A DNA stretch of 64,000 bases from Bartonella sp. HY038. GTDB taxonomy: Bacteria; Pseudomonadota; Alphaproteobacteria; Rhizobiales; Rhizobiaceae. The stretch is taken from assembly GCF_014117425.1 (NCBI RefSeq), contig NZ_CP059725.1, positions 3,050,001-3,114,000 on the forward strand, written 5' to 3'. A program made the position numbers and the translations under genes. Within the stretch, counting starts at the first letter, position 1; each line of letters begins with the position of its first letter. The notes beneath the pieces were generated by a model, which saw only the letters and a list, made by a program, of their open reading frames with translations, was not told the DNA's origin and made no database searches. Positions 1 to 64,000 of the stretch are shown here, in pieces.

Positions 1-213
1 TTTTGGCAAGGACCAAGCGATTGCTCAAGCTCACAACTTTCTATTGGCAGCGATGCATCAACATTATTAAGTCGCTTAAATGCAACACGCCCTGTGTCCT
101 GCTCTGACGCAGCCTTTCAAATTTTTGGTATCTCTATGGCAGGCATGAATGCAATCGCGTCACTCTTTTTTGCTTTTCTTGCATTTTTAGGTGCTTTTGC
201 GCGGAAAAAATAA
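1..213 (+). CDS. dsbB: DsbB-like disulfide bond formation protein, C-terminal end
   Basis: The reading frame is open from the first base and ends at TAA 211-213, giving the last 70 residues of a protein that starts outside the window. It shows the DsbB pattern: WQGPSDC near the start, a second cysteine pair member in RPVSCSDAAFQIFGI, then GISMAGMNAIASL followed by a final hydrophobic helix (FFAFLAFLGAF) and a basic ARKK end. DsbB is an inner-membrane protein that reoxidises periplasmic DsbA and passes electrons to quinone. Only the last periplasmic loop and last membrane segment are visible, so the quinone-site residues and the first cysteine pair cannot be checked. Confidence 0.8.
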   Translation, partial: FWQGPSDCSSSQLSIGSDASTLLSRLNATRPVSCSDAAFQIFGISMAGMNAIASLFFAFLAFLGAFARKK

Positions 214-237
214 GTTTTTTAAATATGCATTAAAATT

Positions 238-273
238 AAAAAGGCTATTTCTATAATTGAAATAGCCTTTTAT
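238..273. terminator. Bidirectional rho-independent terminator
   Basis: An 11-bp perfect stem (AAGGCTATTTC 241-251, GAAATAGCCTT 259-269) with a 7-nt loop, flanked by A-run and T-run. It lies between the convergent dsbB and metallophosphoesterase genes and can serve both. Confidence 0.85.
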
Positions 274-300
274 AGGTTGTTATAAAGATTAGTGCGCTTT

Positions 301-1479
301 TTAAAATTCGCGTTTCAATTTTATTGGATCAGCAAGTTGCGGTGGAAAATCAATCTCGAAATCTGAAAAGCTTGGATCTTGACCAAATGTATGTTCACCA
401 TCGCGACCAGCATATTTATTCAAAAGAGTTGAATAAGTATAAAAATGGATTTTTTGCCTTTTAGTATCAAATTCAATAAAGCGCATCCAACCCGCACCGC
501 CATTAGCGGTTTCAGGCTTACCATCAAGGCCTACGGTATTGCCTTGATAGTCCTGTACTAATTGATAAACAGGAAAACCAGCTTCATTTTTATCAACGCG
601 CATATTCTGACCATTGGAAACACCTGCTACTGGTGGTGTATAATGGTGACCCGATAGCACCATAAAAATGCGGGAATTCTTACGAATGAACTGATCCCAA
701 ATTTCATCCGGCGGTAAGTGGTCTGTTCCTTCAAAATAATTCTTATAATTATTAGAACGATCTGTTTTACCTTTGAAATTCGGTTCTATCCATTCATGAG
801 TAGTGACAATAATCGGCATATCGGGATTAGTATCAACCACCCTTTGTGCCCAATCCAAAACGCGGGCGCTTGGCTCTTGCTCCAAGCCTATATGCAGCAT
901 TTTCTTGCCAGCAGCTTCAAAAATCTGAAAGCTATTAAGACCGCCGCCATAAGCACCACCATACCAGTCCTTACCAACAAAGTGGCGCGATTGCGGGCCA
1001 AAATAAAGATTAAAGACGGAACCCAGTTTTAGTGGACGGTTTTTACCTGGACTATTAAAACCATCATACCAAGAGTAATTATCATAATCATGATTACCTG
1101 GGACAATTGAAAAGGGGATGCCACTTTCTGAAAGAACGGATATGCCAATATTCGCATAATCCCATTCGCTTCTGGTATCCCAATAGGTATATTGGCCAAC
1201 AATGCCGGTGCGGAATTGCCCATCACCATGTTGAACGACATCACCAATATGGCTAACAAAAACAATATTCTTTTCCTGCTTTTGGTCAGCAATATATTGC
1301 ATTTGTTGAATAAATGTATTGACACCGCGTGGCTGTGCCATGGTTATATCATTATAATTTTGCGTATCAGAAATAACTCCGATAGTAAATTTTTCAGCCG
1401 ATGAAGAATTAATCCCTGCTAATGCCGCAAGCCCTAAAGCTAAAATACCAATTGTTTTGAATTGCTTTAATATTTTCAT
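301..1479 (-). CDS. Exported calcineurin-like metallophosphoesterase
   Basis: A 392-residue protein with an N-terminal signal peptide (KILKQFKTIGILALGLAALAG, cut near NSSSAEK), so it is likely periplasmic. The metallophosphoesterase metal motifs appear in order: VISDTQNY (D-x-x in place of the usual D-x-H), HIGDVV, VPGNHDYD, TTHEW and SGHHY. Such enzymes hydrolyse phosphomono- or diesters with two metal ions; the substrate cannot be told from sequence. The ATG at 1477-1479 is chosen over a TTG one codon upstream because GGGGTG lies just before it. It stands alone, with a terminator downstream and no obvious partner. Confidence 0.8.
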   Translation of the reverse strand: MKILKQFKTIGILALGLAALAGINSSSAEKFTIGVISDTQNYNDITMAQPRGVNTFIQQMQYIADQKQEKNIVFVSHIGDVVQHGDGQFRTGIVGQYTYWDTRSEWDYANIGISVLSESGIPFSIVPGNHDYDNYSWYDGFNSPGKNRPLKLGSVFNLYFGPQSRHFVGKDWYGGAYGGGLNSFQIFEAAGKKMLHIGLEQEPSARVLDWAQRVVDTNPDMPIIVTTHEWIEPNFKGKTDRSNNYKNYFEGTDHLPPDEIWDQFIRKNSRIFMVLSGHHYTPPVAGVSNGQNMRVDKNEAGFPVYQLVQDYQGNTVGLDGKPETANGGAGWMRFIEFDTKRQKIHFYTYSTLLNKYAGRDGEHTFGQDPSFSDFEIDFPPQLADPIKLKREF

Positions 1480-1692
1480 CAAACACCCCGTTTGTACAAT
1501 TAAATGGAATAGTCTTCACAATAAAACATTAAAGTAGTAAAAATACATTGGATTTGAATATAAGAGCTATATTATGAAAACTATATTTGGAGCAAGTTTA
1601 ATTGACTAGGATTACAAATCTATGACACAAGGTATTTGAAATTCTCAGATGATAATTTAGCGCAAAGGATCAACTTACTTTTTAAAAATGAT

Positions 1693-3675
1693 TTAATCCT
1701 TTGGCGAAGCGGTAATTTTTGGCATCCCACGCGGAGTAATCTGCTTTTTCTGGGCAGAAATTCTAAAAATTGCATTAGCTGCGCCATAGCCATCATAAGG
1801 CTTTTTACTGTTTTCACCTTTAGCTTGGCGTTGCACAACTTCAAAAAAGAAACCCTCGCCATAAGTTTCACTATAAAGCTGAAAATAATCGCCGTTTTCA
1901 TCGCTATCAAACAATATATGATTTTCACGCAATTTTTGGCAAAAAGCCTCATCAAGACCAAATCGTGCTTCAACATCATCAAAATAATTAGGCGATATTT
2001 TCAATGTCTTGAAACCATTGTGGCGTAAAGTTTTTGCCGTTTTAAAAATATCATCGGTTAAAAAAGCAATATGCTGAATACCTGCGCCAAATTTATCGGC
2101 AATAAAATGCCCCGCTAAAGTATGGCGGTTTTCTGCACCATTAAGGGTAATACGCAAACTCCCTGCCTCATTGGCTATGACTTGGCTGCGAATAATACCT
2201 GATGGATCAATAATATCGACGGCGGGCGTTTTTTGCACATCAAAGATGGATGTATAGAACAATACCCAACTCAGCATCTCATCAAAATCAACCGTTTGCG
2301 CAATATGGTCGATATGCAAGAGCCCAGCATCAATTAAATTTGCATCAATTATCTCTGCATCTTTTGAACTTGTTCTGGCCGTAGCAACCTTATTATCACT
2401 CACCACAGGTTCAAAATCATTGATTGCGAAGTCTTTCAGTCCGGATTTATCATCAATGAAATAGATAATGCCACCGCCAACACCGCGAATAGCTGGAATT
2501 TTGGTCTGCCCGTCAGGTACGGCTTGTTCAAATGGCACACTATCCAATGCAACAGCGCGTTTGAACGCCGCCTCTGCGTCATCAACATTTAAGGCAACAG
2601 CATAGGCCATAGTGCCATGCATCACAAAAGATAAATTAGAAAATCCATTTTCATCGCGATTAACGATGAGGCGGATATCGCCTTGGGTGAATAAATCAAC
2701 ATTTTTGGTTTTGTGTTGGCCGCTCTTTTTAAAGCCTAATTGGGCAAGCAATGAAAAAAGCGCACTAGCTTGTTTGTTGTCGGTTGAAAACTCAATAAAA
2801 TCAATACCATTTACCTTAATAGGCGCCGGCATTTTTTTTAAATGTAACGTTTTAGAATGGGTTTGCCGCCGTACGCTATCGGCAAGATTAAGCAATGAAC
2901 GATGACCATCATGAGCAATCAAAAATGGTGAACCGCCACGAAAGCGATCATTAAATATTTCTAGTGAAAAATAACCATCATAGCCAATGTCAGTTATAGC
3001 AGCGGTAAAATCTTTAACCGCTAGATCACCTTCACCCGGCATATTTCTATAATGCCGGCTCCAATAAAGCAGATCCATATCCAAAAGTGGTGCGTCCGCC
3101 AATTGCACAAGAAATAGCTTATCTTTATCGATTGATTTTATCGTTTGACTATCAATACCGCGTGACAAACTATGAAAACTATCAAGAATAAGTCCAATAT
3201 TAGGGTGATCTGCTTGCTGCACTACTTTCCACGCATCGCGGTGGTCATAAATATGCTTGCCCCAAGCCAAGGCTTCAAAACCAATCTTTATGCCTCTTTG
3301 TTTGGCTCGTTCACCAAGCTCACGAAAATCATCGGCGGCGCGTTCAATCCCACCAAGACAAACAGCCGAAAGATTGGAGCACACCAATAGCATATCAGCA
3401 CCCAATTTCTGCATAATATCAAATTTTTTTTCAGCGCGATCAAAGGCACGTTGACGATAAGGATCAGGCATGCCTTCAAAGTCACGAAAAGGCTGGAAGA
3501 GCGTAATGGCCAAGCCATGATCGCGCACCATATTGCCTACATCTTCGGGCTTACCATCAAAGGTTAGAAAGTCATTTTCAAATATTTCAACCCCGTCAAA
3601 ACCTGCTTTGGCAATAGCGGCCAATTTTTCCGGCAGGGTTCCAGAAATGGATACAGTGGCTATGGAAGTCTTCAT
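1693..3675 (-). CDS. quiC: 3-dehydroshikimate dehydratase fused to a 4-hydroxyphenylpyruvate dioxygenase-like domain
   Basis: 660 residues. The N-terminal half (about 1-275) is a xylose-isomerase-like TIM barrel; E134 (FEAL), D165 (LILDSFH), Q191 (FLVQL) and E239 (FSLEIF) match the metal ligands known in bacterial QuiC-type dehydratases, which turn 3-dehydroshikimate into protocatechuate. The C-terminal half (about 285-620) is a VOC/HPPD-type fold with the 2-His-1-Glu triad at H457 (IDHIAQ), H535 (IQHIAF) and E612 (FFFEVV), so it may still bind iron; its activity in this fusion family is unclear. The start at 3675 has AGGAG seven bases before it and is preferred to an ATG eight codons upstream. 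It is the last gene of the MHS-pcaIJF-quiC operon. Confidence 0.88.
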   Translation of the reverse strand: MKTSIATVSISGTLPEKLAAIAKAGFDGVEIFENDFLTFDGKPEDVGNMVRDHGLAITLFQPFRDFEGMPDPYRQRAFDRAEKKFDIMQKLGADMLLVCSNLSAVCLGGIERAADDFRELGERAKQRGIKIGFEALAWGKHIYDHRDAWKVVQQADHPNIGLILDSFHSLSRGIDSQTIKSIDKDKLFLVQLADAPLLDMDLLYWSRHYRNMPGEGDLAVKDFTAAITDIGYDGYFSLEIFNDRFRGGSPFLIAHDGHRSLLNLADSVRRQTHSKTLHLKKMPAPIKVNGIDFIEFSTDNKQASALFSLLAQLGFKKSGQHKTKNVDLFTQGDIRLIVNRDENGFSNLSFVMHGTMAYAVALNVDDAEAAFKRAVALDSVPFEQAVPDGQTKIPAIRGVGGGIIYFIDDKSGLKDFAINDFEPVVSDNKVATARTSSKDAEIIDANLIDAGLLHIDHIAQTVDFDEMLSWVLFYTSIFDVQKTPAVDIIDPSGIIRSQVIANEAGSLRITLNGAENRHTLAGHFIADKFGAGIQHIAFLTDDIFKTAKTLRHNGFKTLKISPNYFDDVEARFGLDEAFCQKLRENHILFDSDENGDYFQLYSETYGEGFFFEVVQRQAKGENSKKPYDGYGAANAIFRISAQKKQITPRGMPKITASPKD

Positions 3676-3784
3676 CACATCACTCCTAAAAACCTGCAAA
3701 AGGTGGGATTGCTAAGCTGTTTTAGTTTTGGCAAACAACTTAGCCTAGAATATTATTTTTAAACATTATTTATTGCAAACAAAT

Positions 3785-4990
3785 TTACACTTTTTCAAGC
3801 GCGATAGCGATGCCTTGGCCAACCCCGATACACATGGTGGCAAGAGCAAGCTTTTTATTGTTAAGCGCACATTCTAGTGCAGCCGTGCCAGTAATGCGCG
3901 CGCCCGACATGCCAAGCGGATGACCAAGGGCGATAGCACCACCATTGGGATTAATGTAATCAGCCTTTTCATCAAGACCCAGTTCACGCAACACCGCAAT
4001 GCCTTGGCTGGCAAAAGCCTCATTAAGCTCAATAACATCAAAATCTTGCGGCGCGATATTTAAGCGTGCACATAATTTTTGTGTCGCAGGAGCTGGGCCA
4101 ATGCCCATAATGCGCGGTGGCACGCCAGCCATAGCACCGCCTAAAATGCGCACTAATGGTTTAAGATTATATTTTTTAATCGCAGCTTCTGATGCAATAA
4201 TTAGTGCTGCCGCACCGTCATTAACGCCCGACGCATTGCCTGCCGTGACTGTAGCGCCTGCCATTTTATTAATGGTTTTTAATTTGGCCAATGCTTCCAA
4301 TGATGTTGCACGCGGATGTTCATCTTTGCTTACCAAGATCGGTTCTTTTTTACCCTGCGGTACACTTACTGCGATGATTTCCTTGGCAAGGCGACCATTA
4401 TTTTGAGCAATTGCTGCTTTTTCTTGGCTGCGCATGGCAAAGTGATCCTGATCTTCGCGGGAGATATGATAGTCAATCGCCACATGATCGCCGGTTTCCG
4501 GCATTGAATCCACACCATATTGCGCTTTCATCACTGGATTGACAAAACGCCAACCAATAGTTGTATCATGGATTTCCGCCTTACGGGAAAAAGCTGATTC
4601 AGCCTTTGGCAAAACAAAAGGCGCGCGTGACATGCTTTCAACGCCGCCCGCAATGATAAGATCAGCTTCACCCGACTTAATCGCGCGGAAAGCCGCAATA
4701 ATCGCATCCATACCGGAACCACAAAGGCGGTTCATTGTTGTGCCACTGACATTAACTGGCATTCCAGCTAATAAAAGCGACTGACGGGCAATATTGCGGT
4801 TATCCTCGCCTGCTTGATTGGCGCCACCGAAAATAACATCATCAACTTCGTCAAAGGCGATTGAGGTTTGTCTTTCCATCAAAGCTTTTAGCACCAGCGC
4901 ACCAAGATCATCGGGGCGCATAGGGGCAAGAGCACCACCAAAACGGCCAATAGGAGTACGAATATAATCACAAATAAAAGCGTCGCCCAT
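3785..4990 (-). CDS. pcaF: Beta-ketoadipyl-CoA thiolase
   Basis: 401 residues, full length for a thiolase. It has the acylation cysteine C90 (MNRLCGSGMDA), GGVESMSR, NEAFASQ, the catalytic histidine H357 (GGAIALGHPLGMSGAR) and the second cysteine C387 (ATMCIGVGQG). It splits beta-ketoadipyl-CoA into succinyl-CoA and acetyl-CoA, the last step of protocatechuate breakdown. The start at 4990 is one base after the pcaJ stop and is preceded by GGGGAA; an upstream in-frame ATG would overlap pcaJ. The assignment as PcaF rather than an acetyl-CoA acetyltransferase rests on its place after pcaIJ. Confidence 0.9.
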   Translation of the reverse strand: MGDAFICDYIRTPIGRFGGALAPMRPDDLGALVLKALMERQTSIAFDEVDDVIFGGANQAGEDNRNIARQSLLLAGMPVNVSGTTMNRLCGSGMDAIIAAFRAIKSGEADLIIAGGVESMSRAPFVLPKAESAFSRKAEIHDTTIGWRFVNPVMKAQYGVDSMPETGDHVAIDYHISREDQDHFAMRSQEKAAIAQNNGRLAKEIIAVSVPQGKKEPILVSKDEHPRATSLEALAKLKTINKMAGATVTAGNASGVNDGAAALIIASEAAIKKYNLKPLVRILGGAMAGVPPRIMGIGPAPATQKLCARLNIAPQDFDVIELNEAFASQGIAVLRELGLDEKADYINPNGGAIALGHPLGMSGARITGTAALECALNNKKLALATMCIGVGQGIAIALEKV

Positions 4991-4991
4991 T

Positions 4992-5687
4992 TTATTCCCC
5001 AACCTCTGGTACAATTAATTCTTTAACATCACCATCAAGATGCAACTTAGCACCGGTCATCGCTTGTAAATCATCAACCGACATATTGGCTAGTTTTTCA
5101 CGCAAAACAAAATGACCATCAACCACATCAACAACCGCGTGGCTGGTATAGATACGGGTAATACATTGCACACCGGTAAGCGGAAAGGTGCAAGCTTCAA
5201 CCAATTTGGGCTCACCCTTTTTAGTAACATGCTCGGTAATAACAAAAACCTGCTTTGCACCATGAACAAGATCCATAGCACCACCAACTGCCGGCACGCC
5301 CTTGCTGCCAACGCGCCAATTAGCAAGATCGCCATTTTGTGCCACCTGATAGGCACCAAGAATAGCAACATCAAGATGGCCGCCACGCACCATGGCAAAG
5401 CTATCGGCATGGTGGAAGAAAGAAGCACCCGGCTTTAGCGTCACGGCCTTTTTGCCAGCATTAATCAGATCCCAGTCTTCACTACCCTTTGGTGGCGCTT
5501 CACCAAAGTTTAAAACACCATTTTCGGTGTGGAAGATTGCTTGCCGACCGGCTGGCTGATACCGCGCCACCATTTCAGGAAAGCCAATACCAAGATTAAC
5601 ATAAGCACCATCCATAATATCTTGAGCGGCACGCCATGCAATTTGCGCATTGGATAATTTAATTTCATCAAAAACATTAAGGCTCAT
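4992..5687 (-). CDS. pcaJ: 3-oxoadipate CoA-transferase subunit B
   Basis: 231 residues with the class I CoA-transferase beta-subunit features: NLGIGFPE near residue 31, the catalytic glutamate in HTENGVLNFG, and the GGHLDVAILGAYQV and TKKGEPKLVE stretches. Together with PcaI it moves CoA from succinyl-CoA to 3-oxoadipate. Its ATG overlaps the pcaI stop by four bases (ATGA), with GGAG upstream, so the two subunits are translationally coupled. Acetoacetate CoA-transferase (ScoB) is a close relative; the pcaF/quiC neighbours favour 3-oxoadipate as substrate. Confidence 0.9.
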   Translation of the reverse strand: MSLNVFDEIKLSNAQIAWRAAQDIMDGAYVNLGIGFPEMVARYQPAGRQAIFHTENGVLNFGEAPPKGSEDWDLINAGKKAVTLKPGASFFHHADSFAMVRGGHLDVAILGAYQVAQNGDLANWRVGSKGVPAVGGAMDLVHGAKQVFVITEHVTKKGEPKLVEACTFPLTGVQCITRIYTSHAVVDVVDGHFVLREKLANMSVDDLQAMTGAKLHLDGDVKELIVPEVGE

Positions 5688-6391
5688 TGATATACCACTC
5701 CTGCTCTGATCAATTCTTCTTCCTGTTGAGGATTGGGCACTTCCACAACAGCATTGACAAATATTCCCGGTGTTATCACATCTTCAGGATCAATTTCGCC
5801 AGCAGTTACAATTTGGGATACTTGAACAATGGTATTTTGCGCCGCCATACACATAAGCGGATTAAAATTGCGGGCGGCCTTATTATAGGTAAGATTGCCC
5901 TGCTCATCACCAAATTTTGCTTTAATCAGTGCAAAATCAGCTTTTAGCCAACGTTCTTGTACATAAAACCGACCGTCAAACTCAGCAATTGGCTTGCCTT
6001 CACTTAATTCCGTGCCATAGGCTGTAGGTGTATAAAAAGCAGGAATACCTGCGCCCCCTGCTCTGATACGTTCAGCTAATGTGCCTTGTGGTACAAGTTC
6101 AAGTTCAATATTGCCCGCAAGATAAGCATCGGTAAAGGCACGCGGATCAGACGAGCGCGGAAAAGAACAAATCATTTTTTTGACCATGCCAGCATCAATC
6201 ATTGCGGCAATTCCAATGCGCCCATTGCCGGCATTATTATTGATAACGGTGAGGTCTTTTGCGCCCTTATCAATCAACGCATGAATAAGTTCAATTGGTG
6301 CACCTGAACCGCCAAATCCGCCAATCATTACGGTTGCGCCATCATGGATATTTTTGACAGCATCGGCTAGACTGCCAATTGTTTTATTCAT
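5684..6391 (-). CDS. pcaI: 3-oxoadipate CoA-transferase subunit A
   Basis: 235 residues. The alpha-subunit signature is clear: DGATVMIGGFGGSGAP near residue 18, then VINNNAGNG and GGAGIPAFYTPTAYGT. It forms the transferase with the pcaJ product. The ATG at 6391 has GGGAG eight bases upstream. A 13-bp inverted repeat (6463-6500) sits between it and the transporter gene upstream, which could set different amounts of the transporter and the enzymes. Confidence 0.9.
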   Translation of the reverse strand: MNKTIGSLADAVKNIHDGATVMIGGFGGSGAPIELIHALIDKGAKDLTVINNNAGNGRIGIAAMIDAGMVKKMICSFPRSSDPRAFTDAYLAGNIELELVPQGTLAERIRAGGAGIPAFYTPTAYGTELSEGKPIAEFDGRFYVQERWLKADFALIKAKFGDEQGNLTYNKAARNFNPLMCMAAQNTIVQVSQIVTAGEIDPEDVITPGIFVNAVVEVPNPQQEEELIRAGVVYQ

Positions 6392-6462
6392 GCCATTTCT
6401 CCCATATTTAAAAAAGTTATTTTTTAATCATATGCTGATTCAAACTGAATATTGAGCTTTGT

Positions 6463-6500
6463 AAGCAAGCATTTCACTTGGTTAATCGAAATGCTTGCTT
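6463..6500. repeat. Intercistronic hairpin in the pca/qui operon
   Basis: Perfect 13-bp arms AAGCAAGCATTTC (6463-6475) and GAAATGCTTGCTT (6488-6500), 12-nt loop. In the direction of the operon it has no T-run after it, so it is more likely an RNA-stabilising or attenuating hairpin than a full terminator. Confidence 0.6.
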
Positions 6501-6512
6501 GATTTTAAGCGA

Positions 6513-7913
6513 TCAGGCTGGTTTAACGATACGTAAAACAGAGCTAGTGCGGGCTTTTTCATATTCTTCCCCATCAACTGGCTGCGCATCAGGATTACCA
6601 AGATCTTCACCACGAAGGCGATAGGTTTCACGTGAAACGAAAACCGCAAAGCCAGATAGGCATGTTATACCAAAGCTAAATAGACCAATTGTTAAAGCAA
6701 TATTTGCAGATCCGGGCGAAGCCACCCAAACAAAAACCGATGCCATGAAAGACGCAGCAGGCACACCAATATTATTGGCAATAGCAACCGCTGAAACACG
6801 TACTTCAGGTGGGAAAAGTTCAGGATAATAGCAAGGATAAACCGCATTAAAACCTTGATAGATAAAGCCCCAACCAACCATTGCATAAATGATTGCGGTA
6901 AAAAGGTCGCCTTGGCTGATCGCATTCAAGAAAAAATAAGACATAGCGCCAGAGCCAACAATACCAATAATTGCAACGGGGCGGCGGCCGAATTTATCCG
7001 ATGCCATGCCCATGAAAGGCGTTGCAATAACAGCAACAATATTGGCTAAAAGTGTAACCCAAAGATATGCGTCCTTGGTTATATTAATACCATAAGCAGC
7101 TTGCGTTGCATAAGTTGCGCCAAAAACAGCAATGGTAACCGGCACAATATTATTTAACGACATGAAAGTGACTTTAAGCATATCGCGCCAATGATATTTT
7201 AATGCCTGCATGACTGGCGCTTTTGGCTTTTTGCCCTGCTTAACTTCATTGGTAAATGTTTTTGTTTCATTAACATGGCGGCGGATCATAATGCCGGCAA
7301 TGATGACGATGATGGATAGCAAAAATGGCACGCGCCATCCCCACGACATAAACGCTTCATCAGGTAAAAAGTAAGCAAAAGGAATAAAAATACCTGCAGC
7401 AAGGAGCTGGCCAAAGCTAATACCTTGCTGGGCAAAGCTACCGTAAAAACCGCGCCGTCCAAGTGGGGCTTGCTCAAGGATCAGCGAACCCGCACCCGAC
7501 ATTTCGCCTGCAACAGCAAACCCTTGCAAGAGACGCAACAACACCAAAAGAATAGGAGCAAGAATACCGACTTGTTCATAGGTTGGCAGCAAACCAACGC
7601 CAATTGTCGATATGCCCATTAGAAACATACATAGAATGAGCACGCTTTTACGGCCATGACGATCACCCCAATGACCAAGCGCAATAGCACCAATTGGCCG
7701 AGCGACATAACCAACACCATAAGTCGCCAAAGAGGCAATGATACCTATTGTTTGATTGCCAGCGGGAAAGAACAATGTCGGAAATACAAATGATGCCGCC
7801 ATAGCGTAAATAAAGAAGTCATAATATTCAAGGGTTGACCCAATCCAACCACTCGCCGCAGCCTTGCGCGATTCCTTTGTTTGAGGTGTGGAATTATTTA
7901 CTGATGTGCCCAT
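6513..7913 (-). CDS. MHS-family MFS transporter, likely shikimate/quinate-type uptake
   Basis: 466 residues, about 12 membrane segments. It has the MHS signature start (GWIGSTLEYYDFFIYAMAA), the loop 2-3 motif GHWGDRHGRKS, RLLQGFAVAGEMSGA and a long cytoplasmic C-terminal tail. MHS proteins are proton symporters for carboxylic acids such as shikimate, alpha-ketoglutarate or proline betaine. Being first in an operon that ends with a 3-dehydroshikimate dehydratase, it most likely brings in shikimate, quinate, dehydroshikimate or protocatechuate; this is inferred from context. AGGAGGAG lies just upstream of the ATG. Its 3' part contains a parS-like palindrome (6624-6639). Confidence 0.82.
   Translation of the reverse strand: MGTSVNNSTPQTKESRKAAASGWIGSTLEYYDFFIYAMAASFVFPTLFFPAGNQTIGIIASLATYGVGYVARPIGAIALGHWGDRHGRKSVLILCMFLMGISTIGVGLLPTYEQVGILAPILLVLLRLLQGFAVAGEMSGAGSLILEQAPLGRRGFYGSFAQQGISFGQLLAAGIFIPFAYFLPDEAFMSWGWRVPFLLSIIVIIAGIMIRRHVNETKTFTNEVKQGKKPKAPVMQALKYHWRDMLKVTFMSLNNIVPVTIAVFGATYATQAAYGINITKDAYLWVTLLANIVAVIATPFMGMASDKFGRRPVAIIGIVGSGAMSYFFLNAISQGDLFTAIIYAMVGWGFIYQGFNAVYPCYYPELFPPEVRVSAVAIANNIGVPAASFMASVFVWVASPGSANIALTIGLFSFGITCLSGFAVFVSRETYRLRGEDLGNPDAQPVDGEEYEKARTSSVLRIVKPA
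6624..6639. promoter_or_regulatory. parS: parS-like site inside the MHS transporter gene
   Basis: GTTTCACGTGAAAC (6625-6638) is the perfect 14-bp core of the ParB site; only the two outermost bases differ from the 16-bp consensus. On the coding strand it is read as Val-Ser-Arg-Glu-Thr. It lies about 33 kb from parAB, so whether ParB uses it is uncertain. Confidence 0.55.
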
Positions 7914-8764
7914 TTTGTCTCCTCCTGATGACTATAGAGAATTTTCAAAAAAGATGCCGCACTCTTTCTCCAACAATAAGACCCAAGCGCTTACCAATTT
8001 TATGTTTTGAAAAAATCGATAATTTGCTCCTATTGCATTATCTAAAGAGCTCCCCGATGCAAGCTTTTTTAAAAATACATTTTGCGATTTCCAACCAATG
8101 GGCAGCACCAACTAAAGTATTGAACTTTAACCTATCTGCAAAGCTGTTTTGAAATCACCGCCATTTATTTTCTTAAAATGAAATGGAATACTCCTCGTCT
8201 CCCATTTTTCATTTCTATAACTAATTTAATATTAGAAGTCAAAAAAAATATTGTAATCATAACGACATGGTTATGTTAATCAAATATATAGTTATATTTT
8301 TTCTAAACAATATGAGAAACTCTAGTGATAAATTCTCGCATAAATTAATCTATGCCTTTATGCATTTTTAAAAAAAAAGCATTTTTTACAGCTTCTTAAC
8401 TAACCAAAATCAGCACATAATGCCGAAATCAACAGATAATGATAAAATAATCTCGGTAAATCATATTATTGCTAATATAAAAAGCCAAAATAGTTTTTTT
8501 TTTGTCATAAAGCTGCTATGCGATTGCACACAGATCTAGACTTAGCACATGGGCCGCACATATTTATGTAAATGGGTTTTAACGCTGATATTGATAATCT
8601 GCACCTTAGAACACCCTCAGCCTATATCCAGGCAGTGGCGTGCGCTAGTTTGTTTATTTATCGCATTTTTACGTCAACAGACGTATATTTTTGCAAAAAT
8701 GCTCTAAATAAGGTGAAGCAAACCAGAGCGCAGTTGAATAAAGGGTAATTGAATGGAGGCCATT
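7914..8764. other. Long A+T-rich intergenic region, promoters of divergent units
   Basis: About 850 bases without a convincing gene on either strand. It must hold the promoter of the leftward pca/qui operon and that of the rightward maoC gene. The only clear structure is the inverted repeat at 8670-8685. No regulator gene (LysR or IclR type) is found next to the pca operon here. Confidence 0.6.
8670..8685. promoter_or_regulatory. Inverted repeat upstream of maoC, candidate operator
   Basis: TACGTC-AACA-GACGTA, 6-bp perfect arms, about 80 bases before the maoC start. The ACGT-rich dyad recalls operators of MerR/TetR regulators of acyl-CoA and branched-chain catabolism in proteobacteria (LiuR type), but no such regulator is in the window. 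Confidence 0.4.
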
Positions 8765-9238
8765 ATGGCAAAAAAAGTAACAGTTGCGGATATTCCGCAA
8801 TCAATTGGCCAAGAAGTAGGCCTATCCGATTGGCGTGTTGTTAGCCAGGATATGATCAACCAATTTGCTGATGCAACTGATGACCATCAATTTATCCACA
8901 CTGATCCTGAAAAAGCCAAAGAAACACCTTTTGGCGGTACAATTGCGCACGGATTTTTGACACTTTCGCTGTTATCTACCCTAGCCTATGAAGCATTGCC
9001 GGAACTCGAAGGCCAAACTTTTGGCATCAATTATGGATTCGACAAGGTACGCTTCATGGCACCAGTCAAAACGGGCAGCAAAGTTAGGGCACGTTTTGTC
9101 GTTTCCGATGCAGAAATTCGCCCCTCGGGACGAATTGTTTTCCATTATAATGTAACACTTGAAATTGAAAATAGTAAAAAGCCAGCATTGACAGCCGACT
9201 GGATTACCATTGCTATGGTGCCACCAAAAGAAGATTAA
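8765..9238 (+). CDS. MaoC-family dehydratase / (R)-specific enoyl-CoA hydratase-like
   Basis: 157 residues, one hot-dog fold. The hydratase 2 motif is present: the catalytic Asp and His in FADATDDHQFIHTDPEKA, then FGGTIAHGFLTLSLL. Members add water to trans-2-enoyl-CoA, giving (R)-3-hydroxyacyl-CoA, or are related NodN-type dehydratases; the substrate is not evident. The start at 8765 is chosen because GGAGG lies five bases upstream; an ATG four codons earlier contains that ribosome site. It is a single-gene unit. Confidence 0.82.
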   Translation: MAKKVTVADIPQSIGQEVGLSDWRVVSQDMINQFADATDDHQFIHTDPEKAKETPFGGTIAHGFLTLSLLSTLAYEALPELEGQTFGINYGFDKVRFMAPVKTGSKVRARFVVSDAEIRPSGRIVFHYNVTLEIENSKKPALTADWITIAMVPPKED

Positions 9239-9334
9239 TTATTGCGATTGTTACATTACAATCGGCACTATTTAACCGCATAAAGCATTTGGGGGATAAT
9301 TGCTTACCCCCCCAACACTCACAAAAATTTTAGA

Positions 9335-9694
9335 TTATTTTGAAACAACTTCCAATGGACCATGATCATCACAATGATCGCCATGAGGATGGTGTAAACG
9401 GCCATCAACCAAATAATCAACATGATCGCCATGCGGTACAGCTTCATGACCGCAATTTGGGCCATGAACATGGGCATGATCATGGCCAAGATGATCAGCA
9501 ATTGGATGGCAACCATCTGGATTTTCTTGACTTACTTCAATCACATGCTCATCAACATGGCCATTATGGGGATGATGTAAATGACCATCATGCAAAAAAT
9601 CAATGTGATCGCCGTGCTTTACCGCAGTATGACCGCAATTTTCGCCATGTTCATGATCGTGATTGGCATGCTGGGGATGATTACAAGTACTCAT
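9335..9694 (-). CDS. Possible separate His-rich metal-binding protein from an internal start
   Basis: Within the ArsR-His gene the codon for M113 (9692-9694) is preceded by AGAGGAA at a normal distance (six to seven bases), and the protein from there (MSTCNHPQHANHDHEHG...) is a self-contained 119-residue His/Asp/Gly-rich polypeptide with a two-module repeat. The same mRNA could thus give both the long sensor and a short soluble metal buffer. Alternatively the two were once separate genes fused by loss of a stop codon, with the old ribosome site left behind. Sequence alone cannot decide which product dominates. Confidence 0.45.
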   Translation of the reverse strand: MSTCNHPQHANHDHEHGENCGHTAVKHGDHIDFLHDGHLHHPHNGHVDEHVIEVSQENPDGCHPIADHLGHDHAHVHGPNCGHEAVPHGDHVDYLVDGRLHHPHGDHCDDHGPLEVVSK

Positions 9695-10030
9695 GATAAA
9701 TTCCTCTTTATTTGCTGTATTATCAGTTAATTGATTATCAATCCGATGTTCACAAGCATGTTCCAACGCATTGCTGACCAATGCAAGAATATGATGATCT
9801 GCAATGGAATAAATAACCCTTTGGCCATCTTTGCGTCTTTCCACCAAACGTGCATTTAAAAGCACTTTCAAACGAGCCGATACGGTGCCAATTTTATCAC
9901 CTTCTATTTGTGATAATTCTCCGACACTACGCTCGTCTTGCGCAAGTAGCATAATGGTCTTGAGCCGCAACGGATCAGCAAGAGCCTTAAACATTTGGGA
10001 TGCAAGTTCTATCTGATGTTTCGTTACCAT
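9335..10030 (-). CDS. ArsR/SmtB-type zinc sensor with a histidine-rich tail
   Basis: 231 residues. Residues 1-100 form an ArsR winged helix (ALADPLRLKTIMLLA, then VGELSQIEGDKIGTVSARL). The last helix carries D78-x-H80-x10-H91-x2-E94, the exact spacing of the alpha-5 zinc site of SmtB (CzrA has His at the last place), so it probably represses DNA until zinc binds. Residues 113-231 are a separate His-rich region with two copies of a module: CGH-x-AV-x-HGDHIDFL at 132 and CGHEAVPHGDHVDYL at 193, each followed by LHHPH. This part may buffer zinc, nickel or cobalt. A perfect 12-bp palindrome overlaps its ribosome site, suggesting self-repression. No exporter gene follows it. Confidence 0.85.
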   Translation of the reverse strand: MVTKHQIELASQMFKALADPLRLKTIMLLAQDERSVGELSQIEGDKIGTVSARLKVLLNARLVERRKDGQRVIYSIADHHILALVSNALEHACEHRIDNQLTDNTANKEEFIMSTCNHPQHANHDHEHGENCGHTAVKHGDHIDFLHDGHLHHPHNGHVDEHVIEVSQENPDGCHPIADHLGHDHAHVHGPNCGHEAVPHGDHVDYLVDGRLHHPHGDHCDDHGPLEVVSK

Positions 10031-10037
10031 ATAAATT

Positions 10038-10067
10038 CCAATATTCTAATGATTGTTAGAATATTGG
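10038..10067. promoter_or_regulatory. Operator palindrome of the zinc-sensor gene
   Basis: CCAATATTCTAA - TGATTG - TTAGAATATTGG: perfect 12-bp arms, 6-nt spacer, starting seven bases before the ArsR start codon. Position and A+T-rich dyad are typical of self-regulated ArsR repressors. Confidence 0.75.
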
Positions 10068-10185
10068 ATAAAATATATTTTGTCAAGACCAATTTAAGCG
10101 ATTGAAATCAGATCATGTATGGATGACATCTTTTAAACATATAGGCATACTATCAATGCTACCGGAGACTCTATAAGAGGGCAAT

Positions 10186-10854
10186 ATGTTAACATTACAT
10201 TATCTGGAACGGTCTCGCTCTTTTCGCATTATTTGGGCGCTTGAAGAACTACAGAAAAGCTATGAAATCAAGTATTACAAAAGATCCCTTACATTTTCGG
10301 CTCCGGCTGAATTGAAAAAGATTCACCCTTTAGGCAAAGCGCCAATTCTACAAGATAATGATAATGTCATTGCTGAGTCTGCGGTCATTTTGGAATATCT
10401 TCAAAATAAATATGATCAACAGCATCAGTTCAAACCACAAAAAGATATAGATGTTTTTCAATATTTATATTGGATGCATTATGCTGAAGGTTCATTAATG
10501 CCTTTATTAATGTTTCAATTTGTTATGAATAAGGTCAGCGAAAAGGTTCCATTTATAATTCGCCCAATTGTTAATATCATCACAACAGGTATTAAAGCCA
10601 ATTTTAGCCAACCACGATTAAATGACCACATCACATTTGTTGAGGATCATTTGTCCAAACATGATTACTTTGCCGGCAATTTTAGTTTTGCAGATATCCA
10701 AATGAGTTTTGCGTTAGAAGCGCTATCTTCTATAATTCCAGACCAATGTCCACATATTCAAGCATTTTTAAAAAGAACCCAAGAACGCTCAGCCTATAAA
10801 CAAGCAAAAAGCTATTTAGAAACCTTAAATACCAACGAGCGGCTTGACTTTTAG
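10186..10854 (+). CDS. Glutathione S-transferase family protein
   Basis: 222 residues. The N-terminal thioredoxin-like domain (about 1-80) has the start LTLHYLERSRSFRIIWALEEL, the cis-proline turn KAPIL and the glutathione-binding ESAVILEYL. A helical C-terminal domain follows (about 90-210) with FAGNFSFADIQMSFALEA, the usual N-capping/hydrophobic staple region. It probably conjugates or reduces substrates with glutathione in the cytosol; the substrate is unknown. AGAGGG precedes the ATG. The stop codon TAG is shared with the first bases of a palindromic repeat. Confidence 0.85.
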   Translation: MLTLHYLERSRSFRIIWALEELQKSYEIKYYKRSLTFSAPAELKKIHPLGKAPILQDNDNVIAESAVILEYLQNKYDQQHQFKPQKDIDVFQYLYWMHYAEGSLMPLLMFQFVMNKVSEKVPFIIRPIVNIITTGIKANFSQPRLNDHITFVEDHLSKHDYFAGNFSFADIQMSFALEALSSIIPDQCPHIQAFLKRTQERSAYKQAKSYLETLNTNERLDF

Positions 10855-10956
10855 AGCGCGCCTCGATCTGATTGAATCAGATCGGCGCTCTAATCCATTG
10901 TTTGCACCGCGTTTTTTACCCGAAAACCGCTTCACACTTTTCGGAAAACGCTCTAA
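10852..10956. repeat. Rhizobiales-type intergenic palindromic repeat, copy A
   Basis: Two hairpin blocks: TAGAGCGC...CGATCTGATT-G-AATCAGATCG...CGCTCTA, then GCGTTTT...CCGAAAA-loop-TTTTCGG...AAAACGC. It is nearly the same as 26415-26519. Similar RIME-like elements are common between genes in Rhizobium and Brucella. It begins at the stop codon of the GST gene. Confidence 0.8.
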
Positions 10957-11137
10957 TGGTTGAAAATAGGGTTTGATTTTTGGTCCAGACAGTATGTGAA
11001 TAAACCTAAAAATCAATTCAAGATGAATCGATGGCCGCATGGGTTCTGCTGAAATCGCCTTTTATGGTGTCTTTACGATTTGCAGCAAAGATAAAGCAAC
11101 CCTAATCCCAAAATTGAAAATCAACTTGACCGCCGCC

Positions 11138-11401
11138 TTATAAAGCACAAAGAATAAACCAATCATCTTCAAGATCATCCCAACCCTGCTGTTTGGCGTA
11201 AGCGGCAGCTTTAACACAAATTGTGCCATCCATATCACTTACTGCATCAGCATAAGTTTCAAACATCTGGTGCTGCGGTCCTTCGCCAAAGGTCATTTCA
11301 TCCCTTGCGGCAATGGCAAGATCAAGAGAGCGCCTAAAATCAATATCTTGCCATACGTTCTTATCAAAATAATAAGGCAAATACAGGCAAGGCAAAATCA
11401 A
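11138..11401 (-). CDS. Small conserved-looking hypothetical protein or gene remnant
   Basis: Open frame of 87 codons ending QGWDDLEDDWFILCAL. It has no ATG at its beginning: the only way to use the whole frame is a TTG at 11399-11401, two codons after an in-frame TAG, and the ribosome site is poor. The next ATG (MTFGEGPQ) would leave a short peptide. The composition (DEMTFGEGPQHQMFETYADAVSDMDG) looks protein-like rather than random. It may be the C-terminal remnant of a longer gene that has lost its 5' part. I do not recognise the family. Confidence 0.35.
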   Translation of the reverse strand: MILPCLYLPYYFDKNVWQDIDFRRSLDLAIAARDEMTFGEGPQHQMFETYADAVSDMDGTICVKAAAYAKQQGWDDLEDDWFILCAL

Positions 11402-11615
11402 ACCCTACAATTTTGACAATGGCTTTATAACGATAAAAACTGGCAGCTTTAACACGCGGTCAAAATATCGATCACTTTTAAAATAAAAGACATCAAGCTC
11501 AGACAAATTATAACTACCATAAAACAATAAAACTGTTAAAAATAGATAATTAGGACAGCCTATCTAACTCAAGCCTAAGAAGCGATGTTACTTGAAATTA
11601 TTGTTCTATTTTGGC

Positions 11616-12041
11616 TTACTTGATTTTTTGGCGAATAACTGTTGTTCCCCATGGCACCTCCAACCATTCCTTCGCTGCTGGTGTGCAACTATAAAATTGC
11701 GGAACATTATCTTTTATTTCTACATGGCAACGATCTTCGCCCAAGTCTTCGTCATACCTCCCCAACAAATAAATTTTGTTGCCATTTGTGTACCAATTTT
11801 CCCAGCCCATATCTCTACCCATTCCAACCCCCATATAAAACTCGTAAATACCCATATGGATATCATCTTGGTGAAAGCAAATGTCCTTTTCGTATAAAGT
11901 TATCGCATTCGTAAAATATTTATACTTCCAGCACTGACCAACAAGTCTATTCTTAACCTCATTATCAGCATTTTTAGCAGAGTAACAAAATCCCGAGTAA
12001 ATAAAAAACGGCAAAAAAACCAAAATCCGTAAAAAATGCAT
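11616..12041 (-). CDS. Small secreted hypothetical protein
   Basis: 141 residues with a signal peptide (MHFLRILVFLPFFIYSGFCYSA) and a mature domain of about 118 residues holding four cysteines (CWKY, DICFH, DRCHV, YSCTP), which could make two disulfides in the periplasm. GGGGG lies just before the ATG. No known family was recognised. It is flanked by noncoding DNA and has no operon partner. Confidence 0.6.
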   Translation of the reverse strand: MHFLRILVFLPFFIYSGFCYSAKNADNEVKNRLVGQCWKYKYFTNAITLYEKDICFHQDDIHMGIYEFYMGVGMGRDMGWENWYTNGNKIYLLGRYDEDLGEDRCHVEIKDNVPQFYSCTPAAKEWLEVPWGTTVIRQKIK

Positions 12042-12195
12042 TTTACCCCCAACACCAAATACTAGGCCAAGTGATTTTAAGCAAAAAAAATTACTCCATA
12101 TTTTAGCGGCATAGGTACTATATTAATTAACATAGCAGAATACATTTAGTTGAGCTCGCCTATATCCCTTATCTTTAGAATGCCCACAAAGGCAA

Positions 12196-12230
12196 TAAAA
12201 AAAGCAGAGCGCTTGTGGCACTCCGCTTTA
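12196..12230 (-). terminator. Terminator of ppa
   Basis: Read leftward: AAAGCGGAG - loop - CTCTGCTTT with one mismatch, followed by a T-run, 25 bases after the ppa stop. Confidence 0.75.
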
Positions 12231-12252
12231 TAAACAAATTGGTGACTAAAAA

Positions 12253-12789
12253 TTATTTACCTGCAGCTTTTGCGCGTTCAATGGCTTGCACAACCAATTC
12301 ACGAGCAAAATCTTCATCACGCCAACCTTCAATTTTAACCCATTTATTAGGTTCTAGATCTTTATAATGGGCAAAGAAATGTTCAATCTGCTTTAAAAAG
12401 ATTTCAGGCAAATCGGAATAATCATGAACATCAACATAGCGTTGGGTCATTTTAGGAGTTGGAACAGCAATAATTTTTTCATCCTTGCCGCCATCATCTT
12501 CCATAATTAATGCGCCAATTGGGCGTACATTGATGACACAACCGGGAACTAAGGGCCGAGTATTACACACAAGCACATCAATTGGATCGCCATCTTCTGA
12601 TAAGGTATGCGGTACAAAACCATAATTGCCAGGATAGGTCATTGGCGTATAAAGGAAACGGTCAACAAAAAGTGCTCCTGACTCTTTGTCCATTTCGTAT
12701 TTTATTGGTTGGCCACCAACTGGCACCTCAATGATAACATTCACATCTTCAGGAGGATTTTTACCAATAGAGATAGCATCAATCTTCAT
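12253..12789 (-). CDS. ppa: Inorganic pyrophosphatase (family I)
   Basis: 178 residues, the usual size for the soluble hexameric bacterial enzyme. Motifs: [16 protein letters not shown], the metal-binding signature D-x-D-P-x-D in [11 protein letters not shown], and [21 protein letters not shown]. It splits pyrophosphate to phosphate in the cytosol and so drives nucleic acid and protein synthesis. AAGGG lies before the ATG. It has its own terminator and looks monocistronic. Confidence 0.95.
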
Positions 12790-13003
12790 CTCATTGCCCT
12801 TTCATTGTACCATGGATAACCGTAACGGCTCAATATTTGTTGGTATGACATTTTTTAATAGCTGTGTTTTGAACCAAGAAAAGTCCTTTTGCAAGGATAT
12901 ATTTTTTTAAAACGGGTTAAAACAGTGATCTTTTATGCACAAATTCGTTATTTTGTACCTTTAAGGGAGCGCTAATATCAATTTTCATTTTATGTAAAAG
13001 CAA
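12790..13003. other. Intergenic region upstream of ppa
   Basis: About 210 bases after the typA terminator, holding the ppa promoter. No other structure seen. Confidence 0.45.
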
Positions 13004-13036
13004 AATAAAAAGCGGAAAATAAATCCCGCTTTTAAA
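13004..13036 (-). terminator. Terminator of typA
   Basis: 8-bp stem AAAAGCGG (13008-13015) / CCGCTTTT (13026-13033) shortly after the typA stop, with T-rich flank in the leftward direction. Confidence 0.7.
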
Positions 13037-13050
13037 TCTTATTAATCAGT

Positions 13051-14865
13051 TTATCCGCGGCTTTTGCCAAAACGCTTGCGTTCATTTGGATCAAGATAAA
13101 GCTTGCGCAAACGAATAGATTTTGGTGTTACCTCAACCAATTCATCATCTTGAATCCATGATAAAGCGCGTTCTAGCGTCATACGGATTGGTGGTGTAAG
13201 CTTAACAGCTTCATCTTTACCAGCTGCACGAATATTGGTAAGTTTTTTGCCCTTAAGGACATTAACTTCCAAATCATTGTCGCGCGAGTGGATACCGATG
13301 ATCATGCCTTGATAGACTTTTACGCCTGCATCAATAACCATAGGGCCGCGATCTTCAAGGTTGAACAGTGCATAGGCAACCGATTCACCATTATCATTGG
13401 AGATGAGAACGCCATTATTACGACCAGAAATATCACCCTTAAATGGTTGATAATCATGGAACAAACGGTTCATAATCGCCGTACCGCGTGTATCGGTTAA
13501 AAGCTCTGATTGATAGCCGATAAGCCCGCGTGTTGGTGCATAAAATACCATACGAACGCGATTACCACCCGATGGGCGCAATTCAACCATTTCGGCTTTG
13601 CGTTCAGACATTTTTTGCACAACAGTGCCTGAATATTCTTCATCAACGTCGATAACAACTTCTTCGATTGGCTCAAGAACATTGCCATTTTCGTCTTCTT
13701 GCATAACAACGCGTGGACGCGAAATGCTAAGCTCAAAACCTTCACGGCGCATGTTTTCAATCAAAACAGCAAGCTGCAATTCGCCGCGTCCTGAAACATA
13801 GAAAGAATCCTTATCGTTGGATTCTTCAATCTTTAACGCAACATTGCCTTCTGCTTCTTTAAGCAAGCGGTCACGAATAACACGGCTCGTTACCTTGTCA
13901 CCTTCAGTACCAGCAAGCGGACTATCATTAACGATAAAGCTCATAGTAACAGTTGGTGGATCGATTGGCTGTGCGGTTAATGGCTCAGTTACAGCAGCAT
14001 CACAGAACGTATCTGCAACCGTACCTTTTTGAAGACCTGCAATTGCGACGATATCGCCGGCAACACCTTCTTCAATTGGTTGGCGCTCAAGACCACGGAA
14101 AGCAAGGATACGTGAAATACGGCCAGTTTCAACAAGTGCACCAGTTTGTGACAAAACTTTGATGTTTTGGTTTGGCTTAATGCTGCCTGAATGGATACGA
14201 CCAGTGATAATACGACCAAGGAATGGATCTGCTTCCAAAAGCGTACCGATCATACGGAATGGGCCTTCACCAGTGTTGGGTTCAGGAACATGGCGTAAAA
14301 CAAGGTCAAATAATGGGCCAAGACCTTCATCTTTTGGACCTTCTGGACTTTCAGCCATCCAACCATCGCGGCCTGAACCGTAAAGAACAGGGAAATCAAG
14401 CTGTTCATCCGTTGCGTCAAGGGCTGCAAAAAGGTCAAATACTTCGTTGATCACTTCTTCTGCGCGCGCATCTGGACGGTCGATTTTATTAATAGCAACG
14501 ATAGGACGTAAGCCAACTTTCAATGCTTTACCAACCACAAATTTGGTTTGTGGCATTGGGCCTTCAGCAGCATCGACAAGAACGATAGCGCCGTCAACCA
14601 TGTTCAAAATACGCTCAACTTCACCACCAAAATCGGCGTGGCCTGGCGTATCAACGATGTTAATACGGGTATCTTTCCAAACAACGGAAGTTGCCTTGGC
14701 AAGAATGGTAATGCCGCGCTCCCGTTCAATGTCGTTAGAGTCCATCATACGCTCTGTTGTGCGCTGATTGTCACGGAACACACCGGACTGTTTTAAAAGC
14801 TCGTCAACCAGTGTAGTTTTGCCATGGTCAACGTGAGCGATAATCGCGATATTGCGCAATTTCAT
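13051..14865 (-). CDS. typA: Ribosome-associated GTPase TypA/BipA
   Basis: 604 residues, full length. Translation-factor GTPase: G1 AHVDHGKTT (10-18), the switch RGITI, G3 [12 protein letters not shown]4 NKIDR. These are followed by the beta-barrel and EF-G-like domains and the BipA-specific C-terminal part ([27 protein letters not shown], ending near KRFGKSRG). It binds the 70S ribosome and helps 50S assembly and growth under cold or other stress. It is a single gene with its own terminator; the 400-base region upstream holds no other gene. Confidence 0.95.
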
Positions 14866-15266
14866 ATGATAATTCTTCTTTTTGTTCGTGGGATTGGAGA
14901 AAATAACCGTTAATTCGGTTAACGTTCGAACATAAGCGCAATACAGCTTTTTTTTCTTAAAAGAAAGAGGGCGAGCGCCGCTTAAGATTCATAAACGAAT
15001 TCATCCCAGAAAAGAATTATATTGGCTTGGGTGCTTCCATACATCATTTTATGCTTGTAATAAAGCAATTTTTTTCAATACTTGTTGTTAATCTATAATT
15101 TTAAGTCATTTTTCATGCGTTTATCAATATTTACATCTTTTAATAAGGTGAAATTGAGCCTATGTTTTAAACAAAAATAGCAAATATCATGTATGGTAAA
15201 ATATATTGCCTTTTGCATTTATTCGCCAAAACTTTGTCAAATCTAGCTATAAATGGGAGCGGCGTG
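14866..15266. other. Intergenic region between divergent typA and selD
   Basis: No gene seen. It contains the promoters of both divergent genes and a small dyad (AACCGTTAATTCGGTTAACG near 14905). The frame extending upstream of selD from 15189 lacks a ribosome site and is not counted as coding. Confidence 0.55.
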
Positions 15267-16313
15267 ATGAGTAATCAAACAGTAAGCCTAACCAAACTTG
15301 CCCATGGTGGTGGTTGTGGTTGTAAATTGGCGCCGGCGGTTTTACAAAAAATGCTAACCAATCAACCCAAATTTGGGCCGTTTAATGATCTTGTGCTTGG
15401 CAACGAAGCAAGTGATGATGCGGCTGTCTATGCGCTTGATGACAATAATCTTATCATTGCGACAACTGATTTTTTCATGCCAATGGTTGATGATCCCATT
15501 ATGTTTGGACGCATTGCTGGTGCCAATGCCATATCAGATATTTATGCCATGGGCGGGCGACCACTCATGGCGCTTGCTATCCTTGGCATGCCAATTGATA
15601 AATTATCGCCTGATATAATTGCCAAGATTTTGCAAGGCGGGCAAGAAATCGCCGCAGAAGCTGGTATTGCTGTTGCAGGTGGCCACTCTATTGATTGTCC
15701 AGAGCCAGTTTATGGGCTTGCCGTGATTGGTAGTGCAACGCCTAAAACCTTGCGTCGCAATGATACGGCTAAAGCTTGCGACACATTGCTTTTATTAAAG
15801 GGCTTAGGGGTTGGCATTTATTCGGCAGCCTTTAAAAAAGGTGCGTTGAGTGATGGCAATTATAATGAGATGGTCGCATCCATGACCAAGCTTAATATAA
15901 TTGGTATGGAGCTTGCAAAAATGGATAGCGTGCATGCAATGACCGATGTGACCGGCTTTGGTATTCTTGGTCATGCTCTTGAGATGGCACGTGGCTCTAA
16001 CCTTGAATTGCGTTTGCACTTTGATAGGCTACCCTTTTTAAGCGATGCGTTAAAGCTTGCAGGTGAAGGCTATATTACCGGCGCATCAAAGCGCAATTTT
16101 GATAGTTATGGCGATGCTATCCGTTTTGAAAAAGCCTTGAGCGATCATCAAAAAGCGCTGCTCACAGACCCGCAAACCTCTGGCGGTCTGTTGGTTGCTG
16201 TAGCTCCTGAAAATGCCAAGGATGTTATGGCATTGGCTTTGTCTAACGGTTATGAGCGCGCTAGTATCATTGGTGAAGTGGTAGAAGGCAAGCAACAGAT
16301 CGTTGTTTTATAA
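15267..16313 (+). CDS. selD: Selenide, water dikinase (selenophosphate synthase)
   Basis: 348 residues from the ATG at 15267, which has GGGAG seven bases upstream. With this start the active-site residues fall at C17, C19 and K20 (GGGCGCK), the same numbers as in the E. coli enzyme; the active residue is Cys, not selenocysteine. Other motifs: TTDFFMPMVDDP, GRIAGANAISDIYAMGG, AGGHSIDCPEP and DVTGFGILGH. It makes selenophosphate from selenide and ATP for selenocysteine or 2-selenouridine in tRNA. No selA, selB or mnmH lies in the window, so which use applies is open. Confidence 0.95.
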   Translation: MSNQTVSLTKLAHGGGCGCKLAPAVLQKMLTNQPKFGPFNDLVLGNEASDDAAVYALDDNNLIIATTDFFMPMVDDPIMFGRIAGANAISDIYAMGGRPLMALAILGMPIDKLSPDIIAKILQGGQEIAAEAGIAVAGGHSIDCPEPVYGLAVIGSATPKTLRRNDTAKACDTLLLLKGLGVGIYSAAFKKGALSDGNYNEMVASMTKLNIIGMELAKMDSVHAMTDVTGFGILGHALEMARGSNLELRLHFDRLPFLSDALKLAGEGYITGASKRNFDSYGDAIRFEKALSDHQKALLTDPQTSGGLLVAVAPENAKDVMALALSNGYERASIIGEVVEGKQQIVVL

Positions 16314-16322
16314 ATATGTTCC

Positions 16323-16353
16323 ACTCTTCATCACATCATTGGTGATGAAGAGT
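16323..16353. terminator. Hairpin between convergent selD and ymdB
   Basis: Perfect 12-bp stem ACTCTTCATCAC / GTGATGAAGAGT with a 7-nt loop, nine bases after the selD stop. There is no strong T-run on either side. Confidence 0.55.
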
Positions 16354-16380
16354 AGAATTAATGGGTCTTGATCCTAGAAT

Positions 16381-17202
16381 TTACCAAAAATCGGGCAAGG
16401 ATTCTTGCAAACGTGGGCCAATGCGCACGGCAGCGATTTTTTCTGCTAAACCAGTGCGGTCAGATATTTCAACGGCTAAACCGCAAATCGTTGCAGGACC
16501 AGAGGCAGGCTCATAGCGCCCACGCGGCAATTTGGTTAAAAAGCGGTTTAACGGTTCTTCCTTATCCATACCAAGCGACGAGTCATAATCGCCGCACATA
16601 CCAGCATCCGACATATAGGCAGTGCCGCCATTTAAAATTTGCATATCAGCGGTTGGCACATGAGTATGAGTACCAACAACAACGCTGGCACGCCCATCAA
16701 GAAAATGACCAAAACATTGTTTTTCGCTGGTTACTTCGGCATGGAAGTCAAAAATAATAGCATCAGCCTGTTCGCCAAGCGGGCAAGCGGAAACAATTTC
16801 TTCAGCTGATTTAAAAGGATCGTCAAGTTCTGGATGCATGAAAACGCGGCCCATAACATTGGAAACCAATACGCGTGCGCCATTTTTGGCAATGAATAGG
16901 CCTGAACCTTTGCCAGCTGTACCGCGTGGATAATTAGCTGGGCGCAAAAATCGCTCCGAGCGATTGGCGTAAACAAGGGTTTCCTTTTGGTCAAAAGCAT
17001 GATTGCCGGTTGTGACCACATCGGCACCCGCTTCAAGGGTTTCGAGGTAAATTTTTTCGGTAATACCAAAACCAGAGGCGGCATTTTCGCCATTTACGAC
17101 AACAAAATCGAGCTTATAATCTGAAATTAAACCAGGAAGGCGCTCATAAACAGCAGTGCGACCACACCGCCCCACCATGTCGCCCAAAAATAAAAATCGC
17201 AT
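16381..17202 (-). CDS. ymdB: YmdB-family metallophosphoesterase (probable cyclic-nucleotide phosphodiesterase)
   Basis: 273 residues from the ATG at 17202, matching the usual family length. It starts MRFLFLGDMVGRCGR (metal-binding GD), then VVNGENAASGFG, TTGNHAFDQKE, DFHAEVTSEKQ, VVGTHTHVPTAD and MSDAGMCGDYDSSLG, the complete YmdB/DR1281 motif set. Relatives hydrolyse 2',3'- or 3',5'-cyclic nucleotides. The open frame continues 47 codons upstream, but that part runs through a degenerate intergenic repeat and has no family match, so it is left out. In many related genomes ymdB follows ygfA; here ygfA is 10 kb away. Confidence 0.9.
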   Translation of the reverse strand: MRFLFLGDMVGRCGRTAVYERLPGLISDYKLDFVVVNGENAASGFGITEKIYLETLEAGADVVTTGNHAFDQKETLVYANRSERFLRPANYPRGTAGKGSGLFIAKNGARVLVSNVMGRVFMHPELDDPFKSAEEIVSACPLGEQADAIIFDFHAEVTSEKQCFGHFLDGRASVVVGTHTHVPTADMQILNGGTAYMSDAGMCGDYDSSLGMDKEEPLNRFLTKLPRGRYEPASGPATICGLAVEISDRTGLAEKIAAVRIGPRLQESLPDFW

Positions 17203-17521
17203 AGATACGCTTTCAAAGATAATTAAAGCATTTCCAGCAAAGGTTGTTTTAACTTTTGCGTTTGGACAATGCGCCAAAATAAAGAATTTAGAGCACGACA
17301 TTGCTTTGACAATAAAAAAACGCGTTCTAAAATGCTTGGACATCTCTATAACTTATATTTTAGCTTTTTAAAAGTGTATCCATAAAGATGCACGACCAAA
17401 ATCATTATGTAATAATGTAAATTTATTCGTGTATTTCCATCAAATATCCATATTTGAAATGACAGTCTATTATAGAAATTTGTATAAATATTTTTAATAT
17501 TTATTTGATTGGGGCTATTTG
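17203..17521. other. Intergenic region upstream of ymdB and the Sel1 genes
   Basis: 319 bases between divergent genes. The left part holds a degenerate palindromic repeat (17226-17332); the right part is very A+T-rich and should contain the promoter of the Sel1 operon. No gene seen. Confidence 0.55.
17226..17332. repeat. Degenerate Rhizobiales-type palindromic repeat, copy C
   Basis: In the opposite direction to copies A and B it keeps the order AGCATTTCC...TTTTGCG...ACAATGCGCC...TTTAGAGC...AACGCGTTCTAA, but with many changes. It covers the 5' extension of the ymdB frame. Weaker than the other two copies. Confidence 0.4.
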
Positions 17522-19342
17522 ATGATTAAAGGTTGGGCGTTAGATATTAATTTTGCCAAAAAGGCGCTTTTTACAACAGGCCTATTGCTTTCTTTATATA
17601 ATATTGCAGTGGCACAAACGCCCCGCGATAATTGCCAAGAGCAATGTCATCAGTCCAATCAAAGGCATGAGCTTATAAAAAAACTTCGCATTGAAGCAGA
17701 GCGAGGCGATGCGAAGGCACAATTTGACCTTGCAAGCATTTATGATAATCGCACTGATCTCATTCAAAAATGCGATGAAGTGTTAAAATGGTATGGTAAG
17801 GCTGCCGAACAAAATTTAGTTATTGCTCAATATGCACTTGGCAATGTTTATAGTGATGGATGGTGCACGGATCGAAATTTTGTTGAAGCAAAAAAATGGT
17901 ATCAAAAAGCTGCCAACCAAGGCCATATTGATGCACAATATCTTTTAGGAATGCAATATAAAAGCGGTAAAGGCACCAAACAAAACTATAGTGAGGCTTT
18001 AAAATGGCTGAGAAAATCAGCAGAAAGCGGCCATGCCAAGGCACAAAATGCTCTTGGGCGCATGTATGATGATGGTCGCGGCACCAAGCAAAATTATGAA
18101 GAAGCAATAAAATGGTATTTAAAAGCAGCCAAGCAAAACAACATAAATGCCCAAATTAATTTGGGATATTTATATTTAAACGGTCAAGGTGTGAGACAGG
18201 ATTATAAAGAGGCAAAAAGCTGGTTTGAATTAGCAGCCAAGCAAGGCGATAAAATAGCGCAATATTATTTGGCGACCATGTACCAAGATGGCTTGGGTGT
18301 ACCCAAAAATGATGTTGAAGCTTTTAAATTATATGGCCAAGCGGCGGAACAAGGTGACAAAGATGCTCAGTTGAATTTAGGCTTATTATATGAGATGGGT
18401 AAGGGTACCAAGCAAGATTATCAAAAGGCCATGCGTTGGTACTCAAACGCCGCTGAGCAAAAACAAGTAAATGCGCAACTAAACTTAGCCTCATTATATA
18501 AACGCGGTCTTGGCGATAAACAAAATTATGATCTGGCACTATATTGGTATGAGCAAGCCGCTAGACAAAGCAATATCGTGGCATATTTGAATTTGGGCAT
18601 TGCATATGAAAAAGGCGAAGGTGTTAAGCAAAACTATAGGGAGGCAGCAAGATGGTATCGCAAAGCTGCAATCCAAGATAATGCCGATGCACAAAATAAT
18701 CTTGGCCTTTTGTACCAAGCTGGATTGGGTGTCAAACAAGACGCTAAACAAGCAATGAATTGGTTTCGCATAGCTGCCGGTCAAGGCCATGGTTTTGCGC
18801 AAGCAAACATAGGTGATCTTTATAAAGATGGCATTGGTGTCAAAAAAAATTATGGAGAAGCAGTCCACTGGTATCACAAAGCTGCAGTGCAAAAAAATAT
18901 TTTGGGGCAGTATAACCTTGCTGGTATGTATCTAGAAGGATTAGGCGTTAAAAAAAATTATAATGAAGCTTTGAACCTTTACCGCTTGGTCGCAGCCCAA
19001 GGCAGCACTGGTGCGCAAGTTATGTTAGGCATCATGTATGAAAGAGGTTTAGGGGTCAAAAAAGATTATGGGGAAGCTGTAAAATTATATTATCAAGCTG
19101 CAATCCAAGGGAATGCCTATGGACAAAATAATATCAGTAACATGTATTTTAATAGTTGGGGCGTAAAAAAAGATTATGAAATAGCCTATATGTGGGCAAG
19201 TTTAGCTGCTTCAAATGATAATACATTTTTAGATGCAAAAAATAAATTTGCCAAAAAATTATCAGCTGAGCAAATTGACAAGGTAAAAATTGCCGTCAAA
19301 CGATGTAAAGACACCAATTATAAAACCTGTGCAATCAATTAA
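17522..19342 (+). CDS. Secreted Sel1-repeat protein, 14 repeats
   Basis: 606 residues. A signal peptide (about 1-38: FAKKALFTTGLLLSLYNIAVAQ) is followed by about 14 consecutive Sel1-like repeats of 36 residues with the pattern A-x-AQ-x-x-LG-x-x-Y-x-x-G-x-G-x-x-x-(N/D)-Y-x-EA-x-x-WY-x-x-AA. It ends in a divergent repeat and a short Cys-containing tail (RCKDTNYKTCAIN). Sel1 solenoids bind other proteins; periplasmic ones act in envelope stress, polysaccharide control or host contact. GGGG lies 10 bases before the ATG at 17522. The next gene is a shorter paralogue 29 bases downstream, so the pair is likely one operon. Function beyond protein binding is not known. Confidence 0.85.
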   Translation: MIKGWALDINFAKKALFTTGLLLSLYNIAVAQTPRDNCQEQCHQSNQRHELIKKLRIEAERGDAKAQFDLASIYDNRTDLIQKCDEVLKWYGKAAEQNLVIAQYALGNVYSDGWCTDRNFVEAKKWYQKAANQGHIDAQYLLGMQYKSGKGTKQNYSEALKWLRKSAESGHAKAQNALGRMYDDGRGTKQNYEEAIKWYLKAAKQNNINAQINLGYLYLNGQGVRQDYKEAKSWFELAAKQGDKIAQYYLATMYQDGLGVPKNDVEAFKLYGQAAEQGDKDAQLNLGLLYEMGKGTKQDYQKAMRWYSNAAEQKQVNAQLNLASLYKRGLGDKQNYDLALYWYEQAARQSNIVAYLNLGIAYEKGEGVKQNYREAARWYRKAAIQDNADAQNNLGLLYQAGLGVKQDAKQAMNWFRIAAGQGHGFAQANIGDLYKDGIGVKKNYGEAVHWYHKAAVQKNILGQYNLAGMYLEGLGVKKNYNEALNLYRLVAAQGSTGAQVMLGIMYERGLGVKKDYGEAVKLYYQAAIQGNAYGQNNISNMYFNSWGVKKDYEIAYMWASLAASNDNTFLDAKNKFAKKLSAEQIDKVKIAVKRCKDTNYKTCAIN

Positions 19343-19371
19343 TTTTAAGCAAAATATATTCGGGGATTTTG

Positions 19372-20463
19372 ATGAAAAATTTAGCAATTAAAAGCTTTAA
19401 TTATATTATCTATATGCTCGTTATAGGCGGTTTTGCGTTCTCTTTACAAAGTCCTGTTGCCGCCCAAGGATTTTCATGTAAAAATTTTCAAAAAAATCAA
19501 AATATTGACGCATTAAAGCAAGATGCAATTAACCAATATCGCTTAAGTGCCGAGCAAGGCGATGCAAAGGCACAATTTAATCTTGCAAGGCAATATGATT
19601 TTGGCAATCGATGGCAAGCTAACCTTACTGAAGCATTTAAATGGTATCAAAAATCTGCCGAGCAAGGTCATGTTAACGCGCAATTGCACCTTGCTGAATT
19701 TTATGAAAAAGGCGAGAGAATAGGATTGGAAATAGAAAAAGATGATGCGCTTGCCTTTAGCTGGTATAAAAAAGCAGCAGATCAAAATAATGCGCAAGCT
19801 CAATTGAAACTTGGGGACATGTATCGATTTGGACGCGGCACTAAATCAAACAAGCAGCAAGCTTTATATTGGTACCAAAGAGCTGCCGAACACGAAGACC
19901 CAGCGGTTGACTATGAACTCTCTAGAATTTATGAAAATGATATTAGCTATAACAATTTTATAGATTTAGATAAAGCATTATTTTTATTGAAAAAATCTGC
20001 AAACAATGGATATGCAACGGCTCAAGCTCAGCTTGGTTATGAATATCAAACGGGTAAACGTGTTGAACAAAATTATCAGCAAGCATTAAATTGGTATTTT
20101 AAAGCTGCCGGACAAAATAATTCATTTGCACAATATCATATCGGCGAAATGTATGACCTCGGCTTAGGTGTTCATAAGGATTTGGCGAAGGCCGCAATAT
20201 GGTACCAAAAATCGGCTAAAAGCGGTGACGTTGGCGCATTTTATGCGCAGTCGATGTTAATTGGCATGTATGAAAAAGGACTTGGCGTAAAAAAGGATTA
20301 TACCAAAGCCTATATTTGGAGCCATATTATATCCTTGGTTGAGAGTAAATATCCATCAGCAAAGGATGTTCTAGCATCCAAGCTTTCTAAAAAGCAGGTG
20401 CGGCAAGCGGAATTAGCAGCCCAAAGATGTATTTGTACAGGCTATAAGGATTGCCCATTATAG
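19372..20463 (+). CDS. Secreted Sel1-repeat protein, about 7 repeats
   Basis: 363 residues, paralogue of the preceding gene. It has a signal peptide (LAIKSFNYIIYMLVIGGFAFSL, cut near SPVAAQG), seven recognisable Sel1 repeats (first AKAQFNLARQYDFG, last IGMYEKGLGVKKDY) with one eroded repeat (PAVDYELSRIYEND), and a Cys-containing tail (QRCICTGYKDCPL) like that of its neighbour (RCKDTNYKTC). The shared end suggests a common disulfide-closed cap and an origin by duplication. GGGGA precedes the ATG at 19372; the TTG one codon earlier is ignored. It ends five bases before a convergent gene. Confidence 0.85.
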   Translation: MKNLAIKSFNYIIYMLVIGGFAFSLQSPVAAQGFSCKNFQKNQNIDALKQDAINQYRLSAEQGDAKAQFNLARQYDFGNRWQANLTEAFKWYQKSAEQGHVNAQLHLAEFYEKGERIGLEIEKDDALAFSWYKKAADQNNAQAQLKLGDMYRFGRGTKSNKQQALYWYQRAAEHEDPAVDYELSRIYENDISYNNFIDLDKALFLLKKSANNGYATAQAQLGYEYQTGKRVEQNYQQALNWYFKAAGQNNSFAQYHIGEMYDLGLGVHKDLAKAAIWYQKSAKSGDVGAFYAQSMLIGMYEKGLGVKKDYTKAYIWSHIISLVESKYPSAKDVLASKLSKKQVRQAELAAQRCICTGYKDCPL

Positions 20464-20468
20464 AGGCG

Positions 20469-21413
20469 TTACCATCGCCGCCATTCACTGGTAATATCTT
20501 CATTTTCTTCAATGAGAAAGCCCGTTTGCGCAACAACCTTATCAATAAAGATGCTTAGTTCATCACGCTCCAAAGTTTCGACCAAACCATTGCGGTCGTT
20601 AATGTCATTGACGTTTACAACAAGAATTTCGACCGCCTTATAGATTGCTTCTGCATCAGCTTTTTGGGTAGCAGCCTTGACGTTATCAATAAAAATATTA
20701 AGCTGTTCTTCTACCGCACGAATATCTTGCTCATTATACCCCTTATCCAAGCCAATCAGTTTACGCCAACGCTTGGTTGGAAATCTCTGACGATATATTT
20801 CTAATCCTGCGCTTGCTTCAGGGTTAATGATATAATTCTTCACATTTTGTTGTCGTTCGCGCGCACGTATATCGGCGCGATCTAGCAACGCAATAGTGAG
20901 ACGTATCAATTTTTCTTCGCCCGTATAAGTTGCAATAACATTTAGATTTCCAACCCTATACGATATACTATATTTTTCATCGCTAACACCTGGCAGCATA
21001 ACGCTTTTTAGTTGCATTCGCGGTTTGGTATTAAGTTTTTGGGCGACATTTTGCGGTGTATCGCCAAATTTTAAGCCGAAGGGAAGTGGATGCTTATATG
21101 GTCTTTGCCTGGGTATTAGACTATCACTGTCGCTAAAGCTTATATGCAAAACAATTTTCTCATCATCATTCGTGCTAAATCTGGACTTTGGCTCACCATG
21201 TGAATAATTGAATAAACGATATTCTTCCATCGAAACATTAAAACCACTATAAAAATCTTCTGTTTCCCAGCGAGTGGCATTCGCTGGCAAGGGTTGTAAT
21301 GGATAAAGTTTGCGTTGCTGTTCCATATAAGTTTTAAAAACGGGATCTTCTGCGCTGCGTCCTAACATATCTTGGTGATCGCCTGATAATTGTGAAAACG
21401 AAGTTGAAACCAT
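20469..21413 (-). CDS. Hypothetical protein with an immunity-protein-like central motif
   Basis: 314 residues, no signal peptide or membrane segment. A central stretch (HPLPFGLKFGDTPQNVAQKLNTKP) follows the pattern PFGL-x-FG-x-(T/S)-x-x-x-V-x-x-K-L seen in many small proteins found as immunity partners in polymorphic-toxin loci. The C-terminal part (about 215-310) is charged and helical (NEQDIRAVEEQLNIFIDNVKAA). No toxin gene lies beside it; yggS is upstream on the same strand. No clear ribosome site precedes the ATG. Function not assigned. Confidence 0.6.
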   Translation of the reverse strand: MVSTSFSQLSGDHQDMLGRSAEDPVFKTYMEQQRKLYPLQPLPANATRWETEDFYSGFNVSMEEYRLFNYSHGEPKSRFSTNDDEKIVLHISFSDSDSLIPRQRPYKHPLPFGLKFGDTPQNVAQKLNTKPRMQLKSVMLPGVSDEKYSISYRVGNLNVIATYTGEEKLIRLTIALLDRADIRARERQQNVKNYIINPEASAGLEIYRQRFPTKRWRKLIGLDKGYNEQDIRAVEEQLNIFIDNVKAATQKADAEAIYKAVEILVVNVNDINDRNGLVETLERDELSIFIDKVVAQTGFLIEENEDITSEWRRW

Positions 21414-21540
21414 AATATGTCAATCCCTATTTGATCTAATCATACAAACAAAACTGGCAACCATTAAAGCATTTTTGCAAAATGTAACCAATGCTTGCAA
21501 AAATGCTCATTCATTTATCTTATGCAGTCTTTATTCTCGA

Positions 21541-22278
21541 CTACTCCTCAATTGAGGCATCATCGTCGTTCTTCATCGGGCGGTAGCCAAATATTGCCGA
21601 GCCGACCCGCACACTTGTTGCACCAAACTTAATCGCTAGTTCAAAATCACCTGACATGCCCATGGATAATTTGTGCAAGCCTGCTTGTTTGCCGAGTTTT
21701 TCAAGCAATGCAAAATGGGGACCCGGATTTTCATCAGCTGGCGGTATGCACATTAAACCAATAATATTAAGACCATGGATATTTTGGCAGCGTTTGACAA
21801 AATCAAGCGTATCTTGTGGGGCAATGCCTGCCTTTTGCGGCTCTAAACCCGTATTAACTTGAACATAGCATGGTAAATTGCGTGCCTGCTTGTTCATTTC
21901 CGCGCTTAAGGTCGCGGCAATTTTTTCGCGGTCAACACTTTCAATTACGTCAAAAAGTGCAACCGCTTCCGCCGCCTTGTTGGATTGCAGTGGCCCAATG
22001 AGATGTAATTCTATACCCGAAAATTCATCGCGCAATTGCGGCCATTTGCTTTGTGCTTCTTGAACGCGGTTTTCACCAAATTGCCGCTGCCCTTCTTGAA
22101 GCACGGGACGAATGTCATTGGCATCAAATGTTTTTGAAACAGCAATAAGATCAATATCGCTAGCTGATCGTTTGGCTTCACTGGCGCTTGCCGAAATTTC
22201 TGCCCGCACATTATTTAGTGCCGCACAAACATCGTGGGCTTCCTGCACTGAAGTCTGATTATCTAGCTTGTCATTCAT
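21541..22278 (-). CDS. yggS: YggS-type pyridoxal phosphate homeostasis protein
   Basis: 245 residues, a single PLP-binding TIM barrel. Motifs: LIAVSKTFDANDIRP with the PLP lysine, FGENRVQEAQSKW, LHLIGPLQSNK, VQVNTGLEPQKAG, GLMCIPP and the phosphate-binding LSMGMSGDFELAIKFGATSVRVGSAIFG. It has no known catalytic activity and keeps free PLP balanced, affecting amino acid and thiamine metabolism. AAAGGA precedes the ATG. Its divergent arrangement with leuS matches other Rhizobiales genomes. Confidence 0.93.
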   Translation of the reverse strand: MNDKLDNQTSVQEAHDVCAALNNVRAEISASASEAKRSASDIDLIAVSKTFDANDIRPVLQEGQRQFGENRVQEAQSKWPQLRDEFSGIELHLIGPLQSNKAAEAVALFDVIESVDREKIAATLSAEMNKQARNLPCYVQVNTGLEPQKAGIAPQDTLDFVKRCQNIHGLNIIGLMCIPPADENPGPHFALLEKLGKQAGLHKLSMGMSGDFELAIKFGATSVRVGSAIFGYRPMKNDDDASIEE

Positions 22279-22401
22279 CGAGATATCCTTTATTGCCTAT
22301 ATATTCAAAATACTATCGCCAGTTGACGCCTTACACAATGTGTGTTGAAGCTCCATTGACAGATTTTTAAACTAGTTAATCTTCGCAAGAGAATAAAAGC
22401 A

Positions 22402-25011
22402 ATGGCAACCGAACGTTATAATCCACGCGCTACCGAAAAAAAATGGCAATCGGCTTGGGACATTCAAGATGTTTTCAAGACTGATAATGATGATAGCCGT
22501 GAAAAATATTATGTTTTAGAAATGTTTCCCTATCCATCAGGCCGTATCCATATGGGCCATGTGCGCAATTATGCCATGGGTGATGTGGTAGCGCGCTATA
22601 AGCGGGCAAAGGGGTTTAATGTCCTGCACCCAATGGGATGGGATGCTTTTGGTATGCCGGCTGAAAATGCGGCAATGAAAAATAAGGTTCATCCTAAAGA
22701 ATGGACTTATGAAAATATTGCCACCATGCGTTCGCAATTAAAATCCATGGGCCTATCATTGGATTGGTCGCGTGAATTTGCCACTTGTGATGTTGAATAT
22801 TATCATCGCCAACAAATGATCTTCCAAGATATGGTGGAAAAAGGGCTTGTTACCCGTAAAAGCGCCAAGGTTAATTGGGATCCAGTTGATATGACAGTGC
22901 TTGCTAATGAGCAAGTGGTTGATGGTAAGGGCTGGCGTTCGGGTGCCTTGGTTGAGCAGCGCGAATTGACCCAATGGTTCTTCAAAATTACCGATTATAG
23001 CGAAGACCTATTGCAAGGTTTAGATCAGCTTGAGGAATGGCCTGATAAAGTTCGCCTTATGCAAAAGAACTGGATTGGTAAATCACAAGGCTTGGCGTTG
23101 CGTTGGCAAATTGCCCAAAATGCGCCAGCTGGCTTTGATACAATTGAAGTTTATACAACTCGCCCCGATACGATTTTTGGTGCGTCCTTCATTGCCATTG
23201 CTGCTGACCACCCTTTAGCCAAGCAAATTGCCGAAAACAACTTGACATTGCAAAGCTTCATTGAAGAATGTAAGCGCATTGGCACATCAGTTGCCGCGAT
23301 TGAAACGGCTGAAAAGCAAGGCTTTGATACTGGCGTTACCGTTGCCCATCCTTTTGATGAAAATTGGCAATTGCCGGTTTATGTCGCCAATTTCGTATTG
23401 ATGGAATATGGTACTGGTGCGGTTTTTGGCTGTCCTGCCCATGATCAGCGCGATCTTGATTTTGCTAATAAATATGAATTGCCAGTGCGCCCTGTGGTGC
23501 TGCCAGAGGGACAAGATCCATCTAGCTTTATTGTGACCGAGACAGCACACACCGAAGATGGCGTGATGATCAATTCAAGCTTTCTTGACGGTTTAACGCC
23601 AACACAAGCTTTTGATGAGGTGGCAAACCGTTTAGAGAGCACAATGCTTAATGGTAAACCACAGGCCGAACGCCGCGTACAATATAGGTTGCGTGATTGG
23701 GGTATTTCCCGACAACGCTATTGGGGCTGCCCAATTCCAATGATCCATTGTGTGGAATGTGGGGTGGTGCCAGTACCGCGCAAGGATTTGCCCGTGCGTT
23801 TGCCTGACGATGTTACCTTTGAAAAGCCAGGTAATCCGCTTGATCATCACCCAACTTGGAAAAATGTTGATTGTCCAAATTGTGGTAAACCCGCACGGCG
23901 CGAAACCGATACCATGGATACATTTGTTGATTCATCATGGTATTATATCCGCTTTACTGATCCAAATGCTGATGAACCAACAGAGCGAGCTATGGCTGAT
24001 AGTTGGTTGCCAGTTGATCAATATATTGGCGGTATTGAACATGCTATTTTGCATCTTTTATATTCGCGCTTCTTTACCCGTGCGATGAAAAAAGTTGGCT
24101 ATGTAGGGGTTGAAGAGCCGTTTAAAGGTCTATTCACCCAAGGCATGGTGACGCATGAATCTTACCGTGATGAAACGGGCTATGTCTTCCCATCTGATAT
24201 TAAGATTGAAGAAAAAGATGGTAAGCGTGCAGCTTTCCGTTTATCCGATGGTGCGCCGGTTGAAATTGGGCCAATCGAAAAAATGTCGAAGTCAAAATTT
24301 AACATTGTCGATCCTGATGATATTTTAGCATCCTATGGTGCTGATACGGCACGCTGGTTCATGCTTTCTGATTCGCCGCCAGAGCGCGATGTTATCTGGT
24401 CTGAATCTGGTGTTGAAGGTGCATTCCGTTTTGTGCAGCGCGTTTGGCGCATGGTGGCACTTGCTGAAGAACATTTGCAAGGTGTTGAAGGCAAAGCTGC
24501 GCAGGACGGCGTTGCCCTTGATATTTCCAAGGCTGCCCACCGCACCTTGAAAGCGGTTGCTGATGATATTGAAAAGCTTGCCTTTAATCGTGCCGTTGCC
24601 CGTCTTTATGAGTTGCTAAATATTTTGTCGCCGGTTGCGCAAAATATTGAAACGGCTGATAATGATACCAAGGCTGCACTAAAGCAGGCATTTGATTTCT
24701 TCATTGCCATGATTGCACCGATGATGCCGCATCTTGCTGAAGAGTGCCACGCCGCTTTGGGTGGTGATAAAATGGTGGCAACTTTGCTTTGGCCGCAATA
24801 TGATGAAGCTTTGACCGTTGATAATGATGTTACAATGCCTGTGCAAATTAATGGTAAAAAGCGTGGTGATTTGACAATTAGCCGTGATGCGGACAAGAAT
24901 GCCGTTGAAGCTGCTGTGTTGCAATTGCCTTTTGTTCAAAAAGCTCTTGATGGCAAGGCACCTAAAAAGTTGGTTGTTGTACCGCAAAGGATTATTAATG
25001 TTGTTATCTAA
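22402..25011 (+). CDS. leuS: Leucyl-tRNA synthetase
   Basis: 869 residues, full length class Ia synthetase. HMGH at 50-53 (HIGH motif) inside [20 protein letters not shown]; zinc-type cysteines in CVECGVVP and CPNCGKP; editing domain with the threonine-rich [19 protein letters not shown] at 627-631; then the anticodon-binding domain and a C-terminal domain ending [11 protein letters not shown]. It charges tRNA-Leu in the cytosol. It is followed by lptE, whose start lies inside the leuS end. Confidence 0.97.
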
Positions 25012-25570
25012 ACCAATTATAGCATTAAAAAGCATTACTCTGGCGGCGCTTATGGTGTCTGCTATCACAATAAGTGGTTGCACAGTGCAACCGCTTTATC
25101 AGGGCAGCAATAGCGATGGCAGCCCTATGCTTAATGCAAGTTCACCAATGCGGGCAAAACTTAAGTCTATTGAGATTAGCGAAGCCGGTGACCGCACAAC
25201 TCAAATTGTGCGCAACCGTTTGATTTATCTGTTTAATGGTGGTGCTGGTGAAAGCGGGGCGCCGCAATATAAGCTAGCATTAAATGTCAGCACGACTGTG
25301 TTGGCTGCAGTGCGGGTTAATGTTGGTGACCGTACCGATCGTACTGGTCGTGCGTCAGCTGGTACTGCACGCGCAACAGGTACTTATACAATTAGTGATA
25401 TGGATGGTAAGATTGTTGCCAAGCGTAGCCGTTCGGTTGATGCTTCTTTTGATCGTCCACGGCAAGAATATGCTAATCTTGCTGCCGAAAAAGATGCGAT
25501 TGAACGTGCAGCCAACGAACTTGCCGAACAATTATATTTATCCGTTGCACAAGATATGTCTAAAAAATAA
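24998..25570 (+). CDS. lptE: LPS-assembly lipoprotein LptE
   Basis: 190 residues from the ATG at 24998, overlapping the leuS end by 14 bases with AAAGGA upstream. A lipoprotein signal with lipobox ISGC (Cys about 26) is followed by TVQPLY, the classic LptE mature start, and a domain with [18 protein letters not shown] and a conserved [22 protein letters not shown] end. LptE plugs the LptD barrel in the outer membrane and helps place lipopolysaccharide. In related genomes holA and parB come next; here a terminator and unrelated genes follow. Confidence 0.88.
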
Positions 25571-25590
25571 TTTAGCCCTATCGGTTAATT

Positions 25591-25628
25591 AAAAAAACGC
25601 CTTTGAACTTATTCAAAGGCGTTTTTTT
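25591..25628. terminator. Bidirectional rho-independent terminator after lptE
   Basis: 11-bp stem ACGCCTTTGAA (25597-25607) / TTCAAAGGCGT (25612-25622), CTTA loop, A-run before and T-run after. It serves leuS-lptE and the convergent DUF3750 gene. Confidence 0.92.
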
Positions 25629-25662
25629 AAAAGCTAATTTATATTCTTGTAAAATAGTTTTA

Positions 25663-26391
25663 CTAAAAGCCAACTCTGCCAATACCGGGGATTTTTACGC
25701 CAAGACTTTTGATATCTATGCCTAAAACAAAGCCACCAATATCCAATTCAAGCCCACTTTTTCCGCCAATCGCCAAGCCACCAAAGCCATGATAATTTAT
25801 GATGAGGTCGCTATTATCCTTATCGTAAAAATACCATTTATTGTTGGGTAAAAAATTACGCCCTACAGCAAGCGGTGGCAATGCCACATTGATTTCCGGC
25901 ACGTCACGCAAAATATTACCGACAAAACTATTCGAATTTGGCCCGGGCCAGATAATATATTGACCACTCCCACCATAGGAATAGCGCTTTATAGCCGCTT
26001 CAACCTTTTCAATCAACGCATCATTATTATGGGATTCATAAATAATAAATGGCGCATTAGAATACCATTTGGCATCGGCCGCATAGGCATTGTGGCGCAG
26101 TGCTTTACCCCAACCGACAACATCATAGCGGTTATACTGGCTTTCATCAGCTTTCTTAAAGACGATCCAAGTGTGAAGTGAAATTGCCCCCTTCATGCCG
26201 CCGGTTCTTGCGCCCATAATATAAAGGCTAGAGCCTTGCGCTTGCGGTTTTGGTAAGAAATTTGCGCTTGTCCAATCAGCAACGCGGTAGCTTTGTGGGC
26301 GATCTAATTGCCACCACCAAAGGGCACTTGCACCAATGGGTAATAAATAGCAAATTAACAAAAATAAGATCAACCTTTTTAGCCACTTCAT
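25663..26391 (-). CDS. DUF3750 family protein
   Basis: 242 residues. One N-terminal membrane anchor (LKRLILFLLICYLLPIGASAL) precedes a periplasmic domain with the DUF3750 features: WWQLDRPQSYRVADWTSA, ARTGGMKGAISLHTWIVFKKA, YDVVGWGKALRHNAYAADAKWY and IIWPGPNSNSFVGNILRDVPE. The conserved His, Asn and Ser hint at an enzyme, but none has been described to my knowledge. The ATG at 26391 has GGGGAG upstream; an earlier in-frame start lies in the flanking region and is not used. Confidence 0.75.
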   Translation of the reverse strand: MKWLKRLILFLLICYLLPIGASALWWWQLDRPQSYRVADWTSANFLPKPQAQGSSLYIMGARTGGMKGAISLHTWIVFKKADESQYNRYDVVGWGKALRHNAYAADAKWYSNAPFIIYESHNNDALIEKVEAAIKRYSYGGSGQYIIWPGPNSNSFVGNILRDVPEINVALPPLAVGRNFLPNNKWYFYDKDNSDLIINYHGFGGLAIGGKSGLELDIGGFVLGIDIKSLGVKIPGIGRVGF

Positions 26392-26414
26392 TATGATTAT
26401 CTCCCCTTTAAGCT

Positions 26415-26519
26415 TAGAGCGCATTTCGATCTAATTGGATCAGATCCGCGCCCTAATACATTGTTTACAGCGCGTTTTTTGTCCGAAAACCGCTTCACAC
26501 TTTTCGGAAAACGCTCTAA
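26415..26519. repeat. Rhizobiales-type intergenic palindromic repeat, copy B
   Basis: Same two-hairpin design as 10852-10956: TAGAGCGC...GATCTAATTGGATCAGATC...GCGCCCTAA, then GCGTTTT...CCGAAAA-CCGCTTCACAC-TTTTCGG-AAAACGCTCTA. The second half (CCGAAAACCGCTTCACACTT and onward) is identical in both copies. Confidence 0.8.
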
Positions 26520-26678
26520 AGTTTCGCGTGCTTCACATTTTGGTGAACCTAAAAAGCATTTATGGCTAAATTATAGTTTTGGCGGGGTTACTTTTAATAG
26601 CAATATGCCATTTTACTGCCTTTTAATTGATCTTAAACTAAGCCATATTAAAATAGAATTTTAATCAATGGTTAGAAC

Positions 26679-27410
26679 GTGGAAAAGAAGTTGAAATATC
26701 GAGATCTTATATTTGCTTGCTGTGCTGTTTTATTGACTGCGCCGACTTTATCAGCGGTGATGATTTCATTTAGCCAAGCGCAAGAAGCACCGCAATTTCC
26801 ACCAGAGCATGAACCACTTGAATCGCCGCTTGAGCCCGATGATGTTGTGCCTTTGCGCCCTAATATTAAACCCGATCAAACTATTGAAAACCCAAATAAA
26901 TCTAAAAATCTATTGCCATTAGTTAAAAAGACTGATGAATTAAACACACTTTTTACCAGTTTGAAGCGCAGCGCTGATGTAAAAGAAGCTCAAAAAATTA
27001 GTCAACAAATACAGGGGCTTTGGTCTCAATCGGGTAGTGCAACAATAGATTTGTTGATGGGCTGGGCAGAAGATGCGGCGCGAAACCAAGATTATGCACA
27101 AGCGATGGATTTTTTGGACAATGTTGTAGCGCTTGATCCTAATTATGCTGAAGGTTGGATGCGGCGCGCATCCATTCATATCCAGATGAATGATATTTCC
27201 CTTGCCGTTCTTGAATTAAATAGGGTACTACAAATTGAACCGCGTCATTTTAATGCGCTGATGCAGCTTGGTGCTATTTTTGAAATGACCAACCGTGAAC
27301 CAATGGCGATTGATATTTATAATAAAGCGCTTGATATTTATCCGCAAATGGTCAAGGTGCAAAAGCGCATGGCTGATTTATTAGAAAAATCAACCGATAG
27401 AGCCATTTAG
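26679..27410 (+). CDS. Exported tetratricopeptide-repeat protein
   Basis: 243 residues. A signal-type hydrophobic start (LIFACCAVLLTAPTLSAVMIS, cut near SQAQEA) is followed by a Pro/Glu-rich linker (about 35-70) and three TPR units (about 125-235: WAEDAARNQDYAQAMDFLDN, WMRRASIHIQMNDISLAVLE, LMQLGAIFEMTNREPMAIDI). It is probably a periplasmic protein-protein adaptor. The start is a GTG with a weak ribosome site and no better choice is visible. It lies just upstream of the 6S RNA gene. Confidence 0.75.
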   Translation: MEKKLKYRDLIFACCAVLLTAPTLSAVMISFSQAQEAPQFPPEHEPLESPLEPDDVVPLRPNIKPDQTIENPNKSKNLLPLVKKTDELNTLFTSLKRSADVKEAQKISQQIQGLWSQSGSATIDLLMGWAEDAARNQDYAQAMDFLDNVVALDPNYAEGWMRRASIHIQMNDISLAVLELNRVLQIEPRHFNALMQLGAIFEMTNREPMAIDIYNKALDIYPQMVKVQKRMADLLEKSTDRAI

Positions 27411-27503
27411 CTATTTTCTTAGATATGGCTCAACCATTAAAGCTGCCTTTAAAATAATATAAATGCTATTGGCATTTTGTAAAACATTGGTTTATAGTGG
27501 TTA

Positions 27504-27663
27504 GTGGCGTTCTGCGCTTCGCGACAGGATAACAGCATCCCTAGGGCCTTAATGATCTTAAAGGGAGCCGTCCCTGATGAGGCCCGTGGGCTTCGTCATA
27601 TGGCGCCCACCTACTATGTAGGTTCCTAGGATCAAAAATTCCATCGGTTGTCGTGGACGCCAC
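27504..27663 (+). ncRNA. ssrS: 6S RNA
   Basis: About 160 nt closed by a nine-pair terminal stem GTGGCGTTC (27504-27512) / GGACGCCAC (27655-27663). The conserved alphaproteobacterial 3' half is visible (TTCCTAGGATCAAAAATTCC, CATCGGTTGTCG), and ygfA follows at once on the same strand, the usual place of the 6S gene. 6S RNA mimics an open promoter and holds sigma-70 RNA polymerase in stationary phase. Exact ends are estimated from the stem. Confidence 0.88.
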
Positions 27664-27774
27664 TTCTTTACCGCCCTTCGTGGCACTTATCCAATAAATA
27701 ATTTTGTTAAAATTGGTTTTTTCCCATCATAAAAGTGTTTATGCTGATAGTAACATTTCTTGACGGATAATAGA

Positions 27775-28347
27775 ATGACAAAACAGCAACAACGCCATGA
27801 AGCATTAGCCAAGCGTGATCGTTTGGCGCTAGATTTACGCCGACAAGCTGCTGAACAATTAGCAAATGAAGCAAATGCGCTTTTGTCACTTATTGATGCA
27901 AGCATTGTCGCCGGCTTTTGGCCAATTGGCAGTGAAATCGACCCAAGACCCTTATTGTTGGTGCTTAAAGAGAAGGGTAAAACCATTTGCCTGCCGGCTA
28001 TAATCGATAGCAAAGCCCGTAAAATGCAATTTCGCCAATTTAGTTGTAAAGATGAATTAATTCCGATGGGCTTTGGCACTATGGGCCCACCTGCAAGCGC
28101 CGCTATTCTTGATCCCGATTTGATTTTGCTACCGCTTGCGGCATTTGATGCTATCGGCAACCGCATTGGTTATGGTGGTGGTTTTTATGACCGGATCATT
28201 GCTGACATGAGATCACGGCAGAAACAACCATTTTTGGTGGGGCTTGCCTTTGATTGCCAAGAGGTGAACTTCATAGCAGCGGAAGACCATGACATTCCTT
28301 TACAAGCACTTTTAACAGAAAAAGGCTTGCGATTATTTAAACAATGA
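27775..28347 (+). CDS. ygfA: 5-formyltetrahydrofolate cyclo-ligase
   Basis: 190 residues. It has the basic N-terminal R-x-x-ALAKRDRLAL, the VAGFWPIGSEIDPRPLL stretch, and the nucleotide-binding motif RIGYGGGFYDR (about residue 135). It turns 5-formyl-THF into 5,10-methenyl-THF using ATP. The ATG at 27775 is used; a TTG five codons upstream is in frame but lacks a ribosome site. In E. coli the gene is co-transcribed with 6S RNA, and the arrangement here is the same. Confidence 0.92.
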   Translation: MTKQQQRHEALAKRDRLALDLRRQAAEQLANEANALLSLIDASIVAGFWPIGSEIDPRPLLLVLKEKGKTICLPAIIDSKARKMQFRQFSCKDELIPMGFGTMGPPASAAILDPDLILLPLAAFDAIGNRIGYGGGFYDRIIADMRSRQKQPFLVGLAFDCQEVNFIAAEDHDIPLQALLTEKGLRLFKQ

Positions 28348-28413
28348 TAGTAAACTATATTATATTTATACTTTATGAAAACCTTGATATCATTTTTTTC
28401 AATTGGAAATTGT

Positions 28414-28869
28414 ATGGCAACGCTCATTATTAAACGCAACTCAAGTATTAATCTAGCGGCGAGCCGTTTTAACATCTATCTTGATGATAAAGTTGTTGGA
28501 AAAATCGGCAATGGTAAAACGGTGGAGCTAGAAGTTGCCGATGGTGATTATGCGTTAAAAATTGGCTTAAATCCTAAATCGAACTGTAGCAATAGCATTG
28601 CAATAACCTTAAAAAGTGATGAGACACGATCCTTTGAAGTGGGCTATCCTAAGGGCATTTTTGCAAAACAGATGCTTAGTTTGCTCTTCCTAATGTTGAT
28701 TATCTTGCCTGGGGCCATAAGTTTTAGCATGCCTCATAAGCCAGCCGGCGCAGGAATTGTGTCGGCGCTAATCGCTATTGTTGGGGTGATTGGCTATTTC
28801 TGGATGCAAAAGAAGCAAAAGGGCATTAAACAAAAATCAGGACTACACCTTAATGAAATGGTTCCTTAA
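28414..28869 (+). CDS. Small membrane protein with a PEGA-like N-terminal domain
   Basis: 151 residues. Residues about 1-80 resemble a small beta domain (IYLDDKVVGKIGNGKTVELEVADGDYALKI), of the kind that presents a P/G-turn binding loop. Two membrane helices follow (about 86-105 and 112-129) and then a basic tail (QKKQKGIKQK). An upstream ATG at 28375 is possible, but GGAAA precedes 28414. The function is unknown. The order ygfA-this gene has no clear operon link (66-base gap). Confidence 0.6.
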   Translation: MATLIIKRNSSINLAASRFNIYLDDKVVGKIGNGKTVELEVADGDYALKIGLNPKSNCSNSIAITLKSDETRSFEVGYPKGIFAKQMLSLLFLMLIILPGAISFSMPHKPAGAGIVSALIAIVGVIGYFWMQKKQKGIKQKSGLHLNEMVP

Positions 28870-29110
28870 TGACCTAAGGTTTAGGTAAGAATTTATCTGC
28901 TACATAATTTTTCATCGCTCGATATATAGCAGGTAGCACAAAATCAGCCGTGAGCTTCAATGGCGTATTATTTAAAAGCAGAAAATATTTTATTGATTTC
29001 TATTACTATATTTGAGCAACATTATAATTGAACATAAAAACATCAAATATTATATTAATAACTATTTTTCATAATAATAGGTGAATATTTTTTTTAGAAA
29101 GAAAAAATCA

Positions 29111-29590
29111 ATGTATTATGCTTTAAATATTTTGTTTTTTCCTTTTATCTTTTTGATAAATATTCCTACTCTATTATTATTTCCTGATGAATTCCTGACC
29201 ATAAATAAATATCAATTTTTCTATTTTTTCATTGGTAATATTGTTAGTTTTTATTTTTATTATAAAAGATATAAAATAATACAAAATCGCATAGGTGACT
29301 TTGGTGAGTTTACTGGATTAATAGATGGTTTATCATTCATTTTAAGTATTTTTTTAGTCGCAATTTTAAGTTATATTCTTCTAAATCTATTTATCAATGG
29401 TAAAACACTTGATGGCTATTATGCGTTCCTTTTTGTTTGGTCAATAATAGGCGGACTATTAGGGTTAATATTATTGTTTATGTTCTATATATGGGCTTTC
29501 ATACCTGTTTTTAGAAAAAATCCGCTTTTAAGAATTATAATATCAATCATCATAGTCGTTTCATTCGGGATATATCTCTTCATAAATTAA
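29111..29590 (+). CDS. Hypothetical membrane protein
   Basis: 159 residues, very A+T-rich, with four hydrophobic segments (about 1-25, 35-50, 70-95 and 110-155). It has no recognised domain. The ATG at 29111 has a purine-rich AGAAAG upstream; a GTG at 29081 would add ten residues (NIFFRKKKS) but lacks a ribosome site. Base use is clearly more A+T-rich than the housekeeping genes nearby, which suggests acquisition or weak selection. Confidence 0.5.
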   Translation: MYYALNILFFPFIFLINIPTLLLFPDEFLTINKYQFFYFFIGNIVSFYFYYKRYKIIQNRIGDFGEFTGLIDGLSFILSIFLVAILSYILLNLFINGKTLDGYYAFLFVWSIIGGLLGLILLFMFYIWAFIPVFRKNPLLRIIISIIIVVSFGIYLFIN

Positions 29591-29670
29591 GTTGTTTCAA
29601 GCGTCTTAATTTGCAGTCAATATAATCTGCTTTGGTTGACTTAATTATTGGAAATATCAAGGAGATAAGG

Positions 29671-30045
29671 ATGAGGTTTGGCATTTGTGTCATTATGTCG
29701 GTGTTGGTTAACTTGGTTTTGTTGCAAAATTCGCAATCAAAAGAAAGTATCGACTATGTTATTCATTCCCATACTATCCATACGTGCCAAACCACCAAGG
29801 ACGGCAGCATTCAAATAAAAAATAGCACTATAGCTATTAGGTTTTTATTGGAAAGCATAAGAAGCGAAACAGCGGTTGATTGCGCTTGTACTTCGGCACT
29901 GCTTAAAGTGTCGATAAAAAACGCAGTCAATGACGAACTCATTGCGACGCAGATTATTACAAATGAAACAAAATATAATACGATAGAAATTAAAGATCGA
30001 GGATATAAGCGCCTCCAGCTAAATATATCCTGTCATGTTAATTAA
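29671..30045 (+). CDS. Small secreted hypothetical protein
   Basis: 124 residues from the ATG at 29671, which has a strong AAGGAG site. The signal peptide (MRFGICVIMSVLVNLVLLQNS) is followed by a small domain with four cysteines (HTCQTT, DCACTS, ISCHV) that could pair in the periplasm. No family recognised. An upstream in-frame start at 29632 is ignored because the ribosome site favours 29671. Confidence 0.55.
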   Translation: MRFGICVIMSVLVNLVLLQNSQSKESIDYVIHSHTIHTCQTTKDGSIQIKNSTIAIRFLLESIRSETAVDCACTSALLKVSIKNAVNDELIATQIITNETKYNTIEIKDRGYKRLQLNISCHVN

Positions 30046-30432
30046 ATATATATTGGATAGGGTAATTTTGCTGTTTGTTTGTGTTTAGCTATTGTGGGGT
30101 AAAATGCAATTTTTACGAATTTTAGTTTTTTACTATATCTTATAATGAGAGATTTTGCTTTTCATCTAGGGCAAGACTTTAAAATCTTATTTAAAGTAAG
30201 CGGCGAGTTGATGGATTTAAATGAAATAAACCGTTAAAACACTGATAAGACATTTAACAATTGCCGGTTGAACTATGTTTATAATCTAATTGGCAGTATA
30301 AAAATTGATCCTATCAATTTATTATTAAATATTTTGAAATATAAAATTAAGCTATATATCTAAGATGGCACAAAATTTATTTTGGCTTCATTTTAAAAGG
30401 TACTTTTGTCCAACAACATCAAGGCTGAGATT
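30046..30432. other. Intergenic region upstream of the SLC13 transporter gene
   Basis: About 390 A+T-rich bases with no gene, no clear hairpin and no repeat that I can support. It presumably holds the transporter promoter. Confidence 0.5.
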
Positions 30433-32265
30433 ATGAGCCAAGATTTAAGCATTGTTCTTATATTATTGGCTCTTGCAGTTGTTATGTTTGCGCTTAATAA
30501 GCCACGCATGGATGCTGTTGCGCTTATTATGATTGGCGCCTTGCCATTAAGTGGCATTTTAACCGTCAACGAGGCGCTATCAGGCTTTTCAGATCCCGCC
30601 GTTATTCTTATTGCCTTGCTTTTTGTGATTGGTGAAGCATTAGCGCGCACGGGCATAGTGCAATATATTGGCGATTGGTTGCTGAAGAAATCAAACTCCA
30701 ATGAAAATCAATTGCTAATATTTTTAATGGTGGCTGTGGCAGGTGTTGGCGCTTTTATGAGCTCAACTGGTGTTGTTGCCATTTTTATTCCGGTTGTTTT
30801 GCGTATTGCTAAACAAACCCATATAGCCGCTGGCCGCTTGATGATGCCGCTAAGCTATGCAGCTTTATTAAGCGGTATGCTCACCCTTGTTGCCACACCA
30901 CCTAATCTTGTCGTCCAAAGCGAACTTGTTCGCCATAACCTTCCTACTTTTAGTTTCTTTTCTTTTACGCCTTTTGGCTTGCCGCTTTTAATCCTTGCCA
31001 TTTTATATATGTTTGTTATCCGTAAATTTTTAGGAACAGAGCAAAAGCCAAAATCAACCTATCAACGCCCGCATATTGCTGATTGGGTTGAGGAGTATCA
31101 GCTTTATCAACGTGAAGCACGTATAAAAATTTTAAAAAACTCGCCACTTATTCGTAAAACATTGGAAGAGCTCGATTTACGCCAAGCCAATGGTGTTAAT
31201 ATTTTGGCAATTGAACGCACCTCCGGTCTTACCAAAAAACTAGTAACACCGCGCCCAGATACGCTTTTATTACAAGATGATATTTTGCTGCTTGATGTGG
31301 TCAATATGCCGGAAAGTGAAACGGTAGCCAGTCTTTGTGGTGCCTATAAGCTTGAACAAATGCGTCTTGCTAGTGGTTATTTTGCCGATAGTACCCAACA
31401 ACTTGGCATGGCGCAAATTATGATACCAGCAAGCTCGGCTTTAATCAATGAAACTGCAGCCAGCGTTAAATTTAGAAAGCGTTTTGATCTTTCCATTGTT
31501 GGCATGAAACGCGCCAACAAAGCTGTAAGTGATAGTGTTGCCGATATGCCGTTTAAAATGGGCGATATTTTATTAGTTATCGGACCATGGCGCAATATTC
31601 GCCGCCTTGCGAATTACGGCAATGATATTGTTGTTTTGGATTTACCTGAAGAAATTGATGATGCAACCCCAGCACCTACCCGTGCGCCTTATGCGCTTAT
31701 CGGTCTTGGTGTGATGATTGTTTTAATGGTTAGCGGTATTATCCCCAATGTGTTGGCAGCCTTATTGGTTTGTCTATTTTTGGGGTTAACACGGTGTATT
31801 GATTTTGATGCCGCCTATCGCTCAATTCACTGGCAAAGTCTTGTTTTAATTGCAGGCATGTTGCCTTTCTCACTCGCTTTACAAAAAACTGGCGGTATTA
31901 CTTTAGCAACCGATTTTGTGCTTTCTCTTGCCGGGCAAAGCGAACCAAGGGTGTTACTAGCAAGCTTATTTATTGTTACAGCTATATTGGGGCTGTTTAT
32001 ATCGAATACAGCAACCGCCGTTCTTATGGCACCTGTTGCCATTAGCCTTGCTCAGCAAATGGGTGTGTCGCCCTTGCCCTTTGCTATGACGGTTGCTCTT
32101 GCTGCTTCCACCGCCTTTATAACGCCCGTATCATCACCAGTAAATGCTTTGGTGCAAGGGCCAGGTAATTTCCGCTTTATTGACTTTGTAAAATTTGGCG
32201 TGCCTTTTTCATTATTAACAATGTTGGTAACCCTTATCCTTGTGCCAATATTATTGCCATTTTAG
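30433..32265 (+). CDS. SLC13-family permease with TrkA-C domains
   Basis: 610 residues. Two sets of membrane helices (about 1-200 and 420-610) flank a cytoplasmic insert (about 210-410) with two TrkA-C-like domains (NGVNILAIERTSGLTKKLVTPR; DLSIVGMKRANKAVSD ... GDILLVIGPW). The transport motifs are MSSTGVVAIFIPVV, ATPPNLVVQSELV in the first half and ISNTATAVLMAPVA, TPVSSPVNALVQGPGN in the second, the paired SN(A)T/NP-type signatures of SLC13/DASS carriers. These move di/tricarboxylates or sulfate with sodium; the substrate is not evident. The ATG at 30433 is chosen over a TTG at 30406. Confidence 0.82.
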   Translation: MSQDLSIVLILLALAVVMFALNKPRMDAVALIMIGALPLSGILTVNEALSGFSDPAVILIALLFVIGEALARTGIVQYIGDWLLKKSNSNENQLLIFLMVAVAGVGAFMSSTGVVAIFIPVVLRIAKQTHIAAGRLMMPLSYAALLSGMLTLVATPPNLVVQSELVRHNLPTFSFFSFTPFGLPLLILAILYMFVIRKFLGTEQKPKSTYQRPHIADWVEEYQLYQREARIKILKNSPLIRKTLEELDLRQANGVNILAIERTSGLTKKLVTPRPDTLLLQDDILLLDVVNMPESETVASLCGAYKLEQMRLASGYFADSTQQLGMAQIMIPASSALINETAASVKFRKRFDLSIVGMKRANKAVSDSVADMPFKMGDILLVIGPWRNIRRLANYGNDIVVLDLPEEIDDATPAPTRAPYALIGLGVMIVLMVSGIIPNVLAALLVCLFLGLTRCIDFDAAYRSIHWQSLVLIAGMLPFSLALQKTGGITLATDFVLSLAGQSEPRVLLASLFIVTAILGLFISNTATAVLMAPVAISLAQQMGVSPLPFAMTVALAASTAFITPVSSPVNALVQGPGNFRFIDFVKFGVPFSLLTMLVTLILVPILLPF

Positions 32266-32304
32266 CCAAAATTTTAGCTCTATGCAAAAAGACAAGAGTA
32301 AACC

Positions 32305-32787
32305 ATGCATTGGACGATAAGCCGCAAAGACCTATACGATATTGATGATAGCCTTGATTTGGGTGCCCTTTATTTTGGATTACAAAACGGCTTTATTGGG
32401 GTTAAAGACCTAAGGGCTTATATTATTCAAAGCCTTAATGAAAAAAGTGAAAATATACTTTACGATCTCATAGCGCAAGATCATGATTTTAATTTTGTTG
32501 CTAGTCTCAAAAAGCTAATACCCAATTATAATGAACTACTAGCAAAAAAATGTTGGATATATATTTTTCTAAAATACTTATTGAAATATGAGACGATGTT
32601 TGATGATCCTTATCAAGAAATAGAAAGCTTTTCCGCCAATTTAGATTATCCGCAAATATTAAGTCCGCTCATCCGCTATACGCCATTGCCAGAAGGTGCG
32701 ATTGGCGGCATTGAAGAAATGAAGAAATATTGGCAAAACCTTATCTGCGAGCTTGAAGATCAAAACTTTAACCTGACGCGCATATAG
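32305..32787 (+). CDS. Small cytosolic hypothetical protein, possibly DUF2247-like
   Basis: 160 residues, no signal or membrane segment, rich in acidic and aromatic residues. The start W-x-x-x-x-x-DLYDID, GLQNGFIGVKDL and the late motif LDYPQILSPLIRYTPLPEG recall the uncharacterised DUF2247 family, from memory and without a search. It follows the SLC13 gene by 39 bases on the same strand but has no evident link to transport. Small acidic orphan proteins of this sort are often immunity proteins; that is a guess. Confidence 0.5.
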   Translation: MHWTISRKDLYDIDDSLDLGALYFGLQNGFIGVKDLRAYIIQSLNEKSENILYDLIAQDHDFNFVASLKKLIPNYNELLAKKCWIYIFLKYLLKYETMFDDPYQEIESFSANLDYPQILSPLIRYTPLPEGAIGGIEEMKKYWQNLICELEDQNFNLTRI

Positions 32788-33076
32788 TGACAAAATGGGT
32801 TTAAACCAACAACACTCAAAATTGTAACAAATCCGGCATTTTCTGCGTTGTGTTTATGTCTTGCTCTGATATAACCAATTCATCGGTATAGCAGCCTATC
32901 AACAGAATATGATGGGGCTTTCGCTTTGTTTTCTTAAATTTTTTCTTGAAACAAAGCATTTTAAAAGGCAAATTATTGCAATATTTTTGCAGATGAAACT
33001 AAATATAGTTTTAAAAAACACTATATTTATCATAAAGCGGAAAAATCATTTTTCGCCCAAGGAGGCATTAAAGAGA
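32788..33076. other. Region upstream of cobS
   Basis: About 290 bases. An open frame continues upstream of cobS from 32909, but it is Lys/Ile/Phe-rich and unlike CobS, so I regard it as noncoding leader and promoter. GGAGG occurs 11 bases before the chosen cobS start. Confidence 0.45.
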
Positions 33077-34066
33077 ATGAAAGAGGATAATCAATCGACC
33101 ATGCACTTGCCTGACATTACTGTGTCTGCCCGTGATGTATTCGGCATTGATACAGATATGCAAGTGCCAGCATTTTCACAAGGCAATGATTATGTGCCAC
33201 AGAGTGATCCTGATTATCTTTTCGATCGCCAAACAACTCTTGCCATTCTAGCCGGTTTTGCCTTTAATCGCCGTGTTATGGTTTCTGGCTATCACGGTAC
33301 TGGTAAATCCACCCATATTGAGCAAGTTGCTGCCCGCCTTAATTGGCCCTGCGTGCGTATTAATCTAGATAGCCATGTCAGCCGTATTGACCTTGTTGGT
33401 AAGGATGCCATTGTTGTTAAAGATGGCAAACAAATAACCGAGTTTAAAGATGGCATCTTACCTTGGGCATACCAGCATAATGTTGCCTTGGTTTTTGATG
33501 AATATGATGCAGGTCGCCCTGATGTGATGTTTGTTATCCAACGTGTGCTTGAATCCTCTGGCCGCTTGACCTTGCTTGATCAAAGCCGCGTCATTGCCCC
33601 TCATCCAGCATTTCGACTTTTTGCAACGGCAAATACTGTTGGGCTTGGCGATACAACCGGTCTTTATCACGGTACGCAGCAAATCAATCAGGCGCAAATG
33701 GATCGTTGGTCAATCGTCACCACCTTGAATTATTTGCCCCATGATAATGAAGTGGCAATTGTTCTTGCAAAGGCGAAACATTTCAAAACCCAAGCCGATG
33801 GCCGCGATATTATCAGCCGCATGGTGCGCGTTGCTGATCTCACCCGCCAAGCCTTTATTAATGGCGATTTATCAACAGTAATGAGCCCAAGAACGGTTAT
33901 TACTTGGGCAGAAAACGCTGAAATTTTCAAAGATATTGGTTTTGCTTTCCGCCTTACCTTCTTAAATAAATGTGATGAACTTGAACGCTCAATTGTTGCA
34001 GAGTTCTATCAACGTGCCTTTGGCGAAGATCTTCCAGACTCGATCGTCAATACCGTTTTTGCATAA
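33077..34066 (+). CDS. cobS: CobS-like AAA+ ATPase (cobaltochelatase subunit type)
   Basis: 329 residues from the ATG at 33077, the usual CobS length; a long frame upstream lacks family similarity. It starts [24 protein letters not shown], then Walker [10 protein letters not shown] (71-79), Walker [10 protein letters not shown] (about 138) and the sensor region [23 protein letters not shown]. In B12 makers CobS forms a ring with CobT that drives cobalt insertion by CobN. Here only cobS and cobT are present; several relatives keep this pair without a B12 pathway, so the client protein may differ. Confidence 0.9.
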
Positions 34067-34159
34067 AACAGTGACAGGCAAAGGGGCTTGTTAAATCAAG
34101 CTCCTTAAGATTTTTAGCTTTATAAGCCTTTGTTTAAGAATAGAGAAAAGCGCAGAACC

Positions 34160-36043
34160 ATGGCAGCACAACCGGGAGATAATAGCCGCGACAATAGGAC
34201 AAAACCTGTTGATAGTGAGCCATTCAAGCGTGCGATTAGCGCAACAATGCGTGCTGTTGCCGCCGACCGTGAACTTAATGTGACCTTCACCAATGATCGC
34301 CCTTCATTAAGTGGCGACACTGCGCGGCTGCCAGATTTATCCCGCCGCCCAACAATGCGTGATATTGCCGTTACACGTGGCCTTGGTGACTCTATGTCCT
34401 TGCGCAAAGCTTGGCATAATGCTTCCATTCATGCAAAATTAGCCCCTGAAGGTAATGATGCTCGCGCTATTTATGACGCGGTTGAACAAGCCCGTATTGA
34501 ATCCATCGGCGCGCGAATGATGGATGGCATGGCAGATAATCTTGATGCTATGCTTGGCGAGCGTTATGCGCGGGCTAATTACAAAGATATTGAATCCCAA
34601 GATGATGCGCCGCTTGCTGAAGCGCTTTCTTTGATGGTGCGTGAAAAATTAACTGGTCGCAAAGCCCCTGTTGAAGCTGGCTCATTGGTTGATCTATGGC
34701 GCGACTGGGTGGAGGCGCGTGCCGGTAAAAACCTTGAAAATTTAACCGATAAGCTCAACGATCAAAATGCTTTTGCGCGTGCTATCCGTGATATGCTAAC
34801 CGCAATGGAGCTTGGTGAAGAATTACGCGATGATCCAAATCCTGAAGAAGATGGCGATGAGGAAGATCAAAGCCAATCAGACGAGAATCAAGAAGGCGAA
34901 GCCGATAATCCTGAAAATGCCGAAAGTGGTGAAAGCGAAAATGCCGAACAAGGCTCGGAAGAGACCGAAGACGGCGAAATGGAAGCTGCTGATTATTCTG
35001 ATGAACAAGCATCGGAAACTGAAGATCTTGATTCTGAAATGCAACCAGGTGAAACAAGGCGTCCACAAAATGCTTTGGCTGATCTTGAGCATTTGGGCGA
35101 TTATAAGGTTTTCACGCGCGAATTTGATGAAACGGTGGAAGCCAATGAGCTTTGCGATGAGGAAGAGCTTGATAAGTTACGCGCCCATTTAGACAAGCAA
35201 TTGGCCAATTTGCAAGGGGTGGTTGGCAGACTTGCCAACCGCTTGCAACGGCGCTTAATGGCCGCACAAAACCGTTCATGGGATTTTGATCTTGAAGAAG
35301 GTTATCTTGATACAGCACGCTTGACCCGCTTGGTTATTGATCCTGCCCAACCGCTTTCTTTCAAGCGTGAGCGTGATACAGAGTTTCGCGATACGGTTGT
35401 CACCCTGCTCTTGGATAATTCTGGTTCCATGCGCGGTCGTCCAATTACGGTTGCTGCAACCTGTACGGATATTCTTGCTCGCACCTTAGAGCGGTGCGGC
35501 GTTAAAGTTGAAATATTGGGCTTTACCACCAAAGCATGGCGTGGCGGCCAGTCACGCGAAGCATGGTTACAACGCGGCAAGCCAGCAAATCCGGGTCGCT
35601 TAAATGATTTGCGCCACATCATCTATAAAAGCGCTGATACACCTTGGCGCCGTGCAAGGCGCAATCTCGGCTTGATGATGCGTGAAGGCTTGCTCAAAGA
35701 AAATATTGATGGTGAAGCACTTGTTTGGGCGCATCAACGTTTATTGGCACGCAGTGAACATAGACGCATTTTAATGATGATTTCTGATGGTGCACCTGTT
35801 GACGATTCAACCCTTTCGGTTAATCCGGGTAATTTTTTAGAAAAACATTTGCGCGGTGTGATTGAAGAGATTGAAACACGCTCGCCTATCGAGCTTATCG
35901 CCATTGGTATCGGACATGATGTGACGCGTTACTATCGCCGTGCTGTTACTATTGTTGATGCAGAAGAGCTTGCTGGTGCAATTACCGAGCAATTAGCAGC
36001 ATTATTTGATGAAAATGGCGATAAAAAACGTAGCAAACGCTAA
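34160..36043 (+). CDS. cobT: CobT-like VWA protein (cobaltochelatase subunit type)
   Basis: 627 residues. It has an N-terminal domain ([18 protein letters not shown]...), a very acidic low-complexity linker (about 217-300, almost all Glu/Asp/Ser/Asn), then a helical part and a VWA domain with the MIDAS motif D419-N-S421-G-S423 ([11 protein letters not shown]) and [12 protein letters not shown] near the end. It pairs with the CobS AAA+ ring like MoxR/VWA systems that remodel a metallo-enzyme. It lies 93 bases after cobS on the same strand, so the two are likely co-transcribed. Confidence 0.9.
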
Positions 36044-36089
36044 TAGCAATTGATCTTTATAAACCAGTACTAACCTAAGAATAATGCTA

Positions 36090-36144
36090 AAACATCTGAA
36101 GGTTTATATTTTATATATTTAAAATATAGATTAAGCAGATGTTT
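36090..36144. terminator. Two-tier hairpin after cobT
   Basis: Outer arms AAACATCTG (36090-36098) / CAGATGTTT (36136-36144) and inner arms TATATTTTA (36105-36113) / TAAAATATA (36120-36128). It lies between the convergent cobT and the 36180-36788 gene, a fitting place for a terminator, but it lacks a G+C-rich stem and T-run. Confidence 0.4.
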
Positions 36145-36179
36145 GGCATCATATCTAAAATAAAGCATTTATAAGATCA

Positions 36180-36788
36180 CTAAATCTCACCAGCTTTATA
36201 GCGATAATAGGTCGCAAATTCCTCATCACTAATATCTATATGCATATTAAAAGCCATAGATTTTTCCTCCGCTGCATCTGAATATTCTTCAGCCCATAAA
36301 ACTTCGCCCTCAACAACCCCTTCAATAAAGCAAGAAAGTGTAATAGCTGCATTTTTAAAATAAATTTGCTGATCATCAATATAAGGAAATTCACCCAGTT
36401 CTTTTATTAATCTATCTACAACATTTTTAGGATCATCTTTAAAAATATTGATGTCTTTATAATAAATATCAATAGATTTATCATTAGCGCCAATTTCGAC
36501 TAACTTATTATCTTTATAGCAAGCAAAAATGCAGTTACCGTAATAATAAGTGATTAAAGTATAATCAAAGTTCTTCATTGCAACTAATATGCTCTCATAA
36601 CGTTTCCTTTGATCCAAATCTTTTGCTTTTTTTATTTGTTCTTCCCAATAAGAACGATCACCCGTTCGATCAATACTGCGAAAACTACCATAGACCTCTT
36701 GTAAGGCAAAATTATCTTCCGAAGCGCTATTAAACCTTAAAGATCCCAAGCCTATCAGGGGTTGAATCGTATAATCATGTTTTGACAT
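36180..36788 (-). CDS. Hypothetical cytosolic protein, immunity-like
   Basis: 202 residues, acidic, no signal or membrane part. The opening IQPLIGLGSLRFNSASEDNF follows the G-x-G-x-(L/I)-x-F-x-x-x-x-x-(D/E)-x pattern common in small immunity-type proteins and broadly recalls the central motif of the 20469-21413 protein. GGAG precedes the ATG. No toxin gene is adjacent. Function unknown; the immunity idea is only inferred from style and isolation. Confidence 0.55.
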   Translation of the reverse strand: MSKHDYTIQPLIGLGSLRFNSASEDNFALQEVYGSFRSIDRTGDRSYWEEQIKKAKDLDQRKRYESILVAMKNFDYTLITYYYGNCIFACYKDNKLVEIGANDKSIDIYYKDINIFKDDPKNVVDRLIKELGEFPYIDDQQIYFKNAAITLSCFIEGVVEGEVLWAEEYSDAAEEKSMAFNMHIDISDEEFATYYRYKAGEI

Positions 36789-36972
36789 TCACCATCTCCC
36801 GCAAAACCAATTTTGTCTGATTCCAACAACTATATAATGTTAGGTAAAAATTATATCAAAATCATAATATTTCAAAGTTGAAGTTATATAAATATGATAA
36901 TAATCTAGTATTCGTACAAATTTTATTGTTATCTAAAATATTAGCAAAAATTTTTAAATTTAAGGAAGTCTT

Positions 36973-37896
36973 ATGCGGAAAAATTTTAATAGTTTTAATG
37001 TCTTTTTTACATCATTAATATTTATGCTTGCTATCATAATTTTCAATGATTTTTCGACATTGTTTTATTCTTATTATAGTGGTGGCACGGATGGCTTTAG
37101 GCAATTGATAGAAACAATAGCTGCGTTTGTGGTGGCAATAGCCATTATATCCGGCTCAGCTGCACTTTCTTTCAAGAAATTTAAATTAATTAAAATAACA
37201 TACGTCATCATTGGCTTTATGATCCAATTCGCTTTAATTTTAGCCATTGCCAAGTTAGGACTAATCCACGTCACAACTCCGCCAGAGGCCATGACTTTTG
37301 GCACAATTGAAACCCCAATGTCATTTTTTTTGAAATGCCAGCGTAATGTACTTATAGCAACGATTGCGGTGATAATTATTTTGAAATGGCTGTTTGATAA
37401 GGATTTTAAAAAATTATTTATTATTGATAAAGAAAAAGCAGATTTTGTTTATTATGCACTATTTTTCTTTCTTTTTATTATTGTCAATGCCTGTTTCAGC
37501 TTTGCAACCCAAATGCTATCTCACATAGCTTATAATCAGATAGGATATATGCGTATTCAGGATTTATCGATTAAAGTTCTCATTGACACATTAAGTGATA
37601 TGAGTGTTATATTTATCGGTTTGGCAGTTATCTTTATTTTAAATTATAAAAAGCAATTGTCATTTAAAAACTTTATGTATTTGGCTACTTTGGTTAACTT
37701 GGTCACGATAATTTGGCTTTTTGTTTCTTATTTAGGTCATAACCCAAATGCGGTAATGGATGTAGTTTATGCTCTATCAACCATCATTCACGTGGCAGCT
37801 GTTACTTTTATTTATACGTCAAGCCAACTGCTTTGCCTTTGGATCGTAATTAATATTTTGAATAAATATTATCCAAAAATAGGCCATTTGGATTAA
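36973..37896 (+). CDS. Hypothetical polytopic membrane protein
   Basis: 307 residues with about eight hydrophobic helices (for example SLIFMLAIIIFNDF, AAFVVAIAIISGSAAL, YVIIGFMIQFALILAIA, ALFFFLFIIVNACFSF, VIFIGLAVIFIL). No transporter or enzyme motif recognised. AAGGAAG lies just before the ATG. It is followed 41 bases later by the ankyrin-type gene, perhaps in one transcript. A+T content is higher than in the neighbouring cobST genes. Confidence 0.55.
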   Translation: MRKNFNSFNVFFTSLIFMLAIIIFNDFSTLFYSYYSGGTDGFRQLIETIAAFVVAIAIISGSAALSFKKFKLIKITYVIIGFMIQFALILAIAKLGLIHVTTPPEAMTFGTIETPMSFFLKCQRNVLIATIAVIIILKWLFDKDFKKLFIIDKEKADFVYYALFFFLFIIVNACFSFATQMLSHIAYNQIGYMRIQDLSIKVLIDTLSDMSVIFIGLAVIFILNYKKQLSFKNFMYLATLVNLVTIIWLFVSYLGHNPNAVMDVVYALSTIIHVAAVTFIYTSSQLLCLWIVINILNKYYPKIGHLD

Positions 37897-37937
37897 AATT
37901 CAATGATGTAGCAGCTGCAAATCGGGGTATCTTAAAG

Positions 37938-38870
37938 ATGAGATCAACCTTACAAAAAATTCAAATCACATTGGTTATCAGCGCAAGTCTTTTAACCATT
38001 ATCGGTCTAGTGATAAAAAGTAATTTTGGACAAGAAAGACCTCATCAAATTGCTTTTGATTATGATAAGCAGTCAACACCGCGATCAGATCGTCTCTTTC
38101 GTGATTATGGTGAGCCCGTCTATCATTTGGCGCAAAAAATAGAACGTGAACAAACAATTAACCAAAGTGATCTGGCGGCGCTTCCACCCAACGGAATAAA
38201 TCAACGTTATGGAGATGAAACCACATTGCTTTTTCATGCCATGGCACAACATAACGTTCAAGCAATTGACTTACTTATCGGCAATGGCGCTGATTATACC
38301 ATGGCGAAAAGACCGCTATTAAATAGTGAACCGGAATTTATTAGTGCTTTGGACTCATTTGGCGGCAATGACCAAGCTGCAGATCGTATATACCGAACCA
38401 AACTTATTGAAATTTACTTAAAACATGGTGGCGATCCTAACTTTAGATTTAGACAGGCTAATGATAGACCATTGGTGATGATGGTTGCCCTTGCGCAGAA
38501 TTATGATGGTGTTCACATTTTAGTGGAAGCTGGTGCGAATATCTGGGCTCGCAATGATAGAGGCATAAATCTCGTTGGGCAGTTAGGTCTATCAATAACT
38601 GGTTACGAAGAATTATCTAAGCTCATTGACGAAGGATATTTAGACAATATTCAAATGAATGATATTGTCGACGCAATGGCTTATATTTCAGCATATAAAC
38701 AGCGCGGTGATGAACAAAGTAAAAATAGGCAAATATTAGCTATGAAGATATTGAAGCGCTATCCACAATATGAGGCAGACGAAAATACACAAGACATATT
38801 TGGTGGACCAATCCCTTGGGAGCAGATCAATAACCTATCTATACCAAAAAATCAGCAAACGAATAAGTGA
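37938..38870 (+). CDS. Membrane-anchored ankyrin-repeat protein
   Basis: 310 residues. One N-terminal membrane segment (IQITLVISASLLTIIGLVI) places the rest in the periplasm. Ankyrin-type repeats follow: GDETTLLFHAMAQHNVQAIDLLIGNGADY (about 94-122), a diverged one around LIEIYLKHGGDPNFRF, and RPLVMMVALAQNYDGVHILVEAGANIW. Similar anchored ankyrin proteins are known as immunity partners of secreted phospholipases in other bacteria, but no such effector is seen here. It ends before a strong terminator shared with parB. Confidence 0.65.
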   Translation: MRSTLQKIQITLVISASLLTIIGLVIKSNFGQERPHQIAFDYDKQSTPRSDRLFRDYGEPVYHLAQKIEREQTINQSDLAALPPNGINQRYGDETTLLFHAMAQHNVQAIDLLIGNGADYTMAKRPLLNSEPEFISALDSFGGNDQAADRIYRTKLIEIYLKHGGDPNFRFRQANDRPLVMMVALAQNYDGVHILVEAGANIWARNDRGINLVGQLGLSITGYEELSKLIDEGYLDNIQMNDIVDAMAYISAYKQRGDEQSKNRQILAMKILKRYPQYEADENTQDIFGGPIPWEQINNLSIPKNQQTNK

Positions 38871-38904
38871 ACGCACATAGCAATTATGCTATTAAGTGGA
38901 AAGT

Positions 38905-38940
38905 TAAAGCCCGGCAGATAACTTATCTGCCGGGCCTAAA
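38905..38940. terminator. Strong hairpin between the ankyrin gene and parB
   Basis: 13-bp perfect arms GCCCGGCAGATAA (38909-38921) and TTATCTGCCGGGC (38923-38935) around a single C. It lies between convergent genes and is followed by an A+T-rich flank. Confidence 0.75.
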
Positions 38941-38959
38941 ATTATTAAATCATTGAAAA

Positions 38960-39841
38960 TCAAGCAATTTGTGCGCCTAATCGCTGGCAAAGATCATCGA
39001 GCTGCTCAAGCGTTTTATAAGAAATACGGATATCTCCACCTTTCTTATTATATTTAATATCCACCTTAAGCCCAAGACAGTCACCAATACGCCGCTCTAA
39101 TGCCTTGGTGTCAGCATCTTTTTCAACCGGTATTTTAGCTGGCTTTTCTTCTTCTGGGCCTTTTGCTGCTAAAGCCTCCGCTTGACGCACTGATAAGCCT
39201 TCAGCAATAATCTTTTGTGCAAGGCTCAATGGATCAGATGCAGTAATAAGGCAACGTGCATGCCCAGCCGAAAGTAACCCATCATTAACCATTTGTTGTA
39301 CTTCAGGTGGCAGTTTTAAAAGCCGCAAAGTATTGGCAACATGGCTGCGGCTTTTACCAATCACTTGGGCAAGATCAGCTTGAGTATAATCATGTTCGTC
39401 AATCAGTTGCTGATAACCCAGAGCTTCTTCCACTGGATTAAGGTCACTGCGCTGAACATTTTCAATAATAGCAAGCTCTAAAGCAGTGCGATCATCAACA
39501 TCACGGACAATAACCGGCACACGTACAAGACCAGCACGCTGCGCTGCCCGCCAACGCCGTTCACCAGCAATCAATTCAAAATAATCGCCGCCTAATGGGC
39601 GCACAACAAGCGGCTGCACAATACCATGCTCACGAATAGATTGCGCGAGATCATCTAACTCGGCTTCAACAAATGTTCGGCGGGGATTACGGGGATTGCG
39701 CGATACCAATTCAATTGGCACCTGCTTTTCTGATGCAATCTGCGTAACCACTACTTCGGGCGAAGCCTGCGGGGCTTCAATATCGCCAATTAGCGCAGCA
39801 AGCCCACGCCCTAATCTTTTTTTTGATTTATCTTCACTCAT
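38960..39841 (-). CDS. parB: Chromosome-partitioning protein ParB
   Basis: 293 residues from the ATG at 39841. It has the start KKRLGRGLAALIGD, the CTP-binding ParB/Srx domain with RNPRNPRRTF and GERRWRAAQRAG, IENVQRSDLNPVEEA, the helix-turn-helix DYTQADLAQVIGKSRSHVANTLRL, GHARCLI and the C-terminal dimer domain. ParB binds parS, spreads as a CTP-dependent clamp and works with ParA to move origins apart. Matching parS sites lie nearby (41346, 43561, 43606). It follows parA in the mnmG-rsmG-parA-parB series. Confidence 0.96.
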   Translation of the reverse strand: MSEDKSKKRLGRGLAALIGDIEAPQASPEVVVTQIASEKQVPIELVSRNPRNPRRTFVEAELDDLAQSIREHGIVQPLVVRPLGGDYFELIAGERRWRAAQRAGLVRVPVIVRDVDDRTALELAIIENVQRSDLNPVEEALGYQQLIDEHDYTQADLAQVIGKSRSHVANTLRLLKLPPEVQQMVNDGLLSAGHARCLITASDPLSLAQKIIAEGLSVRQAEALAAKGPEEEKPAKIPVEKDADTKALERRIGDCLGLKVDIKYNKKGGDIRISYKTLEQLDDLCQRLGAQIA

Positions 39842-39952
39842 ATTAATTCCGTTTTCCGCAAGCTTATCTAAACTTAGAAAATAGTTTGCCAAATAATTAC
39901 AATAATACTAAATGGCAAAAACCAATGTTCCATAAATTATAAATCACGCGAT

Positions 39953-40756
39953 TTATGCATTTTCGTAACGCAAACGCCGTTCTCGTTGAATAACTTCTGA
40001 CGCCAATTGCAAATAGGCTTGGCTACCCGCACATTTCAAATCATATAGCAGCGCCGGCTTACCAAAGCTTGGTGCTTCAGATACGCGCACATTACGAGGA
40101 ATGACAGTACGATATACCTTTTCACCCATAAAAGAACGTACATCGTCCACAACTTGATTAGCAAGATTATTACGCCCATCATACATGGTAAGGACAATAC
40201 CTTGTATAGTAAGATGCGGATTAAGGCTTGAACGAACCTGCTTAATTGTTTCTAACAACTGGCTTAAACCTTCCAATGCCAAAAACTCACATTGCAGTGG
40301 TACAAGAACAGAATCCGAAGCACCCATGGCATTTAAAGTTAAAAGATTGAAAGATGGCGGGCAATCAATAAGAATGTAAGAAAACTTATGTTTAACTCTT
40401 GGGTCATCACGTAAAGCCAAACGTAAACGATGAGAACGGTCCGCGCGCGCTGCTATTTCCATTTCAACCCCTAGCAAATCAAGGGTCGATGGCACGATGG
40501 AAAGGTTTGGAACATCGGTAGCAAGCGCAGCATCAACGACTGAAACACCCTCAATCACCACATCATAAGACGACAAGCGACGGTTATTACGGTCAATACC
40601 AAGTCCGGTACTCGCATTTCCTTGTGGATCAATGTCCAATACTAAGACTTTTTCGCCGATAGCAGCCAAAGCAGTAGCAAGGTTAATCGCTGTGGTTGTT
40701 TTACCAACGCCACCCTTTTGGTTAGCTATTGCAATAATACGTACCTGATCACTCAT
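39953..40756 (-). CDS. parA: Chromosome-partitioning ATPase ParA
   Basis: 267 residues. The deviant Walker A KGGVGKTT (14-21) is preceded by IIAIANQ; Walker A' DIDPQGNASTGLG, Walker B YILIDCPPSFNLLT, and VLTMYDGRNNLANQVVDDVR follow. Soj/ParA type without an N-terminal DNA-binding domain, so not self-repressing like plasmid ParA. It moves ParB-parS complexes along the nucleoid. It starts two bases after the rsmG stop. Confidence 0.97.
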   Translation of the reverse strand: MSDQVRIIAIANQKGGVGKTTTAINLATALAAIGEKVLVLDIDPQGNASTGLGIDRNNRRLSSYDVVIEGVSVVDAALATDVPNLSIVPSTLDLLGVEMEIAARADRSHRLRLALRDDPRVKHKFSYILIDCPPSFNLLTLNAMGASDSVLVPLQCEFLALEGLSQLLETIKQVRSSLNPHLTIQGIVLTMYDGRNNLANQVVDDVRSFMGEKVYRTVIPRNVRVSEAPSFGKPALLYDLKCAGSQAYLQLASEVIQRERRLRYENA

Positions 40757-40757
40757 G

Positions 40758-41402
40758 TTACGCTTCCTTTGTTAACGGAAAAAGATTGGAGATCTTCAAA
40801 ATAACCGAATCCTTATCGATTACACTTTGGAAAACCTCAACATCGAAAGACCATAAAAGCTGCGCTTCTAAGATCTCATCCTTATAATTTTTACCCTTTT
40901 GAAAAAGAGCATAAGTACTAGCTTTAGCAAGCCAGTTTTGACATAGACCAAATAATTCGGTCAGCGAAGCTAAAGCGCGCGCCGAAATAATATCTGGTGC
41001 TTGTTGAACTAAGCTACTATTTTCAATGCGATCATTATATACTTTGGCAGGCAGATCGAGATGCGCAATTGCGGTATTTAAAAATGCGCATTTTTTACTA
41101 TTACTCTCGATAAGGCAGATTTCGCCTTGCCCTTGCTGTTTCATCAATATTGCAAGAATGATGCCGGGAAAGCCGCCGCCAGATCCTATATCAAACCATT
41201 GATTGGCGCCAAGCCCATATTGGTAAAGCTGAACACTATCAAGTATATGGCGCTGCCAAAGTTCACCAATTGCATTGTTTGCCACCAAATTTATTTTGGC
41301 TTGCCACTTCAAAACTAACTCTTCAAAAGCAATCAAATCATCAAATGTTTCACGTGAAACATCTGGTGATATCGCTTTCAATTGATCAAATTTATCTACC
41401 AT
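40758..41402 (-). CDS. rsmG: 16S rRNA m7G527 methyltransferase RsmG (GidB)
   Basis: 214 residues. The SAM-binding motif is WFDIGSGGGFPGIILAI (about residue 68); typical parts are VSRETFDDLIAFEELVLKWQAKINLV, RHILDSVQLYQYG, CLIESNSKKCAFL and DIISARALASLTEL. It methylates G527 of 16S rRNA. Its ATG overlaps the mnmG stop by one base (TAATG), so translation is coupled. The 5' end contains a perfect parS site (41346-41361) encoding Val-Ser-Arg-Glu-Thr. Confidence 0.95.
   Translation of the reverse strand: MVDKFDQLKAISPDVSRETFDDLIAFEELVLKWQAKINLVANNAIGELWQRHILDSVQLYQYGLGANQWFDIGSGGGFPGIILAILMKQQGQGEICLIESNSKKCAFLNTAIAHLDLPAKVYNDRIENSSLVQQAPDIISARALASLTELFGLCQNWLAKASTYALFQKGKNYKDEILEAQLLWSFDVEVFQSVIDKDSVILKISNLFPLTKEA
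41346..41361. promoter_or_regulatory. parS: parS site within rsmG
   Basis: Perfect 16-bp ParB site TGTTTCACGTGAAACA, about 0.6 kb from parA. A parS at this place in rsmG is found in many bacteria. Confidence 0.92.
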
Positions 41403-43273
41403 TATGCTACATCCTTTTGGCTGCGACGCTGCCTTTGGATATGGGTAATAATTAAAGATAAAGCGGCAGGTGTAATACCATCAATACGCTGCGCTTCAGC
41501 GATTGTGCGTGGTGCACGAGCGGCGATCTTAATCTTCAGCTCATTTGATAGGCCAGATATCGAATTAAGATCAAGGTCTTCAGGAATAAATAGCTTTTCA
41601 TCGCGACGCAGCGCAGCCATGTCTTGCTCTTGACGCTCCATATATACAGCATATTGAGCTTCAATCTCCATCAACTCAATTGTTTTAGCATCTACGCCAT
41701 TAAGTTCTGGCCAAATATTAGTAAGGCTAGCAATGGAAATATCATTATAAGACAAAAGATCATAGGCTGTGCGCCGTTGCCCATCACGATTAATCTGTAA
41801 GCCATGTTGGGCGGCTTCATTGGGCGTAAGGTTGACGGATTTTAGTAGAGCGCGCAAGGCATCCAATTTGCCTTCGCGTTCCTCATAGGCGGCAATGCGC
41901 TCTGATCCGCAAAGACCTAGTTCAATAGCTAATGGTGTCAAACGCTCATCCGCATTATCAGCACGCAAAGACAAGCGGAATTCAGCTCGCGATGTAAACA
42001 TGCGATAAGGCTCACTGACGCCGCGCGACACAAGATCATCGATCATCACACCAATATATGAATCGCTGCGCTGCATAATGATTGGTTCTTGCCCTGCTGC
42101 AAAACGCGCTGCATTTAACCCGGCAATCAAGCCTTGTGCGCCGGCCTCTTCATATCCAGTAGTACCATTGATTTGGCCTGCAAGATATAGGCCAGTCACT
42201 GCTTTTAATTGTAATGAACGATGGAGTTGACGAGGATCAACAAAATCATATTCAATTGCATAACCCGGCTGCAAAATACGAACATTTTGCAAACCATCAA
42301 TCGAATGAATGAGCGCATCTTGCGCGTCTTCAGGTAGCGAGGTTGAAATACCGTTAGGATAGACTGTATTATCATCTAAACCCTCAGGCTCTAAGAATAT
42401 TTGATGACCATCGCGATCGCCGAATTTTACAATTTTATCCTCAATAGATGGGCAGTAGCGCGGGCCAATCCCCTCAATAGCACCGGAATACATTGCAGAG
42501 CGATGAATATTTTCACGGATAATAGCATGGGTGCGCTCATTGGTGCGCGTAATAGCGCAATCAATTTGCGGGGTCTTAATGCTATCGGTAAGGCTAGAAA
42601 ATGGTACTAAAACATCATCTGGCGACTGCTTATCCAATCGATCCCATTCAATTGTTTCACGATCCAAACGCGCCGGCGTTCCCGTTTTTAAGCGACTAAG
42701 GACAATGCCATGCCCGTTCAAGCGCTCTGCCAACTTAACAGCCGGTGCTTCACCCATACGCCCAGCAGGCCAATTTTTATCGCCAATATGGATTAGTCCA
42801 CGTAAAAAGGTTCCCGTTGTTAATACCACTGATGGTGCATTGAGTTGCTGCCCATCTGCAAGCACTACACCTTTGACAACTCCGTCGACAATTAAGATGT
42901 CAACAGCTTCGCCTGCTACCACCGTAAGATTTTGTTGGTTTGCTATAAGATCTTGCACGGCCAACCGATATAGTTTTCTGTCGGCTTGGGTACGGGGACC
43001 CCGAACTGCCGGCCCCTTACGCCGATTTAATAGACGGAACTGAATTCCACCACGATCCGCAGCACGCGCCATAATGCCATCTAACGCATCGATCTCACGA
43101 ACCAAATGGCCTTTACCCAAACCACCAATGGCTGGATTACATGACATAACACCGATTGTTTCAAATGAAAATGTTACTAAAGCGGTTTTCGCACCAAGCC
43201 GTGCCGAGGCTGCTGCAGCTTCAGTACCGGCATGCCCTCCACCAATAACAATAACATCATAATTCATTGACAT
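41402..43273 (-). CDS. mnmG: tRNA uridine-5-carboxymethylaminomethyl modification enzyme MnmG (GidA)
   Basis: 623 residues, full length. FAD-binding GGGHAG (11-16), then [89 protein letters not shown] and the C-terminal helical domain with [10 protein letters not shown]. With MnmE it adds the cmnm group to U34 of certain tRNAs. AAGGTG precedes the ATG. It heads the rsmG-parA-parB run, and two parS sites lie upstream. Confidence 0.97.
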
Positions 43274-43560
43274 AATATTTCACCTTGGCCAATTCATCGC
43301 GTGGCCTCGCGTCGGTCCAATTTTACACTCTGCATTGCATAAAAAGATAGGATGGCAGTTGAAGATAAACCAAATGACACATCATAGTGTTTCAGAATGC
43401 CATTTTTTATCAGATATCTGATTTAGTCTTTACCGCATAATATAGTGAATGCAAAGATACTTCTCAAGATTTGCGTTGAAATGCTGTCATTTACAGCAAA
43501 ATAGCGGTGGAAATCTTTTTCCATCAATCGAATTTAGTAATTTAATTTGCTTAGAAATTT

Positions 43561-43576
43561 TGTTTCACGTGAAACA
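43561..43576. promoter_or_regulatory. parS: parS site
   Basis: Perfect TGTTTCACGTGAAACA in the mnmG-mnmE gap, noncoding. Confidence 0.93.
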
Positions 43577-43605
43577 AATAGCGCAATGGCTTCCAACTAT
43601 TTAAA

Positions 43606-43621
43606 TGTTTCACGTGAAACA
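43606..43621. promoter_or_regulatory. parS: parS site
   Basis: Second perfect TGTTTCACGTGAAACA, 45 bp after the previous one, noncoding. Confidence 0.93.
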
Positions 43622-43831
43622 TCACAAGATAAGTTTGGTTAATAGGTTATTAATATAGCGATAAACCTAACCGCAGGCGGTGGAAACTTAGCTATAATGT
43701 TGCTGCGACTAAGATCACGTCAGGAGAATAGCCATATTAGCTGATATCTAGGAGCAGTACAACGCTCACGATGATCGGCTTAGCGAAGCAACCATTCCAT
43801 CACTTATGCATTATGACACGAATATCGACCT

Positions 43832-45139
43832 TTATTTGCCAATGCAAAATTCGGAAAAGATAACATCCAAAAGATCTTCAACATCAACATCGCCAGTAAT
43901 TCGCCCAATTGCATTAGCCGCTAAACGCAAATGCTCAGCGCGTAACTCTAGGTCAATATCGTGTTTTTCTAGCGAATATTCTAGTTCTTGTATACCGCTA
44001 GCCAAAAGGCTAACTTGCCTTTTTCGTGCCGGCACTAGCTTACTTACATCGCCGGCCCGCGCACTGCAAAACGCTTCGAGTCGATCAATAAATTCTTGCC
44101 AATTCTCACCGGTTGCGGCTGAAATTTGTAGGGGCCAACGCGCAGCCTCCCCTTGCCCATAATCCAGCTTATTGCCAATATGCCAAATATTGGCCTCTGT
44201 CTTTGGCAAATCAATCGGCGTTGGATTTTGCATATCTTCGAGCATAAGAACAAGATCAGCAGTTAGGATGTGTTCTTCAGCAATTTCAATGCCAGCCTTT
44301 TCAATGTGATTATCGGTCTTACGCAGTCCAGCGGTGTCGGTAATTAAAACAGGCACTCCTGAAATCACAAGGCGTACTTCCAACGCATCTCTTGTGGTGC
44401 CAGCCTCATTAGTAACAATAGCAACTTTACGCCCAGCTAAACGATTAATCAAACTTGATTTGCCGGCATTAGGAGCACCTGCAATAACAATGCGTAAACC
44501 ATCGCGCATAATATTTGCGCGTTTACCATCCTCAATATGTTGTTCTATAGACTGCTTTAATGCACTCACTCTTTGCCAAACTTCATCAGATACTGAACCT
44601 GGAACATCACTCTCATCGGCAAAATCAAGTTCAGCCTCGATCATGGCGCGGCAAAATATCAATTCCTTTCGCCAATTGCGATAAAGCTCTGCCAAGGCAC
44701 CGCTTGCACCCATAAGTGCCAATTTGCGTTGGCTTTCAGTTTCCGCTTCAATAAGATCGGCTAAGCCTTCTGCTTCAGTTAGATCTAACTTGCCTTCAGC
44801 AAAAGCACGGCGGGCAAACTCCCCTGCTTCTGCTTGACGACAATTGGGGAACGCACCAAGCACATCCAACAGTTTTTGTACCACTGCACGTCCACCATGG
44901 ATATGGAGTTCTGCACAATCTTCACCTGTGAAGCTTTGCGGCCCTTTAAAGAACACCACCAAACCATTATCAATAATATCACCACACCCATCTTTTAGTG
45001 TACGGTAATGCATCACACGCGGTTTTAATATGCCTTCACAAAGCGCTGATAAAATTGCGCTAGTTTCAGTGCCTGAAATCCTAATCACCGCTACACCAGA
45101 AGGTAAGGCACCACTTGATAGCGCGAAAATCGTTTCCAT
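43832..45139 (-). CDS. mnmE: tRNA modification GTPase MnmE (TrmE)
   Basis: 435 residues from the ATG at 45139 (GAGG six bases upstream). It has an N-terminal folate-binding domain (IFALSSGALPSGVAVIRISG), then FTGEDCAELHIHGG and FARRAFAEGKLDLTEAEGLADLI; the inserted G domain has GAPNAGKSSLINRL, TRDALE and DTAGLRK; it ends in the invariant CIGK with the catalytic Cys at position 432. It works with MnmG on tRNA U34. In related genomes rho comes next upstream, as here. Confidence 0.96.
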   Translation of the reverse strand: METIFALSSGALPSGVAVIRISGTETSAILSALCEGILKPRVMHYRTLKDGCGDIIDNGLVVFFKGPQSFTGEDCAELHIHGGRAVVQKLLDVLGAFPNCRQAEAGEFARRAFAEGKLDLTEAEGLADLIEAETESQRKLALMGASGALAELYRNWRKELIFCRAMIEAELDFADESDVPGSVSDEVWQRVSALKQSIEQHIEDGKRANIMRDGLRIVIAGAPNAGKSSLINRLAGRKVAIVTNEAGTTRDALEVRLVISGVPVLITDTAGLRKTDNHIEKAGIEIAEEHILTADLVLMLEDMQNPTPIDLPKTEANIWHIGNKLDYGQGEAARWPLQISAATGENWQEFIDRLEAFCSARAGDVSKLVPARKRQVSLLASGIQELEYSLEKHDIDLELRAEHLRLAANAIGRITGDVDVEDLLDVIFSEFCIGK

Positions 45140-45311
45140 ATCAAACCTCAATAATGACTTCTTGCACAAAACATATGTGTCAATGTTTATTCAAACTAAT
45201 TATGATAGTTAAATTTATGCTCACATATTACAAGCATCTAATTTCAAAAACTAACCCTGTTTTATAGATCAAATTTCTAAATAGATTATACAAGGTAAAC
45301 CATATATTCAA

Positions 45312-45343
45312 CAAAAATGCCGACCCAAAGGTCGGCATTATAA
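45312..45343 (-). terminator. Terminator of rho
   Basis: 10-bp perfect stem AATGCCGACC (45316-45325) / GGTCGGCATT (45330-45339), CAAA loop, followed leftward by a T-run. It lies between the rho stop and mnmE. Confidence 0.88.
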
Positions 45344-45370
45344 AGTTTAGAAATGATAGGAATTTTTAAA

Positions 45371-46636
45371 TTACGTATTCATTGAATCAAAAAATTCGTC
45401 GTTATTCTTGGTTTGCTTCAACTTATCAATCAAGAATTCGATAGCATCGGTAGTGCCCATTGATGAAAGAATACGGCGCAGAACGAAGATCTTTTGAAGG
45501 TCTTGACGGGTTACAAGCAAGTCTTCTTTACGAGTACCAGATTTAAGAATATCCATGGCGGGGAAGATACGCTTATCAGCAACCTTACGATCAAGCACAA
45601 TTTCTGAGTTGCCGGTACCTTTAAATTCTTCAAAGATAACTTCATCCATACGGCTACCGGTATCAATAAGCGCCGTTGCAATAATGGTGAGGGAACCACC
45701 TTCTTCAATATTACGTGCTGCACCAAAGAAGCGCTTTGGCCGTTGTAATGCGTTCGCATCCACACCACCGGTCAAAACCTTACCTGATGAAGGAATAACC
45801 GTATTATACGCGCGGCCAAGACGCGTAATCGAATCAAGAAGAATAACCACATCGCGACCATGTTCAACCAAGCGCTTAGCCTTTTCAATGACCATTTCAG
45901 CGACTTGAACGTGACGGGTTGCTGGTTCGTCAAAAGTTGAAGATACAACTTCACCCTTAACCGAGCGCTGCATATCCGTCACTTCTTCAGGACGCTCATC
46001 AATCAATAAAACGATGAGATAGCATTCAGGATGGTTTTCGGTAATAGCATGGGCAATATTTTGTAAAAGAACGGTTTTACCAGTACGCGGAGGCGCAACG
46101 ATAAGACCGCGCTGCCCCTTACCCAAGGGTGCAACAAGATCGATTACCCGTGGTGACATATCCTTTTGGGTTGGATTATCGGTTTCCATCCGTAAACGCT
46201 CATTTGGATAAAGCGGCGTTAAATTATCAAAATGGGTCTTGTGACGGATTTTGTCAGGATCTTCAAAATTAATTAGATTAATTTTAAGAAGGGCAAAATA
46301 ACGCTCACCTTCTTTAGGGCCGCGAATTGGGCCTTCAACCGTATCGCCTGTTTTTAAAGAAAAACGACGAATTTGCGATGGTGAAAGATAAATATCGTCC
46401 GGGCCTGGCAAATAATTGGCATCAGCTGAACGCAAGAAACCAAAGCCATCTTGCAATACTTCAACAACACCTTCACCAATAATTTCAACATCTTGTAGAG
46501 CCAATTTTTTCAAAATTGCAAACATTAATTCTTGTTTGCGCATTGCATTGGCGTTTTCAACCTCAAGCGTTTCGGCGAGTGCAAGCAACTCCACCGGTGT
46601 TTTGCTCTTCAGTTCTTGAAGCTTCATTTCTTGCAT
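45371..46636 (-). CDS. rho: Transcription termination factor Rho
   Basis: 421 residues from the ATG at 46636 ([22 protein letters not shown]), the length typical of Rhizobiales Rho. RNA-binding cold-shock-like domain ([27 protein letters not shown]), Walker [28 protein letters not shown]-loop/R-loop region [21 protein letters not shown] and [16 protein letters not shown]. It is a hexameric RNA helicase ending untranslated transcripts. The frame stays open 76 codons further upstream, but that stretch is low-complexity and unlike Rho. Confidence 0.96.
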
Positions 46637-46873
46637 AAAAATCTCATATAATAATAATGGAAAAACTTGTCGCCAACATGTCGCTAGAGATAGCAGATTA
46701 AATGATGATGGAAGACAAAAAGGAGGGATTGCTATTATATAAGTGGAGGAAGGTAAAAAAGCAAGAAGAATTTCCAAATCAGAAGGGAATTGCCAAGAAA
46801 AATTATTATTGTTAGTAAAAAATAACGAATGCCAGAATCTAAAACTGTAAATAAATTTGTACAATAAAGTCCT

Positions 46874-47227
46874 TTATCCATTTTTATGAATGCCAGTCAC
46901 TTTGGAAAGTGGCTGATCTTTCTGGGATATGGCTGTTTCAATAAGAATATCTAATAAACCGGGAAATCTAGCATTAAGATCATCGCGCCTTAGCGAAAGT
47001 AAATTTTCTCTGCCTGAAGGACGTTGAAATATAACACCACTATCTCTTAGAATTCGCCAATGGTGCGTCAAGGTACTTTTCGCAATATCTAAATCAAGAA
47101 CAGCACCACAAGCATGTTCTTGATCATCGGATAGAGCTGCCAATATGCGTAAACGAATGGGATTTCCTAACGCAGACAAAACATTTTCTATCATTATTTC
47201 ATCACGATTAGGGTGTCTTGGTATCAT
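46874..47227 (-). CDS. ArsR-type winged-helix regulator
   Basis: 117 residues with one HTH domain: VLSALGNPIRLRILAALSDD, the recognition region DIAKSTLTHHWRILRDSGVI and the wing RPSGRENLLSLRRDDLNARFPG. It lacks the cysteine or histidine sets of the known metal-sensing sites, so the signal is probably not a metal. It lies 271 bases after the MFS exporter gene on the same strand and likely controls it; the 42-bp palindrome at 48931 is a candidate target. An alternative start is the Met 11 codons downstream. Confidence 0.75.
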   Translation of the reverse strand: MIPRHPNRDEIMIENVLSALGNPIRLRILAALSDDQEHACGAVLDLDIAKSTLTHHWRILRDSGVIFQRPSGRENLLSLRRDDLNARFPGLLDILIETAISQKDQPLSKVTGIHKNG

Positions 47228-47498
47228 CTCAATTATTCTTCCTTTGTTAGTTTAGAAGCTATAATAATAATTGGAGAAGCTGCAATTTACAAGCTTCCTC
47301 AATTTTAACAGTTATAAAAAACTAACTTTATTAAAACAATAATGAGTATAAAAGCATTTTAGTTAAAAGTTTAATCGATTTGCTCCGCTATACGCCAAAA
47401 TGTAAAATTTACGGCACGTTACGGCTTTAATACTAAAAGCATGCAAAGTTTATCCATGAACAGGGATATTGCATAGTTTAATTATAAATTGTTTTATG

Positions 47499-48920
47499 CT
47501 ATGAGATACTATTTTTTTTGGGTACAAAAATACTGATTAAAACCACAATCATAATCCCAATTGCTGTAATAAAAAATGCATTCTGAATGTTTTTTGCCAG
47601 TTGCTCTGTCTCGCTAAATTGGAGATTTGAAATATAATCAACCAATGCAATCAAAATAGCAAGACCAACAGCATTCCCTATATTAAGTGAAGTAGAAGCC
47701 ATACCCGAAGCAATTCCTTGATCTTGTGGTCTGATGCCAGTTGCTGCTAAAATCCACATAGCTGTCCAAACAATACCTTGGCCTATCCCTGAAACAACCA
47801 GTCCTGGCGCAATTATCCAGTAACTTGCGCCAATGAATAAAGCAGGTAGCATTATTAATATTCCAAAAGATCCTATTAATGCACCAATCATCAACACAAT
47901 TTGATGCGAACATCGGTTGCATAAACTCGCTCCCACTTGAGTTCCTAAAAAAATTGAAATAGAAGGAACAATAAAGGCGAGACCAGTTTCAAAAGCTGTA
48001 TAGTCATTAATTTTTTGAAAAAAAATCGTTTCAAAATACGGCAAAGCACCGAACGTCCCCATATAAACAAAGGTTATAATAACACCACATACAAGACTTC
48101 TATGCCTAAGAAGATGTAGATTCATCAATGGATTATCGACTTTATTCTCAATAATAACAAAAATTATTATCAATAAAAAGGCACTGCACACGCTTATTAT
48201 TGTAATAGCAGACGTCCAACCTAATTCAGGGCCTTCAACTAGAGCGAAAACCAGTGTGGTAATACCTAATGTTGCAGAAACAGCCCCTAAAAAATCAAAT
48301 TTTTTCGCACCACCATTGTCAGCTTTTTTTGGACTAACATCATTGGGTAATAAATAAAATGAAGAAAAAATCGCGACAACAGCTAATATTACATTAACGA
48401 AAAAAACAGACGGCCAACCGAAATATTGGGTTAAAATACCACCAGCTAAAGATCCAATTGTTAAACCGCTGGCTCCTGCCCCACCCCAAATAGCTAAAGC
48501 GCGATTTCTGGCTGCACCTTCATAAAATAATCTATTTATTAAAGATAAAGTTGCAGGAAAAAGCATTGCTCCCCCGATACCTTGTAGAGCTCTTGCTATA
48601 ATAATTATGATTGGATTCCATGCTAAACCACCTAAAAGCGAAGATAACGCATAAATCCATAAAGCAATTATAAACATGCGTCGTTGCCCTAAAAGATCAG
48701 CACAACGTCCACCAAGTAACAGAAAACCACCACAAAAAACCGTATATGCACTTACAACCCATTGTAAATTCTGATCAGAAAAATTTAACGCTAATCCAAT
48801 TTGTGGAAGGGCAACAAAAACAATATTTATATCTAATGAAATAATGAGTTGTGCAAAAGCTAACAGACTTAAACTCCAACCTAATTTATAAGCGGTTTGG
48901 CCTGAGTGTTCATTTCCCAT
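47499..48920 (-). CDS. DHA2-family MFS drug-type exporter
   Basis: 473 residues, about 14 membrane segments. The start is LSLLAFAQLIISLDINIVFVALPQIG (motif D1 region), then the loop LLGGRCADLLGQRRMF, RALQGIGGAMLFPATLSLINRLF and GPLAGG-like GSLAGGILTQYFGWPSVFFVN (motif C). EmrB/QacA-type carriers expel drugs, dyes or antibiotics with protons. GGAG lies eight bases before the ATG at 48920. The palindrome 48931-48972 directly upstream must overlap its promoter or leader. With the ArsR gene it forms an inserted accessory pair between rho and polA. Confidence 0.82.
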   Translation of the reverse strand: MGNEHSGQTAYKLGWSLSLLAFAQLIISLDINIVFVALPQIGLALNFSDQNLQWVVSAYTVFCGGFLLLGGRCADLLGQRRMFIIALWIYALSSLLGGLAWNPIIIIIARALQGIGGAMLFPATLSLINRLFYEGAARNRALAIWGGAGASGLTIGSLAGGILTQYFGWPSVFFVNVILAVVAIFSSFYLLPNDVSPKKADNGGAKKFDFLGAVSATLGITTLVFALVEGPELGWTSAITIISVCSAFLLIIIFVIIENKVDNPLMNLHLLRHRSLVCGVIITFVYMGTFGALPYFETIFFQKINDYTAFETGLAFIVPSISIFLGTQVGASLCNRCSHQIVLMIGALIGSFGILIMLPALFIGASYWIIAPGLVVSGIGQGIVWTAMWILAATGIRPQDQGIASGMASTSLNIGNAVGLAILIALVDYISNLQFSETEQLAKNIQNAFFITAIGIMIVVLISIFVPKKNSIS

Positions 48921-48930
48921 GACTATCTCC

Positions 48931-48972
48931 ATTATAACTATATTACGATAATTATCGTACTATAGTTATAAT
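48931..48972. promoter_or_regulatory. 42-bp nearly perfect palindrome upstream of the MFS exporter
   Basis: Outer arms ATTATAACTATA (48931-48942) / TATAGTTATAAT (48961-48972) and inner TACGATAATTATCGTA (48944-48959). Only one base pair (48943 with 48960) breaks the symmetry. It is 10 bases upstream of the start codon, so it is probably a repressor operator with two nested half-site pairs. Confidence 0.8.
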
Positions 48973-49048
48973 GGAATAAAGGTCAATAAGATCCAAAAAT
49001 TTTAACAAGTGTTTTTTTAAATATTACGCCTCTTGGGAAAAAAACGCC

Positions 49049-52018
49049 TTAATGCGCTTCATCCCAATTTTTAGCGGTACGAGCATCAACTTGCAATGGA
49101 ACAGAAAGATTAACCGCAGGCATAGCGGCATTTTCCATTATATCTTTAACGACTTTAATCGTCTTATCGCTTTCATCAATAGGCAATTCGAAAATCAATT
49201 CGTCATGAACTTGCAATAACATTTTTGCACTTAAGTCATTATTAAACAATGCATCATCCATGCGGATCATCGCACGGCGGATAATATCAGCAGCAGCCCC
49301 TTGAATAGGCGCATTAATTGCAGCACGCTCGTTAAATGCTCTAATTTGTGCCTTAGACGATTTAATTTCTGGAAAATGGGCACGGCGGCCAAAAATATCT
49401 TCGACATAACCATGATTGCGAGCAAATTCCTTAGTATCTTCCATATAATCACGAATACCTGGAAAGCGCTCAAAATAAGTTTTAATATATTGCGAGGCTT
49501 CTTCTCGAGAGATGCCAAGCTGATTTGCCAAGCCAAAAGCGGATATGCCGTAAATAATGCCAAAATTAATTGCTTTGGCGCGTCTTCTCGTTTCTGAAGG
49601 CATACCATCAATAGGCACCCCAAACATTTCACTTGCTGTCATGGCATGGATATCCAAACCATCGGCAAAAGCTTTTTTCAATTGGGGAATATCAGCAACA
49701 TGGGCAAGAACACGCAGTTCAATCTGGCTATAATCAGCAGAAAGCAAAACATTGCCCTCCCCTGCAATAAACGCGGTTCTAATTTGCCGACCTTCTTTGG
49801 TACGGACCGGAATATTTTGCAAATTGGGTTCTGATGATGATAACCGCCCTGTTGAGGTTGCTGCCATTGCGTAATTTGTATGGACACGCCCCGTTTTTTT
49901 ATTAATGAAGTTGGGCAATGCGTCAGTATAGGTAGATTGCAATTTGCTTAATTGCCGCCATTCAACAATTTTGCTCGGTAATTCATGGCCCGATAAAGCC
50001 AATTCATCTAAAACTTGCACCGAAGTAGACCATTGACCGGTTTTTGTTTTAGCGCCGCCTGGTAAGCCCATTTTATCAAAAAGAATATCACCCAATTGTT
50101 TAGGCGAACCAATATTGAATTTTTCACCAGCAAGCTTATAAATTTCGTCTTCAATTCCTGCAGCCTTTTGAGAAAATTCGCCAGAAAGCCGCGATAGAAT
50201 TTGCCTATCAACCAATATGCCACGTTCTTCCATCTTGGCAAGAACGGTCACAAGCGGTTGTTCTAAACGCTGATAAACACGGGCAAGAGCATTTGCATCA
50301 ACTTGCGGTTTTAAAACCTGCCAAAGGCGCAATGTAATATCGCTATCTTCGGCCGCATATTGGCTTGCTTTTTCAATATCAACTTCCGCAAAGGAAATAG
50401 CAGTTTTGCCACTACCGGTAACGTCTTTGTAGCTGATTGGTTTATGCCCAAGCCAACGCTCGGACAAAGCATCCATACCGTGAGAAAAAGCACCAGAATC
50501 AACTACATAGGATAATAGCATTGTGTCATCAAAAGCGGTAATATCAATGCCATGTTGATGCATAACCAACCAGTCATATTTCATATTTTGCGCAATTTTT
50601 AAGACAGAACTATCTTCAAGCACAGGTTTTAACAAAGCCAAAGCAATATTTTGATCAAGCTGATTTTCAACCACACCACTATTTAAAAGATCTTTTTTGC
50701 CGCTAATATGGTTTAGCGGCACATAAGCAGATTTATTGGGCGCGAGCGCAATAGAAAACCCAACAAGCTCTGCCACCATTGGATCAAGAGCTGTTGTCTC
50801 GGTATCAAACGCCATAAAACCTTGTTCTATCGCCTGATCTAACCATTGTTTTAAAACAGCTTCATCGCGAATTGTCGTATAATCTTCATAGATAATTTTT
50901 GATGAAGCTGCCTCAAGACGTGTTTCTTCAGCCAACTGCGCGAAACTAAAAATGGGATCGCCATTCGCATTTATTGTTGTTTCAACTGGCGTTTTAGCTA
51001 TTGGGTCACCAAAAAGATCGCCCTGCCCTGCACTTTTACCGTCTGTTTCATCAACATCCAAATCAGGCCCATGCGCTTTACTGCCCCATTCAATATCAAG
51101 CGTTGCAGGACTTATGGCGCTTGCATCACAATTGGTGGCTTCGGCAACACGGCGGGTTAGCGTGTTAATCTCCAAGGCTTTTAAAAACGCAATGAGTCTA
51201 GGACCATTTTCTGCCTCTAAAAACAAACCATCAAGGTCAATATCAAGCGGAACAGTATCGCATAATTTTACCAATTCGCGCGATAAACGCGCTTGATTAG
51301 CAAATTCAATGATATTTTCACGCCGTTTTTTTTGCGGAATTTCATCAGCTTTTGCCAATAAATTATCAAGATCACCAAATTGTTCGATCAGTTGCGCCGC
51401 AGTCTTGGGCCCAATACCGGGAATACCGGGAACATTGTCGGTTGAATCGCCCATCATGGCCTGCAAATCAACCATTTTTTCAGGGCCAACACCCCATTTT
51501 TCAATAACCGCAGCCACGTCAATATGGCGATCTTTCATGCCATCATAAAGACCGACATGGTCATTAACCAGCTGCATCAAATCCTTATCTGAAGATACGA
51601 TTGTAACTCGCGCACCTACGTCGCTAGCTTGTTTTGCATAAGTTGCGATAATATCATCAGCTTCAAAGCCTTCTTTTTCAATGCAAGGCAAATTAAATGC
51701 CTGGGTTGCTTGCCTAATTAACCCAAATTGTGGAATTAGCTCTTCAGGTGGCGCTGAACGATTAGCCTTATATTCTGGATAAATTTCCTTGCGAAAAGTT
51801 GCCGATGAATAATCAAAAATAACCGCAAAATGTGTTGGTGCATCACCAACCGATGTTTCACGTGAGTCACGCACTAATTTCCATAGCATATTGCAAAAAC
51901 CAGCAACTGCACCAACCGGCAAACCATCACTTTTACGCGTCAGAGGCGGCAGCGCATGAAATGCGCGAAATATATATCCCGACCCATCAACGAGAAAAAG
52001 ATGGCTATTTTTATCCAT
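49049..52018 (-). CDS. polA: DNA polymerase I
   Basis: 989 residues with all three domains. 5'-3' exonuclease (about 1-310: LVDGSGYIFRAFHALPP, GFEADDIIATYA, DSTDNVPGIPGIGPKTA). 3'-5' exonuclease (about 385-580) with intact D405 and E407 (FDTETTALDP), so proofreading is likely kept. Polymerase domain with LLSADYSQIELRVLAH, RRRAKAINFGIIYGISAFGLA and LLQVHDELIFE. It repairs DNA and removes Okazaki primers. A small RNA gene is transcribed away from it on the other strand. Confidence 0.97.
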   Translation of the reverse strand: MDKNSHLFLVDGSGYIFRAFHALPPLTRKSDGLPVGAVAGFCNMLWKLVRDSRETSVGDAPTHFAVIFDYSSATFRKEIYPEYKANRSAPPEELIPQFGLIRQATQAFNLPCIEKEGFEADDIIATYAKQASDVGARVTIVSSDKDLMQLVNDHVGLYDGMKDRHIDVAAVIEKWGVGPEKMVDLQAMMGDSTDNVPGIPGIGPKTAAQLIEQFGDLDNLLAKADEIPQKKRRENIIEFANQARLSRELVKLCDTVPLDIDLDGLFLEAENGPRLIAFLKALEINTLTRRVAEATNCDASAISPATLDIEWGSKAHGPDLDVDETDGKSAGQGDLFGDPIAKTPVETTINANGDPIFSFAQLAEETRLEAASSKIIYEDYTTIRDEAVLKQWLDQAIEQGFMAFDTETTALDPMVAELVGFSIALAPNKSAYVPLNHISGKKDLLNSGVVENQLDQNIALALLKPVLEDSSVLKIAQNMKYDWLVMHQHGIDITAFDDTMLLSYVVDSGAFSHGMDALSERWLGHKPISYKDVTGSGKTAISFAEVDIEKASQYAAEDSDITLRLWQVLKPQVDANALARVYQRLEQPLVTVLAKMEERGILVDRQILSRLSGEFSQKAAGIEDEIYKLAGEKFNIGSPKQLGDILFDKMGLPGGAKTKTGQWSTSVQVLDELALSGHELPSKIVEWRQLSKLQSTYTDALPNFINKKTGRVHTNYAMAATSTGRLSSSEPNLQNIPVRTKEGRQIRTAFIAGEGNVLLSADYSQIELRVLAHVADIPQLKKAFADGLDIHAMTASEMFGVPIDGMPSETRRRAKAINFGIIYGISAFGLANQLGISREEASQYIKTYFERFPGIRDYMEDTKEFARNHGYVEDIFGRRAHFPEIKSSKAQIRAFNERAAINAPIQGAAADIIRRAMIRMDDALFNNDLSAKMLLQVHDELIFELPIDESDKTIKVVKDIMENAAMPAVNLSVPLQVDARTAKNWDEAH

Positions 52019-52329
52019 TATGATATCCGAAAATAGTAATTACAACGCGCATTTTTAAAGCTTTAACCTCTTTCATAGCTTAAAAACTGCCATAAAAAAA
52101 CCGATTCGCTTAAGCTAATTCAAAAATATTTTTTAACCCATTGATAATAAATATTTTTTTATTTTTTTAACAAAATTCTTAAAACTGTTCTACTCAACAA
52201 TCCCAGCGAACTTACTCACTAAAATGTTACGAATTATTAATTTTAATGCCTTTGAAATGCCACTTTTGAATTATTAAATAAAACCTATCAACCAATTAAG
52301 TTGGTATCTGGATTTTTAAGATTATTTCT

Positions 52330-52434
52330 TTATTTCCAGATATAGTAGAAACCGATCCCCTCTCCGGAAATCTACTATTAAAGTGCACAGATAGACCGTT
52401 GTGGTTCCCCTCACCACGACGGTCTTATTTTTTT
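52330..52434 (+). ncRNA. Small RNA divergent from polA, alpha-r7-like
   Basis: Two hairpins. First: ATAGTAGA (52342-52349) / TCTACTAT (52371-52378) with inner CCG/CGG and loop ATCCCCTCTC. Second: AGACCGTTGTGGT (52393-52405) / ACCACGACGGTCT (52413-52425), one wobble, loop TCCCCTC, followed by a long T-run, so a rho-independent terminator. Both loops show CCCCUC, which can pair with Shine-Dalgarno sequences. From memory, the Rhizobiales sRNA family alpha-r7 lies next to polA, so this is the likely family. The 5' end is estimated. Confidence 0.72.
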
Positions 52435-52481
52435 TTAAAACTATACTTTTATAATATTAATATATAAATTTCAAAACGAAA

Positions 52482-53027
52482 TTATAAAGTATAACGTAGT
52501 ACAACTACTGAAATAACGATAATAATCATTAAAATTGTTGGAACTTCATTTAAAATTCGCCATGTTTTTTCAGACCAAACATTTTTGTCTTGGCCAAAAA
52601 GACGAACACCACGCGATAAAACGCCATGAAATGCGGAAAGCAAAATAACCGCCGTAAATTTCAAATGGAACCAACCATCATGAAATGCGCCAATCGTTAA
52701 GGCAAGCCAAAGCCCTGTAATCCAAGTAACAATCATCGCTGGATTGATGATGTAGCGCAAAAGGCGCTTTTCCATGCCTTTAAAAACTTCAGATGTTTCA
52801 GAACCAATTTTTACGCGGCAATGATTGACAAATAAACGCGGCAAATAAAGCATTCCCGCCATCCAACTAATAACAGCGATAATGTGGACAGCCTTAAACC
52901 AGAGCTGAGCCATTGGGCTTTCAATTTTTAGCAAAAGAAATAAACCTATAATAACAATCAGTAATGAAACAATTGCCCTTATCCAAATAGTTGTTTTGCT
53001 CATTGAGCCTGATTTTTCATTTTGCAT
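52482..53027 (-). CDS. hemJ: Protoporphyrinogen IX oxidase HemJ
   Basis: 181 residues with about four to five membrane helices. HemJ/UPF0093 motifs: WFKAVHIIAVISWMAGMLYLPRLFVNH with the conserved His, MEKRLLRYIINPAMIVTWITGLWL, WFHLKFTAVILLSAFHGVLS and WRILNEVPTILMI with the conserved Asn-Glu. It oxidises protoporphyrinogen IX in haem synthesis. Another Met at 53003 is possible. It is next to hemE on the same strand, the standard order near the origin of Rhizobiales. Confidence 0.92.
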   Translation of the reverse strand: MQNEKSGSMSKTTIWIRAIVSLLIVIIGLFLLLKIESPMAQLWFKAVHIIAVISWMAGMLYLPRLFVNHCRVKIGSETSEVFKGMEKRLLRYIINPAMIVTWITGLWLALTIGAFHDGWFHLKFTAVILLSAFHGVLSRGVRLFGQDKNVWSEKTWRILNEVPTILMIIIVISVVVLRYTL

Positions 53028-53178
53028 TTTTTTGCCTAATTTTGAAATACACATAGTTTTACTGGCTTATAAATTCTAAAAAATTGCTGAAAAAGCAAAG
53101 GAATCTAGAATAATTCTTGAGATTATAGCGAAGAAATTAGAAAATATGCAAAAATAATTCGTGACAATTCGACACAAC

Positions 53179-53213
53179 AAAAAAAGCCAAGGAAAAATCC
53201 TCAGCTTTTTTAA
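53179..53213 (-). terminator. Terminator of hemE
   Basis: Stem AAAAAGC-AGGA / TCCT-GCTTTTT with a small bulge, T-run leftward, 40 bases after the hemE stop. Confidence 0.72.
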
Positions 53214-53252
53214 AATAATATTTTAAATCAATATCTTAATATACTTACAAAT

Positions 53253-54278
53253 TTATGATTTAAAATTGCGAACGCGAGAAATCATCTGTTCAACATGGGT
53301 AATTGGCGTATTAGGTGTAATGCCATGACCAAGATTGAAAACCAATGGACCGTTACCAAGGGTTTTTAAAATTGCATCAACACCATCATCAAGGGCTTTG
53401 CCACCACAAACAAGGCGAAGTGGATCAAGATTACCTTGCACAGCGGTTGTTTTTTGCAGTTTTTTTGCAAAAGATAAAGGTACACTCCAATCAAGCCCCA
53501 AGGCAGAAACCCCAGTTTTTTCAGCAAAATTTTCATAAAGTGCGCCGGCGCCACGCGGAAAACCAATAATTGGCACTTCTGGATAAACGGCTCTAATTTT
53601 TTCAACCATCAATAAAATTGGTTTTACGCACCATGCTTCAAAAGATTGCTCGTCTAAAATTCCCGCCCAAGAGTCAAAAATTTGCACCACATCCGCACCA
53701 GCAGCAATTTGATTAATCAAATATTGAGCAGAAACATCGGCAAGAATTGTCAATAGTTCTTGCATTTCTTGCGGGTTTTGATAGCCAAATTGCCGTGCAG
53801 GCGCCTGATCTGGCGTACCATGACCGGCAATCATATAGGTTGCAACGGTAAAAGGTGCTCCACAAAAACCAATAAGTGCAGTTTGATCGTTAAGTTTTTG
53901 TTTAACAAGCTTAATCGTTTCAAAAGAAGGCGCTAAGCGTGCCTGCGCTTCATCTTTTTCAAGAGCCTTTATGCCATTAAGATCAATTGGTTCAAGAATA
54001 GGACCACGTCCTTCTTCAAATCTTAAATTTCTACCAAGGGCATGGGGAACAACTAGAATATCTGAAAAAAGAATAGCTGCATCAAATTGAAAGCGTTCAA
54101 TTGGTTGTAATGTTACTTCTGCAGCAAGTTCTGGTTGGTAGCACAAATCTAGAAATGAACCCGCTTTTTTTCGTAATTCCCTATATTCAGGAAGATAACG
54201 TCCTGCCTGACGCATCATCCATAAAGGCGGTACGCTAAATGTTTCACCTTTGAGCACGCTTACCATTTTTTTTGTCAT
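53253..54278 (-). CDS. hemE: Uroporphyrinogen decarboxylase
   Basis: 341 residues. It has the N-terminal signature [20 protein letters not shown] with the catalytic Arg pair, [20 protein letters not shown] with the key Asp, [16 protein letters not shown] and FNLGHGI near the end. It takes the four acetate carboxyls off uroporphyrinogen III to make coproporphyrinogen III. It is transcribed away from the probable oriC, as in Caulobacter and rhizobia, where hemE borders the origin. Confidence 0.97.
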
Positions 54279-54688
54279 CAGGTTTTTTCCGTTTTTTTAT
54301 TTTCTTAAATAAAGAATCTTTCTTAAAAGAGGATTCTTATTATTATAGTCTGTGAGTAGTGTGGATTATCAAAAACAAGTCATTTTTCCACAGTTCGAAC
54401 TTTCAATAGGGCTATATGTACAAATTAATCCATGCCTGTGTATATAGCTAAAAAAAAATGAAAAAAAGCTTATGAATCCAAAATATTGAGTATAGGCGCG
54501 TTTATGTGGAAATCTTGTGTCATTTTTTTGAAAAATGCACTATAATCCACGTAAAATTAGCTAGGTGGAAAAGCTTTCAAACAGGTGATGCTATTGTGGA
54601 TGAAACTGTTGGTTATCCCCAACACGATAAGGAGTCCTCTACGGTCATCCTCGACTCTAACATTTATCAACAGCAGGGGCATTTTTCT
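54279..54688. other. oriC: Probable chromosomal replication origin (oriC)
   Basis: 410-bp gap between divergent hemE and ppsR, the position of oriC in Caulobacter and Sinorhizobium. Sequences one base off the DnaA box TTATCCACA: TAATCCACA (54360-54368, minus), TTTTCCACA (54384-54392), TCATCCACA (54595-54603, minus), TTATCCCCA (54613-54621); weaker ones at 54505 and 54543. The hemE side (54285-54350) is very A+T-rich with an inverted repeat (AAGAATC...GATTCTT), fitting an unwinding element. No perfect DnaA box was seen. Confidence 0.75.
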
Positions 54689-55504
54689 GTGGCTAAATCA
54701 ATTTCTTACTTTCACCTTCATATGATTTCAGACGCAACAGGGGAAACTTTATTGTCTGCTGGCCGCGCAGTTTCGGCCCAATATCCCAGCCACAGGGCGA
54801 TAGAGCATATTTATCCGCTTATTCGTAGCGAGTCGCAGCTGCGTGGCGTGATGAGTGAAATTAATGCAGAACCTGGAATTGTGCTTTATACGGTTGTTGA
54901 TGAAATGATTGCCGATGAGATTAATAAGGCCTGCCAAAAAATGGGTGTTCCTTGTGCATCCGTTTTAGATCCGGTCATTTCAACCTTTCAATCCTATTTG
55001 GGGCAGGTAAAAATGCGCCGTGCTAGCGCGCAACATGTGTTGAATGCCGATTATTTTCACCGAATTGATGCATTAAATTTCACAATGGAGCATGATGATG
55101 GTCAAATGCTTGAAAATATTGATGAAGCAGACATTATTCTTGTTGGAATTTCGCGCACGTCAAAAACACCAACTAGCATTTATCTTGCCAATCGCGGTAT
55201 TAAAACTGCTAATATTCCCTTGGTTCCGCAATTTGAAGTGCCGATACAATTATTAAAAGCCAAAAATCCGTTAATTGTAGGTTTAGTGGCATCAGTTGAT
55301 CGGGTGGCAACAGTGCGCAGCGCAAGAGATCTTGATGGCGGTATCAATACGCAAGCCTATATTGATCGAATTGAAATTGCTGAAGAATTAAATTATGCGC
55401 GGCGTATTTGTAATCGGCAAAATTGGCCGCTTATTGATGTCACCCGCCGTTCAATTGAAGAAACAGCTGCTGCAATTATGGCTTTAAGACCGCGCTATAA
55501 ATAA
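54689..55504 (+). CDS. ppsR: Pyruvate,phosphate dikinase regulatory protein (DUF299)
   Basis: 271 residues from the GTG at 54689 (AGGGG upstream), starting [20 protein letters not shown], which is the family's usual N-terminus. The P-loop-like V-G153[10 protein letters not shown]164 and the C-terminal [26 protein letters not shown] are present. It is a bifunctional kinase/phosphorylase that uses ADP to inactivate and phosphate to reactivate PPDK or PEP synthase. An ATG at 54506 is in frame but would add a 61-residue stretch running through the DnaA-box region. In related genomes maf, aroE, coaE and dnaQ follow; they are absent here. Confidence 0.9.
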
Positions 55505-55771
55505 CTATTTGACATTTAGGTATTGTCGCAAACTTTTTTGCGCAAGGACATATCTATTTATTGTTGACGTAATATCGTTTTAATTCTTTATTTTGTCGCA
55601 TTATTAAAAGAGTAGTATTGCCCAAAGCTAAAATATTATTTTAAACTTTCGTATTCTCGAAAAGTTTATGACAAGCTCTTTAAAAAAATATACCTGCTTT
55701 AGTATGAGGAATATTATTTGATTATAATCCGAAATTATCTTGGAATGCTAAGTTAATTTAAGGGAAATTAT

Positions 55772-56164
55772 ATGACTGGGAATAGAAAATTTACATACAT
55801 ATTAAATACAGTTTTGATATATTTACTGTCTTTTATAGCGCAAATCATTGTTACATATATATTATTTTCTTTAATCAATAGATATTTAATAAAGCTTGGT
55901 GAATTTAATATTTTTTATATTTTTATAATAATATTTATACCTATATTTTTTATAATAATTATTAATATTAAAATAATTTCAATTATTTCTTTTTTATTTT
56001 ATTTTAGTGTATTTATATATTTTTTATTTTTTAAAAAAAGTATTTACGCTTCAGAAATGGGTTATGAATTATATTTTACTATCATAGATATTTCAAATGG
56101 GTTTGTTTCTGGAATTATTGCATTATATTTTTTTTGTTATTTGTTTTTAAATAAACGCGAATGA
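55772..56164 (+). CDS. A+T-rich hypothetical membrane protein
   Basis: 130 residues with four hydrophobic stretches and very many Ile, Phe and Tyr residues (IFIIIFIPIFFIIIINIKII). AAGGGA lies just before the ATG. It has no recognised motif. The coding sequence is strikingly A+T-rich next to ppsR, which suggests recent arrival or fast drift. It might be an orphan of a phage or defence locus, but nothing adjacent supports that. Confidence 0.5.
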   Translation: MTGNRKFTYILNTVLIYLLSFIAQIIVTYILFSLINRYLIKLGEFNIFYIFIIIFIPIFFIIIINIKIISIISFLFYFSVFIYFLFFKKSIYASEMGYELYFTIIDISNGFVSGIIALYFFCYLFLNKRE

Positions 56165-56252
56165 TTTTTAAAACCCGTGTCGCAAATATCATTGGTAATC
56201 TATGTTGATATAAAAATTGAGACTATGCATGCGAGTTTTAAGGAGCATAAAA

Positions 56253-56351
56253 GTGAGCATCGTTAAATTGGCTCATAAGGCTTTGAATAAATTCAGCAAT
56301 GATCACCAATGTGTTTTAAATATTATATTGCGATATTTAACAGACATCTAA
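56253..56351 (+). CDS. Possible 32-residue peptide
   Basis: GTG start with AAGGAG seven bases upstream, reading MSIVKLAHKALNKFSNDHQC and 12 more residues to TAA. The ribosome site is the best in this gap, but the frame is short and no homologue is known to me. It could equally be chance. Confidence 0.25.
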   Translation: MSIVKLAHKALNKFSNDHQCVLNIILRYLTDI

Positions 56352-56497
56352 GTTTTAATACGCCAGTGCAAAATTTAACAGATTGTATTGCCTTGATCCT
56401 TTGACGCATAGCTTTATGCCAGCACCAGGCAGAACTTTCCGCTTAGGGGTAAATGCCAAGTTTTAAATGCTTTTGCATAAAAGTGCTCAATACATTT

Positions 56498-56537
56498 AAA
56501 AAAGCCCTAGTCATCAATTGTGACTAGGATTTTTTTT
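56498..56537. terminator. Bidirectional rho-independent terminator
   Basis: 8-bp core stem CCTAGTCA (56506-56513) / TGACTAGG (56521-56528) with A-run before and T-run after; located 31 bases past the CobW gene stop. Confidence 0.85.
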
Positions 56538-56567
56538 ATCAATGATAAAAAAGTATCAGTTAAGTTT

Positions 56568-57707
56568 TTAGAACTTATAACCTGGGATACTCAACGGGTT
56601 ATCACTTAATGCTTGTCTATCTGCTGTATCAATTGCGGGTCGGTTTAAAAATGCATCAAAAAGCCCGCGCACATAGGTTTCATCCAAACCATCACCAATA
56701 ATCACAAGACGTGTTTCTGCCTTTTCATCAGGCCAGCTATCAAGGCGTTTTGGCGGATGAAACATGCCTTGCACACCATGAATAATTAAGGGTTGGTCTG
56801 GGCGTTTAATGGTTTGGACAATGCCCTTCATACGTAAAATACGATCGCCTTGTGATGCACGCATTAAATCAACAAAGGCTTCAATTGCTGCATAATCGAC
56901 CGGTTGATTATGGGTAAGACTAAAAGAGCGGATTTTGTCGCTATGCCGGTTTACATCATGATGATGACTGTGGTCATGGTGATTATGCGCGTGGTTATGT
57001 TCGTGATTATGGGCATTATGATGGTCGTGTTGGTCTTCATCGGCAAGCCAGCGTTTGACATCAGCAGTTTTATTATCAATATCATAAATACCACTGCGGA
57101 ATAAGTCACCAATATGCTGTTCAATATCGCTGCTTAAATAAATCTCGGCGCGTGGATTGATGCTGGCGATTTTGCTTCGTAAAGCCTCTAATTGGTTTTT
57201 TCCTTCAACCATATCAGCCTTGGTTATAATAACCCTATCAGCAACGGCCAATTGCTTGACGGCTTCTTGATAATTTTCCAAGGTTTTAACCCCATTTACC
57301 GCGTCAAGGGTGGTAATAACACCATCAAGCTGTAACGCTTCAATAATGATCGGATGAGCAAGCAATATTTGTAATATCGGCGCAGGATCAGCAAGACCGG
57401 TTGTTTCAATGATGATGCGGGTTAAATGATTAATTTCACCCATTTGTAATTTATCAATTAATTCTGCTAGCGTATCAACAAGATCACCCCGAATAGTGCA
57501 GCATAGACAACCATCAGAAAGGGAAATTATCCCTTCATCTGCCTTTTCAACCAAAAGATGATCAATGCCCACTTCACCAAATTCATTGATAATGACAGCG
57601 CTGTCTTTAAGCATATTATCGCGCAATAAGGTGTTTAAAAGGGTGGTTTTACCAGATCCTAGAAAACCAGTAAGGATGGTTACAGGAATATTGCGCTTTA
57701 ATTGCAT
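56568..57707 (-). CDS. CobW/ZigA-type GTP-dependent metal chaperone
   Basis: 379 residues. G1 ILTGFLGSGKTTLLN (14-22 core), IINEFGEVGIDHLLVE, the metal-binding C67-x-C69-C70 (DGCLCCTIRGDL), IIIETTGLADPAP, G4 ITKAD, and a His-rich loop at about 226-255 (alternating His with Asn, Asp, Glu). The C-terminal CobW-C domain ends with LVIIGDGLDETYVR. COG0523 proteins with CxCC deliver zinc (ZigA, ZNG1-like) or cobalt/nickel. Zinc is the most likely metal, given no cobalamin genes except cobST. AAAGGA precedes the ATG. It stands alone. Confidence 0.85.
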   Translation of the reverse strand: MQLKRNIPVTILTGFLGSGKTTLLNTLLRDNMLKDSAVIINEFGEVGIDHLLVEKADEGIISLSDGCLCCTIRGDLVDTLAELIDKLQMGEINHLTRIIIETTGLADPAPILQILLAHPIIIEALQLDGVITTLDAVNGVKTLENYQEAVKQLAVADRVIITKADMVEGKNQLEALRSKIASINPRAEIYLSSDIEQHIGDLFRSGIYDIDNKTADVKRWLADEDQHDHHNAHNHEHNHAHNHHDHSHHHDVNRHSDKIRSFSLTHNQPVDYAAIEAFVDLMRASQGDRILRMKGIVQTIKRPDQPLIIHGVQGMFHPPKRLDSWPDEKAETRLVIIGDGLDETYVRGLFDAFLNRPAIDTADRQALSDNPLSIPGYKF

Positions 57708-57816
57708 GGGTCTATCCTTTTAAACGGCGACTATTTTGGGTGGTTGAACTTAGCAGATTTTTAAAAATCCGCAAATCTAACCCTCTTTCTATTTTTTCGA
57801 TTATTGATCTAAAAAA

Positions 57817-58341
57817 TTATGGCTTGTGATGATAAATGGGTAGGCAATAAAGGCGATTTAAATCAGGATCATCATTTTTTGATATAAAATATCGAAATGA
57901 ATTGATGATATTTAACTGCGCAAATATTGGATAAAAATAATTTTGAGACGAAAGTGAGATTTTATTATCGTTTAAAGACTTAAATAACTGCTTTTTTCTA
58001 GAAACAAGGAAATGCGGAATATAAGAATATTCTTTCTCTCTAATGTAAAAAAATGTTAGGCAGCAAAAAAAGTTGTCATAGTCTTCGGGGTTAAGATTTT
58101 CTTTGGCATGGCAATTTATTTTATCAATATAAAGGCATGAAAATTTAATCAAAGCAGTTTCGACATCGATTTTATTTTCATTCCTTGCGCCGATGTTTAT
58201 ACGTTTTTTTAAGGCGGCTAGATGTGTATAGCGCGATATTAATGGAAATTCTTCAAAGCTTTCATAATCATCAATAAATATTGCAAGCTCATCAAGCTTT
58301 TCGCGCTTTAGTAATTTTTCAAAAGCATCACGCTGCACCAT
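57817..58341 (-). CDS. Hypothetical cytosolic protein
   Basis: 174 residues, charged, no signal peptide or membrane helix. A basic/acidic helical start (RDAFEKLLKREKLDELAIFIDDYESFEEF) and a tail rich in aromatic residues. No family recognised. GGAAA lies before the ATG. It lies between the CobW gene and the ABC operon but reads away from the latter. A+T-rich relative to its neighbours. Confidence 0.5.
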   Translation of the reverse strand: MVQRDAFEKLLKREKLDELAIFIDDYESFEEFPLISRYTHLAALKKRINIGARNENKIDVETALIKFSCLYIDKINCHAKENLNPEDYDNFFCCLTFFYIREKEYSYIPHFLVSRKKQLFKSLNDNKISLSSQNYFYPIFAQLNIINSFRYFISKNDDPDLNRLYCLPIYHHKP

Positions 58342-58566
58342 AAATTTTTTCCAATTAAAAATAGTGAAATCTCATAGTAGCTATGGAAGGTGGAATAATT
58401 TCATAAACTGCAAACCAATGAAAATTTTAAATATTAGAATTTTTTTTTAAAACATTGCAAAAATTTAAAATCAAACACTAAAAATTCTATAATTTCATCA
58501 TGAATGTGCGTTTAAAAATAACGGGGCTTGTTTATCCTTGCAAGTATCAACTTTGAGAGGATTATT

Positions 58567-60198
58567 ATGGTCAAGCCGTCTTTGAAATCCATTTTTTTAG
58601 CAGCAAGCCTTGCGACAACATTTGCCTTGGCATCATTTAGTGCCAAAGCCGAGCAGCCAAGTCAAGGCGGTGTTCTTGTTTATTTAGATAAGCAAACCCA
58701 TCATAATCTTTATCCGCCCTTGGGCGGAAATTATACCAATGGGGGTATTCTTAACCAGATTACCGATCGTTTAACCTGGCAAAATCCACAAACATTAGAA
58801 ATTGAACCATGGCTGGCAAAATCATGGGAAGTAAATGACGATGCCACCATTTATACGTTTCATCTGCGTGATGGGGTGACATTTTCTGATAAAACACCCG
58901 TTGATGCCGCAGCTATTGCCAAAAATTTCGATACTTACGGCCTTGGCAATAAGGACTTAAAACTATCTGTTTCGGAAGTGATTAATAATTATGATCGCAG
59001 CGAAGTGATTGATCCTTTAACGGTGCGTTTTTATTTTAAAAAACCATCGCCGGGCTTTTTACAAGGCACTTCAGTGATAGGTTCGGGCATTGTTTCACCT
59101 AAAACATTAAGTCTATCGCTTGATCAATTAGGTGATGCGACTAAAATTATTGGCTCTGGCCCATTTTTTGTCTCACGTGAAACATTAGGCAAAGAACTGG
59201 TTCTTAAAGTGCGTGAAGATTATAATTGGGCGCCAGAAAAATTTGCTCATCAAGGCCGAGCCTATCTTGATGAATTAAAATATCTTACCATTCCAGAAGA
59301 TAATGTTCGTATTGGTGCGCTTATTGCCAAGCAGGCCAATTTTGTTAGACAATTGCAAGCCTATGATGAAGATCGCGTCAGTAAAGCGGGTAATATTGTT
59401 TATTCAGCAGGTACGCGCGGGGTTAACAACTCGCTTACATTTCGCCCTGATAATCCCATTGTTGCCGATATAAAGGTGCGTGAAGCCTTGCGTTTTGCTA
59501 CTAATCGCGAAGAAATTGTCAAAAACCTCTATTCTAAAAATTATCCTCTTGCTACTTCATTGGTCGCCCATGATGCCTTTGGCTATTCCGATCAAAGTGC
59601 AAAGCTTAAATATGACAGCGCCCGCGCTGCCGCCCTGCTAGATGAAGCCGGTTGGAAGCTTGGTAGTGATGGCATTCGTAGCAAGGATGGTGAGCAACTT
59701 ATTTTAACCGCTTCTGAAGCCTTGCAGCAACCGCAAAGTAAAGCGATGTTGCAGCTTATTGCCCAGCAATGGCGTAAGATTGGTGTTATTTTAAATATTA
59801 AGAATTACGATGGTTCATCAACATTGATCGATAATCTTAATCCAGAAAAAACTCCGGTGATCCCTCATATGGTTGGCCGCGCCGATGCCGATGTGGTTAA
59901 AAGCCTGTTTTATCCACTTAACCGCGATGCACTTTTGCAAAAAGGTGGTTTGAGCGACAAGGTTAAGAGCTTCCGCGATGACAAGCTTAATACTTATCTT
60001 GAAGATGTTGCAACACAAAGTGACCCGCAAAAGCGTAATGCCTTATTAATCGAGGCGACCGATTACATTATTGATCAAGCCTATGCTATCCCAATTTTTG
60101 AAGAACCACAGGTTTATGGTGGTGCTCCAAACGTTAAAGGTATCGCGTTTGAAGCGGTTGGTCGCCCGTATTTTTATAATACATGGATTGAAAAATAA
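58567..60198 (+). CDS. Peptide/nickel-type ABC transporter substrate-binding protein (KPN_01854-like)
   Basis: 543 residues from the ATG at 58567 (GAGAGG upstream). Signal peptide to about ASFSAKA, then the family 5 extracellular solute-binding fold: GGVLVYLDKQTHHNLYPPLGG, WLAKSWEVNDDATIYTFHLRDGVTFSD, IGSGPFFV, VREALRFATNREEIV and the closing IIDQAYAIPIFEEPQVY. Together with the downstream monooxygenase it matches the KPN_01854-01858 type of operon in Klebsiella and others. The ligand is unknown. The gene contains a parS-like sequence (59169-59184). Confidence 0.82.
   Translation: MVKPSLKSIFLAASLATTFALASFSAKAEQPSQGGVLVYLDKQTHHNLYPPLGGNYTNGGILNQITDRLTWQNPQTLEIEPWLAKSWEVNDDATIYTFHLRDGVTFSDKTPVDAAAIAKNFDTYGLGNKDLKLSVSEVINNYDRSEVIDPLTVRFYFKKPSPGFLQGTSVIGSGIVSPKTLSLSLDQLGDATKIIGSGPFFVSRETLGKELVLKVREDYNWAPEKFAHQGRAYLDELKYLTIPEDNVRIGALIAKQANFVRQLQAYDEDRVSKAGNIVYSAGTRGVNNSLTFRPDNPIVADIKVREALRFATNREEIVKNLYSKNYPLATSLVAHDAFGYSDQSAKLKYDSARAAALLDEAGWKLGSDGIRSKDGEQLILTASEALQQPQSKAMLQLIAQQWRKIGVILNIKNYDGSSTLIDNLNPEKTPVIPHMVGRADADVVKSLFYPLNRDALLQKGGLSDKVKSFRDDKLNTYLEDVATQSDPQKRNALLIEATDYIIDQAYAIPIFEEPQVYGGAPNVKGIAFEAVGRPYFYNTWIEK
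59169..59184. promoter_or_regulatory. parS: parS-like site within the ABC substrate-binding gene
   Basis: TGTCTCACGTGAAACA, one mismatch to the 16-bp consensus, read in the gene as Val-Ser-Arg-Glu-Thr. It is about 4.7 kb beyond the probable oriC. Confidence 0.45.
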
Positions 60199-60297
60199 AT
60201 TAGAAATATGAAGCGGTTCAATAGCTTATTACCTTATCTATAATAAAACCGCTTCTCTTTTTACAAAATGCTGTTGCCAGTTCAAGGAAAGAATATC

Positions 60298-61242
60298 ATG
60301 CTGCGTTATAGTCTTAATCGGCTGGGTCAGGCACTCATTGTTTTATGGGCTGCATTTACCGCATCTTTTATCCTTTTGCAGGTTATGCCGGGCGATGCAG
60401 CATTGCTTAAATTTTTAAATCCTGAATATGGGTTAAACGCACAGCAGATTGAAGAATTGCGCGGCCGTTATGGCTTTGATCAGCCAGTCTTTTTGCAATA
60501 TTTAAAAAGTCTTAGTAATTTTCTTCATGGCGATCTTGGTTTTTCCATTCAAGCTGGTGTGCCAGTTACAGAGCAATTGGTCGTTAATTTGCCGCCAACA
60601 TTGCAATTGGCTGGCTTTGCTTTTCTTGCGGCAATTATATTGGCATTTTTGCTCACTCTTTTATCGAGCTTCTCTCCATTTGCGTGGTTAAAGAATTTAT
60701 TTCTATCATTGCCAAGCCTTTTTCTTGCGGTTCCGCTTTTTTGGATTGGCATTATCATGGTGCAGGTTTTTTCCTTTGAATTAGGCTGGATTTCGGTTAT
60801 TGCCCCCGGGCCAATTGAAGGGTTGATTTTACCAATTGCAACGCTTGCCATTCCCATTTCTGCCCCGATGGCGCAAATATTAATGCGCGCTATGGATGAA
60901 ATTGAAACCCGTCCCTTTATTATGGTTTTACAAGCGAAGGGGGCAAGCAAATGGCGAATTTTTTGGCAGCATGGTTTGCGCAATGCCGCTTTGCCAACCT
61001 TAACTGTTGCTGGCTTGCTGTTTGGTGAATTAATCAGCGGTGCGGTCGTAACTGAAACAGTTTTTGGCCTAAGTGGAATTGGCAAAATGACAGAACAGGC
61101 GGTGCGCTCGCAAGATGTTACTGTCTTGCAAGCAATTGTTGTTATTTCCGCACTTGCTTTTGTAACGATCAATTTATTGATTGACCTATCATTCCCGTTC
61201 ATTGATCCGCGCCTTAAAAAAAGTAAAGGAAAAGCCGCATGA
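60298..61242 (+). CDS. ABC transporter permease (DppB-like)
   Basis: 314 residues, six membrane helices. It opens LNRLGQALIVLWAAFTASFILLQVMPGD, the DppB start, then FDQPVFLQYLKSLSNFLHGDLG and the EAA loop QAKGASKWRIFWQHGLRNAALPT. It forms half of the channel for the operon's importer. AAGGAAAG lies before the ATG at 60298, chosen over an upstream TTG. The stop overlaps the next gene's ATG (ATGA). Confidence 0.88.
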   Translation: MLRYSLNRLGQALIVLWAAFTASFILLQVMPGDAALLKFLNPEYGLNAQQIEELRGRYGFDQPVFLQYLKSLSNFLHGDLGFSIQAGVPVTEQLVVNLPPTLQLAGFAFLAAIILAFLLTLLSSFSPFAWLKNLFLSLPSLFLAVPLFWIGIIMVQVFSFELGWISVIAPGPIEGLILPIATLAIPISAPMAQILMRAMDEIETRPFIMVLQAKGASKWRIFWQHGLRNAALPTLTVAGLLFGELISGAVVTETVFGLSGIGKMTEQAVRSQDVTVLQAIVVISALAFVTINLLIDLSFPFIDPRLKKSKGKAA

Positions 61243-62066
61243 GTGGTCAAGATAAAGTTTTAAAGCTGTCATTTTTGCGCCAGCCCATTGGTTTATTGCT
61301 AGCCATTCTTATTCTTGTTTTGGCTTTGGCTTTTATTGTTTTTCCCTCGCTCTTTACTGGCTATAATCCAATTGTTGAAAGTGGCCCACAACTTGCACCC
61401 CCAAGCGCCGATCATTGGTTTGGTACCGATGATTTAAGCCGTGATTTATATGCACGTATTATTTATGGGGCGGTCTATTCCATTTCAGGCGCTTTGGCAG
61501 CGGTCGCTTTTGGTTTTGTTATTGGTGGTTTGCTTGGTCTTATATCAGGCTCGGTAGGTGGTAAAACAGACACTATTATTATGCGGTTTATTGATGTTTT
61601 ATTAGCAATTCCATCACTGCTATTATCGCTTAGTCTCATTACTTTAATGGGCTTTGGTACGCTGCAAGTGGCGATTGCCGTTGGTGTTACATCGGTTGCT
61701 GGTTTCGCCCGCCTTAGCCGTGCCGAGGTTTCGCGTATTCGTCATGCCGAATATGTGGAAGCTGCCTTTGGTTCTGGTGGTAAATTTTTGCAGGTGATTT
61801 ATCGTCATATTTTGCCCAATGCGCTTTATACGGTGGTTGGCTATGCGGCGTTGCAGTTTGGTCATGCTTTGCTGCAAATCGCAACCCTTGGCTTTCTTGG
61901 TTATAGCGTGCAATCACCGACGCCTGAATGGGGATTGATTATTGCTGAGGGTAGAAATTATGTTGCGACCGCATGGTGGCTTACCATCATTCCCGGGCTA
62001 TTTATTATTGCGGTGGTTTTGGCCGCCAACCGCGTTAGCCGCGCCCTTACCCAGTGGAGGCCATGA
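61239..62066 (+). CDS. ABC transporter permease (DppC-like)
   Basis: 275 residues, six helices. DppC-type features: GPQLAPPSADHWFGTDDLSRDLYARIIYGAVYS, then AVAFGFVIGGLLGLISG, DVLLAIPSLLLSLSLI and the EAA loop EAAFGSGGKFLQVIYRHILPNALY. It makes the second channel half. Translation is coupled on both sides: it overlaps the previous gene by four bases and its stop overlaps the next start by one base (TGATG). Confidence 0.88.
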   Translation: MSGQDKVLKLSFLRQPIGLLLAILILVLALAFIVFPSLFTGYNPIVESGPQLAPPSADHWFGTDDLSRDLYARIIYGAVYSISGALAAVAFGFVIGGLLGLISGSVGGKTDTIIMRFIDVLLAIPSLLLSLSLITLMGFGTLQVAIAVGVTSVAGFARLSRAEVSRIRHAEYVEAAFGSGGKFLQVIYRHILPNALYTVVGYAALQFGHALLQIATLGFLGYSVQSPTPEWGLIIAEGRNYVATAWWLTIIPGLFIIAVVLAANRVSRALTQWRP

Positions 62067-63688
62067 TGAGCAACTTGCTTCTTGATGTGCAAAATCTTTC
62101 CATCGCCTATCGTGATAAAAACAACTGGCGCCGCGTTACCCATGATGTATCCTTTAGTATGAAGGCAGGCGAATCCTTGGTTCTTGTTGGGGAATCAGGT
62201 TCAGGTAAAACCACAACCGCCCAAGCAATTTTAGGTCTATTGCCTAATAATGCTCGTATTGATCATGGGTCAATTACACTTAACAATGCGCAAATTAGCG
62301 ATTGGTCAGCGCAGCGATTGCGTAATCTGCACGGGAAGGTGATTAGCTTAATTCCGCAAGATCCGTCTTCGTCACTTGATCCATTAATGACGATTGGTCA
62401 GCAAATTGGTGAAATATTTAAAATTCATAAAGCGGTCGCCAAAGCAGAAATCAAAGAAAGAGTAATTGATTTACTACATCAGGTTGGGCTTAGCGAACCG
62501 CAACGGCGATTTGATCAATATCCGCATGAATTATCAGGCGGCATGCGTCAGCGTGTGTTGATTGCTATTGCTATCGCATTAAAACCACAGCTTATTATTG
62601 CTGATGAGCCGACATCAGCGCTTGATGTTACGGTGCAAAGACGCATTCTTGATTTGATTGATGATATTCGCCAAGATTTTGGCTCAAGTTTGTTAATGGT
62701 AACCCATGATCTTGGTGTTGCAAGCGACCGTGCTGATCGCATTATCGTCATGCAAAATGGTGCCATTCAAGAAAGTGGTGATAGCCGCGCGATTTTATCC
62801 AATCCGCAATCAAGTTACACCAAAAAACTGGTTGCCAATGATCCGTCTTTAACCGTGCCGCCGATCCGCCAACTCGATTTGGTTGATCGTGATATATTGG
62901 TTGAGCTGCGTCATATTGATATTGATTATGGTGGACGGCAAACCTATCGCGCTATTGATGATCTCTCATTTAGTGTGCAGCGCGGTACAACCCATGCAAT
63001 TGTTGGTGAATCTGGTTCGGGTAAAACCAGCACTATTCGTGCTTTATGTGGATTTTTAAAACCAACAAGCGGCGAAATTATTATTGATGGCACCGATATG
63101 ACGGGCTTAAAAAGCGAAGAATTACGCCAATTTCGCCGTCGTATTCAACTTGTTTATCAAAATCCCTATGGCTCGCTTGATCCGCAATATACGATTGGCA
63201 AAATTATTGAAGAGCCTTTGCTTAATTTTCTACTTGTGAGTAAAGCAGAACGGCGAGCGCGCGTGTTGGATTTGTTGGCTGAGGTGGAGTTACCACAAGA
63301 TTTTATTGATCGCCGTCCCCATGCGCTTTCTGGCGGACAGCGCCAAAGAGTAGCAATTGCCCGCGCGCTTATTTTAAGACCAGATATTTTGGTTTTAGAT
63401 GAAGCCGTTTCAGCCCTTGATGTTACGGTGCAAGCACAAATATTGACCCTGCTTGAGCGGCTTCAAAAAGAAGCAAATTTGACCTATATTTTTGTAAGCC
63501 ATGATCTTTCAGTTGTGCGTAAAATATCTGATACAGTTACCGTTTTGCAAAATGGACGTGTCGTTGAAAGTGGCTGTGTTGAAGATATTTTCACTCACCC
63601 TTCGCAAAATTATACCAAAGAGCTTATTGCAGCAATTCCGGGCAAGGCTAATGCTTTGCATAAATCGGTGCTTTCTGCCCAATTATAA
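62066..63688 (+). CDS. Dual ATP-binding protein of a peptide-type ABC importer
   Basis: 540 residues with two complete nucleotide-binding domains, a fused DppD-DppF. First: Walker A GESGSGKTT, signature LSGGMRQR, Walker B LIIADEPTSALD. Second: GESGSGKTS, LSGGQRQR, ILVLDEAVSALD. It powers uptake through the two permeases. The ATG at 62066 has GGAGG five bases upstream; starts at 62054 and 62063 are in or too close to that site. It is followed 32 bases later by the monooxygenase gene. Confidence 0.92.
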   Translation: MSNLLLDVQNLSIAYRDKNNWRRVTHDVSFSMKAGESLVLVGESGSGKTTTAQAILGLLPNNARIDHGSITLNNAQISDWSAQRLRNLHGKVISLIPQDPSSSLDPLMTIGQQIGEIFKIHKAVAKAEIKERVIDLLHQVGLSEPQRRFDQYPHELSGGMRQRVLIAIAIALKPQLIIADEPTSALDVTVQRRILDLIDDIRQDFGSSLLMVTHDLGVASDRADRIIVMQNGAIQESGDSRAILSNPQSSYTKKLVANDPSLTVPPIRQLDLVDRDILVELRHIDIDYGGRQTYRAIDDLSFSVQRGTTHAIVGESGSGKTSTIRALCGFLKPTSGEIIIDGTDMTGLKSEELRQFRRRIQLVYQNPYGSLDPQYTIGKIIEEPLLNFLLVSKAERRARVLDLLAEVELPQDFIDRRPHALSGGQRQRVAIARALILRPDILVLDEAVSALDVTVQAQILTLLERLQKEANLTYIFVSHDLSVVRKISDTVTVLQNGRVVESGCVEDIFTHPSQNYTKELIAAIPGKANALHKSVLSAQL

Positions 63689-63720
63689 ATGACATAGATT
63701 TTGAAATTTAAAGGTTTGCT

Positions 63721-64000
63721 ATGACAAATGTAAATGATTTTTTTAAAAACCGAAAACTTGGCTTTTTTACCCGTTTATTAGATGATGTTGACGCAAAACA
63801 ACGCTATGCCTTGGCGCAACAACAAATTATTCATGCTGAAAAATTTGGCTTTCACACTGCTTGGGTGGCGCAGCACCATTTTCATCCCGATGAAGGTGGC
63901 TTGCCCTCCCCTGTTGCTTTCTTGGCGAATTTAGCCGCTAAAACTAATAAAATTCGCCTTGGCACAGGTGTTATCACCTTGCCGATGGAAAATCCGATAA
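63721..64000 (+). CDS. Luciferase-like FMN-dependent monooxygenase, N-terminal part
   Basis: The first 93 residues are present; the gene runs past the window edge. The start LGFFTRLLDDVDAKQRYALAQQQIIHAEKFGF leads to TAWVAQHHFHPDEGGLPSPVAFLANLAAKTNKIRLGTGVITLPMENP, the classic bacterial-luciferase-like (LLM) N-terminal half. Such enzymes use FMNH2 and oxygen to oxidise or cleave small molecules. Its place after a peptide-type importer matches the KPN_01858 monooxygenase group, suggesting that the imported compound is oxidised in the cytosol. Confidence 0.85.
   Translation, partial: MTNVNDFFKNRKLGFFTRLLDDVDAKQRYALAQQQIIHAEKFGFHTAWVAQHHFHPDEGGLPSPVAFLANLAAKTNKIRLGTGVITLPMENPI

Follow-up and report, generated by a model that had tools for sequence, protein, structure and literature searches.

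What kind of gene arises when a metal-sensing repressor and a histidine-rich protein share one reading frame: a sensor with an appended metal reservoir, or two genes that have lost the stop codon between them while keeping two products? The question is raised by a locus in a 64,000-nucleotide stretch of the Bartonella sp. HY038 chromosome (the window), in which a frame of 231 codons without internal stop codons joins an ArsR domain to a 119-residue His-rich tail of two modules (Table 1), as a sequence-only reading of the locus had described. We judge it likely from the comparisons below that this gene represents a two-gene metal operon, common among bacteria, whose members have become joined; it would act as a self-contained sensor and buffer circuit and from which the free buffer would also be made.

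Table 1. Features of the fused gene and of the region upstream of it (positions in the window)
Feature	Position	Strand	Evidence
Fused ORF, 231 aa	9335..10030	-	ORF listing and translation
SmtB-like ArsR winged-helix domain, residues 10-96	9743..10003	-	Pfam, NCBIfam, SmtB alignment, AlphaFold2
Alpha-5 metal site, D78-x-H80-x10-H91-x2-E94	9749..9799	-	SmtB alignment
Linker, residues 97-112, predicted disordered	9695..9742	-	AlphaFold2 and sister comparison
T-run, TTT here and TT in sister; length sets fused or ATGA-overlapping state	9698..9700	-	Sister alignment
Internal Shine-Dalgarno-like AGAGGAA	9701..9707	-	Sequence; sister alignment
His-rich tail, M113 to K231, 119 aa	9335..9694	-	Sequence; separate 119-codon gene in sister species
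His-rich module 1, residues 132-155	9566..9637	-	Sequence
His-rich module 2, residues 193-216	9383..9454	-	Sequence
Perfect 13-6-13 inverted repeat TCCAATATTCTAA-N6-TTAGAATATTGGA, candidate operator over the -10 box	10037..10068		Repeat search
Promoter-like TTGACA-17-TATTCT	10058..10086	-	10 of 12 consensus bases

The tail, which contains the modules CGHTAVKHGDHIDFLHDGHLHHPH and CGHEAVPHGDHVDYLVDGRLHHPH, belongs to a large family. A search with the tail alone returned 4063 protein matches at E 1e-3 and, among the matches listed, 117 of 120 are 110 to 125 residues long; where names are given, they are mostly 'hypothetical protein' or 'threonine dehydratase', the latter evidently wrong. None of 53 family members matches any Pfam or NCBIfam family at E 0.01, and relaxing the Pfam search to E 10 gives five weak, unrelated families only (best E 0.033). 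The PDB holds no match to the tail by sequence at E 10 and no significant match to its model by fold. By its sequence relatives, the tail is thus a widespread His-rich family without a name. With 29 His and 5 Cys in 119 residues, and no Pfam match among the 53 members, it does not group with the bacterial metallothioneins SmtA and BmtA. A PHGDH-like motif is a feature of the streptococcal histidine-triad (Pht) zinc-binding domain; the tail resembles that domain in this motif but lacks any significant match in Pfam or the PDB. The assignment is not supported, as Pht is not among the five weak Pfam families and its structures 6csl and 2cs7 appear only among the non-significant fold matches (E 6-9). 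A metagenomic protein of 339 residues (P0006) carries three tail-like units in tandem and no regulator domain in its sequence, so the module can be multiplied. On the opposite strand, a His/Asp-rich ORF of 118 codons (9340-9696, +) covers the tail and is present in the sister species too; we read it as a consequence of the symmetry between His and Met codons.

AlphaFold2 models the tail as beta-rich, with two four-stranded units (pLDDT 83.3; 54.6 to 83.3 across five models), and the family alignment has many invariant His and Cys columns. A predicted fold of this kind, as opposed to a random His tail, would suit a zinc chaperone or transfer protein that serves clients or transporters, with the regulator only timing its making, and so would the genes found near some tail loci. 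Around 80 named loci (about 4.5 kb surveyed, one representative typed per gene cluster and no baseline), neighbour clusters include FUR (5 loci), cobW (5), DUF1826 (4), ZnuA (4), ABC-3 (3) and Zip (3), together with an ABC ATPase (7), a TonB receptor (3), an alcohol dehydrogenase (3) and a murein endopeptidase (3). Some of these genes lie near tails that lack a regulator, as at four of the five cobW loci, so control of the tail may follow either zinc excess or zinc shortage. Against the chaperone reading, no metal transporter adjoins the fused gene in the window, judged by ORFs and Pfam. We consider a chaperone role possible, but it is not what we would expect.

Elsewhere in the window, far from the fused gene, 56568-57707 encodes a CobW/COG0523-type GTPase with a long His-rich loop (PF02492, PF07683); GTPases of this type with a His-rich loop are linked to zinc homeostasis. 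At 17519-20463, two adjacent long ORFs consist of tandem repeats, which we take to be Sel1-like.

How the regulator and the tail are arranged in other genomes was surveyed in two samples. The first comprised 87 loci: the window's own, that of the sister species, five of the same class and 80 named loci, the latter being the 80 out of 558 that most resemble the fused query, a choice that favours same-frame pairs. A regulator adjoins the tail in 51 of the 87 and was not found at the other 36. Seven of the 51 pairs, the window's own included, are fused and 44 are split, 26 of these in a common frame interrupted by a stop codon and 18 in other frames; the regulator-tail gaps in this survey range from -4 to 195 bases. 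The second sample was drawn by genome from the class of a Gemmataceae genome, where 72 of 397 genomes have a match at E 1e-20. After two contig-edge fragments (G1014, G1087) were left out, 73 of the 75 tail places listed were classified: the regulator is split off immediately upstream in 47, joined in 5 and not found in 20, with 1 place unresolved; one classified locus, L167, has no start call, yet a regulator match lies just upstream. Thus, a regulator stands directly upstream of 52 of the 73 tails, although several loci are near-copies (for example L190, L193 and L195) and the counts are not of independent events. The unit is rare in sampled genomes of the class and phylum to which the window belongs: the whole protein as query matched in 5 of 385 genomes (E 1e-20) and the tail as query in 6 of 398 (E 1e-10), own genome included in both.

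On these sequence comparisons, fusion is a recurrent minority state, found in 5 of 52 and 7 of 51 regulator-tail pairs, and the tail counts as an independent gene. The construction had at first seemed without parallel; it is instead a common gene pair whose two members have been joined, and most sampled relatives that have both parts, the sister species among them, carry them as two genes.

The pair also occurs on plasmids. A plasmid search gave 13 records, of which four, from Pantoea, Pediococcus, Paraburkholderia and Rhodococcus, were examined. The pair is present as two annotated genes on plasmids of Pantoea ananatis (L133) and Pediococcus damnosus (L136), that is, in both Pseudomonadota and Bacillota, and a transposase adjoins it in Pediococcus; for these reasons, we think that the pair is probably mobile. 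In the 2.5-kb flanks of the tail on the Paraburkholderia and Rhodococcus plasmids, no regulator is annotated, in a gene table that is incomplete.

Several lines of evidence support a second start inside the fused frame. First, AGAGGAA stands six bases ahead of the M113 ATG (9694-9692), at the right distance for a ribosome site, as had been proposed; its match to the Shine-Dalgarno consensus is of four bases (AGGA or GAGG), not AAGGAG. Second, the start is kept in homologues. Among 238 proteins there are 109 fused chains besides the window's own, including one from the same species (P0002), and the junction residue is Met in 102 of them, of which 101 were picked by script and P0002, mis-picked by the pattern, was assigned by inspection; Val stands there in 6 chains and Leu in 1. 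Seven other ten-residue windows contain Met in only 2 to 17 of the 109 chains. Of the 101 script-picked chains, 87 continue with Ser, Thr or Ala after the junction Met, and we would guess that Val and Leu in the other seven chains fit GTG and TTG starts.

Third, DNA is available for nine distinct fused loci (L001, L037, L038, L044, L048, L053, L056, L137 and L138), and all nine have a junction ATG preceded by a Shine-Dalgarno match of at least four bases, with 7 to 11 bases between. When the last ATG before the module was taken instead, 8 of 8 fused junctions had such a match; elsewhere in the same frames it preceded 2 of 11 further ATGs and 300 of 1733 remaining codons. The ninth locus, L038, escaped the pattern used in this test but shows GAGG in the 87-locus survey. 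Tails without a four-base match number 6 of 87 in that survey and 7 of 72 in the genome survey; in both, the start was chosen by Shine-Dalgarno match among nearby candidates, a procedure that flatters the measure. The fused chains and loci are not independent, and no probability is attached to these counts.

A start codon and a ribosome site are thus conserved inside the longer frame, as expected of a gene with two products, and their conservation in the fused chains strongly suggests the free tail as the second product. As read from the alignments, the internal start at M113 is the original start of a formerly separate tail gene, and the fused gene probably makes both a joined sensor-buffer and a free buffer. 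Of the earlier picture of a sensor with a tail and an internal start able to release the module alone, the internal start has held up, and the tail as an appendage has given way to an independent gene that keeps its own start. No RNA element matched Rfam in 9000-10400, and RNA folding at the junction was no better than in shuffled sequences (z 0.78).

Is the fusion itself of consequence? We built a tree of 102 rows with the linker left out; the protein rows were every second fused protein after omission of P0002 and P0015, and two of the 51 pairs (L107 and L109), with weak or broken regulator matches, were also left out. The fused or split state changes at least 13 times on this tree, 6 of the changes being forced by well-supported branches, compared with about 32 on average when states are shuffled; the count is blind to whether fusion was gained or lost. 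The window's row is sister, with full support, to the split row of the sister species. Some clades are fused throughout or almost so (11 of 11 rows in one, 20 of 21 in another), with a bias from rows that were collected for being fused. AlphaFold2 models both domains of the fused protein mostly with confidence (mean pLDDT 86.1; ten-residue block means of 91-98 across residues 1-90) around a linker whose residues 98-111 fall below 50, and comparison with the sister species shows the linker to be poorly conserved, except beside the ribosome site. The alpha-5 residues D, H, H and E/D/H/Q are kept in 41 of 42 split rows and in 104 of 114 fused rows.

Our view is that, for most lineages, fusion is nearly neutral, given a linker predicted to be disordered and a free product that is preserved. 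Selection for the fusion would account for the wholly or almost wholly fused clades better than neutrality would, within the sampling bias just described. A more elaborate alternative is a repeatedly evolved dual-product zinc device, its sole target being itself, in which the ratio of joined to free buffer and the passage of metal in cis would set the threshold, and in which an inner start under lasting selection would set the amount of free buffer; we think this composite less likely than not. A simpler adaptive account, in which tethered ligands near the alpha-5 site buffer or deliver metal in cis and so shift the threshold, while the internal start tunes the joined-to-free ratio, seems to us doubtful. 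It draws on the repeated changes of state, the wholly fused clades, the retention of the alpha-5 site in fused rows and the confident models on either side of the linker; it is opposed by the minority status of the fusion in both surveys, by the presence of fused and split forms in sister species and by a linker that varies between species. In unfused relatives, a free buffer made from the same transcript could already influence the threshold.

SmtB (1r22) is the best solved-structure match of residues 10-96 (E 4.5e-18), and scores above the cut-offs of Pfam HTH_5 (PF01022; 27.8 bits, cut-off 22) and NCBIfam HTH_metalloreg (NF033788; 71.8 bits, cut-off 55) place this part in the ArsR/SmtB family. 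D78, H80, H91 and E94 all fall inside the alpha-5 segment aligned to SmtB, in columns that presumably hold SmtB's own metal ligands, in agreement with the alpha-5 sensor type first recognized from the spacing of these residues. The protein is like SmtB and CzrA in having a winged-helix domain with a D-x-H-x10-H-x2-E site, and unlike them in having a 119-residue His-rich domain joined in frame at its C terminus. From the alpha-5 site and the neighbours in other genomes, zinc is probably the sensed metal; weighing against it, the fused gene's own neighbours in the window, MaoC and GST, are not metal genes, and the clusters near other tails include the alcohol dehydrogenase and the murein endopeptidase named above. 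Co, Ni or Cd in its place is unlikely, given that the four alpha-5 residues align with SmtB and that zinc genes lie near the tail in some relatives. The type of an alpha-5 site does not by itself fix the metal sensed in vivo, and PMC8790569 reports that several metals release AzuR from DNA, which speaks for such an alternative.

The region upstream of the gene suggests how it may be controlled. Nearly all of the inverted repeat lies inside 9335-10067, the span originally singled out, and shuffled versions of the window contain a mean of 0.01 matches to its 26-base core at up to three mismatches. The sister species has a similar inverted repeat, with 16-base arms that are 94% complementary. The promoter-like match is weak when taken alone, with 5 sites this good in the region versus 4.0 in shuffles; both hexamers are also present in the sister sequence. 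The 13-6-13 repeat over a -10-like box is the kind of own-promoter element expected of the ArsR/SmtB family, and differs in spacing from the 12-2-12 repeat given in passages of PMC8790569. Its position suggests a site of self-repression and makes it a candidate operator. A wider regulon was considered and rejected: no second copy of the palindrome was found in the 3.6-Mb genome, the two other sites within three mismatches of the core both have exactly three, and a reversed-pattern control gave more, 4 per strand; weaker sites may exist.

We can assemble these elements into a working scheme. A SmtB-type repressor dimer on its operator blocks the promoter until metal fills the alpha-5 sites. In the two-gene operon, gene one would be such a repressor, of alpha-5 type and probably responsive to zinc, and gene two a small His-rich protein, probably a zinc-binding buffer or chaperone. 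If it works as SmtB does, the dimer would occupy the palindrome that covers the operon's -10 box and keep the operon shut; metal at the alpha-5 site would release it, the sensor and the His-rich protein would be made together, and the His-rich part would bind excess metal and close the loop. With the stop between the parts lost, the sensor would be made only in joined form, through a flexible linker, unless cut later, and the retained internal start would still supply the free tail.

The origin of the fusion can be traced through the sister species (G001), the one further genome of this genus that the relatives search gave. There, the regulator (112 residues) and the tail (119 residues) are separate ORFs with a four-base ATGA overlap, in which the regulator stop TGA overlaps the tail ATG. 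The bases around the junction are common to the two species, and it is the one extra T in the window's T-run that places the regulator and the tail in one frame.

The regulator is far more diverged than its surroundings. Third positions differ between the window and the sister at 15 of 119 codons in the tail, 24 of 222 in GST and 25 of 161 in MaoC, against 37 of 95 in regulator residues 1-95 (Fisher p 1.5e-8 versus the other three together), and dS to the sister locus (L004) is 0.25, 0.22 and 0.27 for tail, GST and MaoC and 1.26 for the regulator. Identity per 100 bases drops to 70-86% from about the junction to about 10130, whereas coding windows on either side reach 88-98%; non-coding windows elsewhere are likewise low (68-87%), and hence the promoter stretch alone proves little. 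The divergence of the regulator, within 9690-10130, suggests allelic replacement: most simply, recombination would have swapped the regulator piece in one lineage, with one end near the junction, and the fusion may have come along with that piece.

A fusion that depends on one base in a T-run could reflect an error of sequencing or assembly that removed the stop between genes as separate as those of the sister, but this is very improbable, as P0002 shows the same fused junction on a different contig (3,387,109 bases, against 3,368,120 for the window's contig) with two substitutions in the tail, and fused loci L037 and L038, in records not marked as MAGs, have different junctions. As a gene of this kind occurs just once in the genome of the window, we infer that P0002 represents a second assembly; Aureimonas ureilytica DSM 18598 and Xanthobacteraceae 501b carry differing fused junctions. 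The joined frame is thus unlikely to be a one-off error.

Genes that give a long and a shorter product are known by other routes. SpaO gives a long product and a C-terminal isoform, the latter from an internal start; CopA and CopA(Z) arise as long and short products by frameshifting. The fused gene resembles these in its two products, here predicted from sequence, and differs in that its internal start survives from a once-separate gene and that sister species have it fused and unfused.

Among passages of PMC8790569, PMC5786701, PMC2770081 and PMC12183173, the closest logic is that of PMC8790569, in which SmtB-family repressors are paired with metallothioneins in the bxmR/bmtA operon and the smtB/smtA divergon. 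As in SmtB/SmtA of Synechococcus, BxmR/BmtA and AzuR/NmtA of Anabaena, a SmtB-family repressor is coupled here to a small partner, predicted to sequester metal. The partners SmtA, BmtA and NmtA are Cys-rich metallothioneins encoded by separate genes in the passages of that source, whereas the partner in the window is His-rich, belongs to a family without a name, shares the regulator's reading frame and has an internal start. In the titles and abstract openings of the matches listed, with few subscription journals among them, neither the fusion nor the tail family is described. Within this known kind of pairing, the predicted sequestering partner here comes from a family without a name, and the two genes have repeatedly been split or fused with the inner start kept.

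The locus illustrates how annotation by the longest ORF can hide a conserved internal start. It also points to a large uncharacterized His-rich family, with 4063 matches, a predicted fold and a zinc-related setting at some loci. Finally, sister species that carry a sensor and buffer operon as one gene or as two, a change that other bacteria have made too, constitute a natural experiment, and these natural alleles allow the effect of tethering on the set point of metal homeostasis to be asked directly.
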